A DNA stretch of 64,000 bases, taken from positions 496,001 through 560,000 of the forward strand of contig JABUFD010000002.1 of the NCBI GenBank assembly GCA_013314735.1, in the 5' to 3' direction. The stretch is from Anaerolineae bacterium (GTDB lineage: Bacteria; Chloroflexota; Anaerolineae; Anaerolineales; Anaerolineaceae). The stretch's first letter is position 1; each line of letters opens with the position of its first letter. Positions 1 to 64,000 of the stretch are shown piece by piece. The position numbers and the translations under genes are program-made. The notes beneath the pieces are model-generated. The model was given only the letters and a program-made list of their open reading frames with translations, made no database searches and had not been told where the DNA came from.

Positions 1-921
1 GGGGCTTATGTGCTGGCTTCCACTTTGATGGGAGTTAAAATCGCCAGGGATTGGCGTCCAGATGTGATCCATGCGCATTTTGCAGTACCGGCAGGCGCTG
101 CGGCATATGCCTTATCATTGTTTTCCGGTATACCTTACATTTTGACCATTCAATTGGGTGATGTGCCAGGCGCAAGCCCGGAAAAAACTGGTCGATGGTT
201 TCGATGGATCAAACCGTTGACACCTCCGATCTGGAAAAAAGCGAGTTGCATTGCGGCCGTGAGTGCCTGGGTGCGCCAGATGGCGCTCGAAAACTATCCG
301 GTTCCAATTGAGGTGATCCCCAATGGAATTCCGGCAGAATGGGTGCATACTGATCCGCCCCTGGCGCATCAGCCACCAGGGATACTGTTTGCTGGTCGGT
401 TTGTTGAACAAAAAAACCTTCCTGTTTTACTGGACACGCTTGAGGCAGTGCGCGACTTATCTTGGACAGCCACCCTGGCTGGTGATGGGCAATTGCACGC
501 ATGGGTGGAGCAACAATTGTTTGAACGAGGACTCAATGAGAGGGTGCGGTTAACCGGTTGGATTACGCCCGGTGCTGTGGTGGATTTATGCCGTGGTAGT
601 GATATTTACTTTATGCCGTCGCTTACAGAAGGCTTGCCCTTGACCGGTGTGATGGGGCTGTCCGCGGGGCTGGCGCTTGTGTTGAGTAACGCCGGAGGAA
701 ATGTCGATCTGGTGGAACACGGTAAGAATGGTTACCTGTTTCCGCCAGATGATGTTATGAGTTTTTCTGCTGCATTGCGAGGACTGATTTCAAATCCAGA
801 ACAATTGCTCTCATGTAAAAAACGCAGTCTTGAAATTTCAGAGCGGTTCCGTGTGGAGAAGATTATCTGCCTGTATGAAAAGTTATTGCACAAGGCTGCC
901 GCCTCTCCAAAACACAGTTAA
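1..921 (+). CDS. GT4-family glycosyltransferase, 5' end outside window
   Basis: The reading frame is open from base 1, so the N-terminus lies upstream; about 306 residues are visible. The fold is GT-B: the N-terminal half contains HAHFAVPAGAAAYALS and IPNGIP, and the C-terminal half has the donor-binding pattern LFAGRFVEQKNLPVLL ... GWITPGAVVDLCRGSDIYF ... EGLPLTGVMGLSAG. Family members transfer a sugar from a nucleotide donor to a lipid or sugar acceptor at the cytoplasmic face of the membrane. In most GT4 enzymes a second glutamate follows EGLP by about five residues (EX7E); here that place reads Met-Gly. The acceptor cannot be told from sequence. It is followed by a promoter and an unrelated operon. 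Confidence 0.85.
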   Translation, partial: GAYVLASTLMGVKIARDWRPDVIHAHFAVPAGAAAYALSLFSGIPYILTIQLGDVPGASPEKTGRWFRWIKPLTPPIWKKASCIAAVSAWVRQMALENYPVPIEVIPNGIPAEWVHTDPPLAHQPPGILFAGRFVEQKNLPVLLDTLEAVRDLSWTATLAGDGQLHAWVEQQLFERGLNERVRLTGWITPGAVVDLCRGSDIYFMPSLTEGLPLTGVMGLSAGLALVLSNAGGNVDLVEHGKNGYLFPPDDVMSFSAALRGLISNPEQLLSCKKRSLEISERFRVEKIICLYEKLLHKAAASPKHS

Positions 922-955
922 GTGTTAACCAGCGGTAAAGAATTCCGGGAAAGAA

Positions 956-984
956 TTGACATGGAGGTTGAATTTCGCTATGAT
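956..984 (+). promoter_or_regulatory. sigma-70-type promoter of the fadR-glpD operon
   Basis: TTGACA at 956-961 and TATGAT at 979-984 are separated by exactly 17 bases. Transcription should start near 991, just before the FadR-type operator. Confidence 0.75.
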
Positions 985-997
985 AGATATAACTGGT

Positions 998-1014
998 AAG
1001 TGGTCATACCAGTT
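998..1014 (+). promoter_or_regulatory. FadR-type operator overlapping the transcript start
   Basis: The 17-mer AAGTGGTCATACCAGTT contains TGGT-N3-ACCA, the core of FadR/GntR operators; the E. coli fadB operator has the same TGGTNNNACCAG core. A wider inverted repeat AACTGGTA (991-998) / TACCAGTT (1007-1014) surrounds it. Its place at about +8 to +24 fits repression by the gene that follows. Confidence 0.7.
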
Positions 1015-1025
1015 AAGGAGTTGCT

Positions 1026-1760
1026 TTGAAAAAATGGGATCGAGGCTTAAAACCTGCCGAATTTGCAGAGCATCAACTGGTTGAGGCGATTCTCACTGGA
1101 GAATTCCCGGTTTCCAGGAATTTGCCCGGCGAACGTGAACTATCTGATATGCTCGGTGTTACACGTCCAACATTACGCGAAGTACTGCAGCGTATGGCCC
1201 GCGATGGTTGGGTGGAGATTCAACATGGAAAGGCTACTCGGGTAAAGAATTACCTGACGGAAGGTAATCTTGGGGTATTGTCATCCATCGCCGCACACCA
1301 GGTTGCCGTTGATCCCGTTTTTATTGCGAATTTATTGGCACTTCGCCGGTTGATTGCCCCTGAATATACACGGCTGGCGATTGAGAACGATGCTTCCTGC
1401 GTGGTAGAGACATTACGAAGGGCACCTACGGCAGATGATGATTTGGCTTTGATTGCTTTGTTTGACTGGCAGGTTCACCAGACTTTGGCGATTGCTTCCG
1501 GTAATCCTGTGTTTCCTTTATTGCTAAATAGTTTCCAGGATTTGTATCAACGAGTGGGGGTTGGGTATTATTCTGTCGATGGCGCGGTGGCGTTATCGTT
1601 TCGGTTTTACACTGAATTGTTATCTGCAACCGCTCAGGGTTTACCCTGGGAGGGTTCTGCATTGTGTGAATCAGTGATGATGGAGAGTGAACAATTGTGG
1701 CATGCCTACATGAAACAATTCCGAACGGTGGAAGGTGGCAGAGATGATGTTATGGAATGA
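1026..1760 (+). CDS. fadR: FadR-type GntR-family regulator (acyl-CoA responsive)
   Basis: A 244-residue protein with a TTG start preceded by AAGGAG at 1015-1020. The winged helix (about residues 10-75) contains PGERELSDMLGVTRPTLREV and DGWVEIQHGKATRV. These match E. coli FadR closely, including the recognition-helix arginines and the wing His-Gly-Lys. The alpha-helical C-terminal half (IASGNPVFPLLLNSFQDLYQ) also resembles the FadR acyl-CoA-binding domain rather than the generic FCD domain. FadR proteins release DNA when bound to long-chain acyl-CoA. The matching operator just upstream suggests self-repression together with the overlapping glpD and FAD-oxidase genes. The ligand is inferred from similarity. 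Confidence 0.8.
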   Translation: MKKWDRGLKPAEFAEHQLVEAILTGEFPVSRNLPGERELSDMLGVTRPTLREVLQRMARDGWVEIQHGKATRVKNYLTEGNLGVLSSIAAHQVAVDPVFIANLLALRRLIAPEYTRLAIENDASCVVETLRRAPTADDDLALIALFDWQVHQTLAIASGNPVFPLLLNSFQDLYQRVGVGYYSVDGAVALSFRFYTELLSATAQGLPWEGSALCESVMMESEQLWHAYMKQFRTVEGGRDDVME

Positions 1761-3384
1761 TCAATGGCGCCAGAAAACCTGGGATAGTATTGATCAAGAT
1801 TGGGATTTGATCATTATTGGTGGTGGGATCACTGGTGCAGGGATACTGCGAGAAGCAGTTAATCGGGGTTACCAAGTTTTGTTACTGGATGCCAATGATT
1901 TTGCATTCGGCACTTCCTCCCGGTCGTCGAAACTGATCCATGGAGGATTCCGCTACCTGGCTAATCGGCAGTTTGATGTCACCCGTGAGTCAGTGATCGA
2001 ACGGGAGTGGATGCTGCAGAATGCCAGACACCTGGTGACACCGTTGAAATTCCTGATACCGATTTATGAACGTAAAAAAGCATGGCAGTACAAACTGGGC
2101 GTTCTTATTTATGATTGGATGGCCTCCCATTGGGACCACAAAATGCTGTCCAGGCGGCAGGTGGAACGTCTCTGCCCCATTTTGTCAAGGGAAGGCCTGA
2201 GGGAAGGTATCCTGTACCGTGACGCACAAATGGATGACTCCCGGTTTGTGATACGTTTGCTGCGGGAATGTGTGCGGGATGGGGGAACAGCTTTGAATTA
2301 TGCCCGGGTAACAGGTTTACTGCGGGATGATGCCGGGGTAGTCAACGGAGTGTCGGTTGTAGACAGCAGCGGTTTCCTTGAGCCACCGCAGTTCAGCCGG
2401 ACGGTCTATCTGCATGCCAAAATCGTGATCAATGCAGCCGGGCCGTGGTCTGATGAGATCAGGGCTGGGATGCCGGCAGGAGATAAAATCCGCCAATTGC
2501 GTGGCAGCCATCTTGTGTTTCCTGCCGAAAAATTTCCACTTCGTCATGCTGTAACACTGCGCCACCCTGATGATGGCAGGGCAATGTTCGCACTGCCTTG
2601 GGAAGGGACAGTTCTGATTGGTACCACTGACCTTGACCATCATTTACCGCCCGGAGAACCAGGTGGAGAGACCTTCTGTACACGTGATGAAGTGGATTAC
2701 TTGATGCGTGCCGTTGAAGTCATTTTCCCTGGAGCGGCGGTAAGCCATGCTGATATCATTTCATCCATGGCTGGCTTGCGACCTATCATCAGCAGTGGAA
2801 AGGAAAATCCTTCGGATGAATCAAGGGCACATCATGTTTGGGTTGAAGATGGCATGGTATCTGTGGGAGGCGGAAAATTTACCATTTTCCGCGTAATGGC
2901 GCAGGATGTAATGCGATCTGCAGAAACTATTCTGGGAGAAGATCGTTCAGAAGCCATCCGGCACGGTTACTTCCATCCCCTGCCCGAACGCCTAGCCGCC
3001 AGTGATTTGGAGTGCCTATCGCCCGAAACCATGAATTACCTATCGGGTCGGTATGGCGCTGACCTAAGTGCCCTGGTCGAATCAGGTTTACCCGATGAGT
3101 GCAGCAGGATTTTGCATCTTCCCAATGTGTGGGCTGAGCTGCGTTGGGCTGTAAGAGCCGAAGGGGTGGTTCATCTTGATGATCTTCTACTGCGGCGAGT
3201 GCGACTGGGGTTGTTGCTGCCCAACGCGGCGGAAAATGTGATGCCGCGCATCCGCGTCATTGTTCAGGATGCTTTGGGGTGGGACGATGAGAAGTGGCAT
3301 GATGAATACATTCGTTACCGGCGTATCTGGCAGCAGGCATATTCGCCAGTGCCCGGTACTGAACCTGAAGGAGGTATCGAATGA
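1744..3384 (+). CDS. glpD: FAD-dependent glycerol-3-phosphate dehydrogenase
   Basis: Oxidises sn-glycerol-3-phosphate to dihydroxyacetone phosphate at the membrane, passing electrons to quinone. The N-terminal Rossmann motif is DLIIIGGGITGAGILREA, followed by the family signature GTSSRSSKLIHGGFRYL. The length (546 residues from this ATG) fits GlpD/GlpA. I chose ATG 1744 because GGAAGGTGG lies about six bases upstream; an in-frame GTG at 1735 is possible. The gene begins inside the last codons of fadR and its stop overlaps the next ATG (ATGA), so the three genes should be translationally coupled. Control by FadR would tie glycerolipid turnover to acyl-CoA supply. Confidence 0.9.
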   Translation: MMLWNDQWRQKTWDSIDQDWDLIIIGGGITGAGILREAVNRGYQVLLLDANDFAFGTSSRSSKLIHGGFRYLANRQFDVTRESVIEREWMLQNARHLVTPLKFLIPIYERKKAWQYKLGVLIYDWMASHWDHKMLSRRQVERLCPILSREGLREGILYRDAQMDDSRFVIRLLRECVRDGGTALNYARVTGLLRDDAGVVNGVSVVDSSGFLEPPQFSRTVYLHAKIVINAAGPWSDEIRAGMPAGDKIRQLRGSHLVFPAEKFPLRHAVTLRHPDDGRAMFALPWEGTVLIGTTDLDHHLPPGEPGGETFCTRDEVDYLMRAVEVIFPGAAVSHADIISSMAGLRPIISSGKENPSDESRAHHVWVEDGMVSVGGGKFTIFRVMAQDVMRSAETILGEDRSEAIRHGYFHPLPERLAASDLECLSPETMNYLSGRYGADLSALVESGLPDECSRILHLPNVWAELRWAVRAEGVVHLDDLLLRRVRLGLLLPNAAENVMPRIRVIVQDALGWDDEKWHDEYIRYRRIWQQAYSPVPGTEPEGGIE

Positions 3385-5117
3385 AACAGGGCAGCAAATT
3401 TGTTCCGCGGTGGTTTGAGGGAGAACTACCAGAGCGGTCATTCCGATCATTGTTTAAATGGGGCGATTCGGGGGCCTATAAGCATCCAAACCGGCGCTTA
3501 TACGCGTACATGCGCGATACGTTTGGGTTGATCGATGATGATTTTCGCCATCCGCTCGACCTGGGATTGAACGATGTGCCGGAGCAATTGCCAGGCCGAT
3601 TATCCCAAACCACACTCGAAACGATGATTAATATTGTGGGCGAAGAAAATGTCGACCAGAGCACCTACCACAGATTGCGATGTGGATATGGGGCGGGGAT
3701 GTTGGATGTGATGCGCCTGCGGGAAGGAATCATTGAGAATCTTCCCGACCTGGTCGTATACCCCAGAACAAAGGAAGAGGTGGTTCAGGTGATCCAACAT
3801 TGTTCGTCAGCACATATCCCGTTGATGGTGCGCGGCGGTGGCTCAACAGTGACCCGCGGTTATGAAGCGCCCCAGGGAGGGATCGTGCTCGATATGGCCA
3901 GGCACATGAAGCGTGTACTGGATCTGAATGAAACAGACCAGACAATCACGGTGGAAGCTGGCATGTTTGGCCCCGCCCTGGAGTTAATCATTAACCAGGC
4001 GCCTTCAACACTTGGCGCGCAACGACCGTATACTTTAGGCCACTTCCCGCAATCTTTTGAATATTCCAGTGTAGGGGGATGGATTGTCACTCGGGGGGCA
4101 GGGCAAAATTCTACGTATTATGGAAAAATTGAAGACCTGGTGTTGGGGCAGGAATACGCGACACCTCACGGATTATTTTGCACACCCGCATTCCCGCGTG
4201 CCGCGATTGGTCCGGATATGAACCAGATCATGATGGGCGGAGAAGGCACACTGGGGGTGTTGGTCAATGCAACCCTGAAACTGAGCCGATTCCAACCCGA
4301 AAATACCCGTTACTTCGCGTTTGTGTTTAGAACATGGGAAGATGGTGTGGCTGCGATGCGGGAGATTATGCAGGGAGAATTTGGCAAGCCTTCTGTATTT
4401 CGGTTATCAGACGCCGAAGAAACGGATGCCGGCTTGAAATTATATGGGGTAGAAGGCACACCGGCAGAAACACTGGTCAATGCGATGGGTTACCAACCCA
4501 TGCAACGCTGCCTGATGTTGGGAACGGTTGACGGCGATCGGGCAGCAACCCGCCTGGTGAAAAGCAAGATAAAGCGGATCTGCGGCAGGTATAGGGCATT
4601 AAATCTGTCTGGGTTTCATGTGGCGCAGATGTGGGAACATAGCCGTTTCCGTGATCCATATTTGCGGGATGACATGCAGGATTTCGGAATTTTGACCGAT
4701 ACACTGGAATGTGCCGTGCGCTGGTCGCAGGTGGAGCTGGTACACCAACAGGTGCGCGCGTTTGTTAAAAGCAGGCCGCGGACAATTTGCACCTGCCACA
4801 TTTCGCATGCCTATCCCCAAGGATGCAACCTGTATTTTATATTTATTGCTAAAATCGATTCGATTAATGAGTACCTGGATTTGCAGTATGGCATATTAGA
4901 AGCGATCCAGCAATCCGGCGCTGCGATATCGCACCATCATGGGATTGGCAAACAAACCGGTCCCTGGTTTGCAGAACAGCAGGGAATCATATCGATGGGA
5001 CTGCTACATGCGATCAAGGATTATTTAGATCCAGAAGGCATTCTCAACCCGGGTGGTACGCTTGGGTTAGATATGAGTAATGAACAAAGGAACAAACGTT
5101 GGGGGTACCGGGAATAG
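3381..5117 (+). CDS. FAD-binding oxidase, alkyldihydroxyacetonephosphate-synthase-like
   Basis: A 578-residue protein of the vanillyl-alcohol-oxidase/FAD_binding_4 superfamily. The FAD pyrophosphate loop is near residue 155 (VRGGGSTVTRGYEAPQGG) and the second FAD segment includes GAGQNSTYYGKIEDLVLG. The C-terminus has the AGPS-like SHHHGIGK signature, and the N-terminal RWFEGELPERSFRSLFKWGD also recalls AGPS proteins. AGPS swaps the acyl chain of acyl-DHAP for a fatty alcohol, the first ether-lipid step. Bacterial relatives include oxidases of unknown substrate, so ether-lipid synthesis is a hypothesis. The ATGA overlap with glpD, whose product DHAP is the AGPS backbone, supports it. It ends just before convergent manA. 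Confidence 0.75.
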   Translation: MKQGSKFVPRWFEGELPERSFRSLFKWGDSGAYKHPNRRLYAYMRDTFGLIDDDFRHPLDLGLNDVPEQLPGRLSQTTLETMINIVGEENVDQSTYHRLRCGYGAGMLDVMRLREGIIENLPDLVVYPRTKEEVVQVIQHCSSAHIPLMVRGGGSTVTRGYEAPQGGIVLDMARHMKRVLDLNETDQTITVEAGMFGPALELIINQAPSTLGAQRPYTLGHFPQSFEYSSVGGWIVTRGAGQNSTYYGKIEDLVLGQEYATPHGLFCTPAFPRAAIGPDMNQIMMGGEGTLGVLVNATLKLSRFQPENTRYFAFVFRTWEDGVAAMREIMQGEFGKPSVFRLSDAEETDAGLKLYGVEGTPAETLVNAMGYQPMQRCLMLGTVDGDRAATRLVKSKIKRICGRYRALNLSGFHVAQMWEHSRFRDPYLRDDMQDFGILTDTLECAVRWSQVELVHQQVRAFVKSRPRTICTCHISHAYPQGCNLYFIFIAKIDSINEYLDLQYGILEAIQQSGAAISHHHGIGKQTGPWFAEQQGIISMGLLHAIKDYLDPEGILNPGGTLGLDMSNEQRNKRWGYRE

Positions 5118-5121
5118 TGTT

Positions 5122-6123
5122 TTAACCTTCTATTGGCGGCAGGTAGGAACGCAGCAGGACAGCATCCGCCGACGCGTGAATCCGGTAGGTTCCCATTGCG
5201 GCCGGGAGCAGGACAAACGTGATGGGTTGTAAGGATTCCCCATTTACGGTTGCTGCCCCTTTCAGGCAACCCCAGATTTCCAATGTGCTGCCATCACAAT
5301 TTCCGTTGAACTCTCCGCCTTCAGTCATGTGGACACGGTCTGTGATAAAGTATTGATTTTCACACAGGCGGTATTGCTGAACAAGGCCATCATCAGACAA
5401 CAAGGATGCAGGAACGACCTTCGGTTCTGGATGGTCAAAATCGATCACATCCATGGCTTGCCGGATATGGAGTGGGCGTGGTTGTCCATCGGTGCCCACG
5501 CGATTCCAATCATACACACGATACGTTGTGTCAGAATTTTGCTGAATCTCCGCGATTATTTCTCCCTCCATGATGGCGTGCAGCGTGCCTGACGGTACAC
5601 AGACATGGTCACCAGCTTGTATTGGGACAAAATGGAGAAAGGGTTCCAAATGACCGGTTTCGATCGCCTTTTGGAAAGCTTCCGGTGTTGTACCTTTTTT
5701 TACGCCATAAATTAATTGTGCACCGGGCTTTGCTTTGAGGACAACCCACATTTCGGTCTTTCCCAGTTCATTGCCCTCATGTTTTTGCGCATAGGCATCC
5801 TTGGGGTGAACCTGCACTGACAGACGATCATTGGCATCGATTAGCTTAACCAGAAGTGGGAATTTCCCACGTTGCAGTGCCCAGTCACCCCAATGTCCAA
5901 CCAGGTTGGCTCCCATCTCATGGGTGAGTTGTGCCAATGTTTTTCCCTGGTGGATGCCATTAATCACGGTGCAGTCTCCATTAGGGTGAGCAGCGATTTC
6001 CCAGCTTTCAGATGTTTTGCGGTCCATGGGTATGTTCCGGCCGAAATCTGCCAGGTTATGGCCGCCCCAAATGGCTTCTTTCAGCACAGGTGATAATCGC
6101 AGAGGATAGTAAAAATGATTCAT
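5122..6123 (-). CDS. manA: mannose-6-phosphate isomerase, class I
   Basis: Interconverts fructose-6-phosphate and mannose-6-phosphate, supplying mannose for surface glycans. The cupin metal site shows in VQVHPKDAYAQKHEGNELGKTE, with the usual Gln, His and Glu ligands, and in DHVCVPSGTLHAI, with the later His ligand. The N-terminus PLRLSPVLKEAIWGG is typical of the short bacterial (Bacillus-type) enzymes, and the length of 333 residues agrees. The start at 6123 is preceded by GGAGAG; a longer frame reaching 6174 has no ribosome-binding site. It is transcribed towards the FAD-oxidase gene and diverges from the acetyltransferase at 6226. Confidence 0.9.
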   Translation of the reverse strand: MNHFYYPLRLSPVLKEAIWGGHNLADFGRNIPMDRKTSESWEIAAHPNGDCTVINGIHQGKTLAQLTHEMGANLVGHWGDWALQRGKFPLLVKLIDANDRLSVQVHPKDAYAQKHEGNELGKTEMWVVLKAKPGAQLIYGVKKGTTPEAFQKAIETGHLEPFLHFVPIQAGDHVCVPSGTLHAIMEGEIIAEIQQNSDTTYRVYDWNRVGTDGQPRPLHIRQAMDVIDFDHPEPKVVPASLLSDDGLVQQYRLCENQYFITDRVHMTEGGEFNGNCDGSTLEIWGCLKGAATVNGESLQPITFVLLPAAMGTYRIHASADAVLLRSYLPPIEG

Positions 6124-6225
6124 GGTTGTTTCTCTCCATCGGGATATGTGCAAAAATTGTATCATGATCTCCATCCACGTTTATAATGAACCTTGCTTCC
6201 AATTCTACTCAGGAGAGTGCAAAGA

Positions 6226-6702
6226 ATGAACATCCGTCCAGCGGTAGCCTCAGATTATGTTTCTGTCGATCCTATCCTCGTGGAGGTTGAACACCTCCAT
6301 GTTGCACTTGAACCCTCTGTTTTTCAGACGATTGACCATTATGATCCATCCCATTTTCACCATCTGATCGATGCTGATGACAGCATAATCCTGCTCGCTG
6401 AGGAAGAAAAATTTATTGTAGGGGCTGTAATTGCGGTTATCCGGGAGTGGCCGGAGGTTGGAATTTTTAGGGGAGGGCGGTATGTGGCTGTGGAGGAAAT
6501 ATCTGTCACCGAATCTGCGCGCGGCAAGGGGATTGGAAGAGCGTTGATGGGGGCAGTAGAATCCTGGGCAGACAAACACCGGATTCATGAGATACAGTTA
6601 TCGGTGTGGGACAGCAACCCGGGTGCGATTGTTTTTTACCATGAACTGGGTTTTCAACCTTTTTTACATCATTACCGTAAGTCATTACCAAGCAAGGAGT
6701 GA
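6226..6702 (+). CDS. GNAT-family N-acetyltransferase
   Basis: A 158-residue single-domain GNAT. The acetyl-CoA pyrophosphate loop is VTESARGKGIGRALMGAVES (Q/RxxGxG/A type), and the C-terminal NPGAIVFYHELGFQPFLHHY is the usual motif B end. The start ATG at 6226 has AGGAG about ten bases before it. The substrate is unknown. The stop lies four bases before the proB start and the AAGGAG inside its last codons is the proB ribosome-binding site, so it is co-transcribed with proBA; that is position only, not evidence for a role in proline synthesis. Confidence 0.8.
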   Translation: MNIRPAVASDYVSVDPILVEVEHLHVALEPSVFQTIDHYDPSHFHHLIDADDSIILLAEEEKFIVGAVIAVIREWPEVGIFRGGRYVAVEEISVTESARGKGIGRALMGAVESWADKHRIHEIQLSVWDSNPGAIVFYHELGFQPFLHHYRKSLPSKE

Positions 6703-6706
6703 AAAT

Positions 6707-7840
6707 TTGACGATTCAACGCAGCACAGAGAGGAAAAAGCGGGTCATCATCAAGGTGGGAACATCGACGTTGACAGGGGGAGGGTTGGAGTTGCACTTAC
6801 CACGGATGGTGGAACTTACCCGCCAGATCAGTTGTTTAATGGAGGCTGGTTACCAGGTGGTACTGGTGACATCAGGTGGGATTGCTGCTGGCAGGGAAGT
6901 ACTCCATCATCCCCAATTGCCAGGGTTTTTGCCCGCAAAACAGATGTTAGCCGCGGTTGGTCAGCCCCGTTTGATGGCGATCTATACACAGCTTTTCAGC
7001 CTTTACTCGCGGCAGATTGCCCAGGTTCTCCTTACCCGAGATGACCTGGCAGACCGCAAGCGATATTTGAATGCGCGCCACACTTTGGAAGCATTGCTGG
7101 ATTTTGGCCTGATCCCGATCATCAATGAGAACGATACAGTCGCCACGGAAGAAATTCGTTTTGGCGATAATGATAATTTGTCCGCATTGGTCGCCAATGT
7201 ATTGGAGGCTGATTTGCTCGTACTTCTGACAGACCAGGATGGGGTGTTTACGGCTGACCCGCGAAGTGATCCCAATGCTGTGCTGGTTTCACGGATAGAA
7301 TCTGAGCGTTTTTCAACCGCGCTTACTGCTGCAGCGGGCGGTTCGTCAACCGGGTTGGGTACTGGCGGGATGATGACCAAACTGGAAGCTGCTGACCTTG
7401 CTCGGCGCGGAGGAACCAATGTTATCATCGCGAATGGAGGAGTGGAGAATATCCTGGTACGGATTGTGCTTGAGAAGGAAAATCTTGGCACCTGGTTTGC
7501 CAATGTGGGAACTGTTCTGGAGGGCCGGAAACGGTTCATCCTGTCCGGTAGGAAAGGAACTGCCGGGAAAATATGGATAGATGATGGCGCAGCCACTGCA
7601 TTACGCAATGGCGGGAGTTTGCTGCCTGTGGGCGTAAAACGGGTGGGTGGGACGTTTGCAAGAGGTGAAAGTGTCACCATCCTGCGCCAGGATGAAACCC
7701 AGGCTGCAGTCGGAATCGCCAATTATCCGGCTGAAGAGATTCGTCATATTGCAGGGAAGCGATCAGACCAGATTGAAGCCATTCTTGGCTATGCATATGG
7801 GGCTGAGGTTGTGCATCGTGATAACCTGGTATTGCTGTAA
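6707..7840 (+). CDS. proB: glutamate 5-kinase
   Basis: Phosphorylates glutamate with ATP, the first step of proline synthesis. The amino-acid-kinase domain shows RVIIKVGTSTLTGG, LVTSGGIAAGRE, NENDTVATEEIRFGDNDNLS and LTDQDGVFTADPRSDP; a C-terminal PUA domain follows (KGTAGKIWIDDGAATAL to about IAGKRSDQIEAILGY). At 377 residues it matches the PUA-containing form. I chose the TTG at 6707 because AAGGAG (6694-6699) precedes it and the kinase domain starts at once; the frame upstream only overlaps the acetyltransferase. proA follows after 15 bases. Confidence 0.92.
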   Translation: MTIQRSTERKKRVIIKVGTSTLTGGGLELHLPRMVELTRQISCLMEAGYQVVLVTSGGIAAGREVLHHPQLPGFLPAKQMLAAVGQPRLMAIYTQLFSLYSRQIAQVLLTRDDLADRKRYLNARHTLEALLDFGLIPIINENDTVATEEIRFGDNDNLSALVANVLEADLLVLLTDQDGVFTADPRSDPNAVLVSRIESERFSTALTAAAGGSSTGLGTGGMMTKLEAADLARRGGTNVIIANGGVENILVRIVLEKENLGTWFANVGTVLEGRKRFILSGRKGTAGKIWIDDGAATALRNGGSLLPVGVKRVGGTFARGESVTILRQDETQAAVGIANYPAEEIRHIAGKRSDQIEAILGYAYGAEVVHRDNLVLL

Positions 7841-7855
7841 GGATAGGTGAACAGA

Positions 7856-9112
7856 ATGAATTTAATGCAAATGGGTGATGAAGCCAGAAGCGCTTCCAGA
7901 CAGTTGGCAGGATCGCCAACCCGGCAAAGGAACGGATTTTTACTGAAACTTGCGTCCAATTTGATAAATGATCAGCGCACGATACTTACCGCCAACCAGA
8001 TGGATATCAGGATCGCTCGTGAAACCGGCCTTACAGAAGCGCTGATTGACCGACTGCTGATCACCCCGGAACGGTTGAACAGCATGGCGGGTGATGTGTC
8101 TGCCGTTGCCAAATTGCCCGATCCTGTTGGAAAGCGTTTTGCCCGGCAGAAGATGGAAAACGGGTTGCTTGTGGAGAAAATGCGCGTTCCATTAGGTGTT
8201 CTGGCGGTAATATATGAATCCCGCCCGAATGTTACCATCGATGTTGCCAGCCTTGCTGTAAAATCTGGAAATGCAGTCATCCTCCGCGGCGGTAGGGAGA
8301 CCATCCACACCAATCAGGCACTGGTGAACCTGGTGCAGCAGTCGTTGGTGGAAAATGGATTGCCTGGTAGTTGTGTGCAATTCATCAATTCACCTGACCG
8401 GAAGTGTGTGATGGATTTATTGGGCATGGCAGATACAATAGATATGTTGATTCCGCGGGGCGGTGCTGCATTGCACCAGTTTTGCCGGGAGAACAGCCGT
8501 ATTCCAGTCATCACTGGCGGGATCGGTATTTGCCATCTCTTTGTCGATGAAAGTGCCGACCTCGATGCCTCCATCCGCTTGATCCATAATGCAAAAACAC
8601 AACGCCCCAGTGTTTGCAATGCTTTGGATACGGTGCTGGTTCATCAGGCTGTTGCTGCTGAATTACTGCCCAGAATGGTTCGGGTTTTGGCAAAGAGCGG
8701 CGTGACATTCCGGGCAGATCCCATTGCAATGGCCATCCTGCAGGATAGTGATGCGAAAGTGTTCCCTGCGGATGATGTCGACTTTGACACCGAATGGTTG
8801 TCGCTGACATTGGGAGTCAAAGTAGTGGAGGGATTCGCTGAAGCGATTGATCATATTGCGACTCACAGTACAGGGCATTCCGATGGCATTTTGACCGGGA
8901 ATACAGATAATGCGGACCGGTTTGTCAGGATGGTAGATTCTGCCGCGGTGTATGTTAATGCCAGCACGCGCTTTACCGATGGATCGCAATTGGGATTGGG
9001 GGCAGAAGTGGCCATCTCGACTCAACGCCTGCATGCGCGTGGTCCGATGGCGTTGGAAGAGCTGACAATCTACAAATGGGTGATCCGCGGACAATACCAC
9101 ATCCGGGATTGA
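7856..9112 (+). CDS. proA: gamma-glutamyl phosphate reductase
   Basis: Reduces gamma-glutamyl phosphate to glutamate-5-semialdehyde with NADPH, the step after ProB. It is an aldehyde-dehydrogenase-fold protein of 418 residues. Visible are VPLGVLAVIYESRPNVTIDV, the loop IPRGGAALHQF, and the catalytic cysteine in RPSVCNALDTVLVH. The start at 7856 follows AGGTGA with five bases between and gives an N-terminus like other ProA proteins; an in-frame GTG at 7847 is possible. A strong bidirectional terminator follows. Confidence 0.93.
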   Translation: MNLMQMGDEARSASRQLAGSPTRQRNGFLLKLASNLINDQRTILTANQMDIRIARETGLTEALIDRLLITPERLNSMAGDVSAVAKLPDPVGKRFARQKMENGLLVEKMRVPLGVLAVIYESRPNVTIDVASLAVKSGNAVILRGGRETIHTNQALVNLVQQSLVENGLPGSCVQFINSPDRKCVMDLLGMADTIDMLIPRGGAALHQFCRENSRIPVITGGIGICHLFVDESADLDASIRLIHNAKTQRPSVCNALDTVLVHQAVAAELLPRMVRVLAKSGVTFRADPIAMAILQDSDAKVFPADDVDFDTEWLSLTLGVKVVEGFAEAIDHIATHSTGHSDGILTGNTDNADRFVRMVDSAAVYVNASTRFTDGSQLGLGAEVAISTQRLHARGPMALEELTIYKWVIRGQYHIRD

Positions 9113-9132
9113 TCCGCATCCCTAAACCACAA

Positions 9133-9169
9133 AAAACCCTGAAGCTCTCGAAGGAACTTCAGGGTTTTT
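9133..9169. terminator. bidirectional terminator between proA and hppA
   Basis: AAAACCCTGAAG (9133-9144) and CTTCAGGGTTTT (9157-9168) form a 12-bp stem with A and T runs on the two sides, able to end transcripts from both converging genes. Confidence 0.85.
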
Positions 9170-9193
9170 ATTTTGGGTAGTGAAGTGTATGGC

Positions 9194-11260
9194 TTAGCCG
9201 AAAATGTTGAAGGCTGCGAAGATCGGCGCGAAGGTTGAAGAAACCAGCGACATCACCGTGATCAGGGTATTAATCGAAGGACCAGCGGTATCTTTGAAGG
9301 GATCACCAACGGTATCGCCAACAACGCCTGCTTTGTGAGCTTCAGAACCTTTACCACCAAATTCACCGGTTTCGATGAATTTCTTGGCGTTGTCCCATAA
9401 GCCACCAGCGTTGGACATGAGCAGGGCAAAGATGATGCCGGTGAGAATGGCACCACCCAGGAAACCGCCCAGGGCTTCAGGGCCGAGGATGAAGCCGATT
9501 GCGAGAGGCAGAATGACGGCAATGATGGCTGGGCCAACCAATGCGCCCAGGGCATCCTGCGAGGCTAACGCAACGCATTTTTCATAATCAGGCTCAACTT
9601 CGCCTTTGAGGATGCGGGGATCATCTGCCCACTGCTTGCGGATCTCTTCGATCATGTCGAAGGCATTGTTGGTCACCGAAAGCATCAGCAGCGCGCTGAA
9701 CAGAGGGGGCGCGGAAGCACCCAGCAGGGCACCAGCAATCACGATCGGGTTGCGCAGGCTGATCAACAATGATTGACCAGAGGCTGCAAAGACGACCTCA
9801 GAATAAGCAGCGAAGAGGGCAAGCACGGTGAGTGCTGCGGCAGAAATCGCGAAGCCTTTGGTGATGGCTTTGGCAGTGTTGCCAGCGGCATCGAGAACAT
9901 CGGCTTTTTCGATCACTTCTTCGTCCATGCCAGCCATTTCAGCAATACCACGGGCATTATCCACAATGGGACCGTATGCATCGGAGGAAACGATCATGCC
10001 AGAGACTGACAGCAGACCAACTGCGGCAATACCCACACCATAAATCCCGCTCATGCCAAAAGCTTCAGCGGTGAAGTAGGAAATTAAGGTAGCAGCAACA
10101 ATACCAACAATGGAAGGCACCACACTCACCAGGCCATATGAAAAGCCAGTGATGATGTTGATGGCAGAACCTGAAGTGGAAACTTTTGCTGTTAATTGCA
10201 CGGGCTTGCCGGTATCAGAAGTGTAGTAGTCTGAAGTGAAACCGATGACCATACCGGTAACAATACCAGCGATCGCTGCCCACATCACACCAACGTTGTA
10301 TCCGCCCAGAAGGACGATGAGGACAACCAGGGCAACCAGCAATGCGCAAGTAACCACTGTGCCGGTGTTCAATGCGCGGCCAGGGCGTCCGCCTTCTTTT
10401 ACATTGACGAAGAGCATACCGAGTAATGAAGCCAAGATGCCCAGTGCGCAAACGATCAGGGGGAAGACGGTGTAGATGATCTTGTCAGCAGCATTCGGCA
10501 GGGCAAAACCCAGAAGCATGGCAGCAACGGTAGACGCAACATAGCTGTCGAAAATGTCGGCACCCATGCCAGCCACATCACCCACATTGTCGCCAACATT
10601 ATCGGCAACAACCGCGGGATTGCGGGGATCATCTTCGGGGATGCCAGCTTCCACCTTGCCCACCAGGTCGGCAGCGATGTCAGCTGTTTTGGTATAGATA
10701 CCACCACCGGCTTTGGCCAACAATGCCAGCATGGAAGCACCCAGGGAGAAACCCAGTACGTAGTTGGGGTTCTTTGTGATCAGGTAAACCGCGCTCATAC
10801 CAATCACCGCAATACCGACAGTAGCCAGACCCATCACGGAACCTGCGCGGAAAGACAGGTTGAACGCCTTGGTCAGGCTGTGGTTGGCGGCAGTGGCAGT
10901 ACGTACATTCGCATGCACTGCGACGGTCATGCCGAGGTAACCAGCAACTGCGGATAAGAGCGAGCCGATCAGGAAAGTAATCGCCATGCCAATACCACGA
11001 CCCAGATCGGGTTCGGCAAAGCCACCTTCAACATCCAGACCGAAGATCAGGGCAATCAGAATGCCAAGCACAACGGCCAACAAACCGAGGGCGGAGTACA
11101 ACTTTTTCAAGTATGCCTTGGCGCCTGCCTGGATCCAGCCAGCAACCTTTGCAGCCCGTTCAGTGCCTACTTCCTGTTTAATTACCCAGAAGTAGATATA
11201 CAGGGCGATGGCGACAGAAATCGCACCCGCCACGAGGGAAATGATAAGCCAGTTAGTCAT
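9194..11260 (-). CDS. hppA: H+-translocating membrane pyrophosphatase, K+-independent type
   Basis: An integral membrane protein of 688 residues with many transmembrane segments that couples PPi hydrolysis to proton pumping. The substrate site shows in DLVGKVEAGIPEDDPRNPAV and DNVGDNVGDVAGMGADIFDS, and in the late DTVGDPFKDTAGPSINTL. In the segment GNTAKAITKGFAI, Lys sits where K+-dependent enzymes have Ala, and Thr sits three residues later; both are signatures of the K+-independent family. H+ rather than Na+ is expected for that family. The start has AGAGGAG upstream. It shares the neighbourhood with a PPi-type phosphofructokinase, which would use the same metabolite. Confidence 0.93.
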   Translation of the reverse strand: MTNWLIISLVAGAISVAIALYIYFWVIKQEVGTERAAKVAGWIQAGAKAYLKKLYSALGLLAVVLGILIALIFGLDVEGGFAEPDLGRGIGMAITFLIGSLLSAVAGYLGMTVAVHANVRTATAANHSLTKAFNLSFRAGSVMGLATVGIAVIGMSAVYLITKNPNYVLGFSLGASMLALLAKAGGGIYTKTADIAADLVGKVEAGIPEDDPRNPAVVADNVGDNVGDVAGMGADIFDSYVASTVAAMLLGFALPNAADKIIYTVFPLIVCALGILASLLGMLFVNVKEGGRPGRALNTGTVVTCALLVALVVLIVLLGGYNVGVMWAAIAGIVTGMVIGFTSDYYTSDTGKPVQLTAKVSTSGSAINIITGFSYGLVSVVPSIVGIVAATLISYFTAEAFGMSGIYGVGIAAVGLLSVSGMIVSSDAYGPIVDNARGIAEMAGMDEEVIEKADVLDAAGNTAKAITKGFAISAAALTVLALFAAYSEVVFAASGQSLLISLRNPIVIAGALLGASAPPLFSALLMLSVTNNAFDMIEEIRKQWADDPRILKGEVEPDYEKCVALASQDALGALVGPAIIAVILPLAIGFILGPEALGGFLGGAILTGIIFALLMSNAGGLWDNAKKFIETGEFGGKGSEAHKAGVVGDTVGDPFKDTAGPSINTLITVMSLVSSTFAPIFAAFNIFG

Positions 11261-11714
11261 CGAATAATACTCTCCTCTACAGATATTTTGCAGGGGTTAC
11301 CTGCCTGGTTGAATCAAATATGTGAAACAATATTTTGATTGATTAAGCCTTTTGGGTGATGTTTTCCGCATCCATCACTTGCCTGGCTTTTGACAACAAA
11401 CAAAAAGGGCGGTAATCGGCGAATAAATCGAGATTTTTACAGATAATTGTTCAGGTTAAAAACGCCTTTTTACCCTGATAAAAAGCAAAATTCGGTAAAA
11501 ATTTTCACATACTTCCTCTTATTTGTCAACGTGACGGTTTTGATTCAGGAAACCCGTCATATGGATTCATTATTTCTGTAATATATCGAATCGAAACATC
11601 ACCTGTTTTGGCTGATGGGAAATATCAGCATGGTATCGGTATGTTTCCCTGCCTGGTTCATGCTATACTACTCAAAAGTCGATGTAAGAAATTCGTCAAA
11701 GTGGAGTGCAGGTC
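11261..11714. other. divergent intergenic region between hppA and the histidine kinase gene
   Basis: This 454-base AT-rich gap holds no gene I can support. An imperfect inverted repeat AATCAAATA (11312-11320) / TATTTTGATT (11331-11340) lies 50-80 bases upstream of hppA and could be regulatory. An extended -10, TGCTATACT (TATACT at 11664-11669), lies about 45 bases before the kinase start without a convincing -35. Confidence 0.45.
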
Positions 11715-12755
11715 ATGGCAAATACATCAACCCGTGGTGTCAGTTCGCGTATGGATATACGACAGAAAGTTCGCGCTGAGTTGGATCAAGCAAAAAAGTC
11801 ATTGGATGAAGTTTCGATGATGCTGGAACAAAGCCAGCGGGAGATGGAAATGCTGATGCAGCGCAACACTGCCATCACATCCCATTTGACACAGGTGCAA
11901 ACCCAGGCAGATCTGATACCGCCTGCCGATATCCGGGCAGCCTATACCGCCGCCATGGACGCGCAGCAGCGAATTCTGGTGATGCGCGGCCGCATGGAAA
12001 AACTTGCAGGCGACAAAGCACATTATCAACGAGTACTGGACCTGTTGAATGATGTCGATGCAGCCTTATCGCCTGGCACAAGTACCGGATTATCTGCAAC
12101 GGCGACATTGCTGGAAAAGGTGATTGAAGCACAGGAAGCGGAACGGGAACGCTTATCGCACCAGATGCATGACGGGCCAGCGCAAACCCTGTCGAATTTC
12201 ATCATCCAGACAGAAATCGCTTCGCGGACGTTGGATGTTAACAAAGACCAGGCAAAAGTTGAGTTGGATAACCTAAAGAACAGTGCAACCAAGGCGTTTC
12301 AGGACATACGAACCTTCATATTTGAATTACGCCCGATGATGCTGGATGACCTGGGTTTAGGACCGACAATCAAACGCTATACGGCTTCATTTGAGGAGCA
12401 AACCGGCATCAAAGTCCAGCTGACCTTGCGTGGTGATGAGGATCGGCGATTAAGCAAACCACAAGAGGTGGTACTCTTTCGTGCAATGCAGGAATTGATG
12501 TCGAATGCGGCCTTTCATAATGCTGACATGCATGCAAGGGTGGACATCAAAGTGAATCTTAGCATCGACCAAGACCTGGTGGAAGCCTCGGTCGCGGATA
12601 ATGGCAAAGGGTTCACGTATGATGAAACCGAACTGGAATCCAAAGGGTTTGGCTTGAAACTAATCCGTGAACGGGTAGAGATGTTGGGTGGAAAAATGGT
12701 GGTAGATACCGCTCCGGCAGCTGGTTGCATGGTCAGTTTGAGTATCCCTGTTTAG
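11715..12755 (+). CDS. soluble DegS-like sensor histidine kinase
   Basis: A 346-residue cytoplasmic kinase of the HisKA_3/HPK7 type. Residues 1-75 form a heptad-rich coiled coil (KSLDEVSMMLEQSQREMEML). The phospho-acceptor box is QEAERERLSHQMHDGPAQTL (His in QMHDG), followed by IFELRPMMLDDLGLGPTI. The ATP lid carries ELMSNAAFHNA (N box), VADNGKGFTY (G1) and KGFGLKLIRERVEMLGG (G2). There is no membrane segment or recognisable sensor domain, so the signal must be internal or come from a partner. No response regulator gene is adjacent. The start at 11715 is supported by GGAG eight bases upstream. Confidence 0.85.
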   Translation: MANTSTRGVSSRMDIRQKVRAELDQAKKSLDEVSMMLEQSQREMEMLMQRNTAITSHLTQVQTQADLIPPADIRAAYTAAMDAQQRILVMRGRMEKLAGDKAHYQRVLDLLNDVDAALSPGTSTGLSATATLLEKVIEAQEAERERLSHQMHDGPAQTLSNFIIQTEIASRTLDVNKDQAKVELDNLKNSATKAFQDIRTFIFELRPMMLDDLGLGPTIKRYTASFEEQTGIKVQLTLRGDEDRRLSKPQEVVLFRAMQELMSNAAFHNADMHARVDIKVNLSIDQDLVEASVADNGKGFTYDETELESKGFGLKLIRERVEMLGGKMVVDTAPAAGCMVSLSIPV

Positions 12756-12782
12756 TTAACCCATCGATCAATAGTTGATATT

Positions 12783-12818
12783 TGTTCCTGTTTTTGATTA
12801 TTTTTATCAACAGGAACA
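12783..12818 (+). terminator. possible terminator after the histidine kinase gene
   Basis: TGTTCCTGTT (12783-12792) and AACAGGAACA (12809-12818) form a 10-bp stem with a T-rich loop. No T-run follows on the + strand, so function as an intrinsic terminator is uncertain. Confidence 0.4.
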
Positions 12819-12831
12819 TTCCATTTGTCTA

Positions 12832-12861
12832 TTGCCAAACTGGTTTGGTTTTGGGTACACT
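12832..12861 (+). promoter_or_regulatory. promoter upstream of the phosphofructokinase gene
   Basis: TTGCCA (12832-12837) and TACACT (12856-12861) are spaced by 18 bases, 60 bases before the start codon. Confidence 0.5.
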
Positions 12862-12920
12862 TATATTGAGGCCGTTTGTGCCTGATTTATCAGTAATGTA
12901 CAGTGAGGAGATTGTAGAGC

Positions 12921-14090
12921 ATGGCAAAAACAATTGGTATCTTAACAGGCGGTGGTGATGTTCCTGGCTTGAATCCTGCGATGAAAGCAGTGGTTTTGAG
13001 CGCCCTGGAAGATGGTTACCGTGTTTTGGGCATACGCCGTGGGTGGGGTGGTTTGTTGAATTACAACCTGGATGACCCGGCCACCCATGATTATTATATC
13101 CGTGAACTTTCCCGGTGGGATGTACGAACCATTGACCGTACTGGCGGCACATTCCTGCATACCTCCCGCACGAATCCCCAAAAAGTGAAAGGGGATTCGA
13201 TTCCGGATTTCCTGAAAAACTCCCGTCTTGGCAAGCAGGTTTCAGACGATGGAACCATGGATTACACGGACCATGTATTGAAAGTGCTGGAGCATCTGGG
13301 AGTTGAAGCATTGGTGCCGATCGGCGGTGACGATACCCTAAGTTATGGAGCGCGAGTGCACAAAGAGGGGTTCCCCTGTGTGTGTATTCCCAAGACTATG
13401 GACAATGACGTGTTTGGCACAGATTACTGCATTGGTTTTTCAACTGCTATTACACGCAGTGTGGAATTCCTGACCAATATCCGTACATCGGTTGGGTCTC
13501 ATGAGCGGATCGGTGTGGTCGAATTGTTCGGCCGTAACTCTGGCGAAACCAGCCTGTTCTCTGCATACCTGGCCTATGTTGACCGGGCTGTGATTCCTGA
13601 AGTGGAATGTGATATTGCATCCCTGTCAGAATACCTGCTGGAAGACAAGCGGAATTGTCCCTCAAATTATGCCTTGATGACCATTTCGGAAGGGGCGATT
13701 ATTAAGGGTATGGATGTGATTGAGACCGGAGAAGAAGATGCCTATGGCCACAAGAAATTAGGCGGCGTGGGTATGATCGTGGCGGAAGAAATCAAACGCC
13801 GTACCGGTCAGCATATCATGTTCCAACAACCCGGGTATTTGATGCGTTCCGGTGCGCCTGACTCCCTCGACCGGATGGTGGCCATGTGTTACGGAAATCT
13901 TGCCGCACAACTGCTGCGCAAAGGCGATACCGGCAAGATGGTTGCGCTTCAGAATGGTTGCTATACAGCCATCCCGATCGATTATATTATGACAGGCAAG
14001 AAGACCGTTGAAGTTGAAAAATATTATGATGCCAAGAAATACCGCCCGGATGTGAAAGACATTATCGGCATCCCGATGTTTCTGCAGTAA
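12921..14090 (+). CDS. phosphofructokinase, PPi-dependent type by active-site signature
   Basis: Phosphorylates fructose-6-phosphate to the 1,6-bisphosphate. The 389-residue protein starts [23 protein letters not shown]-PFKs usually have Gly in GGDGS and PGTIDND; here the motifs read GGDDT and PKTMDND. Asp and Lys at these positions are the hallmark of PPi-dependent enzymes because they block the ATP alpha-phosphate site and reshape the pyrophosphate site. [20 protein letters not shown] and [10 protein letters not shown] complete the family pattern. The start is preceded by GAGGAG. The gene sits with fba (the next glycolytic step) and near the pyrophosphatase hppA. The donor is inferred, not measured. 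Confidence 0.88.
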
Positions 14091-14103
14091 TTTTCCAAAA
14101 TTT

Positions 14104-14132
14104 ATGCTCAGAGGAAATCACCCTCTGAGCAT
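14104..14132 (+). terminator. perfect hairpin between phosphofructokinase and aldolase genes
   Basis: ATGCTCAGAGG (14104-14114) and CCTCTGAGCAT (14122-14132) form a perfect 11-bp stem with a 7-base loop. No T-run follows, so it may be an mRNA-processing or stability element rather than a terminator. Confidence 0.5.
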
Positions 14133-14157
14133 GTTTATGACCATTTGAGGTGAAAGC

Positions 14158-15111
14158 ATGATTGTTACAACAAAAAAACTGTTCGAAGCTGCGTACGGCA
14201 AGTATGCAATTGGCGCATACAACATCAATAACAGCGAGCAAACCATGGGTTTGTTCCGTGGGTGCGTTGAAAGTAAAGCGCCGTTCATTATCCAGATCAG
14301 CAAAGGTGCCCGTACCTATACAGACAAACGTATGCTGGAAGGAATGATTCGTGCCGCGGATGAAATTTTCCCCGAAGCGATATTCGCAGTACACCTAGAT
14401 CATGGTGATGAGCAAACCTGCTATGATTGCATCGAAAGTGGTTTTTATTCCTCTGTGATGATCGACGCCAGCCATGAAAGTTTTGAAGAAAATATTGCCA
14501 TCACCAAGCGGGTCGTGGATGCCGCGCATGCCAAAGGCATTGTGGTGGAAGCCGAGTTAGGCCAATTGGGTGGGGTTGAGGAGCATGTTAGTGTTTCCGA
14601 AGCTGATGCCAAGCTGACCGATCCTGACCAGGCGAAAGAATTCGTTGCGCGAACCGGCTGTGATTCGCTGGCCTGTGCCATCGGTACGTCCCATGGCGCT
14701 TTCAAGTTCTCTGGCAGCCAGGGTTTGCACTTTGATGTGTTGGCGGAAATTCAAAAACGCCTTCCCGGTTTCCCGCTGGTTATGCATGGATCCTCCTCTG
14801 TGCCCCAGGAAGAAGTTGCCCGGATCAACGCCGCTGGCGGTGCCCTGGCTGGTGCCAAGGGTGTTGATGCCGACCAGTTCCTCCCTGCCGCCAAATTGGG
14901 TGTGACCAAAATTAACATCGATACTGACGGCCGCCTGGTGTGGACCCGTGTCCATCGTGAATTCTTCCGGGACAAACCCGAAGGATTTGATCTGCGCTCT
15001 CCGGGTAAGATTTTTATGTCCGAATACGCAAAATTCATTGCTGACAAAAATGTGAAACTCGGCAGCGCCGGACAAATTGATACTGTGCGTGCCATGCTGG
15101 GTCAGGGTTAA
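14158..15111 (+). CDS. fba: class II fructose-bisphosphate aldolase
   Basis: Zn2+-dependent aldolase that splits fructose-1,6-bisphosphate into DHAP and glyceraldehyde-3-phosphate. Metal and catalytic residues show in VHLDHGDEQTCYDCIESGF (Asp-His), VVEAELGQLGGVEEHV, and VMHGSSSVPQEEV (metal-binding His). The phosphate-binding region is TKINIDTDGRLVW. The 317-residue length is that of the class IIB short form. GAGGTG lies about five bases before the ATG. It follows the PPi-type phosphofructokinase and ends at a strong terminator. Confidence 0.93.
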   Translation: MIVTTKKLFEAAYGKYAIGAYNINNSEQTMGLFRGCVESKAPFIIQISKGARTYTDKRMLEGMIRAADEIFPEAIFAVHLDHGDEQTCYDCIESGFYSSVMIDASHESFEENIAITKRVVDAAHAKGIVVEAELGQLGGVEEHVSVSEADAKLTDPDQAKEFVARTGCDSLACAIGTSHGAFKFSGSQGLHFDVLAEIQKRLPGFPLVMHGSSSVPQEEVARINAAGGALAGAKGVDADQFLPAAKLGVTKINIDTDGRLVWTRVHREFFRDKPEGFDLRSPGKIFMSEYAKFIADKNVKLGSAGQIDTVRAMLGQG

Positions 15112-15161
15112 TACGCATTTGATCATCAGAAGGGGCTCTTCCAAACCCAACAACGAACTTC

Positions 15162-15199
15162 CCGAACCGCCAATATGTTTGGCGGTTCGGATGCTTTTT
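15162..15199 (+). terminator. intrinsic terminator after fba
   Basis: CCGAACCGCCAA (15162-15173) pairs with TTGGCGGTTCGG (15179-15190), a 12-bp GC-rich stem followed by ATGC and a T run. Confidence 0.85.
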
Positions 15200-15283
15200 A
15201 ACGTAAGTGTTGTGCATACTTTATACGTGCCGGAGAATCGGAGCAGACTTTATTCAGTTCTCAGATAGAAAGGGTAACCATTG

Positions 15284-15787
15284 ATGCCAGCAAGTGACCA
15301 GGGAATAGATCATCACCGATACCAGGTGATTCCGCGTACTTTAATTTTCGTCTACCATCACGATACGGTCCTGTTGTTGAAGGGGGCTTCCAGCAAAAAA
15401 ATCTGGGCGGAACGTTACAATGGCCTGGGTGGGCACATTGAACCGGGAGAGGATGTTCAAACAGCAGCTCAGCGTGAGTTGTTGGAAGAAGCAGGATTGG
15501 ATTGCCGGCTTGCGTTATGTGGTACTGTGTTTTGTGATGTATCTTCCAATCCAGGGGTCGCTTTGTTTGTGTTTCGGGGTTTTCTCAAAACGCCAGCCGA
15601 ACTGAGAGTATCCAATGAAGGCGAACTGGTTTGGGTTCAATTGGAGGAGGTCAAAAATCTGCCAGCTGTTGATGACCTGGTAGTGCTTGTTAACCGGGCC
15701 TACCATTGGCGGGCTGATCAAACGGTTTTCTCTGCTCTCAACCGGTACGATATCGATGGAAAACTGGTGACCACGTTTTATGACTGA
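15284..15787 (+). CDS. Nudix hydrolase
   Basis: A 167-residue single-domain Nudix protein. The Nudix box GHIEPGEDVQTAAQRELLEE followed by AGL fits GX5EX7REUXEEXGU with all metal-binding glutamates present. The opening VIPRTLIFVYHHDTVLLLKGA and the middle NGLGGH resemble MutT/8-oxo-dGTPase-like members, but the substrate cannot be assigned. ATG 15284 is preceded by AAAGGG; TTG 15281 is an alternative. It overlaps the next gene by eight bases. Confidence 0.85.
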   Translation: MPASDQGIDHHRYQVIPRTLIFVYHHDTVLLLKGASSKKIWAERYNGLGGHIEPGEDVQTAAQRELLEEAGLDCRLALCGTVFCDVSSNPGVALFVFRGFLKTPAELRVSNEGELVWVQLEEVKNLPAVDDLVVLVNRAYHWRADQTVFSALNRYDIDGKLVTTFYD

Positions 15788-16160
15788 AGACAACACACCC
15801 GGACCAAACTGGTATCATGGCGCACAGCAACGGGTGACTGTTTTACGGGCAGGCAGTTCCGTAACCAAGTATCTGCCGGTGGCAATTGCATTTTCCCACC
15901 GGCCCACTGTGGTTTCGTACGAAGATAACGGCAGAATCCGCCATGACGGCAGTGCCCATGGCTTCATTCATTGTGTGGATGGACCACTTGGTCCTGATGA
16001 TCTTTGCCTTCATCCGGCGTGTCAGCGAAGTGGAACGGATTGGGAATGGGTTACACAACGAGATTTGGCCTTGCGCATACTATTCGAGGTTGATCCTGAT
16101 CCCGATGACCATTTATACCCGGATGATATTGCCGGACTTCAGGGAAGGGGAACACATTAG
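15780..16160 (+). CDS. small conserved-looking protein of unknown function
   Basis: A 126-residue acidic soluble protein whose ATG lies inside the last codons of the Nudix gene, so translation is probably coupled. I do not recognise it with confidence. The stretch NWYHGAQQRVTVLRAGSSVT followed by KYLPVAIAFSHRPTVVSY faintly recalls the start of rifampicin ADP-ribosyltransferase-like (Arr) domains, where a YHGT motif precedes a 'standing instructions for NAD' loop. The typical later catalytic segment is not obvious. No signal peptide or membrane segment is present. It converges on rsmD. Confidence 0.6.
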   Translation: MTEDNTPGPNWYHGAQQRVTVLRAGSSVTKYLPVAIAFSHRPTVVSYEDNGRIRHDGSAHGFIHCVDGPLGPDDLCLHPACQRSGTDWEWVTQRDLALRILFEVDPDPDDHLYPDDIAGLQGRGTH

Positions 16161-16170
16161 CTGTTTAGCG

Positions 16171-16737
16171 CTACCCGGATCGCGCTTCATAGAAAACCAG
16201 GAGGGTGGAGCCATATTTGCGTTGATCAAATTGTGCAAAATGCTGGAATTCAAGCAAATCCTCGAACTCGACCGGGTGGATCTGGACGATGACCCAGGCC
16301 GCCTCTGCCATCCACCCCGGGTTGCTGTCCAATGTCTCCAGCGCTTGTTTCCACATCGCTTTGTATTGGGGTGGGGCGATATAGATATAATCATACTGGC
16401 AGTCAGGCATTCTTTTGAGGAATTGAAATGCATCCATCACCAACAGCTCAGCAGCGTGATCCAGGCGGGTATGCGCTATATTCCTTTTTAATGTGGCCGC
16501 TGCTTTTGGGTTCTTCTCAATAAATCTGCAATAATCAGCTCCACGGCTCAAGGCTTCCAGGCCAATGGAACCTGTACCGCCGAATAAATCCAAAAAATCG
16601 GCGCCAAAGATATCCTGCCCGATGATGTTGAAAACATTTTCCTTCACGCGATCCGTCACCGGCCGCGTGGAGTCACCGGGAACGGCAAACAGGCGCATAC
16701 CCTTGGCTTTACCGGCGATAATACGCGGGGTACTCAT
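16171..16737 (-). CDS. rsmD: 16S rRNA (guanine(966)-N2)-methyltransferase, RsmD family
   Basis: Methylates G966 of 16S rRNA in the small subunit. The start [20 protein letters not shown], the hallmark DSTRPVTDRVKENVFNII, and the SAM motif FLDLFGGTGSIGLEALSRGA are all typical, and 188 residues is the normal length. The catalytic NPPY/DPPY motif reads APPQY here (YDYIYIAPPQYKAMW): the acidic first residue is Ala and the motif Tyr is Gln, which is unusual for an N-methyltransferase. The start codon overlaps the stop of the upstream BchI-like gene, so it is last in that transcription unit. Confidence 0.88.
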   Translation of the reverse strand: MSTPRIIAGKAKGMRLFAVPGDSTRPVTDRVKENVFNIIGQDIFGADFLDLFGGTGSIGLEALSRGADYCRFIEKNPKAAATLKRNIAHTRLDHAAELLVMDAFQFLKRMPDCQYDYIYIAPPQYKAMWKQALETLDSNPGWMAEAAWVIVQIHPVEFEDLLEFQHFAQFDQRKYGSTLLVFYEARSG

Positions 16738-17963
16738 GGGCTGGTATCCTCGCCTTCAGCCATTAACCTGGAAAGATGTCCAGCCAGTTCCTGATCGGTC
16801 TGATGTTGTTGGTTAAACCATGCATCCATCTGCGTGGACTGCCGCATGCGCAACGCCATTGGCGCAACGGTTAGCAGGTCTTCAATTACCACAACGCGGC
16901 GTTCATCCGCTGCCGCATGGGCCCGGGCTGCTTCAAACAAGGTGATTTCAGCCCGCAGGGAGGCAATCTTCAGCTCGTGAATTAATGTGAGTCCCAGATT
17001 GGCGATTCCATCCGGTATGACCACCTCCGGCAACAATTCACGCGCGCGTTGGATTTCCTCTCGCGCCGTGATCGTATCTTCAGCGAAGGCGGTGATGATC
17101 CGTGCTGGTGATTGTTTATAAGCGATAACCCGTTGGTAAGCCTCCCAACGTTGCTTTGCTTCCTGTAATCCATTGACCATGATCCGAAGACCAAATCGAT
17201 CCATGATCTGGGGACGCAAATAGCCTTCCTCCGGATTCATCGAGCCAATCAAGTTGAATCTGGCGTTGTAAGTGGCAGAGATGGGGCCCCGCCGCACCGT
17301 ATAAATACCCATCGCCGCGGCATCGAGGATGGCGTTAACGATTTCGTCTTTCAACAGGTTTACTTCATCCACGTACAGAGTATTCTGATCGGCGTATGAT
17401 AGAATTCCCCGGCGCAGTCGCATTCGCTGATGGATGGCCGCGCGCTCGTCCAATCCGCCGACGACATCCTCAATTTCTGCGTTAAGCGGTAACTCGACCA
17501 GTTTTACATCATCTTGATGGGTAAGCGGAAGCCCTTCGGCGAATCGTTTGGCACAATCCGGGCAAACAGCATCCATTCCCTGCTCCTCAATGTCACGCTC
17601 GCTGCAGCCATAATAACAAAGGCTGCGCTTGATTTGCGGCGTAAGATGAACCAATGCACGTGCGGCGGTGCTTTTTCCTGTTCCTCGTGGACCCAGGAGA
17701 AGCACACCTCCAATTGATGGATTGATGAGGTTCAACAAGAGGGCCAGTTTCATTTCCATCTGACCGACGATGGCAAGAAATGGGTAGGGAAGGTTTTCGG
17801 CGAATCCTGACTCCCCTTCGCCTTCTGCAGGGGCTAATGTCCGCCCTGTTACGATGTCGATTAAATGCTTCAGGGACCTGACATTGTGTTGCGCTTGATG
17901 CTGTTCCTGCAGCAAAGGTTCATCTTTCATTGGTTCAAGGGGGGATGATTCGGAAATATCCAT
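16734..17963 (-). CDS. BchI/ChlI-like AAA+ ATPase (metal-chelatase type)
   Basis: A 409-residue AAA+ protein related to the small ATPase subunit of Mg-chelatase. Walker A is [17 protein letters not shown], Walker [11 protein letters not shown], then [20 protein letters not shown] (sensor 1 and arginine finger) typical of BchI. Between them is a four-cysteine segment, [20 protein letters not shown] followed by DCA, which could bind a metal or form a redox disulfide; related pairs occur in BchI proteins. No von Willebrand partner (BchD) or chelatase large subunit lies in the window, and nothing nearby belongs to chlorophyll or cobalamin synthesis. The role is therefore open; such orphans may assist metal insertion or act as MoxR-like chaperones. 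Confidence 0.8.
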
Positions 17964-17967
17964 GATC

Positions 17968-18444
17968 TTACTCTACATCATTGTAGGTCCAGTAACGGTT
18001 GGCGAAAAAGTTCCATAGCAGGACAACAAAAATTGCGACCACCACTGCCAGGTTAGCGGCGATCCGCTCCAATGTCAGAAATTCTGACCATGGAAAGACA
18101 ACATCCGCGAACAAAGCGTTCAGAAGTGCATAAATTCCCTTTTCGGCACCAATGATAATGGGCGTCCTGACGAGAATGCCGACACCATTGATTAAAAAGA
18201 ATTGTGCCAGTTGATTGGATAGGGGTTTCGCCCTGGAATCCGGATATGTCCAATAACGGTTCCACAAGAAGTTATTGGTCACCGCGAGCACAAAAGAAAT
18301 TGCCTGCGCATACACGATCGCCATACCTGTAAAGTAGTTTAACAGGTTCAAGGTGCCAAAATCGACAACAGCGCCTATCGCGCCTACGACCAGGAATTTC
18401 AAGAACCGGGAACGCTCCTGTTTATCGGTGATCGGATTTCTCAT
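17968..18444 (-). CDS. GtrA-family membrane protein
   Basis: A 158-residue protein with four predicted transmembrane helices (about residues 15-35, 42-62, 85-105 and 125-147). [20 protein letters not shown] at the N-terminus and [10 protein letters not shown] at the C-terminus are typical of GtrA. Family members are thought to help move lipid-linked sugars across the membrane in glycan decoration. The start overlaps the stop of the UDP-glucuronate decarboxylase gene, which supports a role in surface-sugar assembly. Substrate unknown. Confidence 0.85.
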
Positions 18445-19400
18445 AGCAGATTCAATTGCTCCTTGAAATACGGCAGTACAGCCTTAATTCCCTCCTCCAA
18501 AGAGACTTTGGGTTCCCATCCAAGCACTTCGCGTGCGCGGGAGATATCCGGCTGGCGCCGTTTGGGATCATTACCCAGCTGGAGGGTTGGTTTCATGATG
18601 ATTCCAGCGGGACTGCCGCAGATTCGATTGATGGTCTGGGCCAGTTCGAGAATGCTCATTTCAATCGGGTTTCCAATGTTCACCGGGCGTGTCTCATCGG
18701 ATTGTAACAGACGGACGATTCCATCAATCAGATCATCGACATAGCAGAAGCTGCGGGTTTGCGCGCCATCGCCATATACAGTCAGTGGGTTATGGTTCAA
18801 TGCCTGTTCTATGAAATTCGGAATCACGCGTCCATCATCAAGGCGCATGCGCGTTCCGTATGTGTTGAAGATTCTCACAATGCGGGTATCAACCTTGTGG
18901 AAATCATGGTAGGCGGTGACCAGGGCTTCGGCAAAACGTTTGGCTTCATCATACATCGAGCGGGGACCGATCGGGTTAACGTTGCCCCAATATGTTTCTG
19001 GCTGGGGATTGATGGCAGGATCACCATAGATTTCACTGGTGGAGGCCAGTAAATACCTTGCACCGTTTGCTTTGGCAACCCCAAGAGTATTGTGTGTGCC
19101 CAGCGCTCCCGCTTTCATGGTCTGAATGGGAAGGTTTGGATAACCAAAAGGGGATTCCTTGTTTGGACTGGCCGGGCTGGCAAAATGCATCACTGCGTCC
19201 AATTTTCCGGGCACAAAAATGAAATTGGATACATCATGACGGATAAAAGTAAAATTGGGATTTGCGGCCAAGTGTTCGAGGTTGCCTGGACGCCCGGTGA
19301 TGAAATTATCCATACCAATGACCTGGTGACCATCCGACAACAACCGATCACATAAGTGAGAACCCAAAAAGCCTGCAGCCCCGGTGACTAATATTCTCAT
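18441..19400 (-). CDS. UDP-glucuronate decarboxylase (UDP-xylose synthase)-like NAD-dependent epimerase
   Basis: An extended short-chain dehydrogenase of 319 residues. The NAD motif is [17 protein letters not shown], the active site is [11 protein letters not shown] with [13 protein letters not shown] (YxxxK), and HFASPASP with [10 protein letters not shown] matches UDP-glucuronate decarboxylases (UXS) more closely than GalE or RmlB. The product would be UDP-xylose for surface glycans. GGAG lies about eight bases before the ATG. It follows a lipoprotein gene by 24 bases and overlaps GtrA. Substrate assignment is by similarity. Confidence 0.82.
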
Positions 19401-19424
19401 TGTCGATTCTCCATAATTTTCTCA

Positions 19425-21020
19425 TTACTTCCAGTCAATGGCATTGATCGCGCCATCGCCGGTTATTTGCTGTGTTTCGCCTGTTACCGTGTTAATGAAC
19501 CATAAATTTCCCTGATACAGGAAGGCCAGGCGCTGTTGTTCAATATCTTCCCCCATGGGTTCCCAACAAATTATCTGCGGTTCGAGTCCAAGGGAGCCTT
19601 CATCAGGGAACAGGGGGGTGCGGTTGGATCCATCCTGGTCCATTGTCCATAGACGGTAACGTGATGAATCACTTTTCTCTGGAAAGATTGCCTGTAAATA
19701 AGCAACTTTGTACCGGTCATCCTGGTTCTGCGGTGACACAGAGGGATACGTAAACATACCTGTATTTTCGACCAATTCGATTGAATAACCTGAGTTTGGC
19801 AGGATGGCTGTCAGCGAGAAGCCTGCAGGTGAAGTTTCATTATTGCCCGATTGGTTGACAGTGTACAATACCAGGTGGTCCTCCGACCATCCCAGTGGCG
19901 GCACCCAGGCCCAGTTGGATTGGGTGCTGTAAGCATTCAGACCGAGCAACGGCACCAACGTCCCGTCTTCAACACTTACCAATCCGATGCTGTCTGGTCG
20001 GGCATAACCAAGCCGGCGGCCGTCAGGCGACCATGCGTATGTGGTGCCCCACCACCCATAATCACCACCCTGGTTGGTTCCGATAATCTCATCAATCTGG
20101 GTGATGGTTTCATTGCTATTGAATACAACCCGCCATAGATCATTGTTCGCCTGCCAGCCTGGTGCGGCTTCACGTGGTTCTACGGTGGAATATGTCACTG
20201 CACGGGTGTTACCCGGAATCCACTCGGCATAATGGATCACATTTTTGGCTTTCAAAGAAAATGGTTCCGCATTGGGGTTGGTAAGATCCAAGGCCCATAA
20301 GGAGTTGATCGCACCGCTTTCTTCAAAATTCTCGCTGCGTGTGAATAACAGGAATTGACTGTCGGGAGATAGTGAAAATACATGTCCATCCAGGTCACCT
20401 GAGGTGACGACCGGGCGGCGGTTGCTGGTATCAGCTTCCATGATCCATGCATTACCCGTTGTCAGGTAAGCCAGATGCCCTTTAAAGCTAATGGTTGTGA
20501 AAGGTGTTTGAACACCAACCATGAGTATTTCTGGCTCAGGTTCTTGAATGACTTCTGTTTTGTGTGTGGTTCGTGAAACCTCCCGATTATCTTCATACAC
20601 AATGCGGGTGGTGATTTGCAGGATACCATTTTGACCGGGTTGAATCAGCAGGGTTTGGCCTTCTGGAAGGGATTCGTTTTTCACTGTCTGGTTTGAAAAA
20701 GCGATAGGTTCTTCACTGGTTGTAAAATCCTCTCGGACACGAGTGACCGCTATATCGACCGGACTGGTCAGAAGTGTATAGGGGGGGGGATTCACCTTAT
20801 CCAACGGACCGATGGAAATACCAGCAGCTTCTAATACGCGTTCAACAGAATCGCCAATTTGAGCCGATACTGTTGTTTCACTACCATCCACTATTACTGT
20901 CACAGCCAGCTCTGCGTTTGCTGATTGAGAATTTGTCTGGCATGCAATCAACACGAATGAGAGCAGGAAGACCAGGCAGAATTTGGGGATCAATCGTTTG
21001 AGGTTGGGATATCGCATCAT
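19425..21020 (-). CDS. lipoprotein with DUF348/G5-like N-terminus and TolB-like beta-propeller
   Basis: Begins with a lipoprotein signal ending in the lipobox VLIAC, so it should be anchored outside the cytoplasmic membrane. Residues of about 35-95 (VTVIVDGSETTVSAQIGDSV) resemble the DUF348 ubiquitin-like repeat. The next part (TTRIVYEDNREVSRTTHKTE) resembles a G5 domain, as in resuscitation-promoting and YabE-like cell-wall proteins. The remaining 400 residues carry repeated blade motifs such as FSLSPDSQFLLFTRS and YAWSPDGRRLGYA of TolB/WD40-like propellers. Start 21020 gives the best signal peptide; no strong ribosome-binding site is visible. Function unknown; a cell-wall-associated binding protein is plausible. 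Confidence 0.75.
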   Translation of the reverse strand: MMRYPNLKRLIPKFCLVFLLSFVLIACQTNSQSANAELAVTVIVDGSETTVSAQIGDSVERVLEAAGISIGPLDKVNPPPYTLLTSPVDIAVTRVREDFTTSEEPIAFSNQTVKNESLPEGQTLLIQPGQNGILQITTRIVYEDNREVSRTTHKTEVIQEPEPEILMVGVQTPFTTISFKGHLAYLTTGNAWIMEADTSNRRPVVTSGDLDGHVFSLSPDSQFLLFTRSENFEESGAINSLWALDLTNPNAEPFSLKAKNVIHYAEWIPGNTRAVTYSTVEPREAAPGWQANNDLWRVVFNSNETITQIDEIIGTNQGGDYGWWGTTYAWSPDGRRLGYARPDSIGLVSVEDGTLVPLLGLNAYSTQSNWAWVPPLGWSEDHLVLYTVNQSGNNETSPAGFSLTAILPNSGYSIELVENTGMFTYPSVSPQNQDDRYKVAYLQAIFPEKSDSSRYRLWTMDQDGSNRTPLFPDEGSLGLEPQIICWEPMGEDIEQQRLAFLYQGNLWFINTVTGETQQITGDGAINAIDWK

Positions 21021-21066
21021 GTGCTGCTGGACTGCGTCTTTCTTACGGCTAATGAAATTCAACCGT

Positions 21067-21639
21067 TCAACGTTTCGAACCGGCAATCGTGATCATGCCT
21101 TCATCGATGTACAGGGTTGTGACTTTGAATCCCTCCATCCGCTGACCCAGGTTGGAATTGATCGCCTCGATCAACATGGCAGAAATTGTATCGGCAAATC
21201 CAGCAGGGAGTGTCAGATTACTGACGGAAATATCGTCGAGATCGAACACAAGCATCCCATCTTCTGTGGTGCTGCCGGATACGACGACCACAACGGGCAC
21301 CTGGATTCTGGTGGCTTCAAATGTTAAATCGGCTGTAATGGTGATCTGGTCGTCATCCAGTTTTACAGCAACGTTCCTCGCTGTGATGTCTTCTTGCGTT
21401 TCGGCCAGTTTGAGAGTAAGATAAGAAGTCAACTGCGCCTCGGTAAGAGTGAAAGCAAACTGTCCAGGTTGTGTAATGGCTTGTTGAATCGTGTCTTCCA
21501 CTACCCACGCATCCGCTACATCATACGAAGGGGTCTCCTCGGCATTTTTTGGAGTGATGGAAAAAGGCAGCTTACACGCCAATCCAATCACCACAACGAG
21601 GGCAGTGATGAGAAGCAGAATTTTGATGGTATTTTTCAT
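21067..21639 (-). CDS. putative lipoprotein of unknown function
   Basis: A 190-residue protein with a hydrophobic signal (KILLLITALVVVIGLAC) ending in a lipobox Leu-Ala-Cys. The mature part has alternating charged and hydrophobic strands and conserved-looking phrases (FTLTEAQLTSYLTLKLAE, MLVFDLDDISVSNLTLP), consistent with a lipid-binding beta domain of the LmeA/DUF2993 sort, though I cannot assign it. It heads the leftward gene chain that includes the propeller lipoprotein. A TATAAT on this strand (21652-21647) lies only seven bases before the ATG, which suggests a leaderless transcript. Confidence 0.65.
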   Translation of the reverse strand: MKNTIKILLLITALVVVIGLACKLPFSITPKNAEETPSYDVADAWVVEDTIQQAITQPGQFAFTLTEAQLTSYLTLKLAETQEDITARNVAVKLDDDQITITADLTFEATRIQVPVVVVVSGSTTEDGMLVFDLDDISVSNLTLPAGFADTISAMLIEAINSNLGQRMEGFKVTTLYIDEGMITIAGSKR

Positions 21640-21654
21640 AGGTTGTATTATAGC

Positions 21655-22224
21655 ATGAGTGAATTAAGCGGTATGGAAAACCTGGACCTGCAATCGAAGG
21701 TGGAGGCACTCCTGTTTGTCGCTGGTGAAGCAGTGACCACCGGTCAGTTATCTGCAGCTTTGGAGATACCTGTGCGGGATGTGGATGGCGCTTTAAAAGC
21801 GTTGGCTGCTGCGTATGAAACAAAAGGTGGCCTTGCGATTCAACAAATACGCGGAAAATTCTTACTGACTACAGCCGCAAGACATGCTGCATTGATTGAG
21901 CGTTTTCTGGGGTTGGAAGCCTCCTCACGCTTGAGCCAGGCTGCGTTGGAAACGTTGACGATTATTTGTTACCGTCAACCCATAACTCGTCCAGGGATCG
22001 ATGCAATCCGCGGTGTTAGCAGCGATGGCGTTTTGCGTTCATTGGTCAGTAAGGGGTTGGTGGAAGAAGTCGGCAGGGCGGAAGGGCCAGGCAGGCCGAT
22101 TCTTTATGCAACAACCAATGAATTCCTTCAGCATTTCGGTTTGAATTCCATTGAAGACCTGCCTCCTTACAAGAACGAGGATGATGTGGAAGAAGCCAAT
22201 GGTAACGGGTTATTAAAGGATTGA
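21655..22224 (+). CDS. scpB: segregation and condensation protein B
   Basis: ScpB is the winged-helix kleisin-associated subunit of the SMC-ScpAB complex in chromosome condensation. The 189 residues include VEALLFVAGEAVTTGQLSAA, LLTTAARHAALIERFLG, LSQAALETLTIICYRQPITR and GIDAIRGVSSDGVLRSLVSK, all typical. The start may be ATG 21655 or ATG 21673 (MENLDLQSK, like many homologues); neither has a clear Shine-Dalgarno. scpA is not adjacent here. The pseudouridine synthase gene follows after four bases. Confidence 0.9.
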   Translation: MSELSGMENLDLQSKVEALLFVAGEAVTTGQLSAALEIPVRDVDGALKALAAAYETKGGLAIQQIRGKFLLTTAARHAALIERFLGLEASSRLSQAALETLTIICYRQPITRPGIDAIRGVSSDGVLRSLVSKGLVEEVGRAEGPGRPILYATTNEFLQHFGLNSIEDLPPYKNEDDVEEANGNGLLKD

Positions 22225-22228
22225 TGGC

Positions 22229-23116
22229 ATGGAAGAACGATTACAGAAAATTTTAGCCAGGGCGGGCAAGGGATCTCGGCGCGCCTGTGAAGAGCTGATT
22301 AACGCCGGCAAAGTTACGGTGAACGGTGCCATGGCAGAACTGGGAATGAAAGCAGATGCTGTGAATGATGAGATTCGTGTTGATGGGCAGTTGATTCCAT
22401 TCATCCAACCAGATATTTATATCGCTGCCTATAAGCCCCGATTTGTGCTATCGGACAGAGAACCGCTCTACGAACATCGAAAGACAATCCACGACCTGGT
22501 CCCTAATTCGGAAAACTTATTCACCGTTGGGCGGTTGGATTATGAAAGCGAAGGCTTGATATTACTGACAAATGATGGCAAATTAAAACAACAACTCACA
22601 CACCCCAGTTTTGGCCATGAAAAAGAATATCGGGTGCTGGTTGCCATCCGTCCGGATGAGGATCAGATGGAGAAATTTCAGCGCGGGATTGTTTTGGAGG
22701 ATGGTTTCAAAACAGGACCAGCGAAGGTATGGGTTGAGAATTTTCATGGAAAAGGCGCCTGGATCAGGGTTGTTCTGACAGAAGGGCATAAACGACAAAT
22801 CCGAGAAACTTTAAAATTGCTGGGTTTGCCTGTGGTACGGCTGGTACGGGTGCGGATCGCATCATTAACCCTGGGGCGGTTGCAAGCCAAAGAATGGCGC
22901 TACTTGATGGATGATGAAGTTGCACGCCTGAAGGGTGAAGGATCCTCACCGAGCCGGAAGTCCTATACACGCGGCCATGGAAAACGATATCCGCAAAGAA
23001 AACCTGTTAACCAGCATCCCTCCCGAACAGGAGAAACCAGGCATTCACACGAACGTGAAACCACGAACCGAAAACCTCCGCATAAAGGGCCGCGCAGGAC
23101 TACGCACAGGTCATAA
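22229..23116 (+). CDS. RluB/RsuA-family 23S or 16S rRNA pseudouridine synthase
   Basis: Residues 1-60 are an S4 RNA-binding domain (LQKILARAGKGSRRACEELI), followed by the pseudouridine synthase domain with the catalytic aspartate in VGRLDYESEGLILLTNDG and with GHKRQIRETLKLLGLPVVRL. The pairing scpB-rluB is common in Gram-positives and Chloroflexi and favours RluB (23S U2605). The last 55 residues form a basic Arg/Lys/His/Ser-rich tail (about residues 240-295), probably a disordered RNA-binding extension. The stop overlaps the convergent hydrogenase protease gene by six bases. Confidence 0.88.
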   Translation: MEERLQKILARAGKGSRRACEELINAGKVTVNGAMAELGMKADAVNDEIRVDGQLIPFIQPDIYIAAYKPRFVLSDREPLYEHRKTIHDLVPNSENLFTVGRLDYESEGLILLTNDGKLKQQLTHPSFGHEKEYRVLVAIRPDEDQMEKFQRGIVLEDGFKTGPAKVWVENFHGKGAWIRVVLTEGHKRQIRETLKLLGLPVVRLVRVRIASLTLGRLQAKEWRYLMDDEVARLKGEGSSPSRKSYTRGHGKRYPQRKPVNQHPSRTGETRHSHERETTNRKPPHKGPRRTTHRS

Positions 23117-23617
23117 GCGCGGAGACGAAGATACTGCTTCCCTCCACTCTACCAATAATGATTGCGCAGTATTGGATACAGCCGAAAGGACTGGGCTGCT
23201 GACAGTGGTGCCGTAGCCTATTGAAGCTGCCTGAATTCCTATGATGGTGATAACACAGCCGCACTCAGCAGTGAGAAAAAGACAAAATTTGTCCAGTGGG
23301 AGGCTGAAAGGCTTTGCATCGAGATGAACGTCTGGTGACCAGGTCAGATGGACGGTTGTTCCTGGTGCTTTGCCCAGATCGACAGCGTCCACCAGGACAA
23401 CATTTGTGGGCTGATGGCGAAGGATTGGTCCCAGGAAATTTTCAGGTGATGTCGCGGCGTCAATCAATAATAAGCGGTCATCCGCTCCACCACTTTTGAC
23501 CAACTTCTTCATTTCCTGGATGACCAGGCTGCCAGCCCGATCGTCCCGCAGAAATGGGTGCCCGACCCCTAGGATTGCGAGGCGTGGCTGAAATCCTGAT
23601 GACTCACGTGCCAACAT
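23111..23617 (-). CDS. [NiFe]-hydrogenase maturation protease
   Basis: Nickel-dependent endopeptidase of the HycI/HyaD family that trims the C-terminus of the hydrogenase large subunit after metal insertion. The N-terminal GVGHPFLRDDRAG matches GxGNxxxxDD; the Asn is His here. The later VVLVDAVDLGKAPGT supplies the second conserved Asp, and ECGCVITIIGIQ aligns with the third region. It is the last gene of the hydrogenase operon and overlaps the ferredoxin gene. ATG 23617 is my choice; a TTG at 23641 is possible. Its presence implies that the large subunit is processed. Confidence 0.85.
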   Translation of the reverse strand: MLARESSGFQPRLAILGVGHPFLRDDRAGSLVIQEMKKLVKSGGADDRLLLIDAATSPENFLGPILRHQPTNVVLVDAVDLGKAPGTTVHLTWSPDVHLDAKPFSLPLDKFCLFLTAECGCVITIIGIQAASIGYGTTVSSPVLSAVSNTAQSLLVEWREAVSSSPRL

Positions 23618-24026
23618 CAAAAATTTCCGTGTGCTTATCAAGGACCTTTTTCACATCCTCGTCATTTCCATAATATAAGTCGAAAGGATTTTTGGAAGTC
23701 GATGCCAATTCCCATTGGGTGTCTGTGAGTGTGATGCAATCGAAGCGGCAGCTCTCAACACATTGACCACAGAAGATACAGCGATCAACATGGTAGTGCA
23801 TCACGAAACGTTTTTCTTTGCGGTCGAGAATGATGATGTCAATGGCATTTGCCGGGCAATCACGCACACACAGGCGGCAGCCAGTGCAGGTTTCAGCATT
23901 GTACACAACTTTACCGCGAGTGCGAATCGGTTCATCGCAGCATTCAGCCGGGTAGTTCGTTGTGACGGGTTTATGAACGAGGGAGTTGAGAATATCACTC
24001 AACATGGTGCCTAATGTTTCGGGCAT
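23604..24026 (-). CDS. NuoI-like two-[4Fe-4S] ferredoxin subunit of group 4 hydrogenase
   Basis: A 140-residue iron-sulfur protein with two complete cluster motifs, CTGCRLCVRDCP and CIFCGQCVESCR. It is related to NuoI/MbhN and would carry electrons between ferredoxin and the [NiFe] core. AGGAGA precedes ATG 24026; the longer frame upstream overlaps the NuoH-like gene and has no ribosome-binding site. Confidence 0.88.
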   Translation of the reverse strand: MPETLGTMLSDILNSLVHKPVTTNYPAECCDEPIRTRGKVVYNAETCTGCRLCVRDCPANAIDIIILDRKEKRFVMHYHVDRCIFCGQCVESCRFDCITLTDTQWELASTSKNPFDLYYGNDEDVKKVLDKHTEIFDVGT

Positions 24027-24037
24027 GGGATCTCCTG

Positions 24038-24964
24038 TCAGATTAACTTTCGAATCGCAATTGAAATGATCAATTGAATCAATGCCAGTAATGCGCCGAT
24101 TCGCCACCACAACCCGACAGTCTGGTCAATTCGCAGCCTGGCAGCGAGGGTTTGGAGTGCAGTCAGCACCAATAACAGCCCCAAAGATTTCAAGATAAAT
24201 TCCAATGGGTTGGCCAGGCCGCCGAGATAGAAGGTGGTAATCAGGGTGATTCCGATGATGAATTCAACATCCTGACCGAGGTGGAACAAACCCAGGCCAC
24301 GACCGCTGTATTCTGTCAGCGCGCCAGAAACAATTTCTGTTTCGGCTTCAGGAGCGTCAAATGGCGGCAGCTCCAGCTTCCCCATCAATCCGATCAAAGC
24401 GATGATGAAACCGATTGGTTGGGAGAAAAGGAACCAGGTATGGTTTTGCGCATAGACATTGATTTCGTTGATCTGCCAGGATTGCGCGACAATGGCTGGC
24501 CCCAACAACGCCAACATGAAAGGCGCTTCATATGAGAACAATTGCGTCAGGGTGCGGGTGGCGCCTATCAATGAGAAATGGTCCATGGTATTTGCGCCCG
24601 CCACGCCCAATGTGAGTGTCAGGACCGAAAGGAAGTACAGTACAACGATCAAATCTCCGGCAAAGCTGTGCGAGGGAGCGAAACCAAACAGGGGAACATA
24701 CAGGCCAGTAACCAATGCTGTGGTTACACCAACGATGGGAAGTCCGATGAACAAACCGGCATTCACCCCGGCTGGAACAATTTCTTCCTTGGAAAAGGAT
24801 TTAATCACATCAGCCAAAGGTTGGTACCATTTGGGTCCTTTGCGGTTTTGCAGTCTGGCAACAAATTTCCGGTCAATCCACTCGAACATTAAACCGCCAA
24901 GCAGGAGGCTCAGCCCACCCGGAAAGATCAGGATGGCAAACATGGCTGGAAGATCATTCTTCAT
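24038..24964 (-). CDS. NuoH-like membrane subunit of group 4 hydrogenase
   Basis: A 308-residue integral membrane protein of the complex I subunit 1 family with about eight helices. FEWIDRKFVARLQNRKGPKW and GMVIIK-type loop equivalents (PLADVIKSFSKEEIVP) are characteristic, as are ELPPFDAPEAETEIVSG and the ESG-like TEYSGRGLGLFHLG. It anchors the peripheral hydrogenase arm and forms part of the ion path. Its ATG overlaps the stop of the large-subunit gene. Confidence 0.9.
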   Translation of the reverse strand: MKNDLPAMFAILIFPGGLSLLLGGLMFEWIDRKFVARLQNRKGPKWYQPLADVIKSFSKEEIVPAGVNAGLFIGLPIVGVTTALVTGLYVPLFGFAPSHSFAGDLIVVLYFLSVLTLTLGVAGANTMDHFSLIGATRTLTQLFSYEAPFMLALLGPAIVAQSWQINEINVYAQNHTWFLFSQPIGFIIALIGLMGKLELPPFDAPEAETEIVSGALTEYSGRGLGLFHLGQDVEFIIGITLITTFYLGGLANPLEFILKSLGLLLVLTALQTLAARLRIDQTVGLWWRIGALLALIQLIISIAIRKLI

Positions 24965-26154
24965 CGGTAATACTCAATTCCGCGATCACGCAATTGTTGC
25001 CAGGTCAGGGTCTGTTGCTTGCCGTCCGGATTTAACCGGATCAAGCGGTCATTGCAGGAAAAACACGGGTCTATACCCACTAACAGCATAGGAACATCTG
25101 CCAGACGTAAGCCGGCAGCCATGGTCAGTACAGAGCCCCAATTGGGGAGGGTTGGGGTACGAACTTTGATCCGCTCGGGACCTTCACCTCCACCGCTCTC
25201 GATGTAGTAGAATAATTCACCGCGTGGGGCTTCCACCCGGCTGATTACATTGCCGGCAGGAATTTTTCGCGGCACGCGCCTGGCTTTTAATTCGCCCTCC
25301 GGCATGTTTTGCGCGACATTGGTGATAATGCGGTAACTTTCAAATAACTCCTTAATTCGAACCACGAAGCGTGCTTTCAGGTCACCCGCAGTATCTGTAA
25401 CGATCTTAACCGGGTACTCATGGTAGCCGGCATAGGGGGCATCAACTCGCACATCACGGCACACATTCGAAGCGCGGGCAGTAGGGCCGACCGCCCCCAA
25501 CCGTTGGGCTTCCTCCCGGGTCATCACACCGATCCCGCGGGTTCGGGCAAGGAACGAACTATCATTGGTCACAATTTCGAGATAATGCTTTGTTCGCTCC
25601 TCCAGTTTTTTCATACCGGACACAATCTTTGTAACCTGTTCCGGGCTGAGGTCCAACCTGACTCCTCCGATTACATTAACGGAGTAGTTGACACGGTTTC
25701 CTGAGATGGTCTCGAGCAAATCCATCACAATTTCGCGATCCCGCCAGGTGTACATGAATAGGGTATCAAAACCTCCTTCATGGGCTGCCACTCCCCACCA
25801 TAACATGTGGCTGTGAATCCGTTCGAGTTCTGCCACCAGGGTACGCATGGCCCGTGCTTTAGGAGAAATTTCTATATCAGCCAATTTCTCCAGACCCTGG
25901 CAATATGCAATGGAGTGGATATGGGAACAAATCCCGCAAATCCGTTCAAGCAAATACAGGCATTGTGTCCAGTTCATGCTTTCCGCGCCTTTTTCAATCC
26001 CGCGGTGAACATAACCCAAACGCGCGCTGGCGCCGGTGATGATCTCGCCATCAACGGTGAATTCAAAATGGCCCGGTTCCTTTAACGCTGGGTGCTGGGG
26101 TCCAATGGGGACAATGAAACGTGATTGGTCTGAAGCAGATACTACAGTTGCCAT
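24961..26154 (-). CDS. group 4 [NiFe]-hydrogenase large (catalytic) subunit
   Basis: A 397-residue homologue of NuoD that keeps all four nickel-ligating cysteines: RICGICSHIHS near residue 70 and DPCFSCNDR near residue 365. Loss of these pairs marks complex I and MBX-type proteins, so this is a true hydrogenase. After DPCFSCNDR there are 27 more residues, comparable to the cleaved tail of HycE, and the operon encodes a maturation protease. It should evolve or take up H2 with ferredoxin as partner. The gene overlaps both neighbours. Confidence 0.92.
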   Translation of the reverse strand: MATVVSASDQSRFIVPIGPQHPALKEPGHFEFTVDGEIITGASARLGYVHRGIEKGAESMNWTQCLYLLERICGICSHIHSIAYCQGLEKLADIEISPKARAMRTLVAELERIHSHMLWWGVAAHEGGFDTLFMYTWRDREIVMDLLETISGNRVNYSVNVIGGVRLDLSPEQVTKIVSGMKKLEERTKHYLEIVTNDSSFLARTRGIGVMTREEAQRLGAVGPTARASNVCRDVRVDAPYAGYHEYPVKIVTDTAGDLKARFVVRIKELFESYRIITNVAQNMPEGELKARRVPRKIPAGNVISRVEAPRGELFYYIESGGGEGPERIKVRTPTLPNWGSVLTMAAGLRLADVPMLLVGIDPCFSCNDRLIRLNPDGKQQTLTWQQLRDRGIEYYR

Positions 26155-26663
26155 CAGGACACCTCTTCCATGTTGACAGGATTCAACCCCTTAAACGATT
26201 TTCGCAATGGATAAACACCATCCGGCCATTCATCCGGCAGGACTAACTTCTCACGGGAGGGAGTGCCCACGCAATCGACCCCGAGCATCTCCATCAATTC
26301 ACGTTCATACATGCTGGCCGAAGGGATTAAATCACATAGAGAGGGGATGCTGAGTCGACTATAGGGTAACAGGACATGGATGGTGACCACACCCTCACCC
26401 TCTGCGAAATGATACAACACTTCGATCTGGTCTTCCTGGGCAGGGGTTTCCGGATCCACAGCGATGAAGGGTCGATCGACGCCAGTTATTGCGCATAGAT
26501 ACCCCCATTGATGATCGAACAAGGTTTGTACTGCGTCGCGAAACCTCGCAGAGGTGACCCACACATCCAGGCGAAAAAGTTCCGGGCGAGTAAGTTGATC
26601 AATGTATGGCTGTAGATATTCTTCGGCCAGTGCCAGGTAATTTGCAGTGGCTGGTTGGGTCAT
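26154..26663 (-). CDS. NuoC-like subunit of group 4 hydrogenase
   Basis: A 169-residue complex I 30-kDa-like protein. Recognisable are SARFRDAVQTLFDHQWGYLC, VTIHVLLPYSRLSIPSLCDL, and the family signature YERELMEMLGVDCVG, followed by LPDEWPDGVYPLRKSF. It binds the large subunit. Start and stop overlap the NuoB- and NuoD-like genes by the ATGA type. Confidence 0.88.
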   Translation of the reverse strand: MTQPATANYLALAEEYLQPYIDQLTRPELFRLDVWVTSARFRDAVQTLFDHQWGYLCAITGVDRPFIAVDPETPAQEDQIEVLYHFAEGEGVVTIHVLLPYSRLSIPSLCDLIPSASMYERELMEMLGVDCVGTPSREKLVLPDEWPDGVYPLRKSFKGLNPVNMEEVS

Positions 26664-27235
26664 GATTCTCTCCTAAGATAACGGTCAGCATGTGGCTGGC
26701 GATTGGGTTGGGTGATCTCACCCCGCTCACGTGGGAACAGGACTGGTTCTGCGATATCCAGTTCGATATCACTGGTGAATGTAATTTTCTGGTCACTGTT
26801 CCGCACGCTATTCAGTAACGCGACAATACCATAAATAATGGCTTCGGGGCGAGGTGGGCAACCGGGTATGTACGCATCCACAGGGAGGATGCGGGAAAGA
26901 TCACCCAGAACGTTATAGCATCCATGAAATACGCCACCTGACAATGCACAGGAACCGATTGCTACGACATATTTCGGATCTGGCATTTGTGTATAAATCC
27001 GCCGCAGCGGTTCTATGGATTGCAGGGTTGCGGGTCCCGTCGCCAGGAGAATATCGGCATGGCGGGGACTGCCTTGCAATTTGATGCCAAACCGTTCCAG
27101 GTCATATCGGGGAGTAGTCGTTGCCAGAAGTTCTATGTCACAGCCATTGCAGCCACCGCTGTTATAGTGGATCGCCCACGGTGAATTCACCCTGGCCCAA
27201 CTTTTTAATTGATCAAGAATGCTGCGTCTTTGCAT
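26660..27235 (-). CDS. NuoB-like small subunit of group 4 hydrogenase
   Basis: A 191-residue iron-sulfur protein holding the proximal [4Fe-4S] cluster next to the NiFe site. Ligands show in NSGGCNGCDIELLATTTPRY (CxxC, as in group 4 hydrogenases, not the CC of complex I), VVAIGSCALSGGVFHGCYN, and DAYIPGCPPRPEAIIYG. AAAGGA lies five bases before the ATG, so it may begin a re-initiation block inside the operon. Confidence 0.9.
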   Translation of the reverse strand: MQRRSILDQLKSWARVNSPWAIHYNSGGCNGCDIELLATTTPRYDLERFGIKLQGSPRHADILLATGPATLQSIEPLRRIYTQMPDPKYVVAIGSCALSGGVFHGCYNVLGDLSRILPVDAYIPGCPPRPEAIIYGIVALLNSVRNSDQKITFTSDIELDIAEPVLFPRERGEITQPNRQPHADRYLRRES

Positions 27236-27251
27236 TGGACTCCTTTCAGGT

Positions 27252-27566
27252 TCACCCCAGGATTAAGGCAACCAGGACCAGGATCAAACCGAGTATGTAA
27301 TACACGACTGTTTCCTGCATATGAGATGTGCCCAGTACGAGTATCCCCATGTGAAGCAGCGCAAAGAAAAAAGCAATCAGAATGAATGGCCGGTAACCAG
27401 GGATTGATGATTCCGTATGAGCTGATTCACCGCCGCCGTATATACTTGACTTTTCCTCACTGGGGTGCTCAGGCCCTGCCAATTTTTTACCCAATAACAC
27501 CAGCAATGAAACGAGTGGCAGATATAACAGCAACGCGAATGGTGGGCTGAATAAAATTTCCATCAT
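27252..27566 (-). CDS. NuoA-like small membrane subunit of group 4 hydrogenase
   Basis: A 104-residue protein with three predicted helices (about residues 8-27, 58-80 and 84-103). The loop KSSIYGGGESAHTESSIPGY holds the conserved-like Tyr-Gly-Gly-Gly-Glu, in place of the complex I YECG motif. Only the position and helix layout support the NuoA assignment. AGGAG precedes a double ATG (27566 or 27563). Confidence 0.7.
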   Translation of the reverse strand: MMEILFSPPFALLLYLPLVSLLVLLGKKLAGPEHPSEEKSSIYGGGESAHTESSIPGYRPFILIAFFFALLHMGILVLGTSHMQETVVYYILGLILVLVALILG

Positions 27567-27573
27567 GAATCTC

Positions 27574-29103
27574 CTAACCGCCCCAGAAAGCTTTCTGGAT
27601 AATTTGTGCTGCCGGATTGGTCAGCCAATTCCAGGTACCTGGCATGACACCGACCACGATGATTAATATACCGAGGGCGAAAAAAACCATATTCATGCTA
27701 AAAGCGATCCTACCAGCCTTCGCAAGATAAGGTGTCGGTTTCTGCCTGTACATGCGGTTGATCAATGGAGCATAATACGCCAGTGACAGGACGCTGTTCA
27801 AGGCGGCAAAAATTACCACGCCGATCATGGCTGGATTGCCAGTCTCAAAACCCGCAACAAAGATTTGCCATTTCGACATGAAACCTGCTAATGGTGGAAT
27901 ACCCGCCAATGACAGGAGCCCAATCGAGAGGGCGAATGCCAGGCCGGGGAAACGGCTCGCAACCCCATTCAGGTCAGAGATTTCCAATGGAGCATGGGCA
28001 TCCCCTTTACTGTTGCCATACGCATGCATCAATGCGCCGACGATCATGAACGACAGGCCTTTCATCAGAGCATGGGTAACAATGTGAAAAAATGATCCCT
28101 GGGCACCATTGATCAACCCATACGACATGGTGATGCCGATGCCCAGCACGATATAGCCCATGTGGCTGATACTGGAAAATGCCAGCATTCTTTTGACCTG
28201 TGTCTGACGAAGAGCCAATAAATTACCAAGAATAATATTGCCGACGCTGAGGATGATCAGGAAAGTGCCGGCATTGGTGAATACGGGAGAAATCATGTCC
28301 AAAGCACGGATCATGGCGATTAATGCTGCTTCGATTACGACGCCTGATAATATGGCACTCACGCCGCTGGGTGCCTGCGAATGGGCATCCGGCAGCCAGG
28401 TATGCATAGGTACGAGGGCGGCTTTAACACCAAAACCGGTGATAAAGAGCAACCCCGCCACAACAAGGGCAGGTTCCTTTGGTATCTCGATTGCACAGCT
28501 TCCGCCCAGGCACAAAGACCCTGTGTGCATGAATACCAGGATAATGCCAAACAACACCAACATGGTGCCAGCGGCGCTTTGGAAGAGATACTTCACTCCG
28601 GCTTCCAGGGCTGGAGCACGGTCATGATAAAAAGCTACGAGAATATAAGGTGTGATTGCCATTGCCTCAAACCAGACCCACAGGTTGAAGAGGTCGGTAC
28701 TGGTAACCATTCCCATTACCATTCCAGTCATGCACACCAGGAGGGCATAATACTTTTCCTCACCAACCTCATGACTCATATAATGATCGGAAAATAGTAC
28801 GACGGCCAGTGACATCAGCACAACAACGATGCTCATTAAGATACCCACCCCATCCATTTTAAGCTCGATACTGCCAATGAATGTGCTGAAGGGCCCTTGA
28901 GCTGTGAATTGTTTCACAACAATCACCAGGGGCATCACAAGGAGGAGCATCACGAACAAAGCAATCCATTTGGCAGGATTCCGCTGTGTACCTGTATTCC
29001 TGGTGCTCAAGCGAACAGACGCGCGCCCAATCAGGTATATAAATGGGAATGCGATCACTGGCAGCAGCAACAGGCTTTTAAAGGCGAAATCGGCTGTCAT
29101 CAT
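27574..29103 (-). CDS. NuoM/N/MrpD-like antiporter subunit of group 4 hydrogenase
   Basis: A 509-residue, about 14-helix protein of the proton-conducting membrane transporter family. Typical are LFNLWVWFEAMAITPYILVA (Glu of TM5), TWLPDAHSQAPSGVSAILSG and AFSSISHMGYIVLGIGI (TM Lys/His region). It is a proton or sodium pump module. Four bases separate it from the NuoA-like gene and it overlaps the NuoL-like gene. Confidence 0.9.
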   Translation of the reverse strand: MMTADFAFKSLLLLPVIAFPFIYLIGRASVRLSTRNTGTQRNPAKWIALFVMLLLVMPLVIVVKQFTAQGPFSTFIGSIELKMDGVGILMSIVVVLMSLAVVLFSDHYMSHEVGEEKYYALLVCMTGMVMGMVTSTDLFNLWVWFEAMAITPYILVAFYHDRAPALEAGVKYLFQSAAGTMLVLFGIILVFMHTGSLCLGGSCAIEIPKEPALVVAGLLFITGFGVKAALVPMHTWLPDAHSQAPSGVSAILSGVVIEAALIAMIRALDMISPVFTNAGTFLIILSVGNIILGNLLALRQTQVKRMLAFSSISHMGYIVLGIGITMSYGLINGAQGSFFHIVTHALMKGLSFMIVGALMHAYGNSKGDAHAPLEISDLNGVASRFPGLAFALSIGLLSLAGIPPLAGFMSKWQIFVAGFETGNPAMIGVVIFAALNSVLSLAYYAPLINRMYRQKPTPYLAKAGRIAFSMNMVFFALGILIIVVGVMPGTWNWLTNPAAQIIQKAFWGG

Positions 29104-30857
29104 AGGCCTCCCATTTCAATCAAACCTAGCATGGCGATCATACCGAGTAACATTCCAAATATGTTCCAATTCAGAACTCCGGTTTGCGTGTATCGCAAGG
29201 CCTCGGCGGTATAGATGGTGACCTGGCTGACGACGGCATTCAGAGCATCGAAACCCAGACCATTTTCAGCGAACTGGATGATCCCCCGGAAATCATGAAC
29301 AACACCACGGACACGCTTGATGTACAAATAGACAACCATGCCGGTTGCAATGACCAGCAGCGTTCCGTATGTCATCGGGAAAGTAAAAACTTCTGCGAAT
29401 CTTTCAGCGATGGAGAGAGGGTGGAAATGGTGAAAAGGTAATGAATGTTCAAAGAATTCCGCCAACCGACCACCCATTCCCCATGACGTGAGCGTACCGA
29501 TGGAGAGGATGAACAAAGATGCTTTCATCACAGGAGAAACCGGATGGGGGTGTATTTCAGTCCGGGGTTCTCCCAGGAATACCATCCATACGCATCGGGT
29601 AGTATAGTAGGCTGTAATTCCGGTTGTAATCAACATGATGAGATATGCCCACATCGGCCCGTGAGAAAATCCTGCGGCAAGGATGGCGTCTTTGCTCCAA
29701 AAACCATTAAAGAATGGAATGCCTGCCAGGCCGAGAGCTCCGATGATGAACATGGAGCGCACAAATGGCATTTTCCTGCCCAATCCGCCCATCAGCCGCA
29801 TATCGCGAGTACCAATACTATGAATGACAGCACCAGCCGCCAAAAACAGCAGGGCTTTGAACAGGGCATGAGATAATAGGTGGAACTGGCTGGCAAAAAT
29901 ATCTCCCACACCCACTGCGTAGACCATATAGGCCAGTTGGCTGATAGTGGAGTAAGCAAGGACTCGTTTCAGGTCATATGCGGTTGCTGCCATGATAGCC
30001 GATAAAATGGCAGTGATGGCGCCGATCATGATGATCGCATCCTTCCAGCCTGGAACAGTGTAGAATGCGGGATAGAATCGGGCAAGCAGGTAGACACCTG
30101 CATTAACCATCGTGGCGGCATGAATGAGTGCTGAGATTGGGGTGGGGGCTTCCATTGCATCAGGCAACCACGTGTGCAGTGGGACCTGGGCAGATTTTGC
30201 AACGGCTGCAATGAGAAAACCAAAACCGGCCAGCGAAAGTACGCCAGGAGGGATGTTGGTTAATTTCAACATAATGGTTGGGATGTGGAGTGTATGTAAT
30301 GTTCCATACAGGATTAAGGAACCAACCAGCAGGCCGACCCCGCCCAATTGGGTAATAATGAAGGCTTTCATACCGCCGCGCACCGCTTTGGGATCATCAT
30401 TATAAAATGAGATCAAGGCGTAGGAGCAAACCGCAGTGATTTCCCAAAACACAAATGTGTAGAACAGGTTGCTGGAGAGCACCAGCCCGACCATGGCACC
30501 GATGAAAAACAACATCAAGCTGTAGTATCGGCTTAATTGTTTTTCACCCTTCATATAAGCGGTTGAAAAGAGAATGGAGATACAACCAATTCCCGTAGCG
30601 ATGACTGACAGCATAATTCCCAGACCATCTGCCATCAGTGAAATATCACCAAATACACCTCCGCCAGGGAAGATCACAGCTGCAGGTCCATTGAATGAAA
30701 TCAGGCTTATGGCACAGATTGTGCTCAGTAATGAGAAAAGAAAGGCAATCCAATGCTGGGTCTTTTCGTTCGCTCGCGCAAGTATAACGAGTACGAGGGA
30801 GCCAAGCCAGGGTAACCCGATGGTACTTGAAACCAGGTAAGAAAAAATCGCATCCAT
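29100..30857 (-). CDS. NuoL-like antiporter subunit of group 4 hydrogenase
   Basis: A 585-residue membrane protein. It has LFYTFVFWEITAVCSYALIS, TWLPDAMEAPTPISALIHAA, YSTISQLAYMVYAVGVG and SHALFKALLFLAAGAVIHS, the core of NuoL/MrpA-type pumps. The C-terminal part (VRGVVHDFRGIIQF) matches the transverse-helix region of NuoL. With the NuoM/N-like gene it gives the complex two antiporter-type modules, more than simple Ech enzymes. Confidence 0.9.
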   Translation of the reverse strand: MDAIFSYLVSSTIGLPWLGSLVLVILARANEKTQHWIAFLFSLLSTICAISLISFNGPAAVIFPGGGVFGDISLMADGLGIMLSVIATGIGCISILFSTAYMKGEKQLSRYYSLMLFFIGAMVGLVLSSNLFYTFVFWEITAVCSYALISFYNDDPKAVRGGMKAFIITQLGGVGLLVGSLILYGTLHTLHIPTIMLKLTNIPPGVLSLAGFGFLIAAVAKSAQVPLHTWLPDAMEAPTPISALIHAATMVNAGVYLLARFYPAFYTVPGWKDAIIMIGAITAILSAIMAATAYDLKRVLAYSTISQLAYMVYAVGVGDIFASQFHLLSHALFKALLFLAAGAVIHSIGTRDMRLMGGLGRKMPFVRSMFIIGALGLAGIPFFNGFWSKDAILAAGFSHGPMWAYLIMLITTGITAYYTTRCVWMVFLGEPRTEIHPHPVSPVMKASLFILSIGTLTSWGMGGRLAEFFEHSLPFHHFHPLSIAERFAEVFTFPMTYGTLLVIATGMVVYLYIKRVRGVVHDFRGIIQFAENGLGFDALNAVVSQVTIYTAEALRYTQTGVLNWNIFGMLLGMIAMLGLIEMGGL

Positions 30858-30862
30858 GGCAC

Positions 30863-31174
30863 TTACCTCTTCAATTCTGCAATATCACTGGTGTCAAGAC
30901 TTTTTTTCTTACGCATGATCTGAACCGCCAGTGCCATCCCCAGAACAGCCACAATCGTATCCGCGACGATGACAGTCAGCGCCATGCTTTGTGCCATGCC
31001 GATCTGATTGGTCAGATAACCAGCCAGTATGATCAGCAAAATTACCCCTTTGACCAGGACCTGTAAAGCAACAATGATTCTGATCAAATTTCGAATGGTC
31101 AGCAAAGCGTATAAACCAATTCCAAACAGAGCCATTACGGCGATGAGAACAAGATCAGGAAATGTAAGGGTCAT
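30863..31174 (-). CDS. NuoK/MrpC-like membrane subunit of group 4 hydrogenase
   Basis: A 103-residue, three-helix protein. GIGLYALLTIRNLIRIIVAL and ALTVIVADTIVAVLGMALAV correspond to the NuoK/MnhC fold, including the acidic residue in helix 3 (ADT). It probably sits between the antiporter modules and the NuoH-like subunit. The start overlaps the stop of the preceding gene. Confidence 0.82.
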   Translation of the reverse strand: MTLTFPDLVLIAVMALFGIGLYALLTIRNLIRIIVALQVLVKGVILLIILAGYLTNQIGMAQSMALTVIVADTIVAVLGMALAVQIMRKKKSLDTSDIAELKR

Positions 31175-31659
31175 GAGGATTGATCCTTTTTCTCATTTGA
31201 GCGGTCTTCCATTAATGAGAGTACCCCAAGAACACTGGCAAACAGGAGGACAATCTGAAGCATGGTATCGAGAATCCGTTCTTCCCACATGGATTTTGCG
31301 AAAACAGAAGTGCTGGTGACAGTCAGGAAATCAGCTTGTTGTATTGGAATTAACATACTTCCCAACATAACAAGTGCTGTGAGTATGATGAACATGGCAA
31401 GGTATTTTGGAACCAGTGGCTTGGATTCGTCCTTTTGGTCACCGACGATGTTAATGGCAAACACGAGCAGTATGGTTACCACTCCTGCGCCGACACTTAA
31501 TTCAATGACAGCTGCTTCGACCGCGCCAAGCAAGTACATCAGCCAGCTGGTCAATGCGCTGGTTAACGCCAACCAGAGCGCGGAGTGACTGAGGCGCTTA
31601 CTTTCGATTGCTTGAAAACCAGCAATACATATACCGATAACAATAAACAATTGCCACAT
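31171..31659 (-). CDS. MbhD-like membrane subunit, first gene of the hydrogenase operon
   Basis: A 162-residue protein with four to five helices. The N-terminal half (LWLALTSALTSWLMYLLGAV and AAVIELSVGAGVVTILLVFA) matches the MbhD/MrpA C-terminal domain (DUF4040 type), where GxxxxxxxE..VGAG is conserved. The C-terminal helix ILDTMLQIVLLFASVLGVL resembles MbhE. It begins the operon; GAGGTG lies upstream of the ATG. Confidence 0.72.
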   Translation of the reverse strand: MWQLFIVIGICIAGFQAIESKRLSHSALWLALTSALTSWLMYLLGAVEAAVIELSVGAGVVTILLVFAINIVGDQKDESKPLVPKYLAMFIILTALVMLGSMLIPIQQADFLTVTSTSVFAKSMWEERILDTMLQIVLLFASVLGVLSLMEDRSNEKKDQSS

Positions 31660-31768
31660 AGATTCACCTCGATTGCACCTGGCGTTTCGAGTTCCTTTCG
31701 TTTTTGGTTTCTCGGTCCATCAAGAAAGATTGGGTCATTGAACCATGTCCAATTCAGATCATCTTTAG

Positions 31769-31802
31769 CGGTGGTTGGCGCATGTAGCGGCGGGAACCAC
31801 CG
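31769..31802 (-). promoter_or_regulatory. hairpin in the leader of the hydrogenase operon
   Basis: CGGTGGTT (31769-31776) and AACCACCG (31795-31802) form a perfect 8-bp stem between the predicted promoter and the first gene. No T-run follows, so this may be a regulatory or stability element. Confidence 0.35.
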
Positions 31803-31815
31803 GAAAAGCAACGAA

Positions 31816-31846
31816 ATTATACTATCAACTTCGTCGAGTGGTGTAA
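31816..31846 (-). promoter_or_regulatory. candidate promoter of the hydrogenase operon
   Basis: On the minus strand a perfect TATAAT (31821-31816) follows TTACAC (31846-31841) with a 19-base spacer. It would give a leader of about 150 bases before the first hydrogenase gene. The spacer is longer than ideal. Confidence 0.45.
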
Positions 31847-31873
31847 CAAAAACAGGTTATTTTGAAAGATTTC

Positions 31874-33610
31874 TCAATCACGGCGAAGCTCCTCGTTCTT
31901 TTGGCGTAGCCGACGAAAACGGCGTGCTTTCCCGATTGCCGACCAGACCTGTAGAAACATCGATATGGCAACGACAATGGAGATAAAGAAACCGATCATG
32001 CCCATGATGGGAACAATTGGGTAGGTATCACGCGGAGAAACACCCATTGCCAATGCTGAACCGATGATCATTCCAATCAGAACCAGGCCGACAATCAGGC
32101 GGTTGGCGATGATCAGGATATTCCCAATGATGTCTTTCAGGTCGGTGATTTCAATGCCAACTTTTAACTCACCTTTCTGTAAATCCGCCAGGATAGTGCT
32201 GACAGCACGCGGCAACATGCGCAGCAAATCCTGAAAGTCACGAATTGTGCCGGTAGTGGACCAGAAAAGTTTGCCCGGGTTGATTTTGTTCAGGTATACC
32301 TGGTAGGAAACATCCTGCATCACTTCAACCACGACAATATCGGGATTTAGAGTTCGGGCGACATCTTCTGCCTGCAGCAACGCTTTGGCAGAAACACCCA
32401 ACACAGGCGGCAGGCGAATACCGGATTCAAAGATCATTGTGAGTACTTCAGTTAACAGCCTGGAAATTTCCAGGCGGTCCAGCGGGGCTTCAAGATACTG
32501 GTTGATCATATGATCCATATCGCGGCGTAATTTGCGTTCATTGACCGGTTGGAAAGGAACACCAAGCTTGAGTGCAAGCCGCAAGATGGTTTCGGTGTCA
32601 CGTCGGATGATGGCCTGAACCACTTCTCCCAGCTGATCACGCTGTTCAGGCAAAAGGCTGCCCATCATACCGGTATCGAGGTATACCAGGCGGTTAGTTT
32701 TCTTTTCGATCATCAAATTCCCCGGATGGGGATCCGCATGGAAAAAACCATTGATAAATGCCTGATGGAGAATGCTGTGAATGAAAATTTTTGATACTTT
32801 TTGCCGATCGAGGTCCAAAGTGGCGATGTTCTCTATATCATTGATCTTAAACCCGTCGATGGCTTCCATGGTCAATACACGTTTTGTTGTGTAAGGCCAA
32901 TAGACAACCGGTACATGGATTTCATCAAACCGTTCCATGTTGCGCCGCAGCCGGTCTGCATTGGTGGCTTCTATGTTGTAATCCAATTCATCCATCAGGG
33001 TTCGGATTAATTCTTCAGCAATACCCACCACACCGTACTTTTTTCCCCAATCAGTTGAATTATGCATCAATTTTGCAATATCTCTGACAAATTCAAGGTC
33101 TGACTGGATTTTTTCCTCAACGTTTGGCCGTTGGACCTTGACCACCACCTGGGAAAAATCTTTTAGAATTGCATAATGAACCTGGCCGATGGATGCTGCA
33201 GCAATCGGTTCGGGATCGAGGAACAGGAAAATTTCTTCCATAGACCCCAATTCTTCACGGATCGTATTCTCCACGATTTCGAAGGAAAATGGTGGTACCG
33301 AATCCTGAAGCTTGGCTAATTCCACTACCCACGACTCTGGCAACAGATCGGAGCGGGACGAGAGAATTTGCCCTAACTTTACGTAGGTAGGCCCGAGGTC
33401 CTGCAACATTCGTCTGACCCTTTCAGGGGTACTGAGCTCATGCAGGCGGGATTCAGGCAATGAAAATGGCAGGTTGAGTGTTTTCAGGGTTTGTTGAATA
33501 CTACGTACTTCTTTGATATCGGTCAGGAAATCAAAGCCGTACCGGAATAAAATTGCCTGGAGTTCCCGCCAGCGGCGAAGGTTGCGGATCGGGGGCAAAT
33601 TGTTAAGCAT
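31874..33610 (-). CDS. ABC1/UbiB-family atypical kinase
   Basis: A 578-residue protein. The KxGQ motif appears in LGPTYVKLGQILSSRSDLLP, the Ala-rich loop in EPIAAASIGQVHYA, and the catalytic core in FINGFFHADPHPGNLMIEKK and LVYLDTGMMG. Two C-terminal helices (IIANRLIVGLVLIGMIIGSA and a second near the end) anchor it in the membrane. UbiB-type proteins support quinone or other isoprenoid lipid metabolism through ATPase activity. ATG 33610 gives a homologue-like N-terminus; a TACAAT six bases before it hints at a leaderless transcript. It lies upstream of the hydrogenase operon on the same strand, 214 bases apart. Confidence 0.88.
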   Translation of the reverse strand: MLNNLPPIRNLRRWRELQAILFRYGFDFLTDIKEVRSIQQTLKTLNLPFSLPESRLHELSTPERVRRMLQDLGPTYVKLGQILSSRSDLLPESWVVELAKLQDSVPPFSFEIVENTIREELGSMEEIFLFLDPEPIAAASIGQVHYAILKDFSQVVVKVQRPNVEEKIQSDLEFVRDIAKLMHNSTDWGKKYGVVGIAEELIRTLMDELDYNIEATNADRLRRNMERFDEIHVPVVYWPYTTKRVLTMEAIDGFKINDIENIATLDLDRQKVSKIFIHSILHQAFINGFFHADPHPGNLMIEKKTNRLVYLDTGMMGSLLPEQRDQLGEVVQAIIRRDTETILRLALKLGVPFQPVNERKLRRDMDHMINQYLEAPLDRLEISRLLTEVLTMIFESGIRLPPVLGVSAKALLQAEDVARTLNPDIVVVEVMQDVSYQVYLNKINPGKLFWSTTGTIRDFQDLLRMLPRAVSTILADLQKGELKVGIEITDLKDIIGNILIIANRLIVGLVLIGMIIGSALAMGVSPRDTYPIVPIMGMIGFFISIVVAISMFLQVWSAIGKARRFRRLRQKNEELRRD

Positions 33611-33697
33611 AATTTGATTGTACACTGAAATTGCACATGCGTCTGTTACAAACATAGAAGATCATCCATGGTCACAAAGATCGAAAGTGTGAGCCCC

Positions 33698-33726
33698 TTG
33701 TGTATTATGACGCAATGCGTTATACT
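33698..33726 (+). promoter_or_regulatory. promoter of the phasin-like gene
   Basis: TTGTGT (33698-33703), 17 bases, TATACT (33721-33726). A second TATACT at 33732-33737 lies closer to the start and could be an alternative -10. Confidence 0.5.
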
Positions 33727-33757
33727 GAGCATATACTACATTAAGGAGGATACCGGA

Positions 33758-34156
33758 ATGGCAAAGAAAGTGGATGTTGAGGAAGTTGTTGCTGAGGCTG
33801 GCGAAAAGGCGGAAGAAATTACGGAACAGGCTGTGGAAAAAGTTAAGGAAGCCAGTAAAAGTGTTTTCGGTTTATTGCGGAAAGTGTTCCTTGCTTCTGT
33901 TGGCGCCGCAGTTGTTGCTGAAGAAGAGCTGGTGAATTTGATTAATCGCCTTGTGGAACGCGGTGAGATAGCTGAAAACGATGCCAAAGAGATGATCAAA
34001 GAAATCCTTGACAAGCGTCAGAAGGAAGCAAAGGAAACCATTGAGAAAATCCGGCAGACCAATACGGTCAAAGTGGCAACCAAATGCGACATTGAGGCAT
34101 TACAGGAAAAGATTGATGCTCTCAGTGCAAAATTGGATGAGCTCAAAGCGGAATAA
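33758..34156 (+). CDS. phasin-like coiled-coil protein
   Basis: A 132-residue, highly charged, mostly helical protein. It starts AKKVDVEEVVAEAGEKAEEI and ends in a predicted coiled coil (IEALQEKIDALSAKLDELKA). The central KVFLASVGAAVVAEEELVNL, with the following GEIAENDAKEMIKE, resembles phasins and PhaF/PhaI-type granule proteins. The next gene encodes a PhaR-like protein, which supports the link. No PHA synthase is in the window, so another hydrophobic inclusion or membrane surface is possible. AAGGAGGA lies seven bases before the ATG. Confidence 0.72.
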   Translation: MAKKVDVEEVVAEAGEKAEEITEQAVEKVKEASKSVFGLLRKVFLASVGAAVVAEEELVNLINRLVERGEIAENDAKEMIKEILDKRQKEAKETIEKIRQTNTVKVATKCDIEALQEKIDALSAKLDELKAE

Positions 34157-34190
34157 GTATCTGTTACTTGTCTAAAATTTGGGGTATATT

Positions 34191-34216
34191 AACAGGCAGG
34201 AATACTGCCTGTTTTC
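34191..34216 (+). terminator. terminator between phasin-like and PhaR-like genes
   Basis: AACAGGCAG (34191-34199) pairs with CTGCCTGTT (34205-34213) around a 5-base loop and runs into TTTT. Confidence 0.75.
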
Positions 34217-34246
34217 ATATCACCACAGTTTTCCAGAAGGTTTCTG

Positions 34247-34780
34247 ATGGTTTTGATCAAACGTTATTCCAACCGAAAGATGTATAACACCCAGACCCGC
34301 CGATATGTAACGCTCGATGAGATTGCCGAGATGGTACAACTGGGGGAAGAGATACGGGTTGTGGATCACCAAACCGGTTCAGAGATGACAGCCTCTGTGA
34401 TGACGCAGGTGCTGGCGCGTCAGGAGAAGCAGGTCGGCAACATGGTGCCAAAGGCATTGTTGGAGCGAATGGTGCAATTGAGCGGGCAGACATTATTTTC
34501 GATGCGGGAGAGTATGAAAGCTTTTCTTAATCCGGCAGAATATATGGCTTCAGATATTCATCGCCGCCTTGACCAACTGGTGGAGAGTGGCCAGATAACC
34601 ACTTCAGAGGGTAATCGTTTGTCAGGATTATTATTGTCGCCTGAACTGGATCCGGTATTCATTCAAACCGAAGACGCGGAACCTGCTGTGACTTTGGATG
34701 AACTTCAGCGTTTGCTGGACCAGATCGAATCATTGGAAGCTGAAATTCAGCAAGTAGAGGCACAAAAGAAACGTTTATAA
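34247..34780 (+). CDS. PhaR-like polyhydroxyalkanoate regulator (PHB_acc_N domain)
   Basis: A 177-residue protein. Residues 3-62 (LIKRYSNRKMYNTQTRRYVT, then LDEIAEMVQLGEEIRVVDHQ TG) match the PHB/PHA accumulation regulator DNA-binding domain almost word for word. PhaR binds both phasin promoters and PHA granules in proteobacteria. The C-terminal 40 residues form a Gln/Glu-rich coiled coil. It may repress the phasin-like gene next to it. AGAAGG lies six bases before the ATG. Similar proteins occur in bacteria that make no PHA, so the ligand is uncertain. Confidence 0.82.
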   Translation: MVLIKRYSNRKMYNTQTRRYVTLDEIAEMVQLGEEIRVVDHQTGSEMTASVMTQVLARQEKQVGNMVPKALLERMVQLSGQTLFSMRESMKAFLNPAEYMASDIHRRLDQLVESGQITTSEGNRLSGLLLSPELDPVFIQTEDAEPAVTLDELQRLLDQIESLEAEIQQVEAQKKRL

Positions 34781-34785
34781 CCGTA

Positions 34786-34821
34786 AAATGAGCCAACCGT
34801 TTGATCCGGGTTGGCTCATTT
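34786..34821. terminator. bidirectional terminator between phaR-like and cysN genes
   Basis: AAATGAGCCAACC (34786-34798) and GGTTGGCTCATTT (34809-34821) form a 13-bp stem that serves both convergent units. Confidence 0.8.
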
Positions 34822-34839
34822 ACTAAGCGTCAATGGAAA

Positions 34840-36654
34840 TCAGGGGAGGAAAATGGTGCCGTGTTGTGAAAGCATTCCCTTGATCGAGGTAATGGTTGTG
34901 TTCAGATCTTCATCATCATCCACCTGGTAATCTGGCCGCAGGTTGGTAGTCACTTCATCACCGCTCCAGATGACCTCGACACGATCAGACCCAACACTGG
35001 ACCTGACGATATTCAAATCATCCTGATCCATTTCACGCGCTGTCACAATTAAAAGCAGGCCAGCATCGAGGAAAATATGGGCGATTTCCGCCAGGCGGCG
35101 CATGTGTTCTTGCGGTTTGTCTGTTGGCTCAAAAATTTTCAGATCCGCGTCAACGCCGTAGATGACTGAGCCGATCGCAAGATAATACACAAACTTGCCC
35201 GATTGGAACAAGTTCATTTCCAAACTGTGCGCAATCTCTTTACGGCGGCTCTCTTTGGTGCCTGTAATGATAATCAATGTCGCTCGCTGGTTGTACCGTT
35301 CTGATCGCTGATAGGTGGATATCGCACTATCAATCCACTTGCGTTCACGCACAAATAGCGCTTCGCGCATTTTCATTTCTTCATCCGGCAGCGATGCCAG
35401 AACAATCCCGCCGCCCCGGATTTCATAATCATCCACAATCACAAACCGGCTTGTGTCTGACAAGGTTTCAGACAGATCAAACGCAATGGGGTTGTGTAGC
35501 TTCAGGATGCACTGGGCGACGTCATGGTGTTCAACACGGTCTTTTTCTGCGGTGGAGTAATCAGAAGCATCAATGATTTTCTCAATTTTCTCGATCTGGC
35601 AGCGAACCCTGGCACTGCCCAGTTTCAGGAAATAATCCTTTCCGCTTTCCATTGGCTTTTCACCCAGCCAGACCAGGCTGACCAGGATGCGTTTACTGAC
35701 TGCTGGTGCAGATTCATCCGCCTTACAGGCAATTTCACCACGGCTGATATAAATTTGTTTTTCCAGGGTAAACCCCGATGCATACCCACTTGATATGTGA
35801 TCTGGAGCAGCAACTGCGAACGCTTCGAAGGTTCTCACCACACTGCGTTTCCCTGATGGATAAAAGATCACTTCATCACCGACTGAGAGGGTTCCGCTGG
35901 ACACAGAACCGGCCACAATCCGGCGCTCATCGCCGAATTGTGTAAATTTGTAAACATCCTGAACAGGCATGCGGAAGGGGCGATTGACCGGAAGCTCGGT
36001 TTTTTTAAAACTATCGAGTGCTTCCAGGACGGTTTCCCCACTGTACCATGCAGTATTGCCGGAAAGAGACGCGACATTTGCTCCATCTTTTCCGCTGACG
36101 GGAATGTAGAACATGGGTTTCACACCTAACTCATCTAAAAAGTGGGTATACTCCGTTTTGACCTGATCAAATATGCCCTGGCTATACCCGACAAGATCCA
36201 TTTTATTGATGAGAATAACAATCTGGCGAATCCCCAGCATCCACAACAGGTAGCCATGACGGCGCGAATTTTCCTGTACTCCCTCCTTGGCATCGATCAC
36301 CAGCACTGCAGCCTCTGCACGGGATGCACCGGTAACCATGTTTTTGATGAACTCGATATGGCCAGGCGCATCAATGATGATGTAGTGGCGTTTGCGTGAC
36401 TGGAAAAACACCCGTGCTGCATCGATCGTGATGCTTTGTTTTTGCTCCTCTTTCAGTGCATCAATCAGGTAGGCATACTCAAACGGTTGGTTTTCGCGCT
36501 CACACCGCAAGCGCACTTGTTCCATTTTCCCTTCCGGCAGAGACCTGGTGTCATGCAGCAAGCGGCCAACTACTGTACTTTTCCCATGGTCTACATGACC
36601 GACAAAGACTATATTCATCTGTTCCATTAATTGTGGGTCTACATTGGCTGCCAT
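34840..36654 (-). CDS. cysN: sulfate adenylyltransferase subunit 1 (CysN) with degenerate C-terminal kinase-like domain
   Basis: GTPase subunit that drives APS formation from sulfate and ATP with CysD. The GTPase motifs are [34 protein letters not shown] and NKMD, followed by EF-Tu-like beta-barrel domains, to about residue 430. The last 150 residues ([20 protein letters not shown] onwards, with [20 protein letters not shown]) occupy the place of the APS kinase in CysNC fusions. The P-loop there is eroded: GTKESRRKE has no GxxGxGK[ST]. A separate intact cysC lies two genes upstream. ATG 36654 is chosen because longer starts overlap cysD. Confidence 0.85.
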
Positions 36655-36655
36655 T

Positions 36656-37537
36656 TTACATGTATCCTTCCCGACGCAGTGATTCCAAACCACCGCCATC
36701 TTCCTTATCCTGGGCGCGCCCGGCACGTTCAGACACATTCGAGAATTTGCCTGTTTTTAACTCAGCAATGATTTCTGCTACATTTCGGGCTTCCGATTTC
36801 ACTGGGTGTGTACATGGATAACATCCCAGTGAACGGTAACGCATACCGTTTCCCTGGTTGTAATAAAGGGAGACGGTGGGAATATTCTCCCGTTCGATGT
36901 ATTCCCAAATATTGACCTCTGTCCAATCGAGCAGTGGATGGATACGAACATTGGTTCCAGGGGCGAAGTCAGTTTTGTACTGGTTCCAAAACTCTGGTGG
37001 CTGTTCGGCAATGTGCCACTCGTTCTGTCGGTCACGTGGTGAAAAGTAACGTTCTTTTGAGCGCGAGCCTTCTTCATCCGCCCGGGCTCCGACGATGACA
37101 CCCGTAAATGGCTCCGGATTTTCTTCAGGCTCGTACCGATCGGTATTGTGGTTAAATCGATAACGGGTTCCTTTGGCTGTGAGGACATTGGTTAAGGCCT
37201 GGGTCTTCAATAGTGAACAACAGGTGATGCGGTCTACAGCGCCATCCGGGAAAGTCCGTTTGGCGGATAGGGCTTCTTCATTGGAACCAACCACCATGTT
37301 CAATTTCCACTCCCGCACCAACCGATCCCGGTATTCAATCATTTCGGGTATCTTGAAATGCGTGTCAATGTGTACTAGCGGGAAAGGCACATGCCCATAG
37401 AACGCTTTTCGGGCAAGCCATAACAGCACTGTGCTATCTTTGCCCATTGACCACAGCATCCCCAGGTTTTTGAAGTTGGCATACGCTTCACGGAAGATGA
37501 AAACAGATATGCTCTCCAATTCTTCAAGTCTATCCAT
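36656..37537 (-). CDS. cysD: sulfate adenylyltransferase subunit 2 (CysD)
   Basis: ATP-pyrophosphatase-fold catalytic subunit of ATP sulfurylase, making APS from sulfate and ATP. The PP-loop appears in [20 protein letters not shown], and [20 protein letters not shown] and GRTCCS-type equivalent [14 protein letters not shown] are typical of CysD. The segment [10 protein letters not shown] and [20 protein letters not shown] complete the signature. 293 residues is close to E. coli CysD. It overlaps cysC by eight bases and abuts cysN. Confidence 0.93.
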
Positions 37538-38159
37538 CAATTTCTTTCGTATCCTTTCTTGCGCGTAACTGGTGAACCGTCAGATACTTAATGACCTCCT
37601 CAGCACATTCATCTGCTGAAAGTAAACCAGAATATAGAGTGAGTTCAGGATTCACTGGAATTTCATAGTCAGAACCGATTCCCGTGAAGTTTTGAATCTG
37701 TCCGTTTCGGGCTTTTTCGTATAGACCCTTTGGGTCCCGGGATTCGCATACATCGAGAGGGCATTGCACAAAAACCTCAATAAAATCTCCCTCAGGAATG
37801 CGCTCCCTGATCCGATTGCGGTCTGCTGCATAAGGGCTGATAAAAGCCGTTAAAACGATCAGCCCGGCATCGTAGAACAAGCGGCAAACCTCACCGAGTC
37901 TGCGGATATTTTCAGCTCGATCTCGGGGAGTAAAACCAAGGTCTTTGTTTAATCCCGTGCGGATATTATCTCCGTCCAACAAGAAGGTGTGAGCGTGGAA
38001 ATCGCGGCAAAGGCGAGCCTCAACCAGGTTAGCGATTGTAGATTTCCCGCTACCTGACAGGCCAGTAAACCAGACCACTGCGGGTCGATGCCCTTTTAAA
38101 TGGATTCGTTCCAATGGCGAAACAGTCTGGTGATGGGGGATGATATTATCCTGGGTCAT
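37530..38159 (-). CDS. cysC: adenylylsulfate kinase
   Basis: Phosphorylates APS to PAPS. The P-loop [18 protein letters not shown] is intact, followed by [19 protein letters not shown] (APS site), [16 protein letters not shown] and [15 protein letters not shown]. 209 residues. GAGGTAG lies just before the ATG. In the absence of PAPS reductase or sulfite reductase genes nearby, the cysCDN set next to sugar genes suggests that PAPS is made for sulfation of a surface glycan; assimilation elsewhere cannot be excluded. Confidence 0.93.
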
Positions 38160-38220
38160 GCTACCTCGATCGTCTTCCGATTTTAGGCCAGAAATGCCTG
38201 GCTATGGCGGCTTGATTATA

Positions 38221-39276
38221 TCAAAGTCTACCATTCTGGTAGATTTGATGAATCAAACGCAAAGCTTTCATCGCGTCGGAAGAAGATCCGGTGGTCAGGG
38301 GCACATCGCGCAGGATGGCATTTGCAAAATCTATGAACTCCAGTTTCCATGAGTCATCGACGCCAAAATAGATGGTTTCTTCACGCGGTTTTCCAAAGGA
38401 TAACGCTTCGTCCTCGAACTGGCGCCGCGCATAAGTCAGTGTCTCATCGCCATAACTACGGGTGGAGGACAGTATCCCATTCAGGTTAATGTATCCATTT
38501 TCCAATCCAATTTCCAACGAAAAGGTGTGCTTCCATTGGGTGGCTGATGAATGCAGCAGTGCCACCTGGTTGTTCTTGTTGTGCAATATGGCAAAGGCAT
38601 TATCTTCAACGGGCACATTCCAAAATGACGTTGTTGTGAGGCTGCGTACTGTATCGAATTCTCCACAAAAATATAGGAAAAGGTCCACCATATGAATCCC
38701 CTGGTCAATCAGAATGCCGCCGCCCGATTTTTCCACTTCATTTCGCCATGAGTTGGGAAAACTGAGGCCGCCCGCTTTGCCATATACACCACGCATCCAC
38801 AGGATTCTGCCGAATTGGCCGGAATCAATGGTTTGTTTGGCTTCCATGATCGAATAATGTTTTCTATGGTTAAATCCATACATCAGGCATAAATCGGGAT
38901 GGTCCTGCTCAATATCGATCACGCTCTGCATCTCTTCCAGCGTACGCGCAGGCGGTTTTTCACAAAAGACATGTTTTCCAGCCTGGAGTGCTTTTCGGAC
39001 AACGTCAGGGGCGACATCGTTGAAGGAACACACCACGACAGCATCCAGTGCGGGATCGGTCACCAGATCGTTATAATCACTGTAATAATGTGGTTCAGGA
39101 AATTGCGAAATGATCGTTTTATCCAGGTCACAAATTGCAATGACTTGCATTTCGGGGTTTTTTTGAGCTTCGGCGTAACGGATACGACCCATTTTCCCCA
39201 TTCCAACAATACCCAACCGCAGTGGAAGGGCAGTCGGTTTTTTCCGGGAATGTTTGGACCGCACAACGTAATCCAT
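38221..39276 (-). CDS. Gfo/Idh/MocA-family oxidoreductase
   Basis: An NAD(P)-dependent sugar oxidoreductase of 351 residues. The Rossmann motif is LGIVGMGKMGRIRYAEAQ, the catalytic loop is GKHVFCEKPPARTLEEMQ (EKP), and the C-terminal domain includes GGGILIDQGIHMVDLFLYF with the conserved His. The substrate is probably a nucleotide sugar or a free sugar phosphate in this locus. I chose ATG 39276, just after the stop of the SIS isomerase gene; the frame extends upstream but only inside that gene. Confidence 0.85.
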   Translation of the reverse strand: MDYVVRSKHSRKKPTALPLRLGIVGMGKMGRIRYAEAQKNPEMQVIAICDLDKTIISQFPEPHYYSDYNDLVTDPALDAVVVCSFNDVAPDVVRKALQAGKHVFCEKPPARTLEEMQSVIDIEQDHPDLCLMYGFNHRKHYSIMEAKQTIDSGQFGRILWMRGVYGKAGGLSFPNSWRNEVEKSGGGILIDQGIHMVDLFLYFCGEFDTVRSLTTTSFWNVPVEDNAFAILHNKNNQVALLHSSATQWKHTFSLEIGLENGYINLNGILSSTRSYGDETLTYARRQFEDEALSFGKPREETIYFGVDDSWKLEFIDFANAILRDVPLTTGSSSDAMKALRLIHQIYQNGRL

Positions 39277-39278
39277 GA

Positions 39279-39899
39279 TCAATGGGTCAATTTGCCGATA
39301 CGCGACAAACGCAAGTAAGTATAGATCAAGTGATCCAATACCTGAAAGATATCTTCCACAGGACCATACTCGCCATCTGGCGTGGCGACATGGAATGCAA
39401 TATCCGCCAGGGTGGCAATCTTCCCGCCCGAAAAACCGGTGCAAGAAATGATCACAGCACCGTGTTCCCGGGCATATTCGACCGCTTTGACAATGTTCGG
39501 GCTATTCCCACTGACAGAAAGGGCGACGAGGACATCGCCCGGATGCAGCAGGTATTCCAATTGCCGCACAAATATGTTTTCGTACCCCTCATCGTTTGCC
39601 ACGCAAGTCAGAACAGCCTGGTTATCCACAAGGGACATGGTTCGAATGGGCGGCAGGCCATCCATCCGTGTATTTAGCGACATATCACTGGCAAAGTGTG
39701 AGGCTGTAACAGCACTGCCGCCATTTCCGATAAAAAAAATCATATTGCCGGTTTGCGCGGCTTGCTCAAATTGATGGATGATTTTTTCGATGACTGAAGG
39801 GGTTAGGCCCGTCAGCATATCAATCAAATAACGCAAGTAGCCTTCAGCAAATTCACTGGCAGTATGCGAATCTTGGTACATTTGGGTTAGATTTTTCAT
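39279..39899 (-). CDS. SIS-domain phosphosugar isomerase, GmhA-like
   Basis: A 206-residue sugar isomerase domain protein. FFIGNGGSAVTASHFASDMS, LVALSVSGNSPNIVKAVEYA and DGEYGPVEDIFQVLDHLIYT are characteristic of sedoheptulose-7-phosphate isomerases (GmhA) and DiaA relatives. GmhA makes D-glycero-manno-heptose-7-phosphate for heptose in surface polysaccharides. No heptose kinase or adenylyltransferase is nearby, so the exact substrate is uncertain. It overlaps the methyltransferase-like gene (ATGA). Confidence 0.82.
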   Translation of the reverse strand: MKNLTQMYQDSHTASEFAEGYLRYLIDMLTGLTPSVIEKIIHQFEQAAQTGNMIFFIGNGGSAVTASHFASDMSLNTRMDGLPPIRTMSLVDNQAVLTCVANDEGYENIFVRQLEYLLHPGDVLVALSVSGNSPNIVKAVEYAREHGAVIISCTGFSGGKIATLADIAFHVATPDGEYGPVEDIFQVLDHLIYTYLRLSRIGKLTH

Positions 39900-40897
39900 C
39901 TGGATAATTCCTTTTTGCTTCCAACTGCCCGTAGGTGTGAGGAGAGTAAATTGGTCTGCAGGAAATTCTGAAGATTTTCATGGGCATATCCATCCCGCTT
40001 TTCGAGGAAGTAAGCAATGGATGGTGGAATGGGGTGGTTGTTGTGGTTCTTCATGTATGTATTCACCACCTGAACATCAAGCTGGCCTGGTGTACTGATT
40101 TCTTCAATCGTATAACCGGCATTCGTCATCAAGGCTGTGATACCTTCAACCGATAGGAGGTTGATATGTTCCAATGGCAGCAAGGTGGGAGTGTATTCGC
40201 GCAACACCTGGATATCAAAACCACTGCCGGCTCGCGTTGTGATTATCAGCATTCCACCTTGTGCAAGCTTTTTGAACGTTTGATGGACAAAAGCGACCGG
40301 TGATACCTGGTGTTCCAGGATATCGAACGCACTGAGCACATTGATGGATCCATCGGCGACATCATCAAGCCGATGAACAGTTTTTTGTGTTAAGGGTGTG
40401 ATAAAGCGCGGAGATACCATCAACGCATCGATAGGCTCTTTTTTTCCAAGGGAGTCTACCAGTGCGGAACCCAGCGGTTCAATATCCACAAGGCTTATGC
40501 GTTGTTCCGCCATACGCATTAACAAAGAGGTGATCCACATCGTGCGGTAAACAGCCAATTTCGTCAGGCGGGATTGCATCACCTGCTGGTATTCCTCACT
40601 GGCCCTTAATTGCGCGGCAGGTGACTTATGTGTGTACCAATGAACTTGTTTTGGTGTTGGGCGGGGATTCATGAAAATTGATTTGCATGAATTGCATTCG
40701 TAATATGGAAAATCGTCAATGCTAAAGGCGGGGTGAATTGTGTCATCCTCGCAGGCCGGGCACTGGGTGATGAACGTGAACTCCTGACGATTCAAGGCAT
40801 GGGCTGATTGATACGATGCAGACCGAAACTCCTGGTAGATTTGCGGCGGGTGAACTTCGAGTTCGTTGATCGATTCATTGAAAATTACCTGGCGCAT
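39896..40897 (-). CDS. methyltransferase-fold protein with zinc-ribbon N-terminus and eroded SAM motif
   Basis: A 333-residue protein. Residues 46-70 hold a CPAC ... CNSC zinc ribbon (CPACEDDTIHPAFSI; YYECNSCKSIFMNPRP), as in sugar C-methyltransferase relatives such as those of the TylCIII/NovU type. The class I SAM motif that should read LDIGCGxG is RISLVDIEPLGSALVDSL: the glycine loop is missing. Later motifs (INVLSAFDILEHQVSP, GGMLIITTRAGSGFDI) are present. It may bind sugar without methylating, or use a divergent SAM site. AGAGGTAAT precedes ATG 40897. Confidence 0.72.
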   Translation of the reverse strand: MRQVIFNESINELEVHPPQIYQEFRSASYQSAHALNRQEFTFITQCPACEDDTIHPAFSIDDFPYYECNSCKSIFMNPRPTPKQVHWYTHKSPAAQLRASEEYQQVMQSRLTKLAVYRTMWITSLLMRMAEQRISLVDIEPLGSALVDSLGKKEPIDALMVSPRFITPLTQKTVHRLDDVADGSINVLSAFDILEHQVSPVAFVHQTFKKLAQGGMLIITTRAGSGFDIQVLREYTPTLLPLEHINLLSVEGITALMTNAGYTIEEISTPGQLDVQVVNTYMKNHNNHPIPPSIAYFLEKRDGYAHENLQNFLQTNLLSSHLRAVGSKKELSR

Positions 40898-40978
40898 ATT
40901 ACCTCTGTTTATGAGGGACACTCTTCCCCAATTCAGGGCTGAACTCCATATCCCATTAATGGGATTATATCACAGCCA

Positions 40979-42103
40979 TCATTCGGCAGGTTTGTGAAAA
41001 GCAAAGTTAGCTTTATTCCTCACGATGGTTCCAGGAGGAACATGGGTCGTCAGGATAACACCGGATGCGATCACCACATGGTCGCCAATTGTTAATCTCG
41101 GTTCTATTGAAATTCCTGTGCCAAATCGTACATGGCTGCCGATATGAACCCCGCCAGACATTGCGACGTTGGGACCAAAAGTGCAATGATCTCCCATGAC
41201 GTTGTGGTGTTCGATGTTGACATAAGCCGATAAAAAATTGTTATCGCCAATCTGGCTTTCTGGCCCTATGCGGCAATGGGCCATGATCATGTTCCCGTTT
41301 CCCATCATGGAGTTTATCCCGATGACTGCAGTGGGATCGATAATGTTTGCGAAAGGGATTCCCTGGCGCGAAAAGCGTTCAAATAATTCAGCACGGGCAG
41401 GAAGCGCACCGACAGCCAATGCGGCCAAGTCAAATGCGCCGGCTTTCCATAGGCCCGGAACTTCCTGAAGGTTCCCCAAAATCGGGCAACCACACACATT
41501 GGTTCCTGATAAACCTGGATTGTCATCGACAATCCCCATCGCAGTTTGATTCGGTACACGAGCCAGTATGTCGAGGACGAGAACAGCTATATTCCCTCCT
41601 CCGATAATTAGAATGCGTTGGGATTTGTTAACATTCTTGCTGACCGGGTGATTCTCTTTCACAGGTTCAGTGTGCGCAAGGTAGGTTAGGATGTCCTGTT
41701 CTGTTATTCTCTCCTCCTTTCCGAAATATTGGGCCATGTCCTCCATGCTTAATTTGTTTTTATTGGCAAGTATCTCAGCTTTTTTGGTCCAGTTTGTGCG
41801 TGGCTCCACAACGGTTTTCTGATTCGGTTCATTCGATATGGCCTCCGGCAGGGTGTAGGACTCCCCCGGTGATGTGGTCAACACTGCGATGATTTGGCCT
41901 GTTTCTACCTGTGCCCCTGCGGGTGTGAGGGGAACCAGATAACCCCCAAATTCTGTTGTCAAGTCGAAGGTGGACTTGGTTGTTTCCAACACACAGAGCA
42001 GTTCACCTTTGTTTACAAGTTCCCCCTCTGCTTTTCGCCATTCGATTAGGGTTGCCGTATCTTCGTTCACATTTATCATCGGGGCATAGATGAATTGGCT
42101 CAT
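40979..42103 (-). CDS. lipoyl-domain / E1-E3-binding-domain / PglD-type N-acyltransferase fusion
   Basis: A 374-residue three-part protein. Residues 1-80 are a lipoyl (biotinyl-like) domain with the acceptor lysine at about residue 43 in LETTKSTFDL. Residues 105-142 (AEILANKNKLSMEDMAQYFG, then KEERITEQDILTYLA) resemble the peripheral-subunit-binding domain that holds E1 or E3 in 2-oxoacid dehydrogenase complexes. Residues 163-374 are a PglD/NeuD-like sugar N-acyltransferase: Rossmann-like start ILIIGGGNIAVLVLDIL, then left-handed beta-helix hexapeptides with the catalytic-type histidine pair in NIEHHNVMGDHC. No E2 catalytic domain (HxxxDG) is present. The gene overlaps E1 beta by ATGA. I infer that acyl-lipoate made by E1 feeds acylation of an amino sugar. 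Confidence 0.85.
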   Translation of the reverse strand: MSQFIYAPMINVNEDTATLIEWRKAEGELVNKGELLCVLETTKSTFDLTTEFGGYLVPLTPAGAQVETGQIIAVLTTSPGESYTLPEAISNEPNQKTVVEPRTNWTKKAEILANKNKLSMEDMAQYFGKEERITEQDILTYLAHTEPVKENHPVSKNVNKSQRILIIGGGNIAVLVLDILARVPNQTAMGIVDDNPGLSGTNVCGCPILGNLQEVPGLWKAGAFDLAALAVGALPARAELFERFSRQGIPFANIIDPTAVIGINSMMGNGNMIMAHCRIGPESQIGDNNFLSAYVNIEHHNVMGDHCTFGPNVAMSGGVHIGSHVRFGTGISIEPRLTIGDHVVIASGVILTTHVPPGTIVRNKANFAFHKPAE

Positions 42104-43104
42104 AACAATACCTCATAAACGACTTGCTCGATTTTCGCGACCGAAGGAAGATAGGCATCTTCCAGTGGTTTTGCTGCGGGGACGATTGTTCCTGCAGCGC
42201 CTATTCGGCGGACTGGAGATCGTAGATTGTCCCACAGGTGGAGGTGCACACTTGCGGCAATCTCTGCTCCCCATCCCCATTGGCCAGTGCCTTCTTCCAG
42301 GATAATCAGCCTGCCGCTTTCCCGGACTGCATCCAGGACAGGTTCCATATCCAGCGGTTTTATTCGGGAAGGCAACAACGCAAGAACACGGATTTCCTCA
42401 TGTCGCATGCGCTTGAGGATCTCGTGAACCCATAATGAACTCCCCCCATAAGCGATGAGTGTCACATCAGGTATCTGCCACTGTGGATAGTTGCGCAACC
42501 GGATAACAGGGCAGTGATCCTGTGAAGAGAGGGACACAATTTCCAGATCATTGTCTGTTTGAACCAACGGGCGGGTGTAAAGCAGTTTGTGCTCAAGGAA
42601 TAATACCGGATTGTGAATGTTAGAGGCGATATCGAACAAGACCTGTCCGGGATCATGGAAGTGTGATGGCGCGACCAGATCCAGGTGGGGGATGCCAAGG
42701 AACATTTTCTCCAAAGACTGGCTGTGTGTGGGTCCATAACCACGACCTGCACCAACCGCGAGCCGCACGATGATGCTGCCTGGTTGTTCCTTCTGATACA
42801 TAGCAGAGAATTTGGCTGCATAGTTCACAATCTGGTCTGCTGCCAGGGTAATGAAATCACCAAACATAATTTCCACGATTGGCTTCAGTCCACGCAAGGC
42901 CATTCCATTGGCGATACCCATGATGCCTGCTTCGCTGATCGGGGTTGTGATCACCCGGTTGGGGAAATGGGTTGACAATCCCTTTGTTACTTTGAATGCA
43001 CCACCATACGGGTCAAGGATGTCTTCGCCGAGGATGTATACGGCAGGCTCTTGTTCCATCAGCCGGTGAAGGTTGCTTTGAAGAGATTGAAGGTAGGTCA
43101 CCAT
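42100..43104 (-). CDS. 2-oxoacid dehydrogenase E1 beta subunit
   Basis: A 334-residue transketolase-like subunit pairing with the alpha subunit just upstream. YILGEDILDPYGGAFKVTKG, TTPISEAGIMGIANGMALRG, GPTHSQSLEKMFLGIPHLDL and LIILEEGTGQWGWGAEIAAS are typical of pyruvate, branched-chain or acetoin dehydrogenase E1 beta. It overlaps E1 alpha by seven bases and the lipoyl-acyltransferase gene by four, so all three should be made together. Its real 2-oxoacid cannot be told from sequence. Confidence 0.9.
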   Translation of the reverse strand: MVTYLQSLQSNLHRLMEQEPAVYILGEDILDPYGGAFKVTKGLSTHFPNRVITTPISEAGIMGIANGMALRGLKPIVEIMFGDFITLAADQIVNYAAKFSAMYQKEQPGSIIVRLAVGAGRGYGPTHSQSLEKMFLGIPHLDLVAPSHFHDPGQVLFDIASNIHNPVLFLEHKLLYTRPLVQTDNDLEIVSLSSQDHCPVIRLRNYPQWQIPDVTLIAYGGSSLWVHEILKRMRHEEIRVLALLPSRIKPLDMEPVLDAVRESGRLIILEEGTGQWGWGAEIAASVHLHLWDNLRSPVRRIGAAGTIVPAAKPLEDAYLPSVAKIEQVVYEVLL

Positions 43105-44051
43105 TGTTCAGCTCCCCGGATGAAGTTTTCGGCTGAAAGGAATGGAGCCTGTTGCGCAGTCTGCACTGCTGTTTGGACGCGGCGGCGGCAATCCTGTTCC
43201 AGTATCGAAAGGCGTTTACTGTTGATCTGTTCCAATGACCAACGCAAATGGAGCAGGGGATCAATCTGGCGATGGATTTGAATCTCCGTGGGGTCACGGA
43301 AATCATCGCCTTTTGAATGGGGCGCAAAACGATAAGTATGCAATGCGAGAAATGCCGGGCGGTTGTGGCTGCGGATATAGGAAACTGCATCGTGTGCTGC
43401 TTTGAGTACTGTCGTTACCTGGTCGGCTTTGATGACCTGCGTTTTTATATTGAATACCTCCGGCCTCTTCTCAACACTTCCAGCATGCTCCAGGATGGTA
43501 GGCGTACTCTGGGCGTACTGGTTATGTTCCAGAACGAAAAGTATGGGAAGGTTCCATAAAGAGGCCATGTTGAGGGTTTCATAAATCACACCCTCTCCCA
43601 TAGCACCATCGCCGAGAAAGGTGACTGTGATCGCATTTGTTTTACGCGCTTTTTCGGCGAGGGCAGAACCGGCGGCACAGGCTGTCGTTCCCCCCAGTAC
43701 GCCGTTTGTGTAAAAATTTTTCCGATGCAAGTGCTGAGATCCACCAACACCCCGGCACACACCGGTTTCTTTCCCCATGACCTCGGCGATCAGGCCTTCC
43801 ACATCATCGCAGTACGCCAGATAATGTCCATGGCCGCGATGGTTGGACCAGATCACATCAATGTTGCGGTCGAGGGCATTGATCACGCCGACCGCACAAG
43901 CTTCCTGGCCGATACAGGTGTGTACAGTGCCAAACAACACGCCCTGGGAAAAGAGATCCAGCAAGGTTTCTTCCGTATGCCGGATGGTATACATCTGGCG
44001 GTATAACTCCCATTCGTTAACCAATTCGGTTTCATTTCCACTAGGCGACAT
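43098..44051 (-). CDS. 2-oxoacid dehydrogenase E1 alpha subunit (TPP-dependent)
   Basis: A 317-residue TPP enzyme subunit that decarboxylates a 2-oxoacid and passes the acyl group to lipoate. The TPP motif is FLGDGAMGEGVIYETLNMAS followed by LWNLPILFVLEHNQYA. CIGQEACAVGVINAL, SNHRGHGHYLAY, and GVCRGVGGSQHLHRKNFYTN match acetoin/pyruvate E1 alpha proteins. ATG 44051 follows AAAGGA; an earlier TTG has no ribosome-binding site. It is the first gene of a leftward nine-gene run that continues to cysN. Confidence 0.9.
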   Translation of the reverse strand: MSPSGNETELVNEWELYRQMYTIRHTEETLLDLFSQGVLFGTVHTCIGQEACAVGVINALDRNIDVIWSNHRGHGHYLAYCDDVEGLIAEVMGKETGVCRGVGGSQHLHRKNFYTNGVLGGTTACAAGSALAEKARKTNAITVTFLGDGAMGEGVIYETLNMASLWNLPILFVLEHNQYAQSTPTILEHAGSVEKRPEVFNIKTQVIKADQVTTVLKAAHDAVSYIRSHNRPAFLALHTYRFAPHSKGDDFRDPTEIQIHRQIDPLLHLRWSLEQINSKRLSILEQDCRRRVQTAVQTAQQAPFLSAENFIRGAEQW

Positions 44052-44077
44052 TGCTACAGTCCTTTTCAATAGGGTGG

Positions 44078-44083
44078 ATTATA
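44078..44083 (-). promoter_or_regulatory. candidate -10 for the E1 alpha operon
   Basis: The minus strand reads TATAAT at 44083-44078, 27 bases before ATG 44051. I see no convincing -35. Confidence 0.3.
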
Positions 44084-44233
44084 TCATAGGGGATTTTCTG
44101 CTTTTTGGGGTGGGAAGAACAACACTCGATTGTAGAGAAGGTGGAAGAATTGGAACCTGTTGGTGAATTGCTTTGTATTGTACAATGGGTGCAATTCTGG
44201 CGGTGATACTACGAGATCGATGGAGCAATGGCG

Positions 44234-45532
44234 ATGATATTTCGGAAAATATGTGTATTGGGACTGGGGTATATCGGCTTGCCGACTGCCAGTACATTCG
44301 CTACCCATGGCCTACAGGTGCTGGGGGTTGATGTCAATATCAATATTGTCAATGGTTTGCACCAGGGTAAGATTCATATTCACGAACCCGGGCTGGCAGA
44401 GGTCGTCACAGAAGCATTAGCCAGTGGGAATCTGAGTGCTGCGACTGTTGTGGAACCAGCGGATGGGTTTGTGATTGCAGTTCCAACCCCTTTTTTACCA
44501 GACAAAACAGCGGACATGCAGGCAGTGAAAAGCGCTGCGCAATCGATTGTGCCGGTGTTACAGCCAGGGAACCTGGTGGTTTTGGAATCGACTTCACCGC
44601 CCCGAACGACATGTGATATTGTCGCTCCGATACTGGAACAAAGTGGCCTTAAAGCTGGAATAGATTTTTATTTGTGCTATTCGCCAGAACGAGTTTTGCC
44701 AGGAAAGATCATGACCGAGTTGGTTCATAATGCGCGCGTAATGGGTGGTATCACTCCCGCTTCAGCCAGTGCGGGATATGACCTGTATCGCACGTTTGTC
44801 AAAGGAGAAATCGTTCTGACCGATGCAACCACCGCAGAGATGGTGAAATTAATGGAAAACACGTTCCGTGACATCAATATTGCAATTGCCAATGAATTCT
44901 CCCGGTTGGCAGATCGGGTGGGTATTGATGTCTGGGAGGCGATACAAATTGCCAATATGCATCCCCGGATTCATTTTCTCAACCCGGGTCCGGGCGTTGG
45001 CGGCCATTGCATCAGTGTTGATCCATGGTTCCTGGTGGAAACAGCACCAGATATTGCCAGGCTGATCCGCACCGCCCGTGAAGTGAATGATTGGCAGCCT
45101 CATTATGTGGTGAATATGGTTGCGAGAGCCGTTGGCGGCAGTATTGCTGGAAAGCAAATGGCAGTACTGGGATTGGCGTACAAAGCTGATGTGGATGATC
45201 TGCGGGAAAGCCCTGCTATAGAAATCTGTCATTTGTTACATGCCGCTGGTGCAGCGGTAACAGGATATGAGCCATACAAGCCGAACGCAGCGATTCCCGG
45301 TCTTTCCATGGTTGGCAGTTTGGCTGAAGCTGTTGACGATGCGGATGTGATATTGTTGCTGGTGGGTCATCAACAATTTCACGGTATAACCCCTGAGTTA
45401 CTCCGGTCGATGACTTCGGCAAAGGTGATTGTGGATACAGTTAACTTGTTGACAGGCTCTGCCTGGGAAGATGCCGGTTTTACCGTACACCGCCTGGGGG
45501 TTGGTCAAGGGCGAGGTGCCAATCAGGGATAG
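44234..45532 (+). CDS. UDP-N-acetyl-D-mannosaminuronate/-glucosaminuronate-type UDP-sugar 6-dehydrogenase
   Basis: A 432-residue UDP-glucose/GDP-mannose dehydrogenase family protein that oxidises C6 of a UDP-HexNAc to the uronate with NAD+. It has ICVLGLGYIGLPTASTFATH (NAD site), PTPFLPDKTADM, MENTFRDINIAIANEFSRLA and the catalytic cysteine in GPGVGGHCISVDPWFL, which is the WecC/WbpA form. ATG 44234 has GGAG eight bases before it; ATG 44228 is too close. It runs rightwards, convergent with a WlbA-like oxidoreductase, and both could build an acetamido-uronic acid. Confidence 0.88.
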   Translation: MIFRKICVLGLGYIGLPTASTFATHGLQVLGVDVNINIVNGLHQGKIHIHEPGLAEVVTEALASGNLSAATVVEPADGFVIAVPTPFLPDKTADMQAVKSAAQSIVPVLQPGNLVVLESTSPPRTTCDIVAPILEQSGLKAGIDFYLCYSPERVLPGKIMTELVHNARVMGGITPASASAGYDLYRTFVKGEIVLTDATTAEMVKLMENTFRDINIAIANEFSRLADRVGIDVWEAIQIANMHPRIHFLNPGPGVGGHCISVDPWFLVETAPDIARLIRTAREVNDWQPHYVVNMVARAVGGSIAGKQMAVLGLAYKADVDDLRESPAIEICHLLHAAGAAVTGYEPYKPNAAIPGLSMVGSLAEAVDDADVILLLVGHQQFHGITPELLRSMTSAKVIVDTVNLLTGSAWEDAGFTVHRLGVGQGRGANQG

Positions 45533-46569
45533 ATGTTATCCCACTGGAAACCATTCGCACGGGCACTCTGGTAAATTTTCATGATGCCAGTCAGGGTATT
45601 CACCGATTCGCGCGGATCAAACGCGGGTTCTTCACCGGTTAGAATGGAATTGACGAAATCGTGCAACTGCAATTGATGTAAATCGCCATAATAATCGTGT
45701 TTTCCAGTAGGCCTGTGTTCATTTTGGCCCGGCATGTAATCTGAGGGATCGACATCATCTATATCAATAACAGGTGAGCCATGGGGGAAGCGCAGATCGA
45801 ATTGAATTCGTCCCTGCGTGCCAATCATTTCAATTGTGGGATCCCAATCTTCGGCGATATAGCCAGAGGTAATATTCAAGGAACCCAACACACCATCGTT
45901 GAATTGAAATTGTGCGGTTAATGTGTCTTCGGTTTCAATGATCCCCTGGTGCAACCGGCGGTCGGCAAAGGCATTCACCTTGGTGGGAAGCCCCAAAAAA
46001 GAGCAAAGAATATCAAAAATGTGATATCCCTGATTAATCAACGCTGAACCGCCGTCCAGAGCTGCCCGACCGTGCCAATAACTTGCGGTGTAATATTCTG
46101 TATCACGGCCACACAATAAACGCGCATTCACCATCAAAATCCGCCCCATGGCACCACTATGGTACAGGTCGCGGAGGCGATTTATGAATGGGTCAAAACG
46201 ATGTTGTGATATGCAAATCAATTTCCGGTTTTGTTGGTCAGCCAGGGTTACGAGTTCCCTGGCATGGCTTACATCGAGTGTGAAGGGTTTTTCAACCACG
46301 ACATGCTTACCGGAGAGTAATGCCTGTCTGGTCAATGGATAATGTGCTTTGTGGTCGGTTAATATTGAAACAAGATCTACTGAAGAATCTTCAAACACTG
46401 ACTCAGTATCTGTTGTCCAGGTATCCATGCCATATTGTTGTGCACACTGCCGGGCATTTTCCGCTTTGATGTCGCAGGCAATCAATCTGCCGATGTTGGG
46501 GTTCGATTGGTAAGCAAGAATGTGGTTGGGTGAGATCCGGCCGCAACCGATTATGGCACAAGTTAACAT
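45523..46569 (-). CDS. Gfo/Idh/MocA-family oxidoreductase, WlbA/WbpB-like
   Basis: A 348-residue oxidoreductase. The NAD motif is CAIIGCGRISPNHILAYQSN, catalytic EKP sits in GKHVVVEKPFTLDVSHA, and SQHRFDPFINRLRDLYHSG and GGSALINQGYHIFDILCSF are like UDP-GlcNAcA 3-dehydrogenases (WlbA/WbpB). In that pathway a 6-dehydrogenase acts first; one is encoded next to it. No aminotransferase for the next step is visible here. GAGGAG lies eight bases before the ATG. The 3' end overlaps the 6-dehydrogenase gene by ten bases. Confidence 0.82.
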   Translation of the reverse strand: MLTCAIIGCGRISPNHILAYQSNPNIGRLIACDIKAENARQCAQQYGMDTWTTDTESVFEDSSVDLVSILTDHKAHYPLTRQALLSGKHVVVEKPFTLDVSHARELVTLADQQNRKLICISQHRFDPFINRLRDLYHSGAMGRILMVNARLLCGRDTEYYTASYWHGRAALDGGSALINQGYHIFDILCSFLGLPTKVNAFADRRLHQGIIETEDTLTAQFQFNDGVLGSLNITSGYIAEDWDPTIEMIGTQGRIQFDLRFPHGSPVIDIDDVDPSDYMPGQNEHRPTGKHDYYGDLHQLQLHDFVNSILTGEEPAFDPRESVNTLTGIMKIYQSARANGFQWDNIYP

Positions 46570-46690
46570 AGTGTCTACTCCTCAGAACAAATATTTTTTC
46601 ATTATAGGTTTCCATGCAACATTCGCCAATGGGGAAACAGGAAAACATACCAACTTGTCATATAATGAAAAGAAAGAAAAAGGAGGTTCA

Positions 46691-47536
46691 ATGAAACTGG
46701 ATATAAACACCACCACTGAATTGAATAATGGTGTAGCGATTCCGCTGCTGGGTTTCGGTACCTTTGCTGCAACCGGCAGTGAAATCTACAGGGCTGTTCG
46801 CGAAGCACTGGATGCCGGGTATGTTCATATCGACACCGCATACATATATGGCAACGAAAAAGAAGTCGGCGCTGCGATTAAAGACAGCGGGTTGCCGAGG
46901 GAGGCTTTATTCATCACCACGAAGTTATGGCGGGAGGACCAGGGCTATGACACTGCATTAAAAGCGGTGCATACCAGTTTACGGAATCTCGATCTGGATT
47001 ATCTGGATCTGTATTTGATTCATTGGCCTGTGGAAGATAAGATGACTGACACCTGGAAGGCGATGGAAACAATTGCCAGCATGGGTCTGAGCAGGGCGGT
47101 GGGGGTGAGTAACTTTACTATTCGCCTGATTGAAGCCCTGGCTCAAACCTCAGCACTCGTGCCGGCGGTGAACCAGGTTGAATTTACACCATTTCTGTTT
47201 CAAAAGGAATTGCTTGAGTTTTGCAGGTTGCGGGAAATTCAATTGGAAGCTTATAGTCCACTCACGCGTGGTCGGAAGTTGGATGATGATCGGCTGGTGG
47301 TTATCGCCAAAAAACATGGTAAAACGACAGCACAGGTATTATTGCGTTGGAACTTGCAGCATGGTGTGGTTACGATTCCGAAGTCTGTCACACCACACCG
47401 CATTCATGAGAATGCTGACTTGTTCTCTTTTGAACTGGATGCAGACGATATGAGCCAGTTGAATGCAATGAATGAAAACACCCGCATGATTCATCCCGAA
47501 TGGGCACCGCGCGAATGGAGAGAATCCGATCTTTAG
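46691..47536 (+). CDS. aldo/keto reductase
   Basis: A 281-residue TIM-barrel NADPH-dependent reductase. The catalytic tetrad shows as Asp and Tyr in HIDTAYIYGNEKEVG, Lys in LFITTKLWREDQGYD, and His in DLYLIHWPVEDKM. IPKSVTPHRIHEN is the NADPH-phosphate-binding region, and GVSNFTIRLIEALAQ is a family signature. It resembles bacterial AKR5-type (2,5-diketogluconate reductase-like) enzymes; the substrate is unknown. AGGAGG lies six bases before the ATG and a TATAAT at 46661-46666 is a likely -10. Confidence 0.88.
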   Translation: MKLDINTTTELNNGVAIPLLGFGTFAATGSEIYRAVREALDAGYVHIDTAYIYGNEKEVGAAIKDSGLPREALFITTKLWREDQGYDTALKAVHTSLRNLDLDYLDLYLIHWPVEDKMTDTWKAMETIASMGLSRAVGVSNFTIRLIEALAQTSALVPAVNQVEFTPFLFQKELLEFCRLREIQLEAYSPLTRGRKLDDDRLVVIAKKHGKTTAQVLLRWNLQHGVVTIPKSVTPHRIHENADLFSFELDADDMSQLNAMNENTRMIHPEWAPREWRESDL

Positions 47537-47563
47537 CGAATCCAGCAATCAATAGACATCAGG

Positions 47564-49285
47564 TCAACTTCGAGCCTGCCGTGACAGGCGGGCTCGTTCG
47601 ATTTCGAAGATGCGGTTCAGGATGACAACACCCGCAGCATAGGTTGGGTCCATACCGGCATACGATAAGGCACCGGCACCCAGATTATGGCCTTTGGATA
47701 GCGGTGTGTCTGACGCGTAATGCAGGATGCCAATATCGAACGGGGCTGAGTAGAGGTTGACAATCTCATTATATGGATGGCGTTTGGGTCGTATCATCTC
47801 GCATACGGCGGAAAGGTACGGGCCGGCCTCCATTTCCACATCGGTGTAACCTTCCCGGTAAACAACATCCATGATTCGGCTGTTTTGCATGAAAGTCCCC
47901 AACACACTGAGTGCTTTCTGGTTATCGAGCACGGTACCATACTTGAGATACGGGCTGAGATCGCTTCCTTCAAAGACATTGTTAAACAGGTAAGTATTGA
48001 GGGAATGCTCATCTTGCACAACATTTGGGATCATCATATCACCGCGAACCCCATTCAGGGTTGCCGCTTTGCCCATGATGTAGATACCGAGCACATTGTC
48101 GGTATTCTCTGCCACCATGCGCAGGATGTTGTAAGCAGCGATTCCCAGGGGATAATCGATGTTCAGGAGCAAGGCATCACTGCGCCGCAAGAAGGTTAAA
48201 TCACCATCGCGGACACGGGGATCGAGTCTATCTGGATCAATTTTCGATAATTCCACCACCTGGGCTTCCACATCGAAAGAATGGACACTGGGTACCTGTC
48301 TGACACCGATCTGTTGAAGGATCTCCTGGTGTGCTAGATTCCATTCCTCGCAGCCCGGCGTTTGCTCCACCTTTTTTAGTATATAGTACAAAAAGTTTTC
48401 AACGCTATTGTTATCGGTGTCTGTTTTTATGACCTGCCATTCTGCCAATAGATCGTCCATTCCATTTTTTTGAAGAAACCTGATCAGATCTTGTTGCTTT
48501 TCCAGCGCGAAGCCACTGATAAGGTTGACGAAGGTATGCGTATTACTCGAAATGAAGTACACAGGACGCTGGGACAGGATTGGCAGTTGTTCCTCAATGT
48601 TCTCCCACCATATGCGAGTTGCGCGCCAGTACTGCGTTAGTGAACCATTGAGTAATTGGATTCGCAAATTCATCTTCCTGGAGCAAATTTTCAGGATGAT
48701 ATCAATAAACATCTCACCCCAGATGGTCTGAAGGCGATTGATATCCTCGGGGATTAATGCAAGGTCTTCTGCCAATAAACGCACATTGTCAACATCAGCC
48801 AGGAATTCAGGTGTGGTGTGTTGTTTCGGTGCAGCTTTCAGGTAGTAATGGAGTTTGTTCCACTCTATTTGGAAGGCGACCAGCGATGGAACCAGGTCAT
48901 CGATATCAGAGCGGCTGGCGATGAAAGCGGCCAGGGTTTGGTGATGGGCATCGTAGGAGAAGCGTCGTCGTCGCGCGGCGGCCCTGACGCTCTGCCAATT
49001 CGTTACATTCGCATAGCCATTTTTGGTGAAAGTGTCTTCATTCTGGCCCATCACAACCCGTTCGACATCAACGATGCAGGATGGCAGGCGAAGCCAGGTA
49101 TAAACAAGAGCGGAGATATCGATTGCGGATGATCGCGCCTTCGGATGGAGAGTTGAGTTGGTGGAGGCATGAACCTCTTCCAGGGTTCTGAGTTGGACAT
49201 CGACCGTTGAGCGGAGCAATGAATAAATTGTGCGTTCGTAGAGTTCAATTTCTTCTGAAACCGTGCGGGGTACTTTGCGTTCCAT
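47564..49285 (-). CDS. large protein of unknown function with nucleoside-phosphorylase-like C-terminus
   Basis: A 573-residue soluble protein I cannot name. The first 400 residues are mostly helical and rich in Leu, Glu and Arg (SEEIELYERTIYSLLRSTVD, MNLRIQLLNGSLTQYWRATR), with no membrane segment. The last 170 residues recall purine nucleoside phosphorylases: IYIMGKAATLNGVRGDMMIP looks like the VGSAGGLNxxxxxGDIVIP loop, and GYTDVEMEAGPYLSAVCEM like the EMEAAA substrate loop. Uniform GC and codon use suggest a resident gene. AGGAG lies eight bases before ATG 49285; longer starts lack one. It stands alone between convergent and divergent neighbours. Confidence 0.7.
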   Translation of the reverse strand: MERKVPRTVSEEIELYERTIYSLLRSTVDVQLRTLEEVHASTNSTLHPKARSSAIDISALVYTWLRLPSCIVDVERVVMGQNEDTFTKNGYANVTNWQSVRAAARRRRFSYDAHHQTLAAFIASRSDIDDLVPSLVAFQIEWNKLHYYLKAAPKQHTTPEFLADVDNVRLLAEDLALIPEDINRLQTIWGEMFIDIILKICSRKMNLRIQLLNGSLTQYWRATRIWWENIEEQLPILSQRPVYFISSNTHTFVNLISGFALEKQQDLIRFLQKNGMDDLLAEWQVIKTDTDNNSVENFLYYILKKVEQTPGCEEWNLAHQEILQQIGVRQVPSVHSFDVEAQVVELSKIDPDRLDPRVRDGDLTFLRRSDALLLNIDYPLGIAAYNILRMVAENTDNVLGIYIMGKAATLNGVRGDMMIPNVVQDEHSLNTYLFNNVFEGSDLSPYLKYGTVLDNQKALSVLGTFMQNSRIMDVVYREGYTDVEMEAGPYLSAVCEMIRPKRHPYNEIVNLYSAPFDIGILHYASDTPLSKGHNLGAGALSYAGMDPTYAAGVVILNRIFEIERARLSRQARS

Positions 49286-49378
49286 GAATTTTTCTCCTGT
49301 TGCTTGCATATCCATTTTATCATCGTCTGTTATGTTAAAATAATGCAACAATCTGGTAAGCAGAGAAAGGCATTCCAA

Positions 49379-50152
49379 ATGGCAGGTACATCCAATCGAA
49401 AGATCCGAATTCCACGGCGCCGTGGTATCCGCTGGGTTTTGCGGGTACTTGCGAACCTCGCCCTGCTTTTATTGACACGACTGACTGTAACCGGATTGGA
49501 CAATTTACCCAAAAAAGGGCCATTCATCATCATTGCAAATCATTTCAGCTTTGTGGACCCGGTGTTAATCATGTCAAAAATTCCATACTGGATGGAATTC
49601 ATCGGTGGGACGATCAATCCCGGAGCGCCAACCTGGACTGCCTTCATCCCAAAATTATGGGGTGTGCTGAATGTCTTCCGTGGTTCTGCTTCCAGGGACG
49701 CTCTACTCAGCGCGCAATCAGTTCTGGAGCAGGGTGGTGTTTTATGTATCATGCCGGAAGGCGGAAACTGGGCGCACGTACTTCGACCCGCCCGACCTGG
49801 GACTGCCTTCCTGGCCCATCGTGTACAGGTTCCAATTGTGCCGGTGGGTTTCATCGGTCTGGAAGATATTTTTCACAATTTCCGCCTGTTTCACCGCGCT
49901 CCGATTGAGATGAATATCGGGCGTCCATTTGGGCCTTTAGGCGCGGAAATAGACGGGCGGCCTTCCAAGGAGGATTATGATGAAATGGGGCACATCATGA
50001 TGCGGCAAATTGCTGAGCTGATCCGCCCGGCCCAGCGTGGTTTTTATTCGGATGATCCTGCTATCCGTGAAGCGGCCAGGGGTACGGAAATATGGCCATG
50101 GGAGGAAAAGCGCGAAGGAGAAGTGGAAAAATTTCGCAGCAAGGCACGTTAG
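49379..50152 (+). CDS. 1-acyl-sn-glycerol-3-phosphate acyltransferase family protein
   Basis: A 257-residue PlsC-type acyltransferase that adds an acyl chain to lysophosphatidate or a similar lipid at the membrane. The catalytic NHxxxxD motif is ANHFSFVDPVLI, the second motif CIMPEGGNWAHVL replaces the usual PEGTRS, and FRGSASRDALLSAQ and IVPVGFIGLEDIF are further family landmarks. An N-terminal helix (VLANLALLLLTRLTV) may attach it to the membrane. AAAGG eight bases upstream supports ATG 49379. It ends at a terminator shared with degV. Confidence 0.85.
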   Translation: MAGTSNRKIRIPRRRGIRWVLRVLANLALLLLTRLTVTGLDNLPKKGPFIIIANHFSFVDPVLIMSKIPYWMEFIGGTINPGAPTWTAFIPKLWGVLNVFRGSASRDALLSAQSVLEQGGVLCIMPEGGNWAHVLRPARPGTAFLAHRVQVPIVPVGFIGLEDIFHNFRLFHRAPIEMNIGRPFGPLGAEIDGRPSKEDYDEMGHIMMRQIAELIRPAQRGFYSDDPAIREAARGTEIWPWEEKREGEVEKFRSKAR

Positions 50153-50155
50153 CAG

Positions 50156-50187
50156 AAAAAAACGGGATATCTAATTGATATCCCGTT
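50156..50187 (-). terminator. terminator of degV, convergent with the acyltransferase gene
   Basis: AACGGGATATC (50161-50171) and GATATCCCGTT (50177-50187) form an 11-bp stem; on the minus strand a T run follows. It probably works for degV. Confidence 0.75.
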
Positions 50188-50215
50188 ACCAAATTATTGC
50201 TTTGTGAGTGGGTAA

Positions 50216-51160
50216 TTACAGGTTGCTTTCCTGTAATAACGGAAGGTTAAAACCGGGTAACTTCAGGCGATCCAACAAGGTTTCAGCGGTTGCTTCCCGA
50301 ATCGGGTTGGTAAACAATTGCAAAGGACCTGCGCTCAGCCCTACCATTGATGGGCCTGTGTGAGCGCCCAATACAGGCGCGATGTGAAGCGTTTCATCAA
50401 AAACGGCGTCAATCACTTTCGTGAGCTCCTCTTTGAGCATATCAACTGCAGGCAGATTGTCGCCATGAAGAAGCTGAATACGCAATCGAGCACCTTCTCC
50501 ATACATTTTCATGATCAGGGTGGCGATCTGGTGGATTGCACCTTTCATTGTACGTCCACGGCCAGCATCGATATATTTGCCGCTGCCTTTGTCGACCTTG
50601 ATAATCGGTTTCAGTTGAAGTGCTGCAGCCACCAGGCCCTTGATATGGCTGATCCGACCGCCGTTGATCAGGTAACTGAGGTCGTTCAGCGTAAACATGC
50701 CATTCGAAAACAGTCTGATACTTTTTAAGTAACTGATAATTTCTGGTAATTGCCAACCCATTCGGAACGTCTTCGCGGCGGCCTCAACCTGCCATCCATA
50801 TGGACAGGAAAGTGTTTTGGAGTCGAAAAACTGCACTTTTGCTTCAGGCACCATTTCGGCACCCTGACGAGCTGCCTGGCTGGTGCCAGATAAGCCGGAC
50901 GAAATATGGACGTAGAAGATGTCAGGATCATTTTTCGCCATGTCTCGGAATAGTTCGGCAAAATCGCCGGGAGATGGCATGGATGTCTGGGGGTAGCTTT
51001 TGGTGGTAGACAACAGCTTGTAGAACTGCCGGGCATCGATATCAATCCCACTGGAATAGGTTTGATGGTCGAGGTTGATGTATAACGGGGCTAGGTTGAT
51101 ATTGTATTGGTCAATCACTGATTGAGATAAATCCATCCCACGATCCGCGAGTATTTGCAT
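50216..51160 (-). CDS. DegV family fatty-acid-binding protein
   Basis: A 314-residue DegV protein. Family members bind a fatty acid and deliver it to the FakA kinase in phospholipid synthesis. QILADRGMDLSQSVI, FYKLLSTTKSYPQTSMPSPGD, VHISSGLSGTSQAARQGAEM and the C-terminal HTGPSMVGLSAG are all characteristic. The usual first-strand aspartate motif VTDSTADL is altered to LADRGMDL. GGAGGC lies seven bases before the ATG. No fakA gene is in the window. Confidence 0.88.
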   Translation of the reverse strand: MQILADRGMDLSQSVIDQYNINLAPLYINLDHQTYSSGIDIDARQFYKLLSTTKSYPQTSMPSPGDFAELFRDMAKNDPDIFYVHISSGLSGTSQAARQGAEMVPEAKVQFFDSKTLSCPYGWQVEAAAKTFRMGWQLPEIISYLKSIRLFSNGMFTLNDLSYLINGGRISHIKGLVAAALQLKPIIKVDKGSGKYIDAGRGRTMKGAIHQIATLIMKMYGEGARLRIQLLHGDNLPAVDMLKEELTKVIDAVFDETLHIAPVLGAHTGPSMVGLSAGPLQLFTNPIREATAETLLDRLKLPGFNLPLLQESNL

Positions 51161-51251
51161 TTAAATGCCTCCAGAGAAGTTATGTTCATACTGAGTGTAA
51201 GATGAATCCCAAACTCTCTCCACTGCCCGCAGTCACGACCAGCGACCTATT

Positions 51252-51268
51252 CACAAGTATTACTTGTG
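51252..51268. promoter_or_regulatory. perfect 17-base palindrome upstream of degV and rarA
   Basis: CACAAGTA-T-TACTTGTG is a perfect 8-bp inverted repeat with a one-base centre in the divergent gap. It has the size of a dimeric repressor site; the regulator is not known. Confidence 0.45.
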
Positions 51269-51393
51269 TGACTGTCTGCATGGGAAGAATGACACCGATC
51301 AAGCGGATTGTCTCTCGCTGTTAATGGCAATCTGGAATTGACTTTGTTCGTGTTACTATTAATCCGTCAATCGTAACGAACAAGGAGTGTCGG

Positions 51394-52788
51394 GTGGACC
51401 TTTTTGAACAACAATTGAAGGAGGATATGGGCAGAAACGCTCCCCTGGCTTCACGAATGCGTCCCAGGACGCTGGATGAATTTATCGGGCAGGATCATAT
51501 CATCGGTGAAGGAAAGCTGCTGCGCCGCGCCATTGCTGCTGACCGGATGTTCCAGTCAATCATACTATTTGGCCCGCCAGGAACCGGGAAAACGACTCTC
51601 GCCAGGGTGATCGCGAACCACACCAGCGCTCATTTTGTGACACTTTCTGCTGTATTGGCCGGGGTGAAGGAGTTACGTCAGGTCATTGCGGAAACCGAGG
51701 AGCGGCGGAAATTCAACGGCCAACGGACCGTGCTATTTGTCGATGAAGTCCACCGCTGGAACAAGGCCCAACAGGATGCACTCTTGCCGCATGTGGAGAG
51801 TGGGATGATCACGTTAATTGGAGCAACCACCGAAAACCCCTATTTTGAAGTGATTCCCGCGCTTGTCTCAAGGTCACGCATATTTGAATTGAAGCCATTA
51901 GGTGAGGAAGATTTATCGAAAATCATCACGGTGACCCTGGCAGATACGGAGCGTGGTTATGGGTACCGAAAAATTGAACTCGACGATGATGCCAGAGAGC
52001 ATTTGATTGACCTTGCGGGGGGAGATGCGCGGAATTTGTTGAATGCACTGGAGCTCGCTATAGAAACCACCATTCCTGAACCCGATGGCGTTACCAGGAT
52101 ATCGCTGGCGGTAGCAGAGGAATCGATCCAGCGACGGGCGATCCGCTACGATAAAGGGGGGGATTCCCATTATGATACGATCTCTGCCTTTATCAAATCT
52201 GTGCGCGGATCAGATCCAGATGCTGCCATGTACTGGCTGATGAAAATGGTGGATGCTGGTGAAGATCCCAGGTTCATTCTACGACGGTTGATGATCCTTG
52301 CCGGAGAAGATATTGGCCTGGCGGATCCAAATGCGCTTCGGATGGTCACCGCAGCAGCCTATGCATTCGATTATATTGGATATCCCGAAGGTCTATTTCA
52401 TATCGCTGAGGCTACACTCTATCTGGCGACTGCACCGAAATCAAATAGTATCCTGACAGCAATTGGCAATGCTCGCAGCTGGATGGAGAAAAATGGCATC
52501 GGTCCTGTACCGATCCACCTGATGGATGGTAACCGCGACGCAAAGGGGTTGGGGCATGGCCAGGGGTATTTGTATCCCCATAGTTTCGATAACCATTTTA
52601 TCCTCCAACAATATCTGCCAGATGAAGTGATGGGGGAACAATTCTACATTCCTGGCAACATAGGATATGAACAACGCCTGGCGGAGCGTGTGGCGCAGAT
52701 ACGTAAGCTTCGGGACCAATGGTGGGAAGATCACCAGGTGAATGGGAAACCAAACCTTAAAAATCCGAAAACAAATGGTGATGAATGA
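51394..52788 (+). CDS. rarA: replication-associated recombination protein A (RarA/MgsA) AAA+ ATPase
   Basis: Clamp-loader-like AAA+ ATPase acting at stalled forks. [20 protein letters not shown], Walker [19 protein letters not shown], Walker [17 protein letters not shown], sensor 1 [14 protein letters not shown] and the arginine finger [11 protein letters not shown] are all present. The C-terminal tetramerisation part includes [20 protein letters not shown] and [19 protein letters not shown]. 464 residues is somewhat longer than most because of the C-terminal tail. It uses GTG 51394 with AAGGAG six bases upstream. rRNA operon promoters follow directly. Confidence 0.93.
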
Positions 52789-52807
52789 TATTGCCGATGG
52801 AAAACTC

Positions 52808-52835
52808 TTGACAGGACATATCAAGCTGGTAAAAT
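52808..52835 (+). promoter_or_regulatory. rRNA operon promoter P1
   Basis: TTGACA (52808-52813), 16 bases, TAAAAT (52830-52835). Confidence 0.65.
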
Positions 52836-52933
52836 ACTTTCTTGCGCGCTTCGCTTTATTTGGGGCGAAACACGCAAACAAGCACCTTGAAAAAATCAAA
52901 GTCCTTCGAAACAATTCATCTTTGGAAATAACC

Positions 52934-52961
52934 TTGACAAGGTATCAGAAAGTGATAGAAT
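52934..52961 (+). promoter_or_regulatory. rRNA operon promoter P2
   Basis: TTGACA (52934-52939), 16 bases, TAGAAT (52956-52961). With P1 it forms a tandem pair as in many rrn operons. Confidence 0.7.
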
Positions 52962-53082
52962 TAGGACTCGTTGCGCAAAACAGTTACTGTAGTGTGCAGG
53001 CTGAAGCGGAAAACCCTGGGTTCAATTGACAACGGGGTTTTTGTTTCGGAGAGGACATTGACAGGGATGGGGAGCGCCAGAA

Positions 53083-53111
53083 CCTTGACAACTGAATACT
53101 GACAGTAAACG
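53083..53111 (+). other. 5' arm of the 16S rRNA processing stem
   Basis: This 29-base segment can pair with 54729-54757 through 25 Watson-Crick and three G-U pairs with a single mismatch, enclosing the 16S RNA. It would be the RNase III-type processing stem. The leader 52789-53206 holds only promoters, this arm and short repeats, with no supportable gene. Confidence 0.75.
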
Positions 53112-53206
53112 GATCCCAAGAGAGACCTTCTGAGAAGAAGGCGGGCTGGCAGGAAGGCCAGCAAAGGAAAAGAACTCAACACTCGAGAAGAGTGTGACAT
53201 AAGAAA

Positions 53207-54711
<1,505 letters not shown>

Positions 54712-54728
54712 CTAAGGTGAAGAGGAAA

Positions 54729-54757
54729 CGTTTGCTGTCAGTATTGAGTTGTTGAGG
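54729..54757 (+). other. 3' arm of the 16S rRNA processing stem
   Basis: Complementary to 53083-53111 (see that entry), in the spacer between 16S and tRNA-Ile. Confidence 0.7.
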
Positions 54758-54788
54758 GGAAGGTGGAACTTCCCGGACACAGGAGAGA

Positions 54789-54862
<74 letters not shown>

Positions 54863-54875
54863 TGTGTAGAGGAAC

Positions 54876-54948
54876 GGGGATGTAGCTCAGCTGGGAGAGC
54901 ATCGCCTTTGCAAGGCGGGGGCCAGGGGTTCGAGTCCCCTCATCTCCA
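54876..54948 (+). tRNA. tRNA-Ala (anticodon TGC)
   Basis: 73 bases: acceptor GGGGATG/CATCTCC, D arm AGCTCAGCTGGGAGAGC, anticodon loop TTTGCAA (TGC), T arm GGGGTTCGAGTCCCC. The full CCA is not encoded. It pairs with tRNA-Ile as in most rrn spacers. Confidence 0.95.
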
Positions 54949-55140
54949 CAAGAAGTGGTTGGGTGGTGAATGCGGGTGATGGGAAGCCATCACAGGCATT
55001 GACGGCCTGGCGACAGGACGAAGACTCGGGGACGAGTCAACCCGGGAACGGGCGCACATTAACAACAGAATAGAAATTGCGAATAGGTTGATATCTAAAC
55101 AATAGAGTCAAGAAGAGTTCAAACCGAGAGAAAGAGAACA

Positions 55141-55156
55141 GAGTTCTCTACATTAC
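55141..55156 (+). other. 5' arm of the 23S rRNA processing stem
   Basis: GAGTTCTCTACATTAC (55141-55156) pairs with GTAGTGTAGAGAACCC (58105-58120), closing the 23S RNA into a processing stem. Confidence 0.65.
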
Positions 55157-55157
55157 G

Positions 55158-58103
<2,946 letters not shown>

Positions 58104-58208
58104 AGTAGTGTAGAGAACCCTGGTCTTTTTCAACCGAATGAACAAGAAAAACCGAATTCGTAATAAATTCTATTCTGGAACGTGACAACGTCAATAAGAG
58201 AGAAAGGT

Positions 58209-58324
58209 ATTGGTGATTGGAGCGGCAGTGGTACACCTGGTTACATTCCGAACCCAGTCGTTAAGGCTGCCAGCGCCGATGGTACTTGGGGGGCGGCCCC
58301 CCGGGAGAGTAGGTCATTGCCAAT
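58209..58324 (+). rRNA. rrf: 5S ribosomal RNA
   Basis: About 116 bases, with 5' ATTGG pairing to 3' CCAAT and the typical core CCGAACCCAGTCGTTAAG followed by GGGAGAGTAGGTC. Ends are approximate. A T-rich stretch follows directly and may end transcription. Confidence 0.92.
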
Positions 58325-58521
58325 CCCTTTTCTCTCTTTTTTTGTTAATTCTCTACTGTGCTGTAGCACACGCTCTGCCCTCATCCCCGCGGATGGGCGG
58401 CAGTTTTTGCGTTTAACCCCCTCGATTAACGGCTCGCTTGCTCATGCCATCCGGGATGGGGCAGTCAGGGAGGCTTGGATATGATTCCTGTGCCGCCCTC
58501 CGTCCAGGTCTTCAAGGGGTG
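58325..58521. other. region between the rRNA operon and the Mg-transport leader
   Basis: Holds a T-rich stretch after 5S (58331-58343), then bases with no gene I can support. GC content rises from about 58380 onwards. Confidence 0.5.
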
Positions 58522-58550
58522 TTGACCAGGTACATCCTGCCGGGTATAAT
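58522..58550 (+). promoter_or_regulatory. promoter of the MgtE-N/NRAMP operon
   Basis: TTGACC (58522-58527), 17 bases, TATAAT (58545-58550). This near-consensus promoter starts a leader of about 255 bases before the first full gene. Confidence 0.75.
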
Positions 58551-58587
58551 CAATACTGTATTGATCTGAAGATTCAAGAAAGTTGAA

Positions 58588-58686
58588 ATGGACATACAAA
58601 GTTTAGAAACAACCGATAGTGACAGTCCCGCTGACCCGGATGAATGTACGGGCATGGCAGAACAGGTGTTTCTACTGATCCACTGA
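58588..58686 (+). CDS. putative 32-residue leader peptide, acidic and proline-containing
   Basis: A short ORF in the 5' leader: MDIQSLETTDSDSPADPDEC and then TGMAEQVFLLIH. It has eight acidic residues, and Asp/Pro alternate at residues 12-18 (DSPADPD). Acidic-proline runs destabilise the translating ribosome when Mg2+ is low (the MgtL leader of Salmonella and E. coli mgtA uses EPDP). A terminator follows 33 bases after its stop. The ribosome-binding site is weak (AAGAAAG). It is a candidate Mg2+-sensing leader peptide, not proven to be translated. Confidence 0.45.
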   Translation: MDIQSLETTDSDSPADPDECTGMAEQVFLLIH

Positions 58687-58718
58687 GGCTTTTTCTCACG
58701 CACCACTTGCACTTGAGG

Positions 58719-58752
58719 ACAGGGCCGCAGTAGAACGCAGCCCTGTTTTGTT
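58719..58752 (+). terminator. leader terminator (candidate attenuator) before the MgtE-N gene
   Basis: ACAGGGC (58719-58725) pairs with GCCCTGT (58740-58746), followed by TTTTGTT. It lies between the leader ORF and the first structural gene, so it is a plausible attenuator. No antiterminator fold was worked out. Confidence 0.65.
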
Positions 58753-58811
58753 ATCCCTCCCCCATTCATCCCCGGGAATACGGGAAACCAATCAAGTAAA
58801 CGAGGTGCATC

Positions 58812-60071
58812 ATGATCTATGTCAGCCAGCTGCAGCAGCAGCAAGTTTGGGATGCTTTTGGCCGCACCATGGGGCGGGTGCATGAGTTCCTGGTCAACGG
58901 CAATGACCAGAACCACCTGCGCCTGGTGGCGCTGGGGCTGGGCAGTAACCCGCAGAACCGGCGTTGGATCAACGCCAGCCAGGTGGCCAGCCTGTGGCCC
59001 AGCATTATCCTGCGGGTGAGCGCGGAACAGGCGCAGGAATATGTTCCCCACGGCAACGAACTGCCGTTGATTGACCGCGTGCTCGATCAGCAAATTGTGG
59101 ATATTGAAGGCAAGCGCGTGGTGCGGGTGAATGACCTGCAGCTGGCCCGCAGCGGTGATGCCTACCTGCTCACCGGTGTGGACGTCAGCTTTTCCGGCTT
59201 GCTGCGGCGGTTGGGGTTGGAAAAGCCATCCCGTTCGCTGCTGCGACTGTTCAACGTGCAGCAGGAGGTCGAGGTGATCCCGTGGGAAATGGTCGCTTCG
59301 GTGGAACATGACAACCCGCTGCGTCTGCGCGTTTCCCAGGAACGCATTACCAAAATGCCCCCGGCCGATATCGCGGCCGTGCTCGATGACCTGGACCATC
59401 TCACCAGCCATGCCCTGTTGGAGGGGCTCTCCAACGAAACCCTGGCCGATACCCTGGCGGAAAGCTCCTCTGAAATGCAGGTTGCGCTGCTTTCCCACCT
59501 GGACCCTGAACGCGCGGCGGATGTGCTGGAGGAAATGGACCCGGATGAAGCGGCTGACCTGCTGGCAGACCTGCCCGGGCAGACCAGTGAACAGCTGCTG
59601 GATTTGATGGAAGATGATGATGCGGAAGATGTGCGTGTGCTGCTTGCCTACCCGGAAGACAGCGCGGGCGGCATTATGACCACCGAATTCGCGCATGTAC
59701 CGCTGCATGCCACCGTGGCGCAGGCCTTTGATTACCTGCGGCAATCGCCGGAAGCACAGGAGGATGAGGTGATGTTCTACGTCTACATCCTCGATGATGA
59801 ACAGCGCCTCAACGGCGTGATCAGCCTGCGCGACCTGGTGATGGCACAGCCTTCCGCTTCATTGGACCATTGGCTGCAGCCGGAGCCGATCACGGTCAAC
59901 CCACTGACCGATCAGCAGGAGGTGGCGTACCTGGTGGCCAAGTATGACCTGCTCTCGGTGCCGGTGGTGGACCCGGACAATGGCAAGATGCTCGGGATTG
60001 TCACCGTGGATGACGCAATCGATACCGTTCTGCCGACAGCCTGGAAAAAGCGCCTGCCGCGCTTCTTCTAA
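58812..60071 (+). CDS. PRC-barrel / MgtE-N / CBS-pair cytosolic protein lacking a transporter domain
   Basis: A 419-residue soluble protein. Residues 1-170 form two PRC-barrel-like parts (AFGRTMGRVHEFLVNG; DRVLDQQIVDIEGKRVVRVN). Residues 185-300 are the MgtE superhelical N domain (SHLDPERAADVLEEMDPDEA, then ADLLADLPGQTSEQLLDLM), and residues 300-405 are two CBS motifs (YPEDSAGGIMTTEFAHVPLH; LLSVPVVDPDNGKMLGIVTV). In MgtE these domains sense Mg2+ and gate the channel, but the transmembrane domain is absent here. Instead, an NRAMP-related transporter follows after 15 bases. I infer that it is that transporter's Mg2+ sensor. GAGGTG precedes the ATG. Confidence 0.88.
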   Translation: MIYVSQLQQQQVWDAFGRTMGRVHEFLVNGNDQNHLRLVALGLGSNPQNRRWINASQVASLWPSIILRVSAEQAQEYVPHGNELPLIDRVLDQQIVDIEGKRVVRVNDLQLARSGDAYLLTGVDVSFSGLLRRLGLEKPSRSLLRLFNVQQEVEVIPWEMVASVEHDNPLRLRVSQERITKMPPADIAAVLDDLDHLTSHALLEGLSNETLADTLAESSSEMQVALLSHLDPERAADVLEEMDPDEAADLLADLPGQTSEQLLDLMEDDDAEDVRVLLAYPEDSAGGIMTTEFAHVPLHATVAQAFDYLRQSPEAQEDEVMFYVYILDDEQRLNGVISLRDLVMAQPSASLDHWLQPEPITVNPLTDQQEVAYLVAKYDLLSVPVVDPDNGKMLGIVTVDDAIDTVLPTAWKKRLPRFF

Positions 60072-60086
60072 CCGAGAGGAGGGATC

Positions 60087-61346
60087 ATGGTTGAAAAAAA
60101 GATCCAGCTGCCGTTCTGGCTGCGAAGAATCTTCATGGTATTGGCCGTGCTGGGCCCGGGGTTGATCACCGCCAGCGCTGATAATGATGCGCCCGGCATC
60201 GCCACCTATTCGATGGCAGGCTCCACCTATGGTTACAGCTTTTTGTGGCTGATTGTGCTGATCACCGTGGGGGAGGTGGTGGTGCAGGAGATGGCTGCCC
60301 GCATGGGCGCGGTTACCGGCAAAGGTACCGCCGACCTGATCCGGGAACGCTTTGGGGTGAAGGTGACCTCGTTTGCCATGCTGTGCCTGCTGATTGCCAA
60401 TATGGGTACCACGGTGGCGCAATTCGCCGGAATTGCGGCAGCGGGTGAGCTGTTTGGCATCAGCCGCTACATCACCGTTCCGCTGGCGGCGGTATTGATG
60501 GCGCTGCTGGTGCTGCGGGGGTCGTATCGGCATGTGGAAAAGGTATTGATTGTGCTGTGCCTTTCGGCGTTAAGCTACGTGGTGACAGTAGTGCTGATCC
60601 GCCCGGATTGGGGCGAGGTGCTCCGGGCCGCGGTGGTGCCGCGCTTTGACACCGACCCCGCTTTTGTGCTGGCGGTGCTGGCCACCATCGGTACCACCAT
60701 CACCCCCTGGGGGATTTTCTACATGCAGGCTTCCGTGGCCGACAAGGGGGTTGAAATTGAAAAGTACGGCCTCACCAAAGCCGATGTGGTCTTTGGTGCC
60801 GCGTGGGGCAATGTGGTTTCCGCCTTCATTGTGATCTGTACCGCCGCCACCCTGTACGTGGTGGGAATTTCAGTGGAGAGCGCCGAGCAGGCCGCCATGG
60901 CATTGGCACCGCTGGCCGGAGACAGCGCGCGGCTGTTATTTTCCGCTGGTTTGTTGGGGGCCTCGCTGCTGGCGGTTTCGGTGCTGCCGCTTTCCACCAC
61001 CTATGCTTTTTGCGAGGCGTTCGGTTGGGAACGCGGGCTGAATCGTAATGCCAAAGAAGCCCCCATCTTTTATGGCCTGTATATCGGCATCATTCTTGTG
61101 AGCGTGATCTTTGTACTGATCCCCGGCATGCCGCTGTTCCAGATCATGTGGTTGTCGCAGGCGGTGAATGCGATTTTGCTGCCGGTGCTGCTGGTGCTGG
61201 TGCTGCGGCTGGTCAACCAGCCAGTTGTAATGGGGAAATGGGTCAACAAGCGCTTCCAGAACATCCTGGCGGGTGGATTGACGGTGTTGATCAGCCTGGT
61301 GACGGTGGTGCTGCTGGTGAGTACCGTGCTGGGTCATTCGGTGTGA
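60087..61346 (+). CDS. NRAMP-related divalent-metal transporter, probably Mg2+-type
   Basis: A 419-residue protein with about 11 helices. Classical NRAMP has DPGN in TM1 and a metal-binding Met in TM6 (MPH). Here TM1 reads SADNDAPGIATYSMAG and TM6 GTTITPWGIFYM. The Met is replaced by Thr and the His by Trp, a loss of the soft ligand that selects Mn2+/Fe2+, as reported for NRAMP-related Mg2+ transporters. Linkage to an MgtE-like sensor agrees. GAGGAGGG precedes the ATG. The metal is inferred. Confidence 0.85.
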   Translation: MVEKKIQLPFWLRRIFMVLAVLGPGLITASADNDAPGIATYSMAGSTYGYSFLWLIVLITVGEVVVQEMAARMGAVTGKGTADLIRERFGVKVTSFAMLCLLIANMGTTVAQFAGIAAAGELFGISRYITVPLAAVLMALLVLRGSYRHVEKVLIVLCLSALSYVVTVVLIRPDWGEVLRAAVVPRFDTDPAFVLAVLATIGTTITPWGIFYMQASVADKGVEIEKYGLTKADVVFGAAWGNVVSAFIVICTAATLYVVGISVESAEQAAMALAPLAGDSARLLFSAGLLGASLLAVSVLPLSTTYAFCEAFGWERGLNRNAKEAPIFYGLYIGIILVSVIFVLIPGMPLFQIMWLSQAVNAILLPVLLVLVLRLVNQPVVMGKWVNKRFQNILAGGLTVLISLVTVVLLVSTVLGHSV

Positions 61347-61366
61347 ACGCTTGCGTTTTACCTCAT

Positions 61367-61401
61367 CGCCGCTCCGGTTATGTGGGGCGGCGTTTCCTTT
61401 T
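61367..61401 (+). terminator. terminator after the NRAMP-related gene
   Basis: CGCCGCTCC (61367-61375) and GGGGCGGCG (61384-61392) form a 9-bp stem with one G-U pair, followed by TTTCCTTTT. Confidence 0.75.
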
Positions 61402-61430
61402 AATGGCGGATGGTAGGGCGTCTTTGGCGG

Positions 61431-61458
61431 TTGTAATTCATCGTTTTCGTGTTATCAT
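61431..61458 (+). promoter_or_regulatory. weak candidate promoter of the pilin-like gene
   Basis: TTGTAA (61431-61436) and TATCAT (61453-61458) with a 16-base spacer, 100 bases before the ATG. Confidence 0.35.
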
Positions 61459-61557
61459 ACTGTTAATCGGATTTTGGCCGCGTGGTTTTCGCAGCTGCCA
61501 GATCGCAACGAATCCTGCCAGTCAACAGACTCAATTCAATCGGAAAGGAAAACGCCG

Positions 61558-62304
61558 ATGACATTTTGGTTTGATCAAAAACAATCCGCGGGTCAGGGGC
61601 TGGTGGAATACGGCCTGATCATCGCGATCATTGCGCTGGTGGTGATCATTGCCGTCAGCACGCTCGGCGGCCGGGTGGAGCAGAAGTACCAGGAGATCAA
61701 CAACGCCCTGGGCGGGCTGCTGCCGTCTTCGAACCTGCCGGTGGAATATTGCAGCACCAATATGAACAGCATCAGCGATTGGGACCTGCAGGGCAACCAG
61801 ACCAACCAGTGGGTGAACCAGAACGGCCAGATGTGCATGACCAACACCGGCGGCAGCAACTATGCCTACAACCGCTGCTCGCAGGCCGCCATGCCCAACG
61901 ACAGCGATTACGTGGTTCACCTGCGCGTGGCCACCCTGCTGGAGGGCAACGGTTACGGGGTGATGTTCCGCATGCAGAACTACACCAACTCGCCCAGCGG
62001 TTACGGTTTCCAGTACGATCCCGGGCTGAAGGCATTTGTGTTCCGCAAATGGGTCAATGGCAAAGAATCGGTGATCAGCAGCTACAAGCCCGGCAATGAC
62101 TACGAGTGGCACAACGTCAGCCGCGATGTGAAGGTGGTGGTGAAGGGCACCCGCATGGAAGCCTACATTGATGATGAACTGGTGCTGACCGCCACCGATG
62201 ATAGCTACAGCAGCGGCGGGGTGGGCCTGCGCACGTGGTACGGCAGCAGCGCCTGCTTTGATGATTTTGAGATCACCAGCGTACCGCCCGAAGAAAGCGA
62301 ATAA
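61558..62304 (+). CDS. Flp-type pilin N-terminus fused to a lectin-like (LamG/DUF1080-fold) domain
   Basis: A 248-residue secreted protein. The N-terminus reads KQSAGQGLVEYGLIIAIIAL: a short leader ends in Gly, and the mature part begins QGLVEY with Glu5-Tyr6, the Flp/Tad (type IVb) pilin rule, followed by a hydrophobic helix. Residues 60-248 form a beta-rich domain with four cysteines (YCSTN, MCMTN, RCSQ, ACFDD). HLRVATLLEGNGYGVMFRMQ and MEAYIDDELVLTATDDSY recall concanavalin-like LamG/DUF1080 folds. It may display a sugar-binding head on a pilus or pseudopilus. No tad genes are nearby. AAAGGA precedes the ATG. Confidence 0.82.
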   Translation: MTFWFDQKQSAGQGLVEYGLIIAIIALVVIIAVSTLGGRVEQKYQEINNALGGLLPSSNLPVEYCSTNMNSISDWDLQGNQTNQWVNQNGQMCMTNTGGSNYAYNRCSQAAMPNDSDYVVHLRVATLLEGNGYGVMFRMQNYTNSPSGYGFQYDPGLKAFVFRKWVNGKESVISSYKPGNDYEWHNVSRDVKVVVKGTRMEAYIDDELVLTATDDSYSSGGVGLRTWYGSSACFDDFEITSVPPEESE

Positions 62305-62378
62305 GTCCGCCGGTTTTTCAGCGCGCGGGCAATCTTGTAGTAGAATCAGGTACATTCCGCCGTGTAAAGGATCGCCCC

Positions 62379-62867
62379 ATGACCGACCTGCTGGTTAAAC
62401 TGTACAATCTCAAAGACGACTGGTCCTTCCTGCAAGAACAGCAAGCCCTGGGCATTGCCATCCGCAAGCCGATCGGGCCGGAGAAACATTTGATCGTGGA
62501 TTGGGTGCGGGAGCATTTTTCGGATGCGTGGTCGAGTGAGATCGATATGGCAATGGCCAACCGCCCGATCACGTGCTTTATCGCGCTGGAAGCGGGGCAG
62601 ATGATCGGATTTGCCTGTTACGACGCCACCGCGCTGGGCTTCTTCGGCCCCACCGGCGTGGCGGAAGCCTGCCGCGGCAAGGGCACCGGCAAGGCGCTCC
62701 TGCTGGCGTGCCTGCTCGATATGAAGCTGAAAGGCTACGGCTACGCCGTGATCGGCGCGGTCGGCCCGGCGGCATTCTATGAGAAAGTGGTCGGCGCCAC
62801 CGAAATCCCCGATTCCACCCCCAGCATCTGGGTCAACTGGCTGCACGCCAGGGGGGAGCATTTGTAG
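62379..62867 (+). CDS. GNAT-family acetyltransferase
   Basis: A 162-residue GNAT. The acetyl-CoA loop is VAEACRGKGTGKALLLACLL, and AVIGAVGPAAFYEKVVGATE is the motif B end. FIALEAGQMIGFACYDATA precedes them. The N-terminal helix (LLVKLYNLKDDWSFLQEQQA) is unlike a simple GNAT. The substrate is unknown. AAAGGA lies about seven bases before the ATG. Its base composition matches the GC-rich block to its left. Confidence 0.82.
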   Translation: MTDLLVKLYNLKDDWSFLQEQQALGIAIRKPIGPEKHLIVDWVREHFSDAWSSEIDMAMANRPITCFIALEAGQMIGFACYDATALGFFGPTGVAEACRGKGTGKALLLACLLDMKLKGYGYAVIGAVGPAAFYEKVVGATEIPDSTPSIWVNWLHARGEHL

Positions 62868-62902
62868 CCGATGCGATTCAGGCGGAGGTTCACAATAGCC
62901 CG

Positions 62903-62930
62903 TTGTATTCATCAGAAACCTCGATATAAT
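62903..62930 (+). promoter_or_regulatory. promoter of the SPFH protein gene
   Basis: TTGTAT (62903-62908), 16 bases, TATAAT (62925-62930), with a leader of about 150 bases. Confidence 0.55.
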
Positions 62931-63034
62931 CATAAGTAGAACCAATTAAACTATCCATTCCCTCGTTGATCGATCGATTCGAGGAACCAATGCCAGGGGC
63001 GATCTATTTTTTCGCCAACAAAATATTCTTCAGC

Positions 63035-63069
63035 CATATGCCGGTGGATAAATCGGCATGTGGATTTTT
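63035..63069 (+). promoter_or_regulatory. leader hairpin before the SPFH gene
   Basis: CATATGCCG (63035-63043) pairs with CGGCATGTG (63054-63062) through nine bases with one wobble, followed closely by TTTTT (63065-63069) and the ribosome-binding site of the next gene. It looks like a weak terminator or attenuator. Confidence 0.4.
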
Positions 63070-63086
63070 GGATTAAGGAGTAAGCC

Positions 63087-64000
63087 ATGTTCGGTTTTCA
63101 GATCATCCCGCAAGCACATGCGGTGGTTGTTGAGCGCCTGGGCAAATTCAACCGGATACTCCCCAGCGGACTGCGGTTCATCATGCCGATCTTTGAATCC
63201 AAACGGGTAATCTTTTCCCGTTCGCTGGAAATTGATGTGGATGGCACCCGTCGGATTGTGACACGGAAATCATATTTGATTGATTTGCGGGAACAGGTGT
63301 TGGATTTTCCACAGCAAAGTGTGATCACCCAGGACAATGTCACCATGGGAATTGATGCGGTGCTTTTTTACCAGGTCCAGAATCCAGAAAAGTCAGTCTA
63401 TGGCATATCGAACCTGGCTGACGGGATGGAGAAGGTGGTGCAGACCAGCCTGCGCAACGTGGTGGGGCAAATGACACTGGATGAGACGTTGTCATCGCGG
63501 GAAACCATCAACTCGCAATTACGGATCATCCTGGATGAGGCGACCAATCCGTGGGGGGTTCGGATCACGCGGGTGGAACTGCAGGAAATCTCACCCAGTG
63601 CTGAAATTCGTCACCGCATGGAATTGCAGATGACGGCCGAACGGGAAAAACGGGCGGAAATCCTCCAGGCGGAGGGAAAGAAACAGGCTGCAGTGCTTGA
63701 GGCTGAGGGCGAGGCGACCGCGGAAATCCGCCGGGCGGAAGCTGCCAAACAGGCGAAGATACTGGAGGCTGAAGGGGTTGCCCAGGCACGGTTAACGGTG
63801 GCGGAAGCAGAGGCACAGGCGTTGGAAGCCATCCACCAGAAAATCGGGAAGGACCGGGCTACTGACTATTTAATCGCCCTGAAATACCTGGAGTCATTGG
63901 CAGAAATTTCAAACGGCACGGCTACCAAGCTGTTCCTGCCGTATGAAGCCACCGGTATCCTGGGCGCCTTGGGCAGCGTGCGCGAAATGTTCAAGACCGA
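63087..64000 (+). CDS. SPFH/band-7 (slipin, QmcA-like) protein, 3' end outside window
   Basis: About 304 residues are visible and the frame is still open. It begins MFGFQIIPQAHAVVVERLGK, then FNRILPSGLRFIMPIFESKR and QSVITQDNVTMGIDAVLFYQ, the SPFH domain. A long Ala/Glu coiled coil follows (AEREKRAEILQAEGKKQAAV) with the alternating AEG repeats of slipins and QmcA/HflK relatives. No clear N-terminal membrane helix is present. AAGGAG lies six bases before the ATG. Family members organise membrane microdomains or regulate proteases, often with an NfeD partner downstream, which would be outside this window. Confidence 0.85.
   Translation, partial: MFGFQIIPQAHAVVVERLGKFNRILPSGLRFIMPIFESKRVIFSRSLEIDVDGTRRIVTRKSYLIDLREQVLDFPQQSVITQDNVTMGIDAVLFYQVQNPEKSVYGISNLADGMEKVVQTSLRNVVGQMTLDETLSSRETINSQLRIILDEATNPWGVRITRVELQEISPSAEIRHRMELQMTAEREKRAEILQAEGKKQAAVLEAEGEATAEIRRAEAAKQAKILEAEGVAQARLTVAEAEAQALEAIHQKIGKDRATDYLIALKYLESLAEISNGTATKLFLPYEATGILGALGSVREMFKT

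Follow-up and report, generated by a model that had tools for sequence, protein, structure and literature searches.

A compact module in a 64,000-nucleotide stretch of Anaerolineae DNA (hereafter the window) appears to couple a dedicated E1 enzyme to a sugar acyltransferase through a lipoyl arm. It consists of three overlapping minus-strand genes, encoding the alpha and beta subunits of a TPP-dependent E1 and a 374-residue fusion of a lipoyl domain, a peripheral-subunit-binding (PSBD)-like segment and a PglD/NeuD-type acyltransferase. We propose, with a probability of roughly 0.6, that the E1 charges the lipoyl arm and that the PglD domain transfers the acyl group to a sugar amine. Gene adjacency, joint loss and decay of the arm strongly support the view that E1, arm and PglD domain act as a unit. 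We further infer that the handover to the sugar amine is direct and bypasses CoA, which fits both the missing E2 catalytic domain and the DegT and Bac_transf neighbours of many relatives. The mechanism put forward in an earlier sequence-only reading of the window is thereby partly supported.

In the scheme we favor, the alpha-beta E1 would form an acyl unit on thiamine diphosphate and reductively acylate the lipoyl group on Lys43, with the PSBD-like helices keeping E1 (or E3) close. The arm would then bring the thioester to the PglD/NeuD site, where H299 would activate the sugar amine to yield an N-acyl sugar, no acyl-CoA being released, and a general E3 encoded elsewhere would reoxidise the dihydrolipoyl group. 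Lipoylation, transfer to the amine and the identity of the acyl group are here predicted from sequence. The window's own genome encodes LipA, and its one E3 gene over cutoff (563 bits) lies elsewhere in that genome. The acceptors known for lipoyl arms are CoA and, within NRPS clusters, a carrier protein. If our reading is correct, a sugar N-acyltransferase fed directly by such an arm would add a new class of acceptor to this chemistry and tie central metabolites to surface glycans in Chloroflexota that are widespread and mostly uncultured; N-glycolyl or other unusual N-acyl sugars would then be expected and could be searched for. The way in which arm and E1 decay together offers a natural experiment, and a three-protein system is small enough for assay in vitro.

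Open reading frames and Pfam matches agree on the three overlapping genes, all on the minus strand. E1 alpha (43098–44069; PF00676, E1_dh, 5e-54) is open from a TTG codon at 44069, and an in-frame ATG six codons inside, at 44051, is its probable start. E1 beta (42100–43104; Transket_pyr PF02779, 4.7e-29; Transketolase_C PF02780, 6.1e-19) starts with ATG, as does the fusion (40979–42103), whose domains were assigned with Pfam, AlphaFold and Foldseek. E1 alpha overlaps E1 beta by 7 bases, and E1 beta overlaps the fusion by 4.

The N-terminal part of the fusion has the features of a lipoyl arm. Residues 5–75 (41879–42091, minus strand, coordinates checked by translation) match Biotin_lipoyl (PF00364, 5.8e-10), and the predicted lipoyl-lysine, Lys43 in the motif ETTKS (41975–41977, codon checked), is invariant in 41 of 41 aligned proteins and in all 80 named loci. 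In the AlphaFold model the lipoyl barrel is confident (block pLDDT 91–98 over residues 1–80), and Lys43 sits in the hairpin turn linking strands 35–40 and 45–49. The PSBD-like domain of the sequence-only reading is a candidate suggested by modeled helices and a conserved motif; no Pfam family matches it. Helices at about residues 103–145 (41669–41797) are modeled at 107–115, 120–127 and 135–145, with pLDDT of 77–92 over residues 101–140 and 62 over 141–150, and canonical relatives carry the motif RITxPALxLA...LVTE in this segment. An HMM built from the family's own PSBD-like segments matches 92 of 92 armed orthologues and 1 of 39 armless ones. Neither the E2 catalytic domain (PF00198) nor the E3-binding family matches the fusion in Pfam at E ≤ 0.1, bearing out the earlier observation that no E2 domain is present.

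The same architecture with its E1 neighbors recurs in many genomes across Anaerolineales. To count it, identical PglD cores were merged and six contig-edge loci were set aside (L122 and L149, armed; L235, a remnant; L176, L242 and L244, armless). Among the informative loci of the canonical clade, defined by our own 235-bit threshold (which excludes a separate fusion type, f76, and ordinary NeuD-like proteins but includes L033; the window is not in the table), 92 are armed with an E1 nearby, 1 is armed without, 39 are armless without and none is armless with E1. Named loci supply 50 of the 92 armed rows. The E1 beta frame lies at most 200 bp from the fusion frame in 86 of those 92. A Fisher value of 8e-33 ignores relatedness, so we did not use it as a probability and relied instead on nested losses: in our trees (PglD tree: 147 of 148 rows plus the window, L237 being too short), armless proteins fall within the armed clade at least three times.

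Intermediate stages of this loss can be seen. Three remnants (L179, L183 and L241) keep a lipoyl-like domain minus its lysine and have no E1 nearby, and L236 retains the PSBD-like segment with neither E1 beta nor a lipoyl domain. At this last locus a deletion scar remains of E1 alpha, a stump in two parts matching residues 1–32 and 255–300 of the L137 subunit. Genome-wide, no E1 alpha scores higher than 198.7 bits against the canonical query in any of 38 armless genomes (including G019, whose locus is one of the contig-edge cases); six armed genomes reach 257.7–660.3. The one armed exception, L067, has no E1 nearby, and the only E1 alpha in its fragmented genome scores 142 bits. Together, the nested losses, the lysine-less remnants and the E1 alpha scar indicate that arm and E1 decay together. 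Armless orthologues occupy the same chromosomal slot, so a PglD domain can be retained after the arm is gone.

These armless orthologues bear directly on a different explanation, in which the PglD domain is an ordinary acetyl-CoA N-acetyltransferase and the arm serves E1 elsewhere, for example by charging CoA or a separate carrier, with the fusion acting as a scaffold. Their persistence in the same slot would be expected of such an enzyme, and the f76 fusion, whose arm and E1 alpha are PDH-like, retains a CoA-type GVPAK end. (The f76 loci carry ETDK and were automatically labeled 'remnant', although their lysine is intact.) A scaffold of this kind is nonetheless unlikely in our view, given the absent E2 catalytic domain and the loss of arm and E1 together, accompanied by shifts in the acyltransferase itself: positions T282, L315, F263 and I279 set armed orthologues sharply apart from armless ones, while His288 is found in all. 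A C-terminal GxPA[KR] end is linked to CoA. This motif is absent from the window protein, from all 92 armed canonical-clade orthologues and from all 39 armless ones; of 10 lower-scoring rows, NeuD-like or f76, 6 have it. Its absence from the armed proteins speaks against CoA as donor, but because all 39 armless orthologues lack it too, we rejected the loss of this end as proof of a lipoyl-only donor.

The acyltransferase half itself is assigned with profiles and structure. Residues 163–243 (41375–41617, minus strand) match PglD_N (PF17836, 8.7e-6), so that profile searches accept both the lipoyl and the PglD domain, and about residues 254–361 (41021–41344) form a left-handed beta-helix with five Hexapep stretches (PF00132, 3.5e-16). 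AlphaFold models the PglD_N fold confidently and the hexapeptide coil poorly (pLDDT 58–69, residues 281 to 360). Foldseek matches the fusion to PerB (9.5e-9), VioB (4e-7), PglD (1.1e-6) and, from 6.7e-5, lipoyl domains. The PglD/NeuD-type assignment thus holds at the level of fold and domain, but the window protein stays under the cutoff of the NCBIfam NeuD model TIGR03570 (150.8 against 160.8 bits), even though NeuD is its top NCBIfam match; the canonical relative L064 passes with 185.7 bits. His299 (41207–41209), the counterpart of the catalytic base in PglD-type acetyltransferases, is kept in 40 of 41 aligned proteins and aligns with PerB H141. Among canonical-clade orthologues its equivalent is present throughout (91 of 91 armed, 39 of 39 armless). 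If the histidine pair previously noted is H299–H300, only its first member is general, since 36 of 41 proteins have Asp at position 300.

The two E1 subunits keep the residues expected of a lipoate-charging enzyme and group with E1s of biosynthetic clusters. E1 alpha His251, the motif-assigned equivalent of H271-alpha, and the E1 beta equivalents of E59, F85 and H128 are kept in 31 of 31 aligned module E1s; the roles of these residues in lipoate-charging E1 are those given in PMC2663715. Both subunits fall into a clade (support 0.985 and 0.943) with three loci that stand in for QncN, NapB and SclQ: RenH, a Streptomyces NRPS-cluster E1 and an unannotated Nonomuraea E1. In the E1 alpha tree, the window copy joins the three reference loci with support of 0.827, while the references hold together among themselves with only 0.174. 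Both subunits lie apart from the other E1s tested, namely 28 same-phylum E1 alpha rows (some of them duplicates) and PDH/BCDH-like enzymes. Residues common to module and biosynthetic-cluster E1s, as against that other group, are T51, Q112, G158 and Y163 in alpha and P125 and G137 in beta. The arms follow the same pattern, clustering with those of the RenI locus, Streptomyces L276 and Nonomuraea L277 (86.9/96); the E1 alpha and lipoyl trees include some duplicate rows and have midpoint or arbitrary roots.

Because the E1 pair groups with QncN/QncL-like enzymes, the label '2-oxoacid decarboxylase' given in the sequence-only reading is doubtful. In QncN/QncL systems a C2 glycolyl unit is reported to come from ketose phosphate, and from the ancestry of E1 and arm we consider a two-carbon glycolyl group from this source no less likely than pyruvate-derived acetyl. 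The same arm might still be loaded by an ordinary 2-oxoacid decarboxylase, turning pyruvate or a branched 2-oxoacid into an acetyl or branched acyl group, with a usual N-acetyl sugar as product. For the E1s, the top entries in both PDB and NCBIfam are pyruvate or branched-chain dehydrogenases, and known PglD/PerB enzymes, by their PDB titles, transfer acetyl; set against this clustering and these shared residues of both subunits, we regard an ordinary decarboxylase as possible but somewhat doubtful. Alternatively, the E1 could act as a carboligase, joining a two-carbon unit to a keto sugar to give a branched-chain sugar, with the lipoyl domain as a docking relic. TPP enzymes of this fold are capable of such chemistry, yet a relic would hardly be expected to keep its lysine in 80 of 80 loci, its E1 the residue assigned to lipoate acylation in 31 of 31, or to lose the arm lysine where E1 is gone, and we consider this highly improbable.

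The module can be placed among several known systems. Like the two-component transketolase-lipoyl systems of NRPS clusters (QncN/QncL, NapB/NapD and SclQ1-4, compared here through the stand-ins RenH/RenI, L276 and L277), it has a split E1 and a lipoyl domain. The gene order ACP–E1 alpha–E1 beta–lipoyl/2-oxoacid_dh at L276 and the lipoyl/2-oxoacid_dh protein RenI correspond to the set described for SclQ1-4 in PMC6335953, which credits QncN/QncL/QncM with making and attaching a C2-glycolicacyl unit. In those systems an E2-type domain hands the C2 unit on to an acyl carrier protein, whereas the module has a sugar acyltransferase instead. A motif scan found no acyl carrier protein at the module, but it likewise missed the annotated ACP of L276, its positive control, and this negative therefore carries no weight. 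With PglD, NeuD, PerB and VioB sugar N-acetyltransferases the fusion shares fold, PglD_N domain and catalytic histidine, and it differs in its added N-terminal arm and in having no GxPA[KR] end; the solved relatives, CoA enzymes by their titles, align only from about residue 160. Pyruvate and branched-chain 2-oxoacid dehydrogenase complexes share with the module an alpha-beta E1, a lipoyl domain and subunit-binding-like helices, but the module has no E2 catalytic domain, its E1 falls outside the PDH/BCDH-like group tested and E3 is encoded elsewhere in the genome. In the pepteridine pathway, delivery of an acyl group to a free amine has been proposed for Plu2796, a PDH E2-like protein fused to T and C domains (PMC5384830); in contrast to the module, that route runs through a carrier protein and the condensation domain of an NRPS, and its acceptor is a tetrahydropterin. 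None of the matches listed in the open-licence literature describes a lipoyl-armed sugar acyltransferase. We tentatively suggest that a portable cassette of E1 and lipoyl arm, kin to the NRPS-cluster glycolyl loaders, may have been grafted onto sugar acyltransferases, so that a ketose-phosphate-derived C2 unit would travel on lipoate and be placed directly on the sugar amine, giving N-glycolyl sugars without CoA or a carrier protein. Such an assembly might have happened more than once, in the canonical form, in f76 and perhaps also in the window form, whose NeuD-type domain would be a different one.

The distribution of the module, sampled in 350 genomes of the same phylum, was also probed with a scan of genome contigs. 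Among the best 80 of 176 relatives, titles read Chloroflexi, Anaerolineae or lower names, including two 'Candidatus Aquidulcis' (Chloroflexota, class Limnocylindria) and one 'Brevefilum'. A plasmid search with the canonical fusion matched 76 records, none of which does so over 80% of the query at a single site.

Gene neighborhoods bear on the acceptor. Of the 92 armed loci, 70 have a DegT aminotransferase, an initiating sugar-phosphate transferase (Bac_transf) or the epimerase within 6 kb, and 21 have DegT within 100 bp; both are raw counts, uncorrected for background. For canonical relatives, the probable acceptor is a nucleotide 4-amino sugar of the bacillosamine or perosamine type, in line with the nucleotide-sugar amine first suggested for the window. 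That acceptor is not evident at the window copy itself, because the module has no DegT aminotransferase beside it, the nearest lying at a distance of about 60 kb, and because its PglD N-domain has other residues in place of the GGHGK motif of the relatives. The window copy is divergent, with about 24–30% identity to canonical members, and its PglD domain falls outside the canonical clade, beside NeuD-like proteins (83.5/88), possibly through a long-branch effect.

What the window copy acylates is accordingly uncertain. Rather than a UDP-4-amino sugar, it could use a hydroxyl, a heptose or another amine supplied by the downstream methyltransferase, SIS isomerase and Gfo/Idh dehydrogenase, an option that we give some credence without preferring it. 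The distant DegT, the lost GGHGK and the position outside the canonical clade favor it, as does a conserved downstream gene order, while the conserved H299 and arm and the top match to NeuD point back to transfer onto a sugar amine. These downstream genes, on the minus strand and identified by their Pfam families, comprise the methyltransferase, the SIS isomerase, the Gfo/Idh/MocA dehydrogenase, APS kinase and CysD (36656–40921), with CysN (34840–36738) following CysD; any functional tie to the module is a guess. Their order is kept in L033, the sole same-genus genome found, at 46–86% identity.

The three genes of the module are open and mutually overlapping on the minus strand of the window (E1 alpha, 43098-44069; E1 beta, 42100-43104; fusion, 40979-42103). 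Pfam, NCBIfam, PDB, and AlphaFold/Foldseek searches agree in assigning them to E1 alpha, E1 beta, and a lipoyl-helical-PglD-type hexapeptide fusion in which domain searches detected no E2 catalytic domain. The sequence-only reading was right about this three-gene architecture, which is more general than was visible to it. The peripheral-subunit-binding-like (PSBD-like) segment of the fusion has no Pfam match, is predicted to be helical in structure models, and in relatives carries a strong motif. Its own genome holds one copy of the full-length fusion and also encodes LipA and E3 above cutoff, along with two classical E2 matches of full length (one read through a stop), each with an E1 match nearby.

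Among the matches listed from a search of 200 relatives, near full-length fusions occur in at least 49 genomes, at 24-30% identity to the window protein (57% in the sole same-genus genome); the tally of 189/201 from this search counts any match, lipoyl-only or PglD-only included. E1 alpha and/or E1 beta lies near the fusion in 39 of 40 neighborhoods examined, the exception being locus L067. A scan of genome contigs gave 80 further loci (the best 80 of 176 relatives), carrying Chloroflexota-type record titles and coming from genomes that partly overlap the earlier set. A sample of 350 genomes from the same phylum includes 58 with a profile match at 1e-20 and seven in which the match is near full length: five from the order, own genome counted, and two from family f76. 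The order is taken to be Anaerolineales on the strength of the record titles of the matches. The predicted lipoyl-lysine is invariant across 41/41 aligned fusions and 80/80 named loci. The window's fusion and the one from the same-genus genome make up a divergent branch; their identity to L064 of the main Anaerolineales (canonical) clade is 25 and 29%. At four canonical loci (L034-L036 and L069), E1 alpha and E1 beta are joined in one chain of about 670-700 aa, that of L035 being cut by the contig end. In the 99% complete genome G043, which has the module and LipA, the search for a classical E2 turned up nothing of full length, just partial matches within a single 282-aa frame; the lipoylated proteins of this genome may be few, with the fusion among them.

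The lipoyl arm and E1 are kept together and lost together. We tabulated 148 distinct PglD-domain sequences, stand-alone acyltransferase orthologues included, of which 138 form the canonical clade by a 235-bit threshold. With six at contig edges set aside and E1 scored within 6 kb, 92 loci are armed with E1, one is armed without E1, 39 are armless without E1, and none is armless with E1. The PSBD-like segment is present in 92/92 of the armed versus 1/39 of the armless proteins. Armless proteins nest within the armed tree at no fewer than three places (FastTree; IQ-TREE of 76 sequences): one is a large clade (95.9/99), another is L245, placed with relatives from genus g9 (90.7/94), and a third is L236, placed with relatives from g11 (99.1/100). 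At the level of whole genomes, in none of 38 armless genomes does any E1 alpha exceed 198.7 bits against the canonical query; scores are 257.7-660.3 bits in six armed genomes, 202.6 and 210.5 in the two f76 genomes, and 142 in G125, the armed exception. The E1 alphas of nine armless genomes all fall outside the module clade.

Some loci stand midway through loss. L179, L183, and L241 retain a lipoyl-like domain whose lysine is gone, and the acyltransferase of L236, without a lipoyl domain, keeps its PSBD-like segment beside an E1 alpha stump (5601-5927 of that locus, minus strand) made up of two parts that correspond to residues 1-32 and 255-300 in the E1 alpha of L137. If the draft assembly is right, this stump is a deletion scar of the module, though an assembly fault is possible for this one case. 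From armed to armless, acyltransferase residues change at T282 (to A, N, or V), L315 (to Q), F263 (to L), and I279 (to L or V), and the catalytic-base equivalent His288 is unchanged (91/91 armed, 39/39 armless).

Trees for E1 alpha and E1 beta, each of 65 rows, compare 31 module E1s with 28 other rows, which are PDH/BCDH-like, and Thermus AcoA. The module E1s cluster with RenH (renieramycin plasmid), an E1 from a Streptomyces NRPS cluster, and an unannotated E1 of Nonomuraea (support 0.985 and 0.943), apart from the PDH/BCDH-like rows and AcoA, although branch support within this clade is weak. Module and reference E1s share residues against the PDH/BCDH-like group. Catalytic motifs are kept, with equivalence assigned by motif and residue roles taken from a figure legend in PMC2663715; in plain profile searches the top-ranking names are still those of pyruvate and branched-chain dehydrogenases. 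Similarly, in a 37-row lipoyl tree, 26 fusion arms, the window's among them, cluster with lipoyl domains of the three reference loci (86.9/96). The Streptomyces locus has the order ACP, E1 alpha, E1 beta, lipoyl/2-oxoacid_dh, as given for SclQ1-4 in a passage of PMC6335953. That passage describes SclQ1-4 as homologous to QncN/QncL/QncM, for which control of the synthesis and attachment of a C2-glycolicacyl unit has reportedly been demonstrated, and notes residual product in a sclQ1-4 deletion strain; passages in PMC7570522 and PMC5384830 make a similar statement on the C2 unit for NapB/NapD and naphthyridinomycin. Judged by the ancestry of the module's E1 and arm, which cluster with loci resembling QncN/QncL-type systems, a glycolyl unit drawn from a ketose phosphate deserves serious consideration as the acyl group that the arm would carry.

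The sequence-only reading had proposed that E1 charges the lipoyl arm from a 2-oxoacid and that the arm hands the acyl group directly to a sugar. An E1-charged arm feeding the sugar acyltransferase is, at the level of sequence comparison, the best account of these data and a candidate mechanism; the 2-oxoacid is its weakest part, since the E1s cluster with NRPS-cluster E1s. We rate the module as lipoyl-arm acyl delivery in which a sugar acyltransferase would replace the E2 core. No description of a lipoyl-armed sugar acyltransferase was found among the open-licence papers listed in literature searches.

The f76 genomes (G349 and G487) carry a lipoyl-PglD fusion that has an arm of E2-like kind (ETDK) and a CoA-type GVPAK end. 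In G349 the next genes are E1 alpha, E1 beta, and DegT (locus L253, G349:C2, 3648-7885, minus strand); in G487 E1 alpha-beta is on another contig. Neither the f76 lipoyl domain nor the f76 E1 alpha belongs to the module clades, and the f76 E1 beta branches at their base. This form gives the impression of a separate invention of the same arrangement, or of a very early variant of it, possibly using CoA. Beyond DegT at L253, genes resembling Wzz, O-antigen ligase, and a glycosyltransferase were noted by eye.

At many loci the module lies near a DegT aminotransferase (PseC/LegC-like in a representative, below curated cutoffs), a Bac_transf initiating transferase, or an NAD epimerase. Raw counts within 6 kb of the 92 armed loci, background rate aside, are 41, 40, and 20, respectively, and 70 for any of the three (49/55 where 6 kb is available on both sides). 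A recurrent slot in family f1 reads epimerase, 3-methyladenine glycosylase, [E1 alpha, E1 beta, fusion], bactofilin, protease, ProS, DegT. This slot is also found with an armless PglD in the module's place, so the acceptor genes persist through gain and loss of the donor cassette. Unlike in many relatives, the nearest DegT to the window module is about 60 kb off. Downstream of it lie a methyltransferase, a SIS isomerase, a Gfo/Idh/MocA enzyme, and then APS kinase, CysD, and CysN (34840-38159, minus strand), in an order identical in the same-genus genome (L033); the position of the last three suggests sulfation beside the module's pathway. About 9 kb from the module, the window also carries a complete 16S - tRNA-Ile - tRNA-Ala - 23S - 5S rRNA operon (53207-58325, plus strand).
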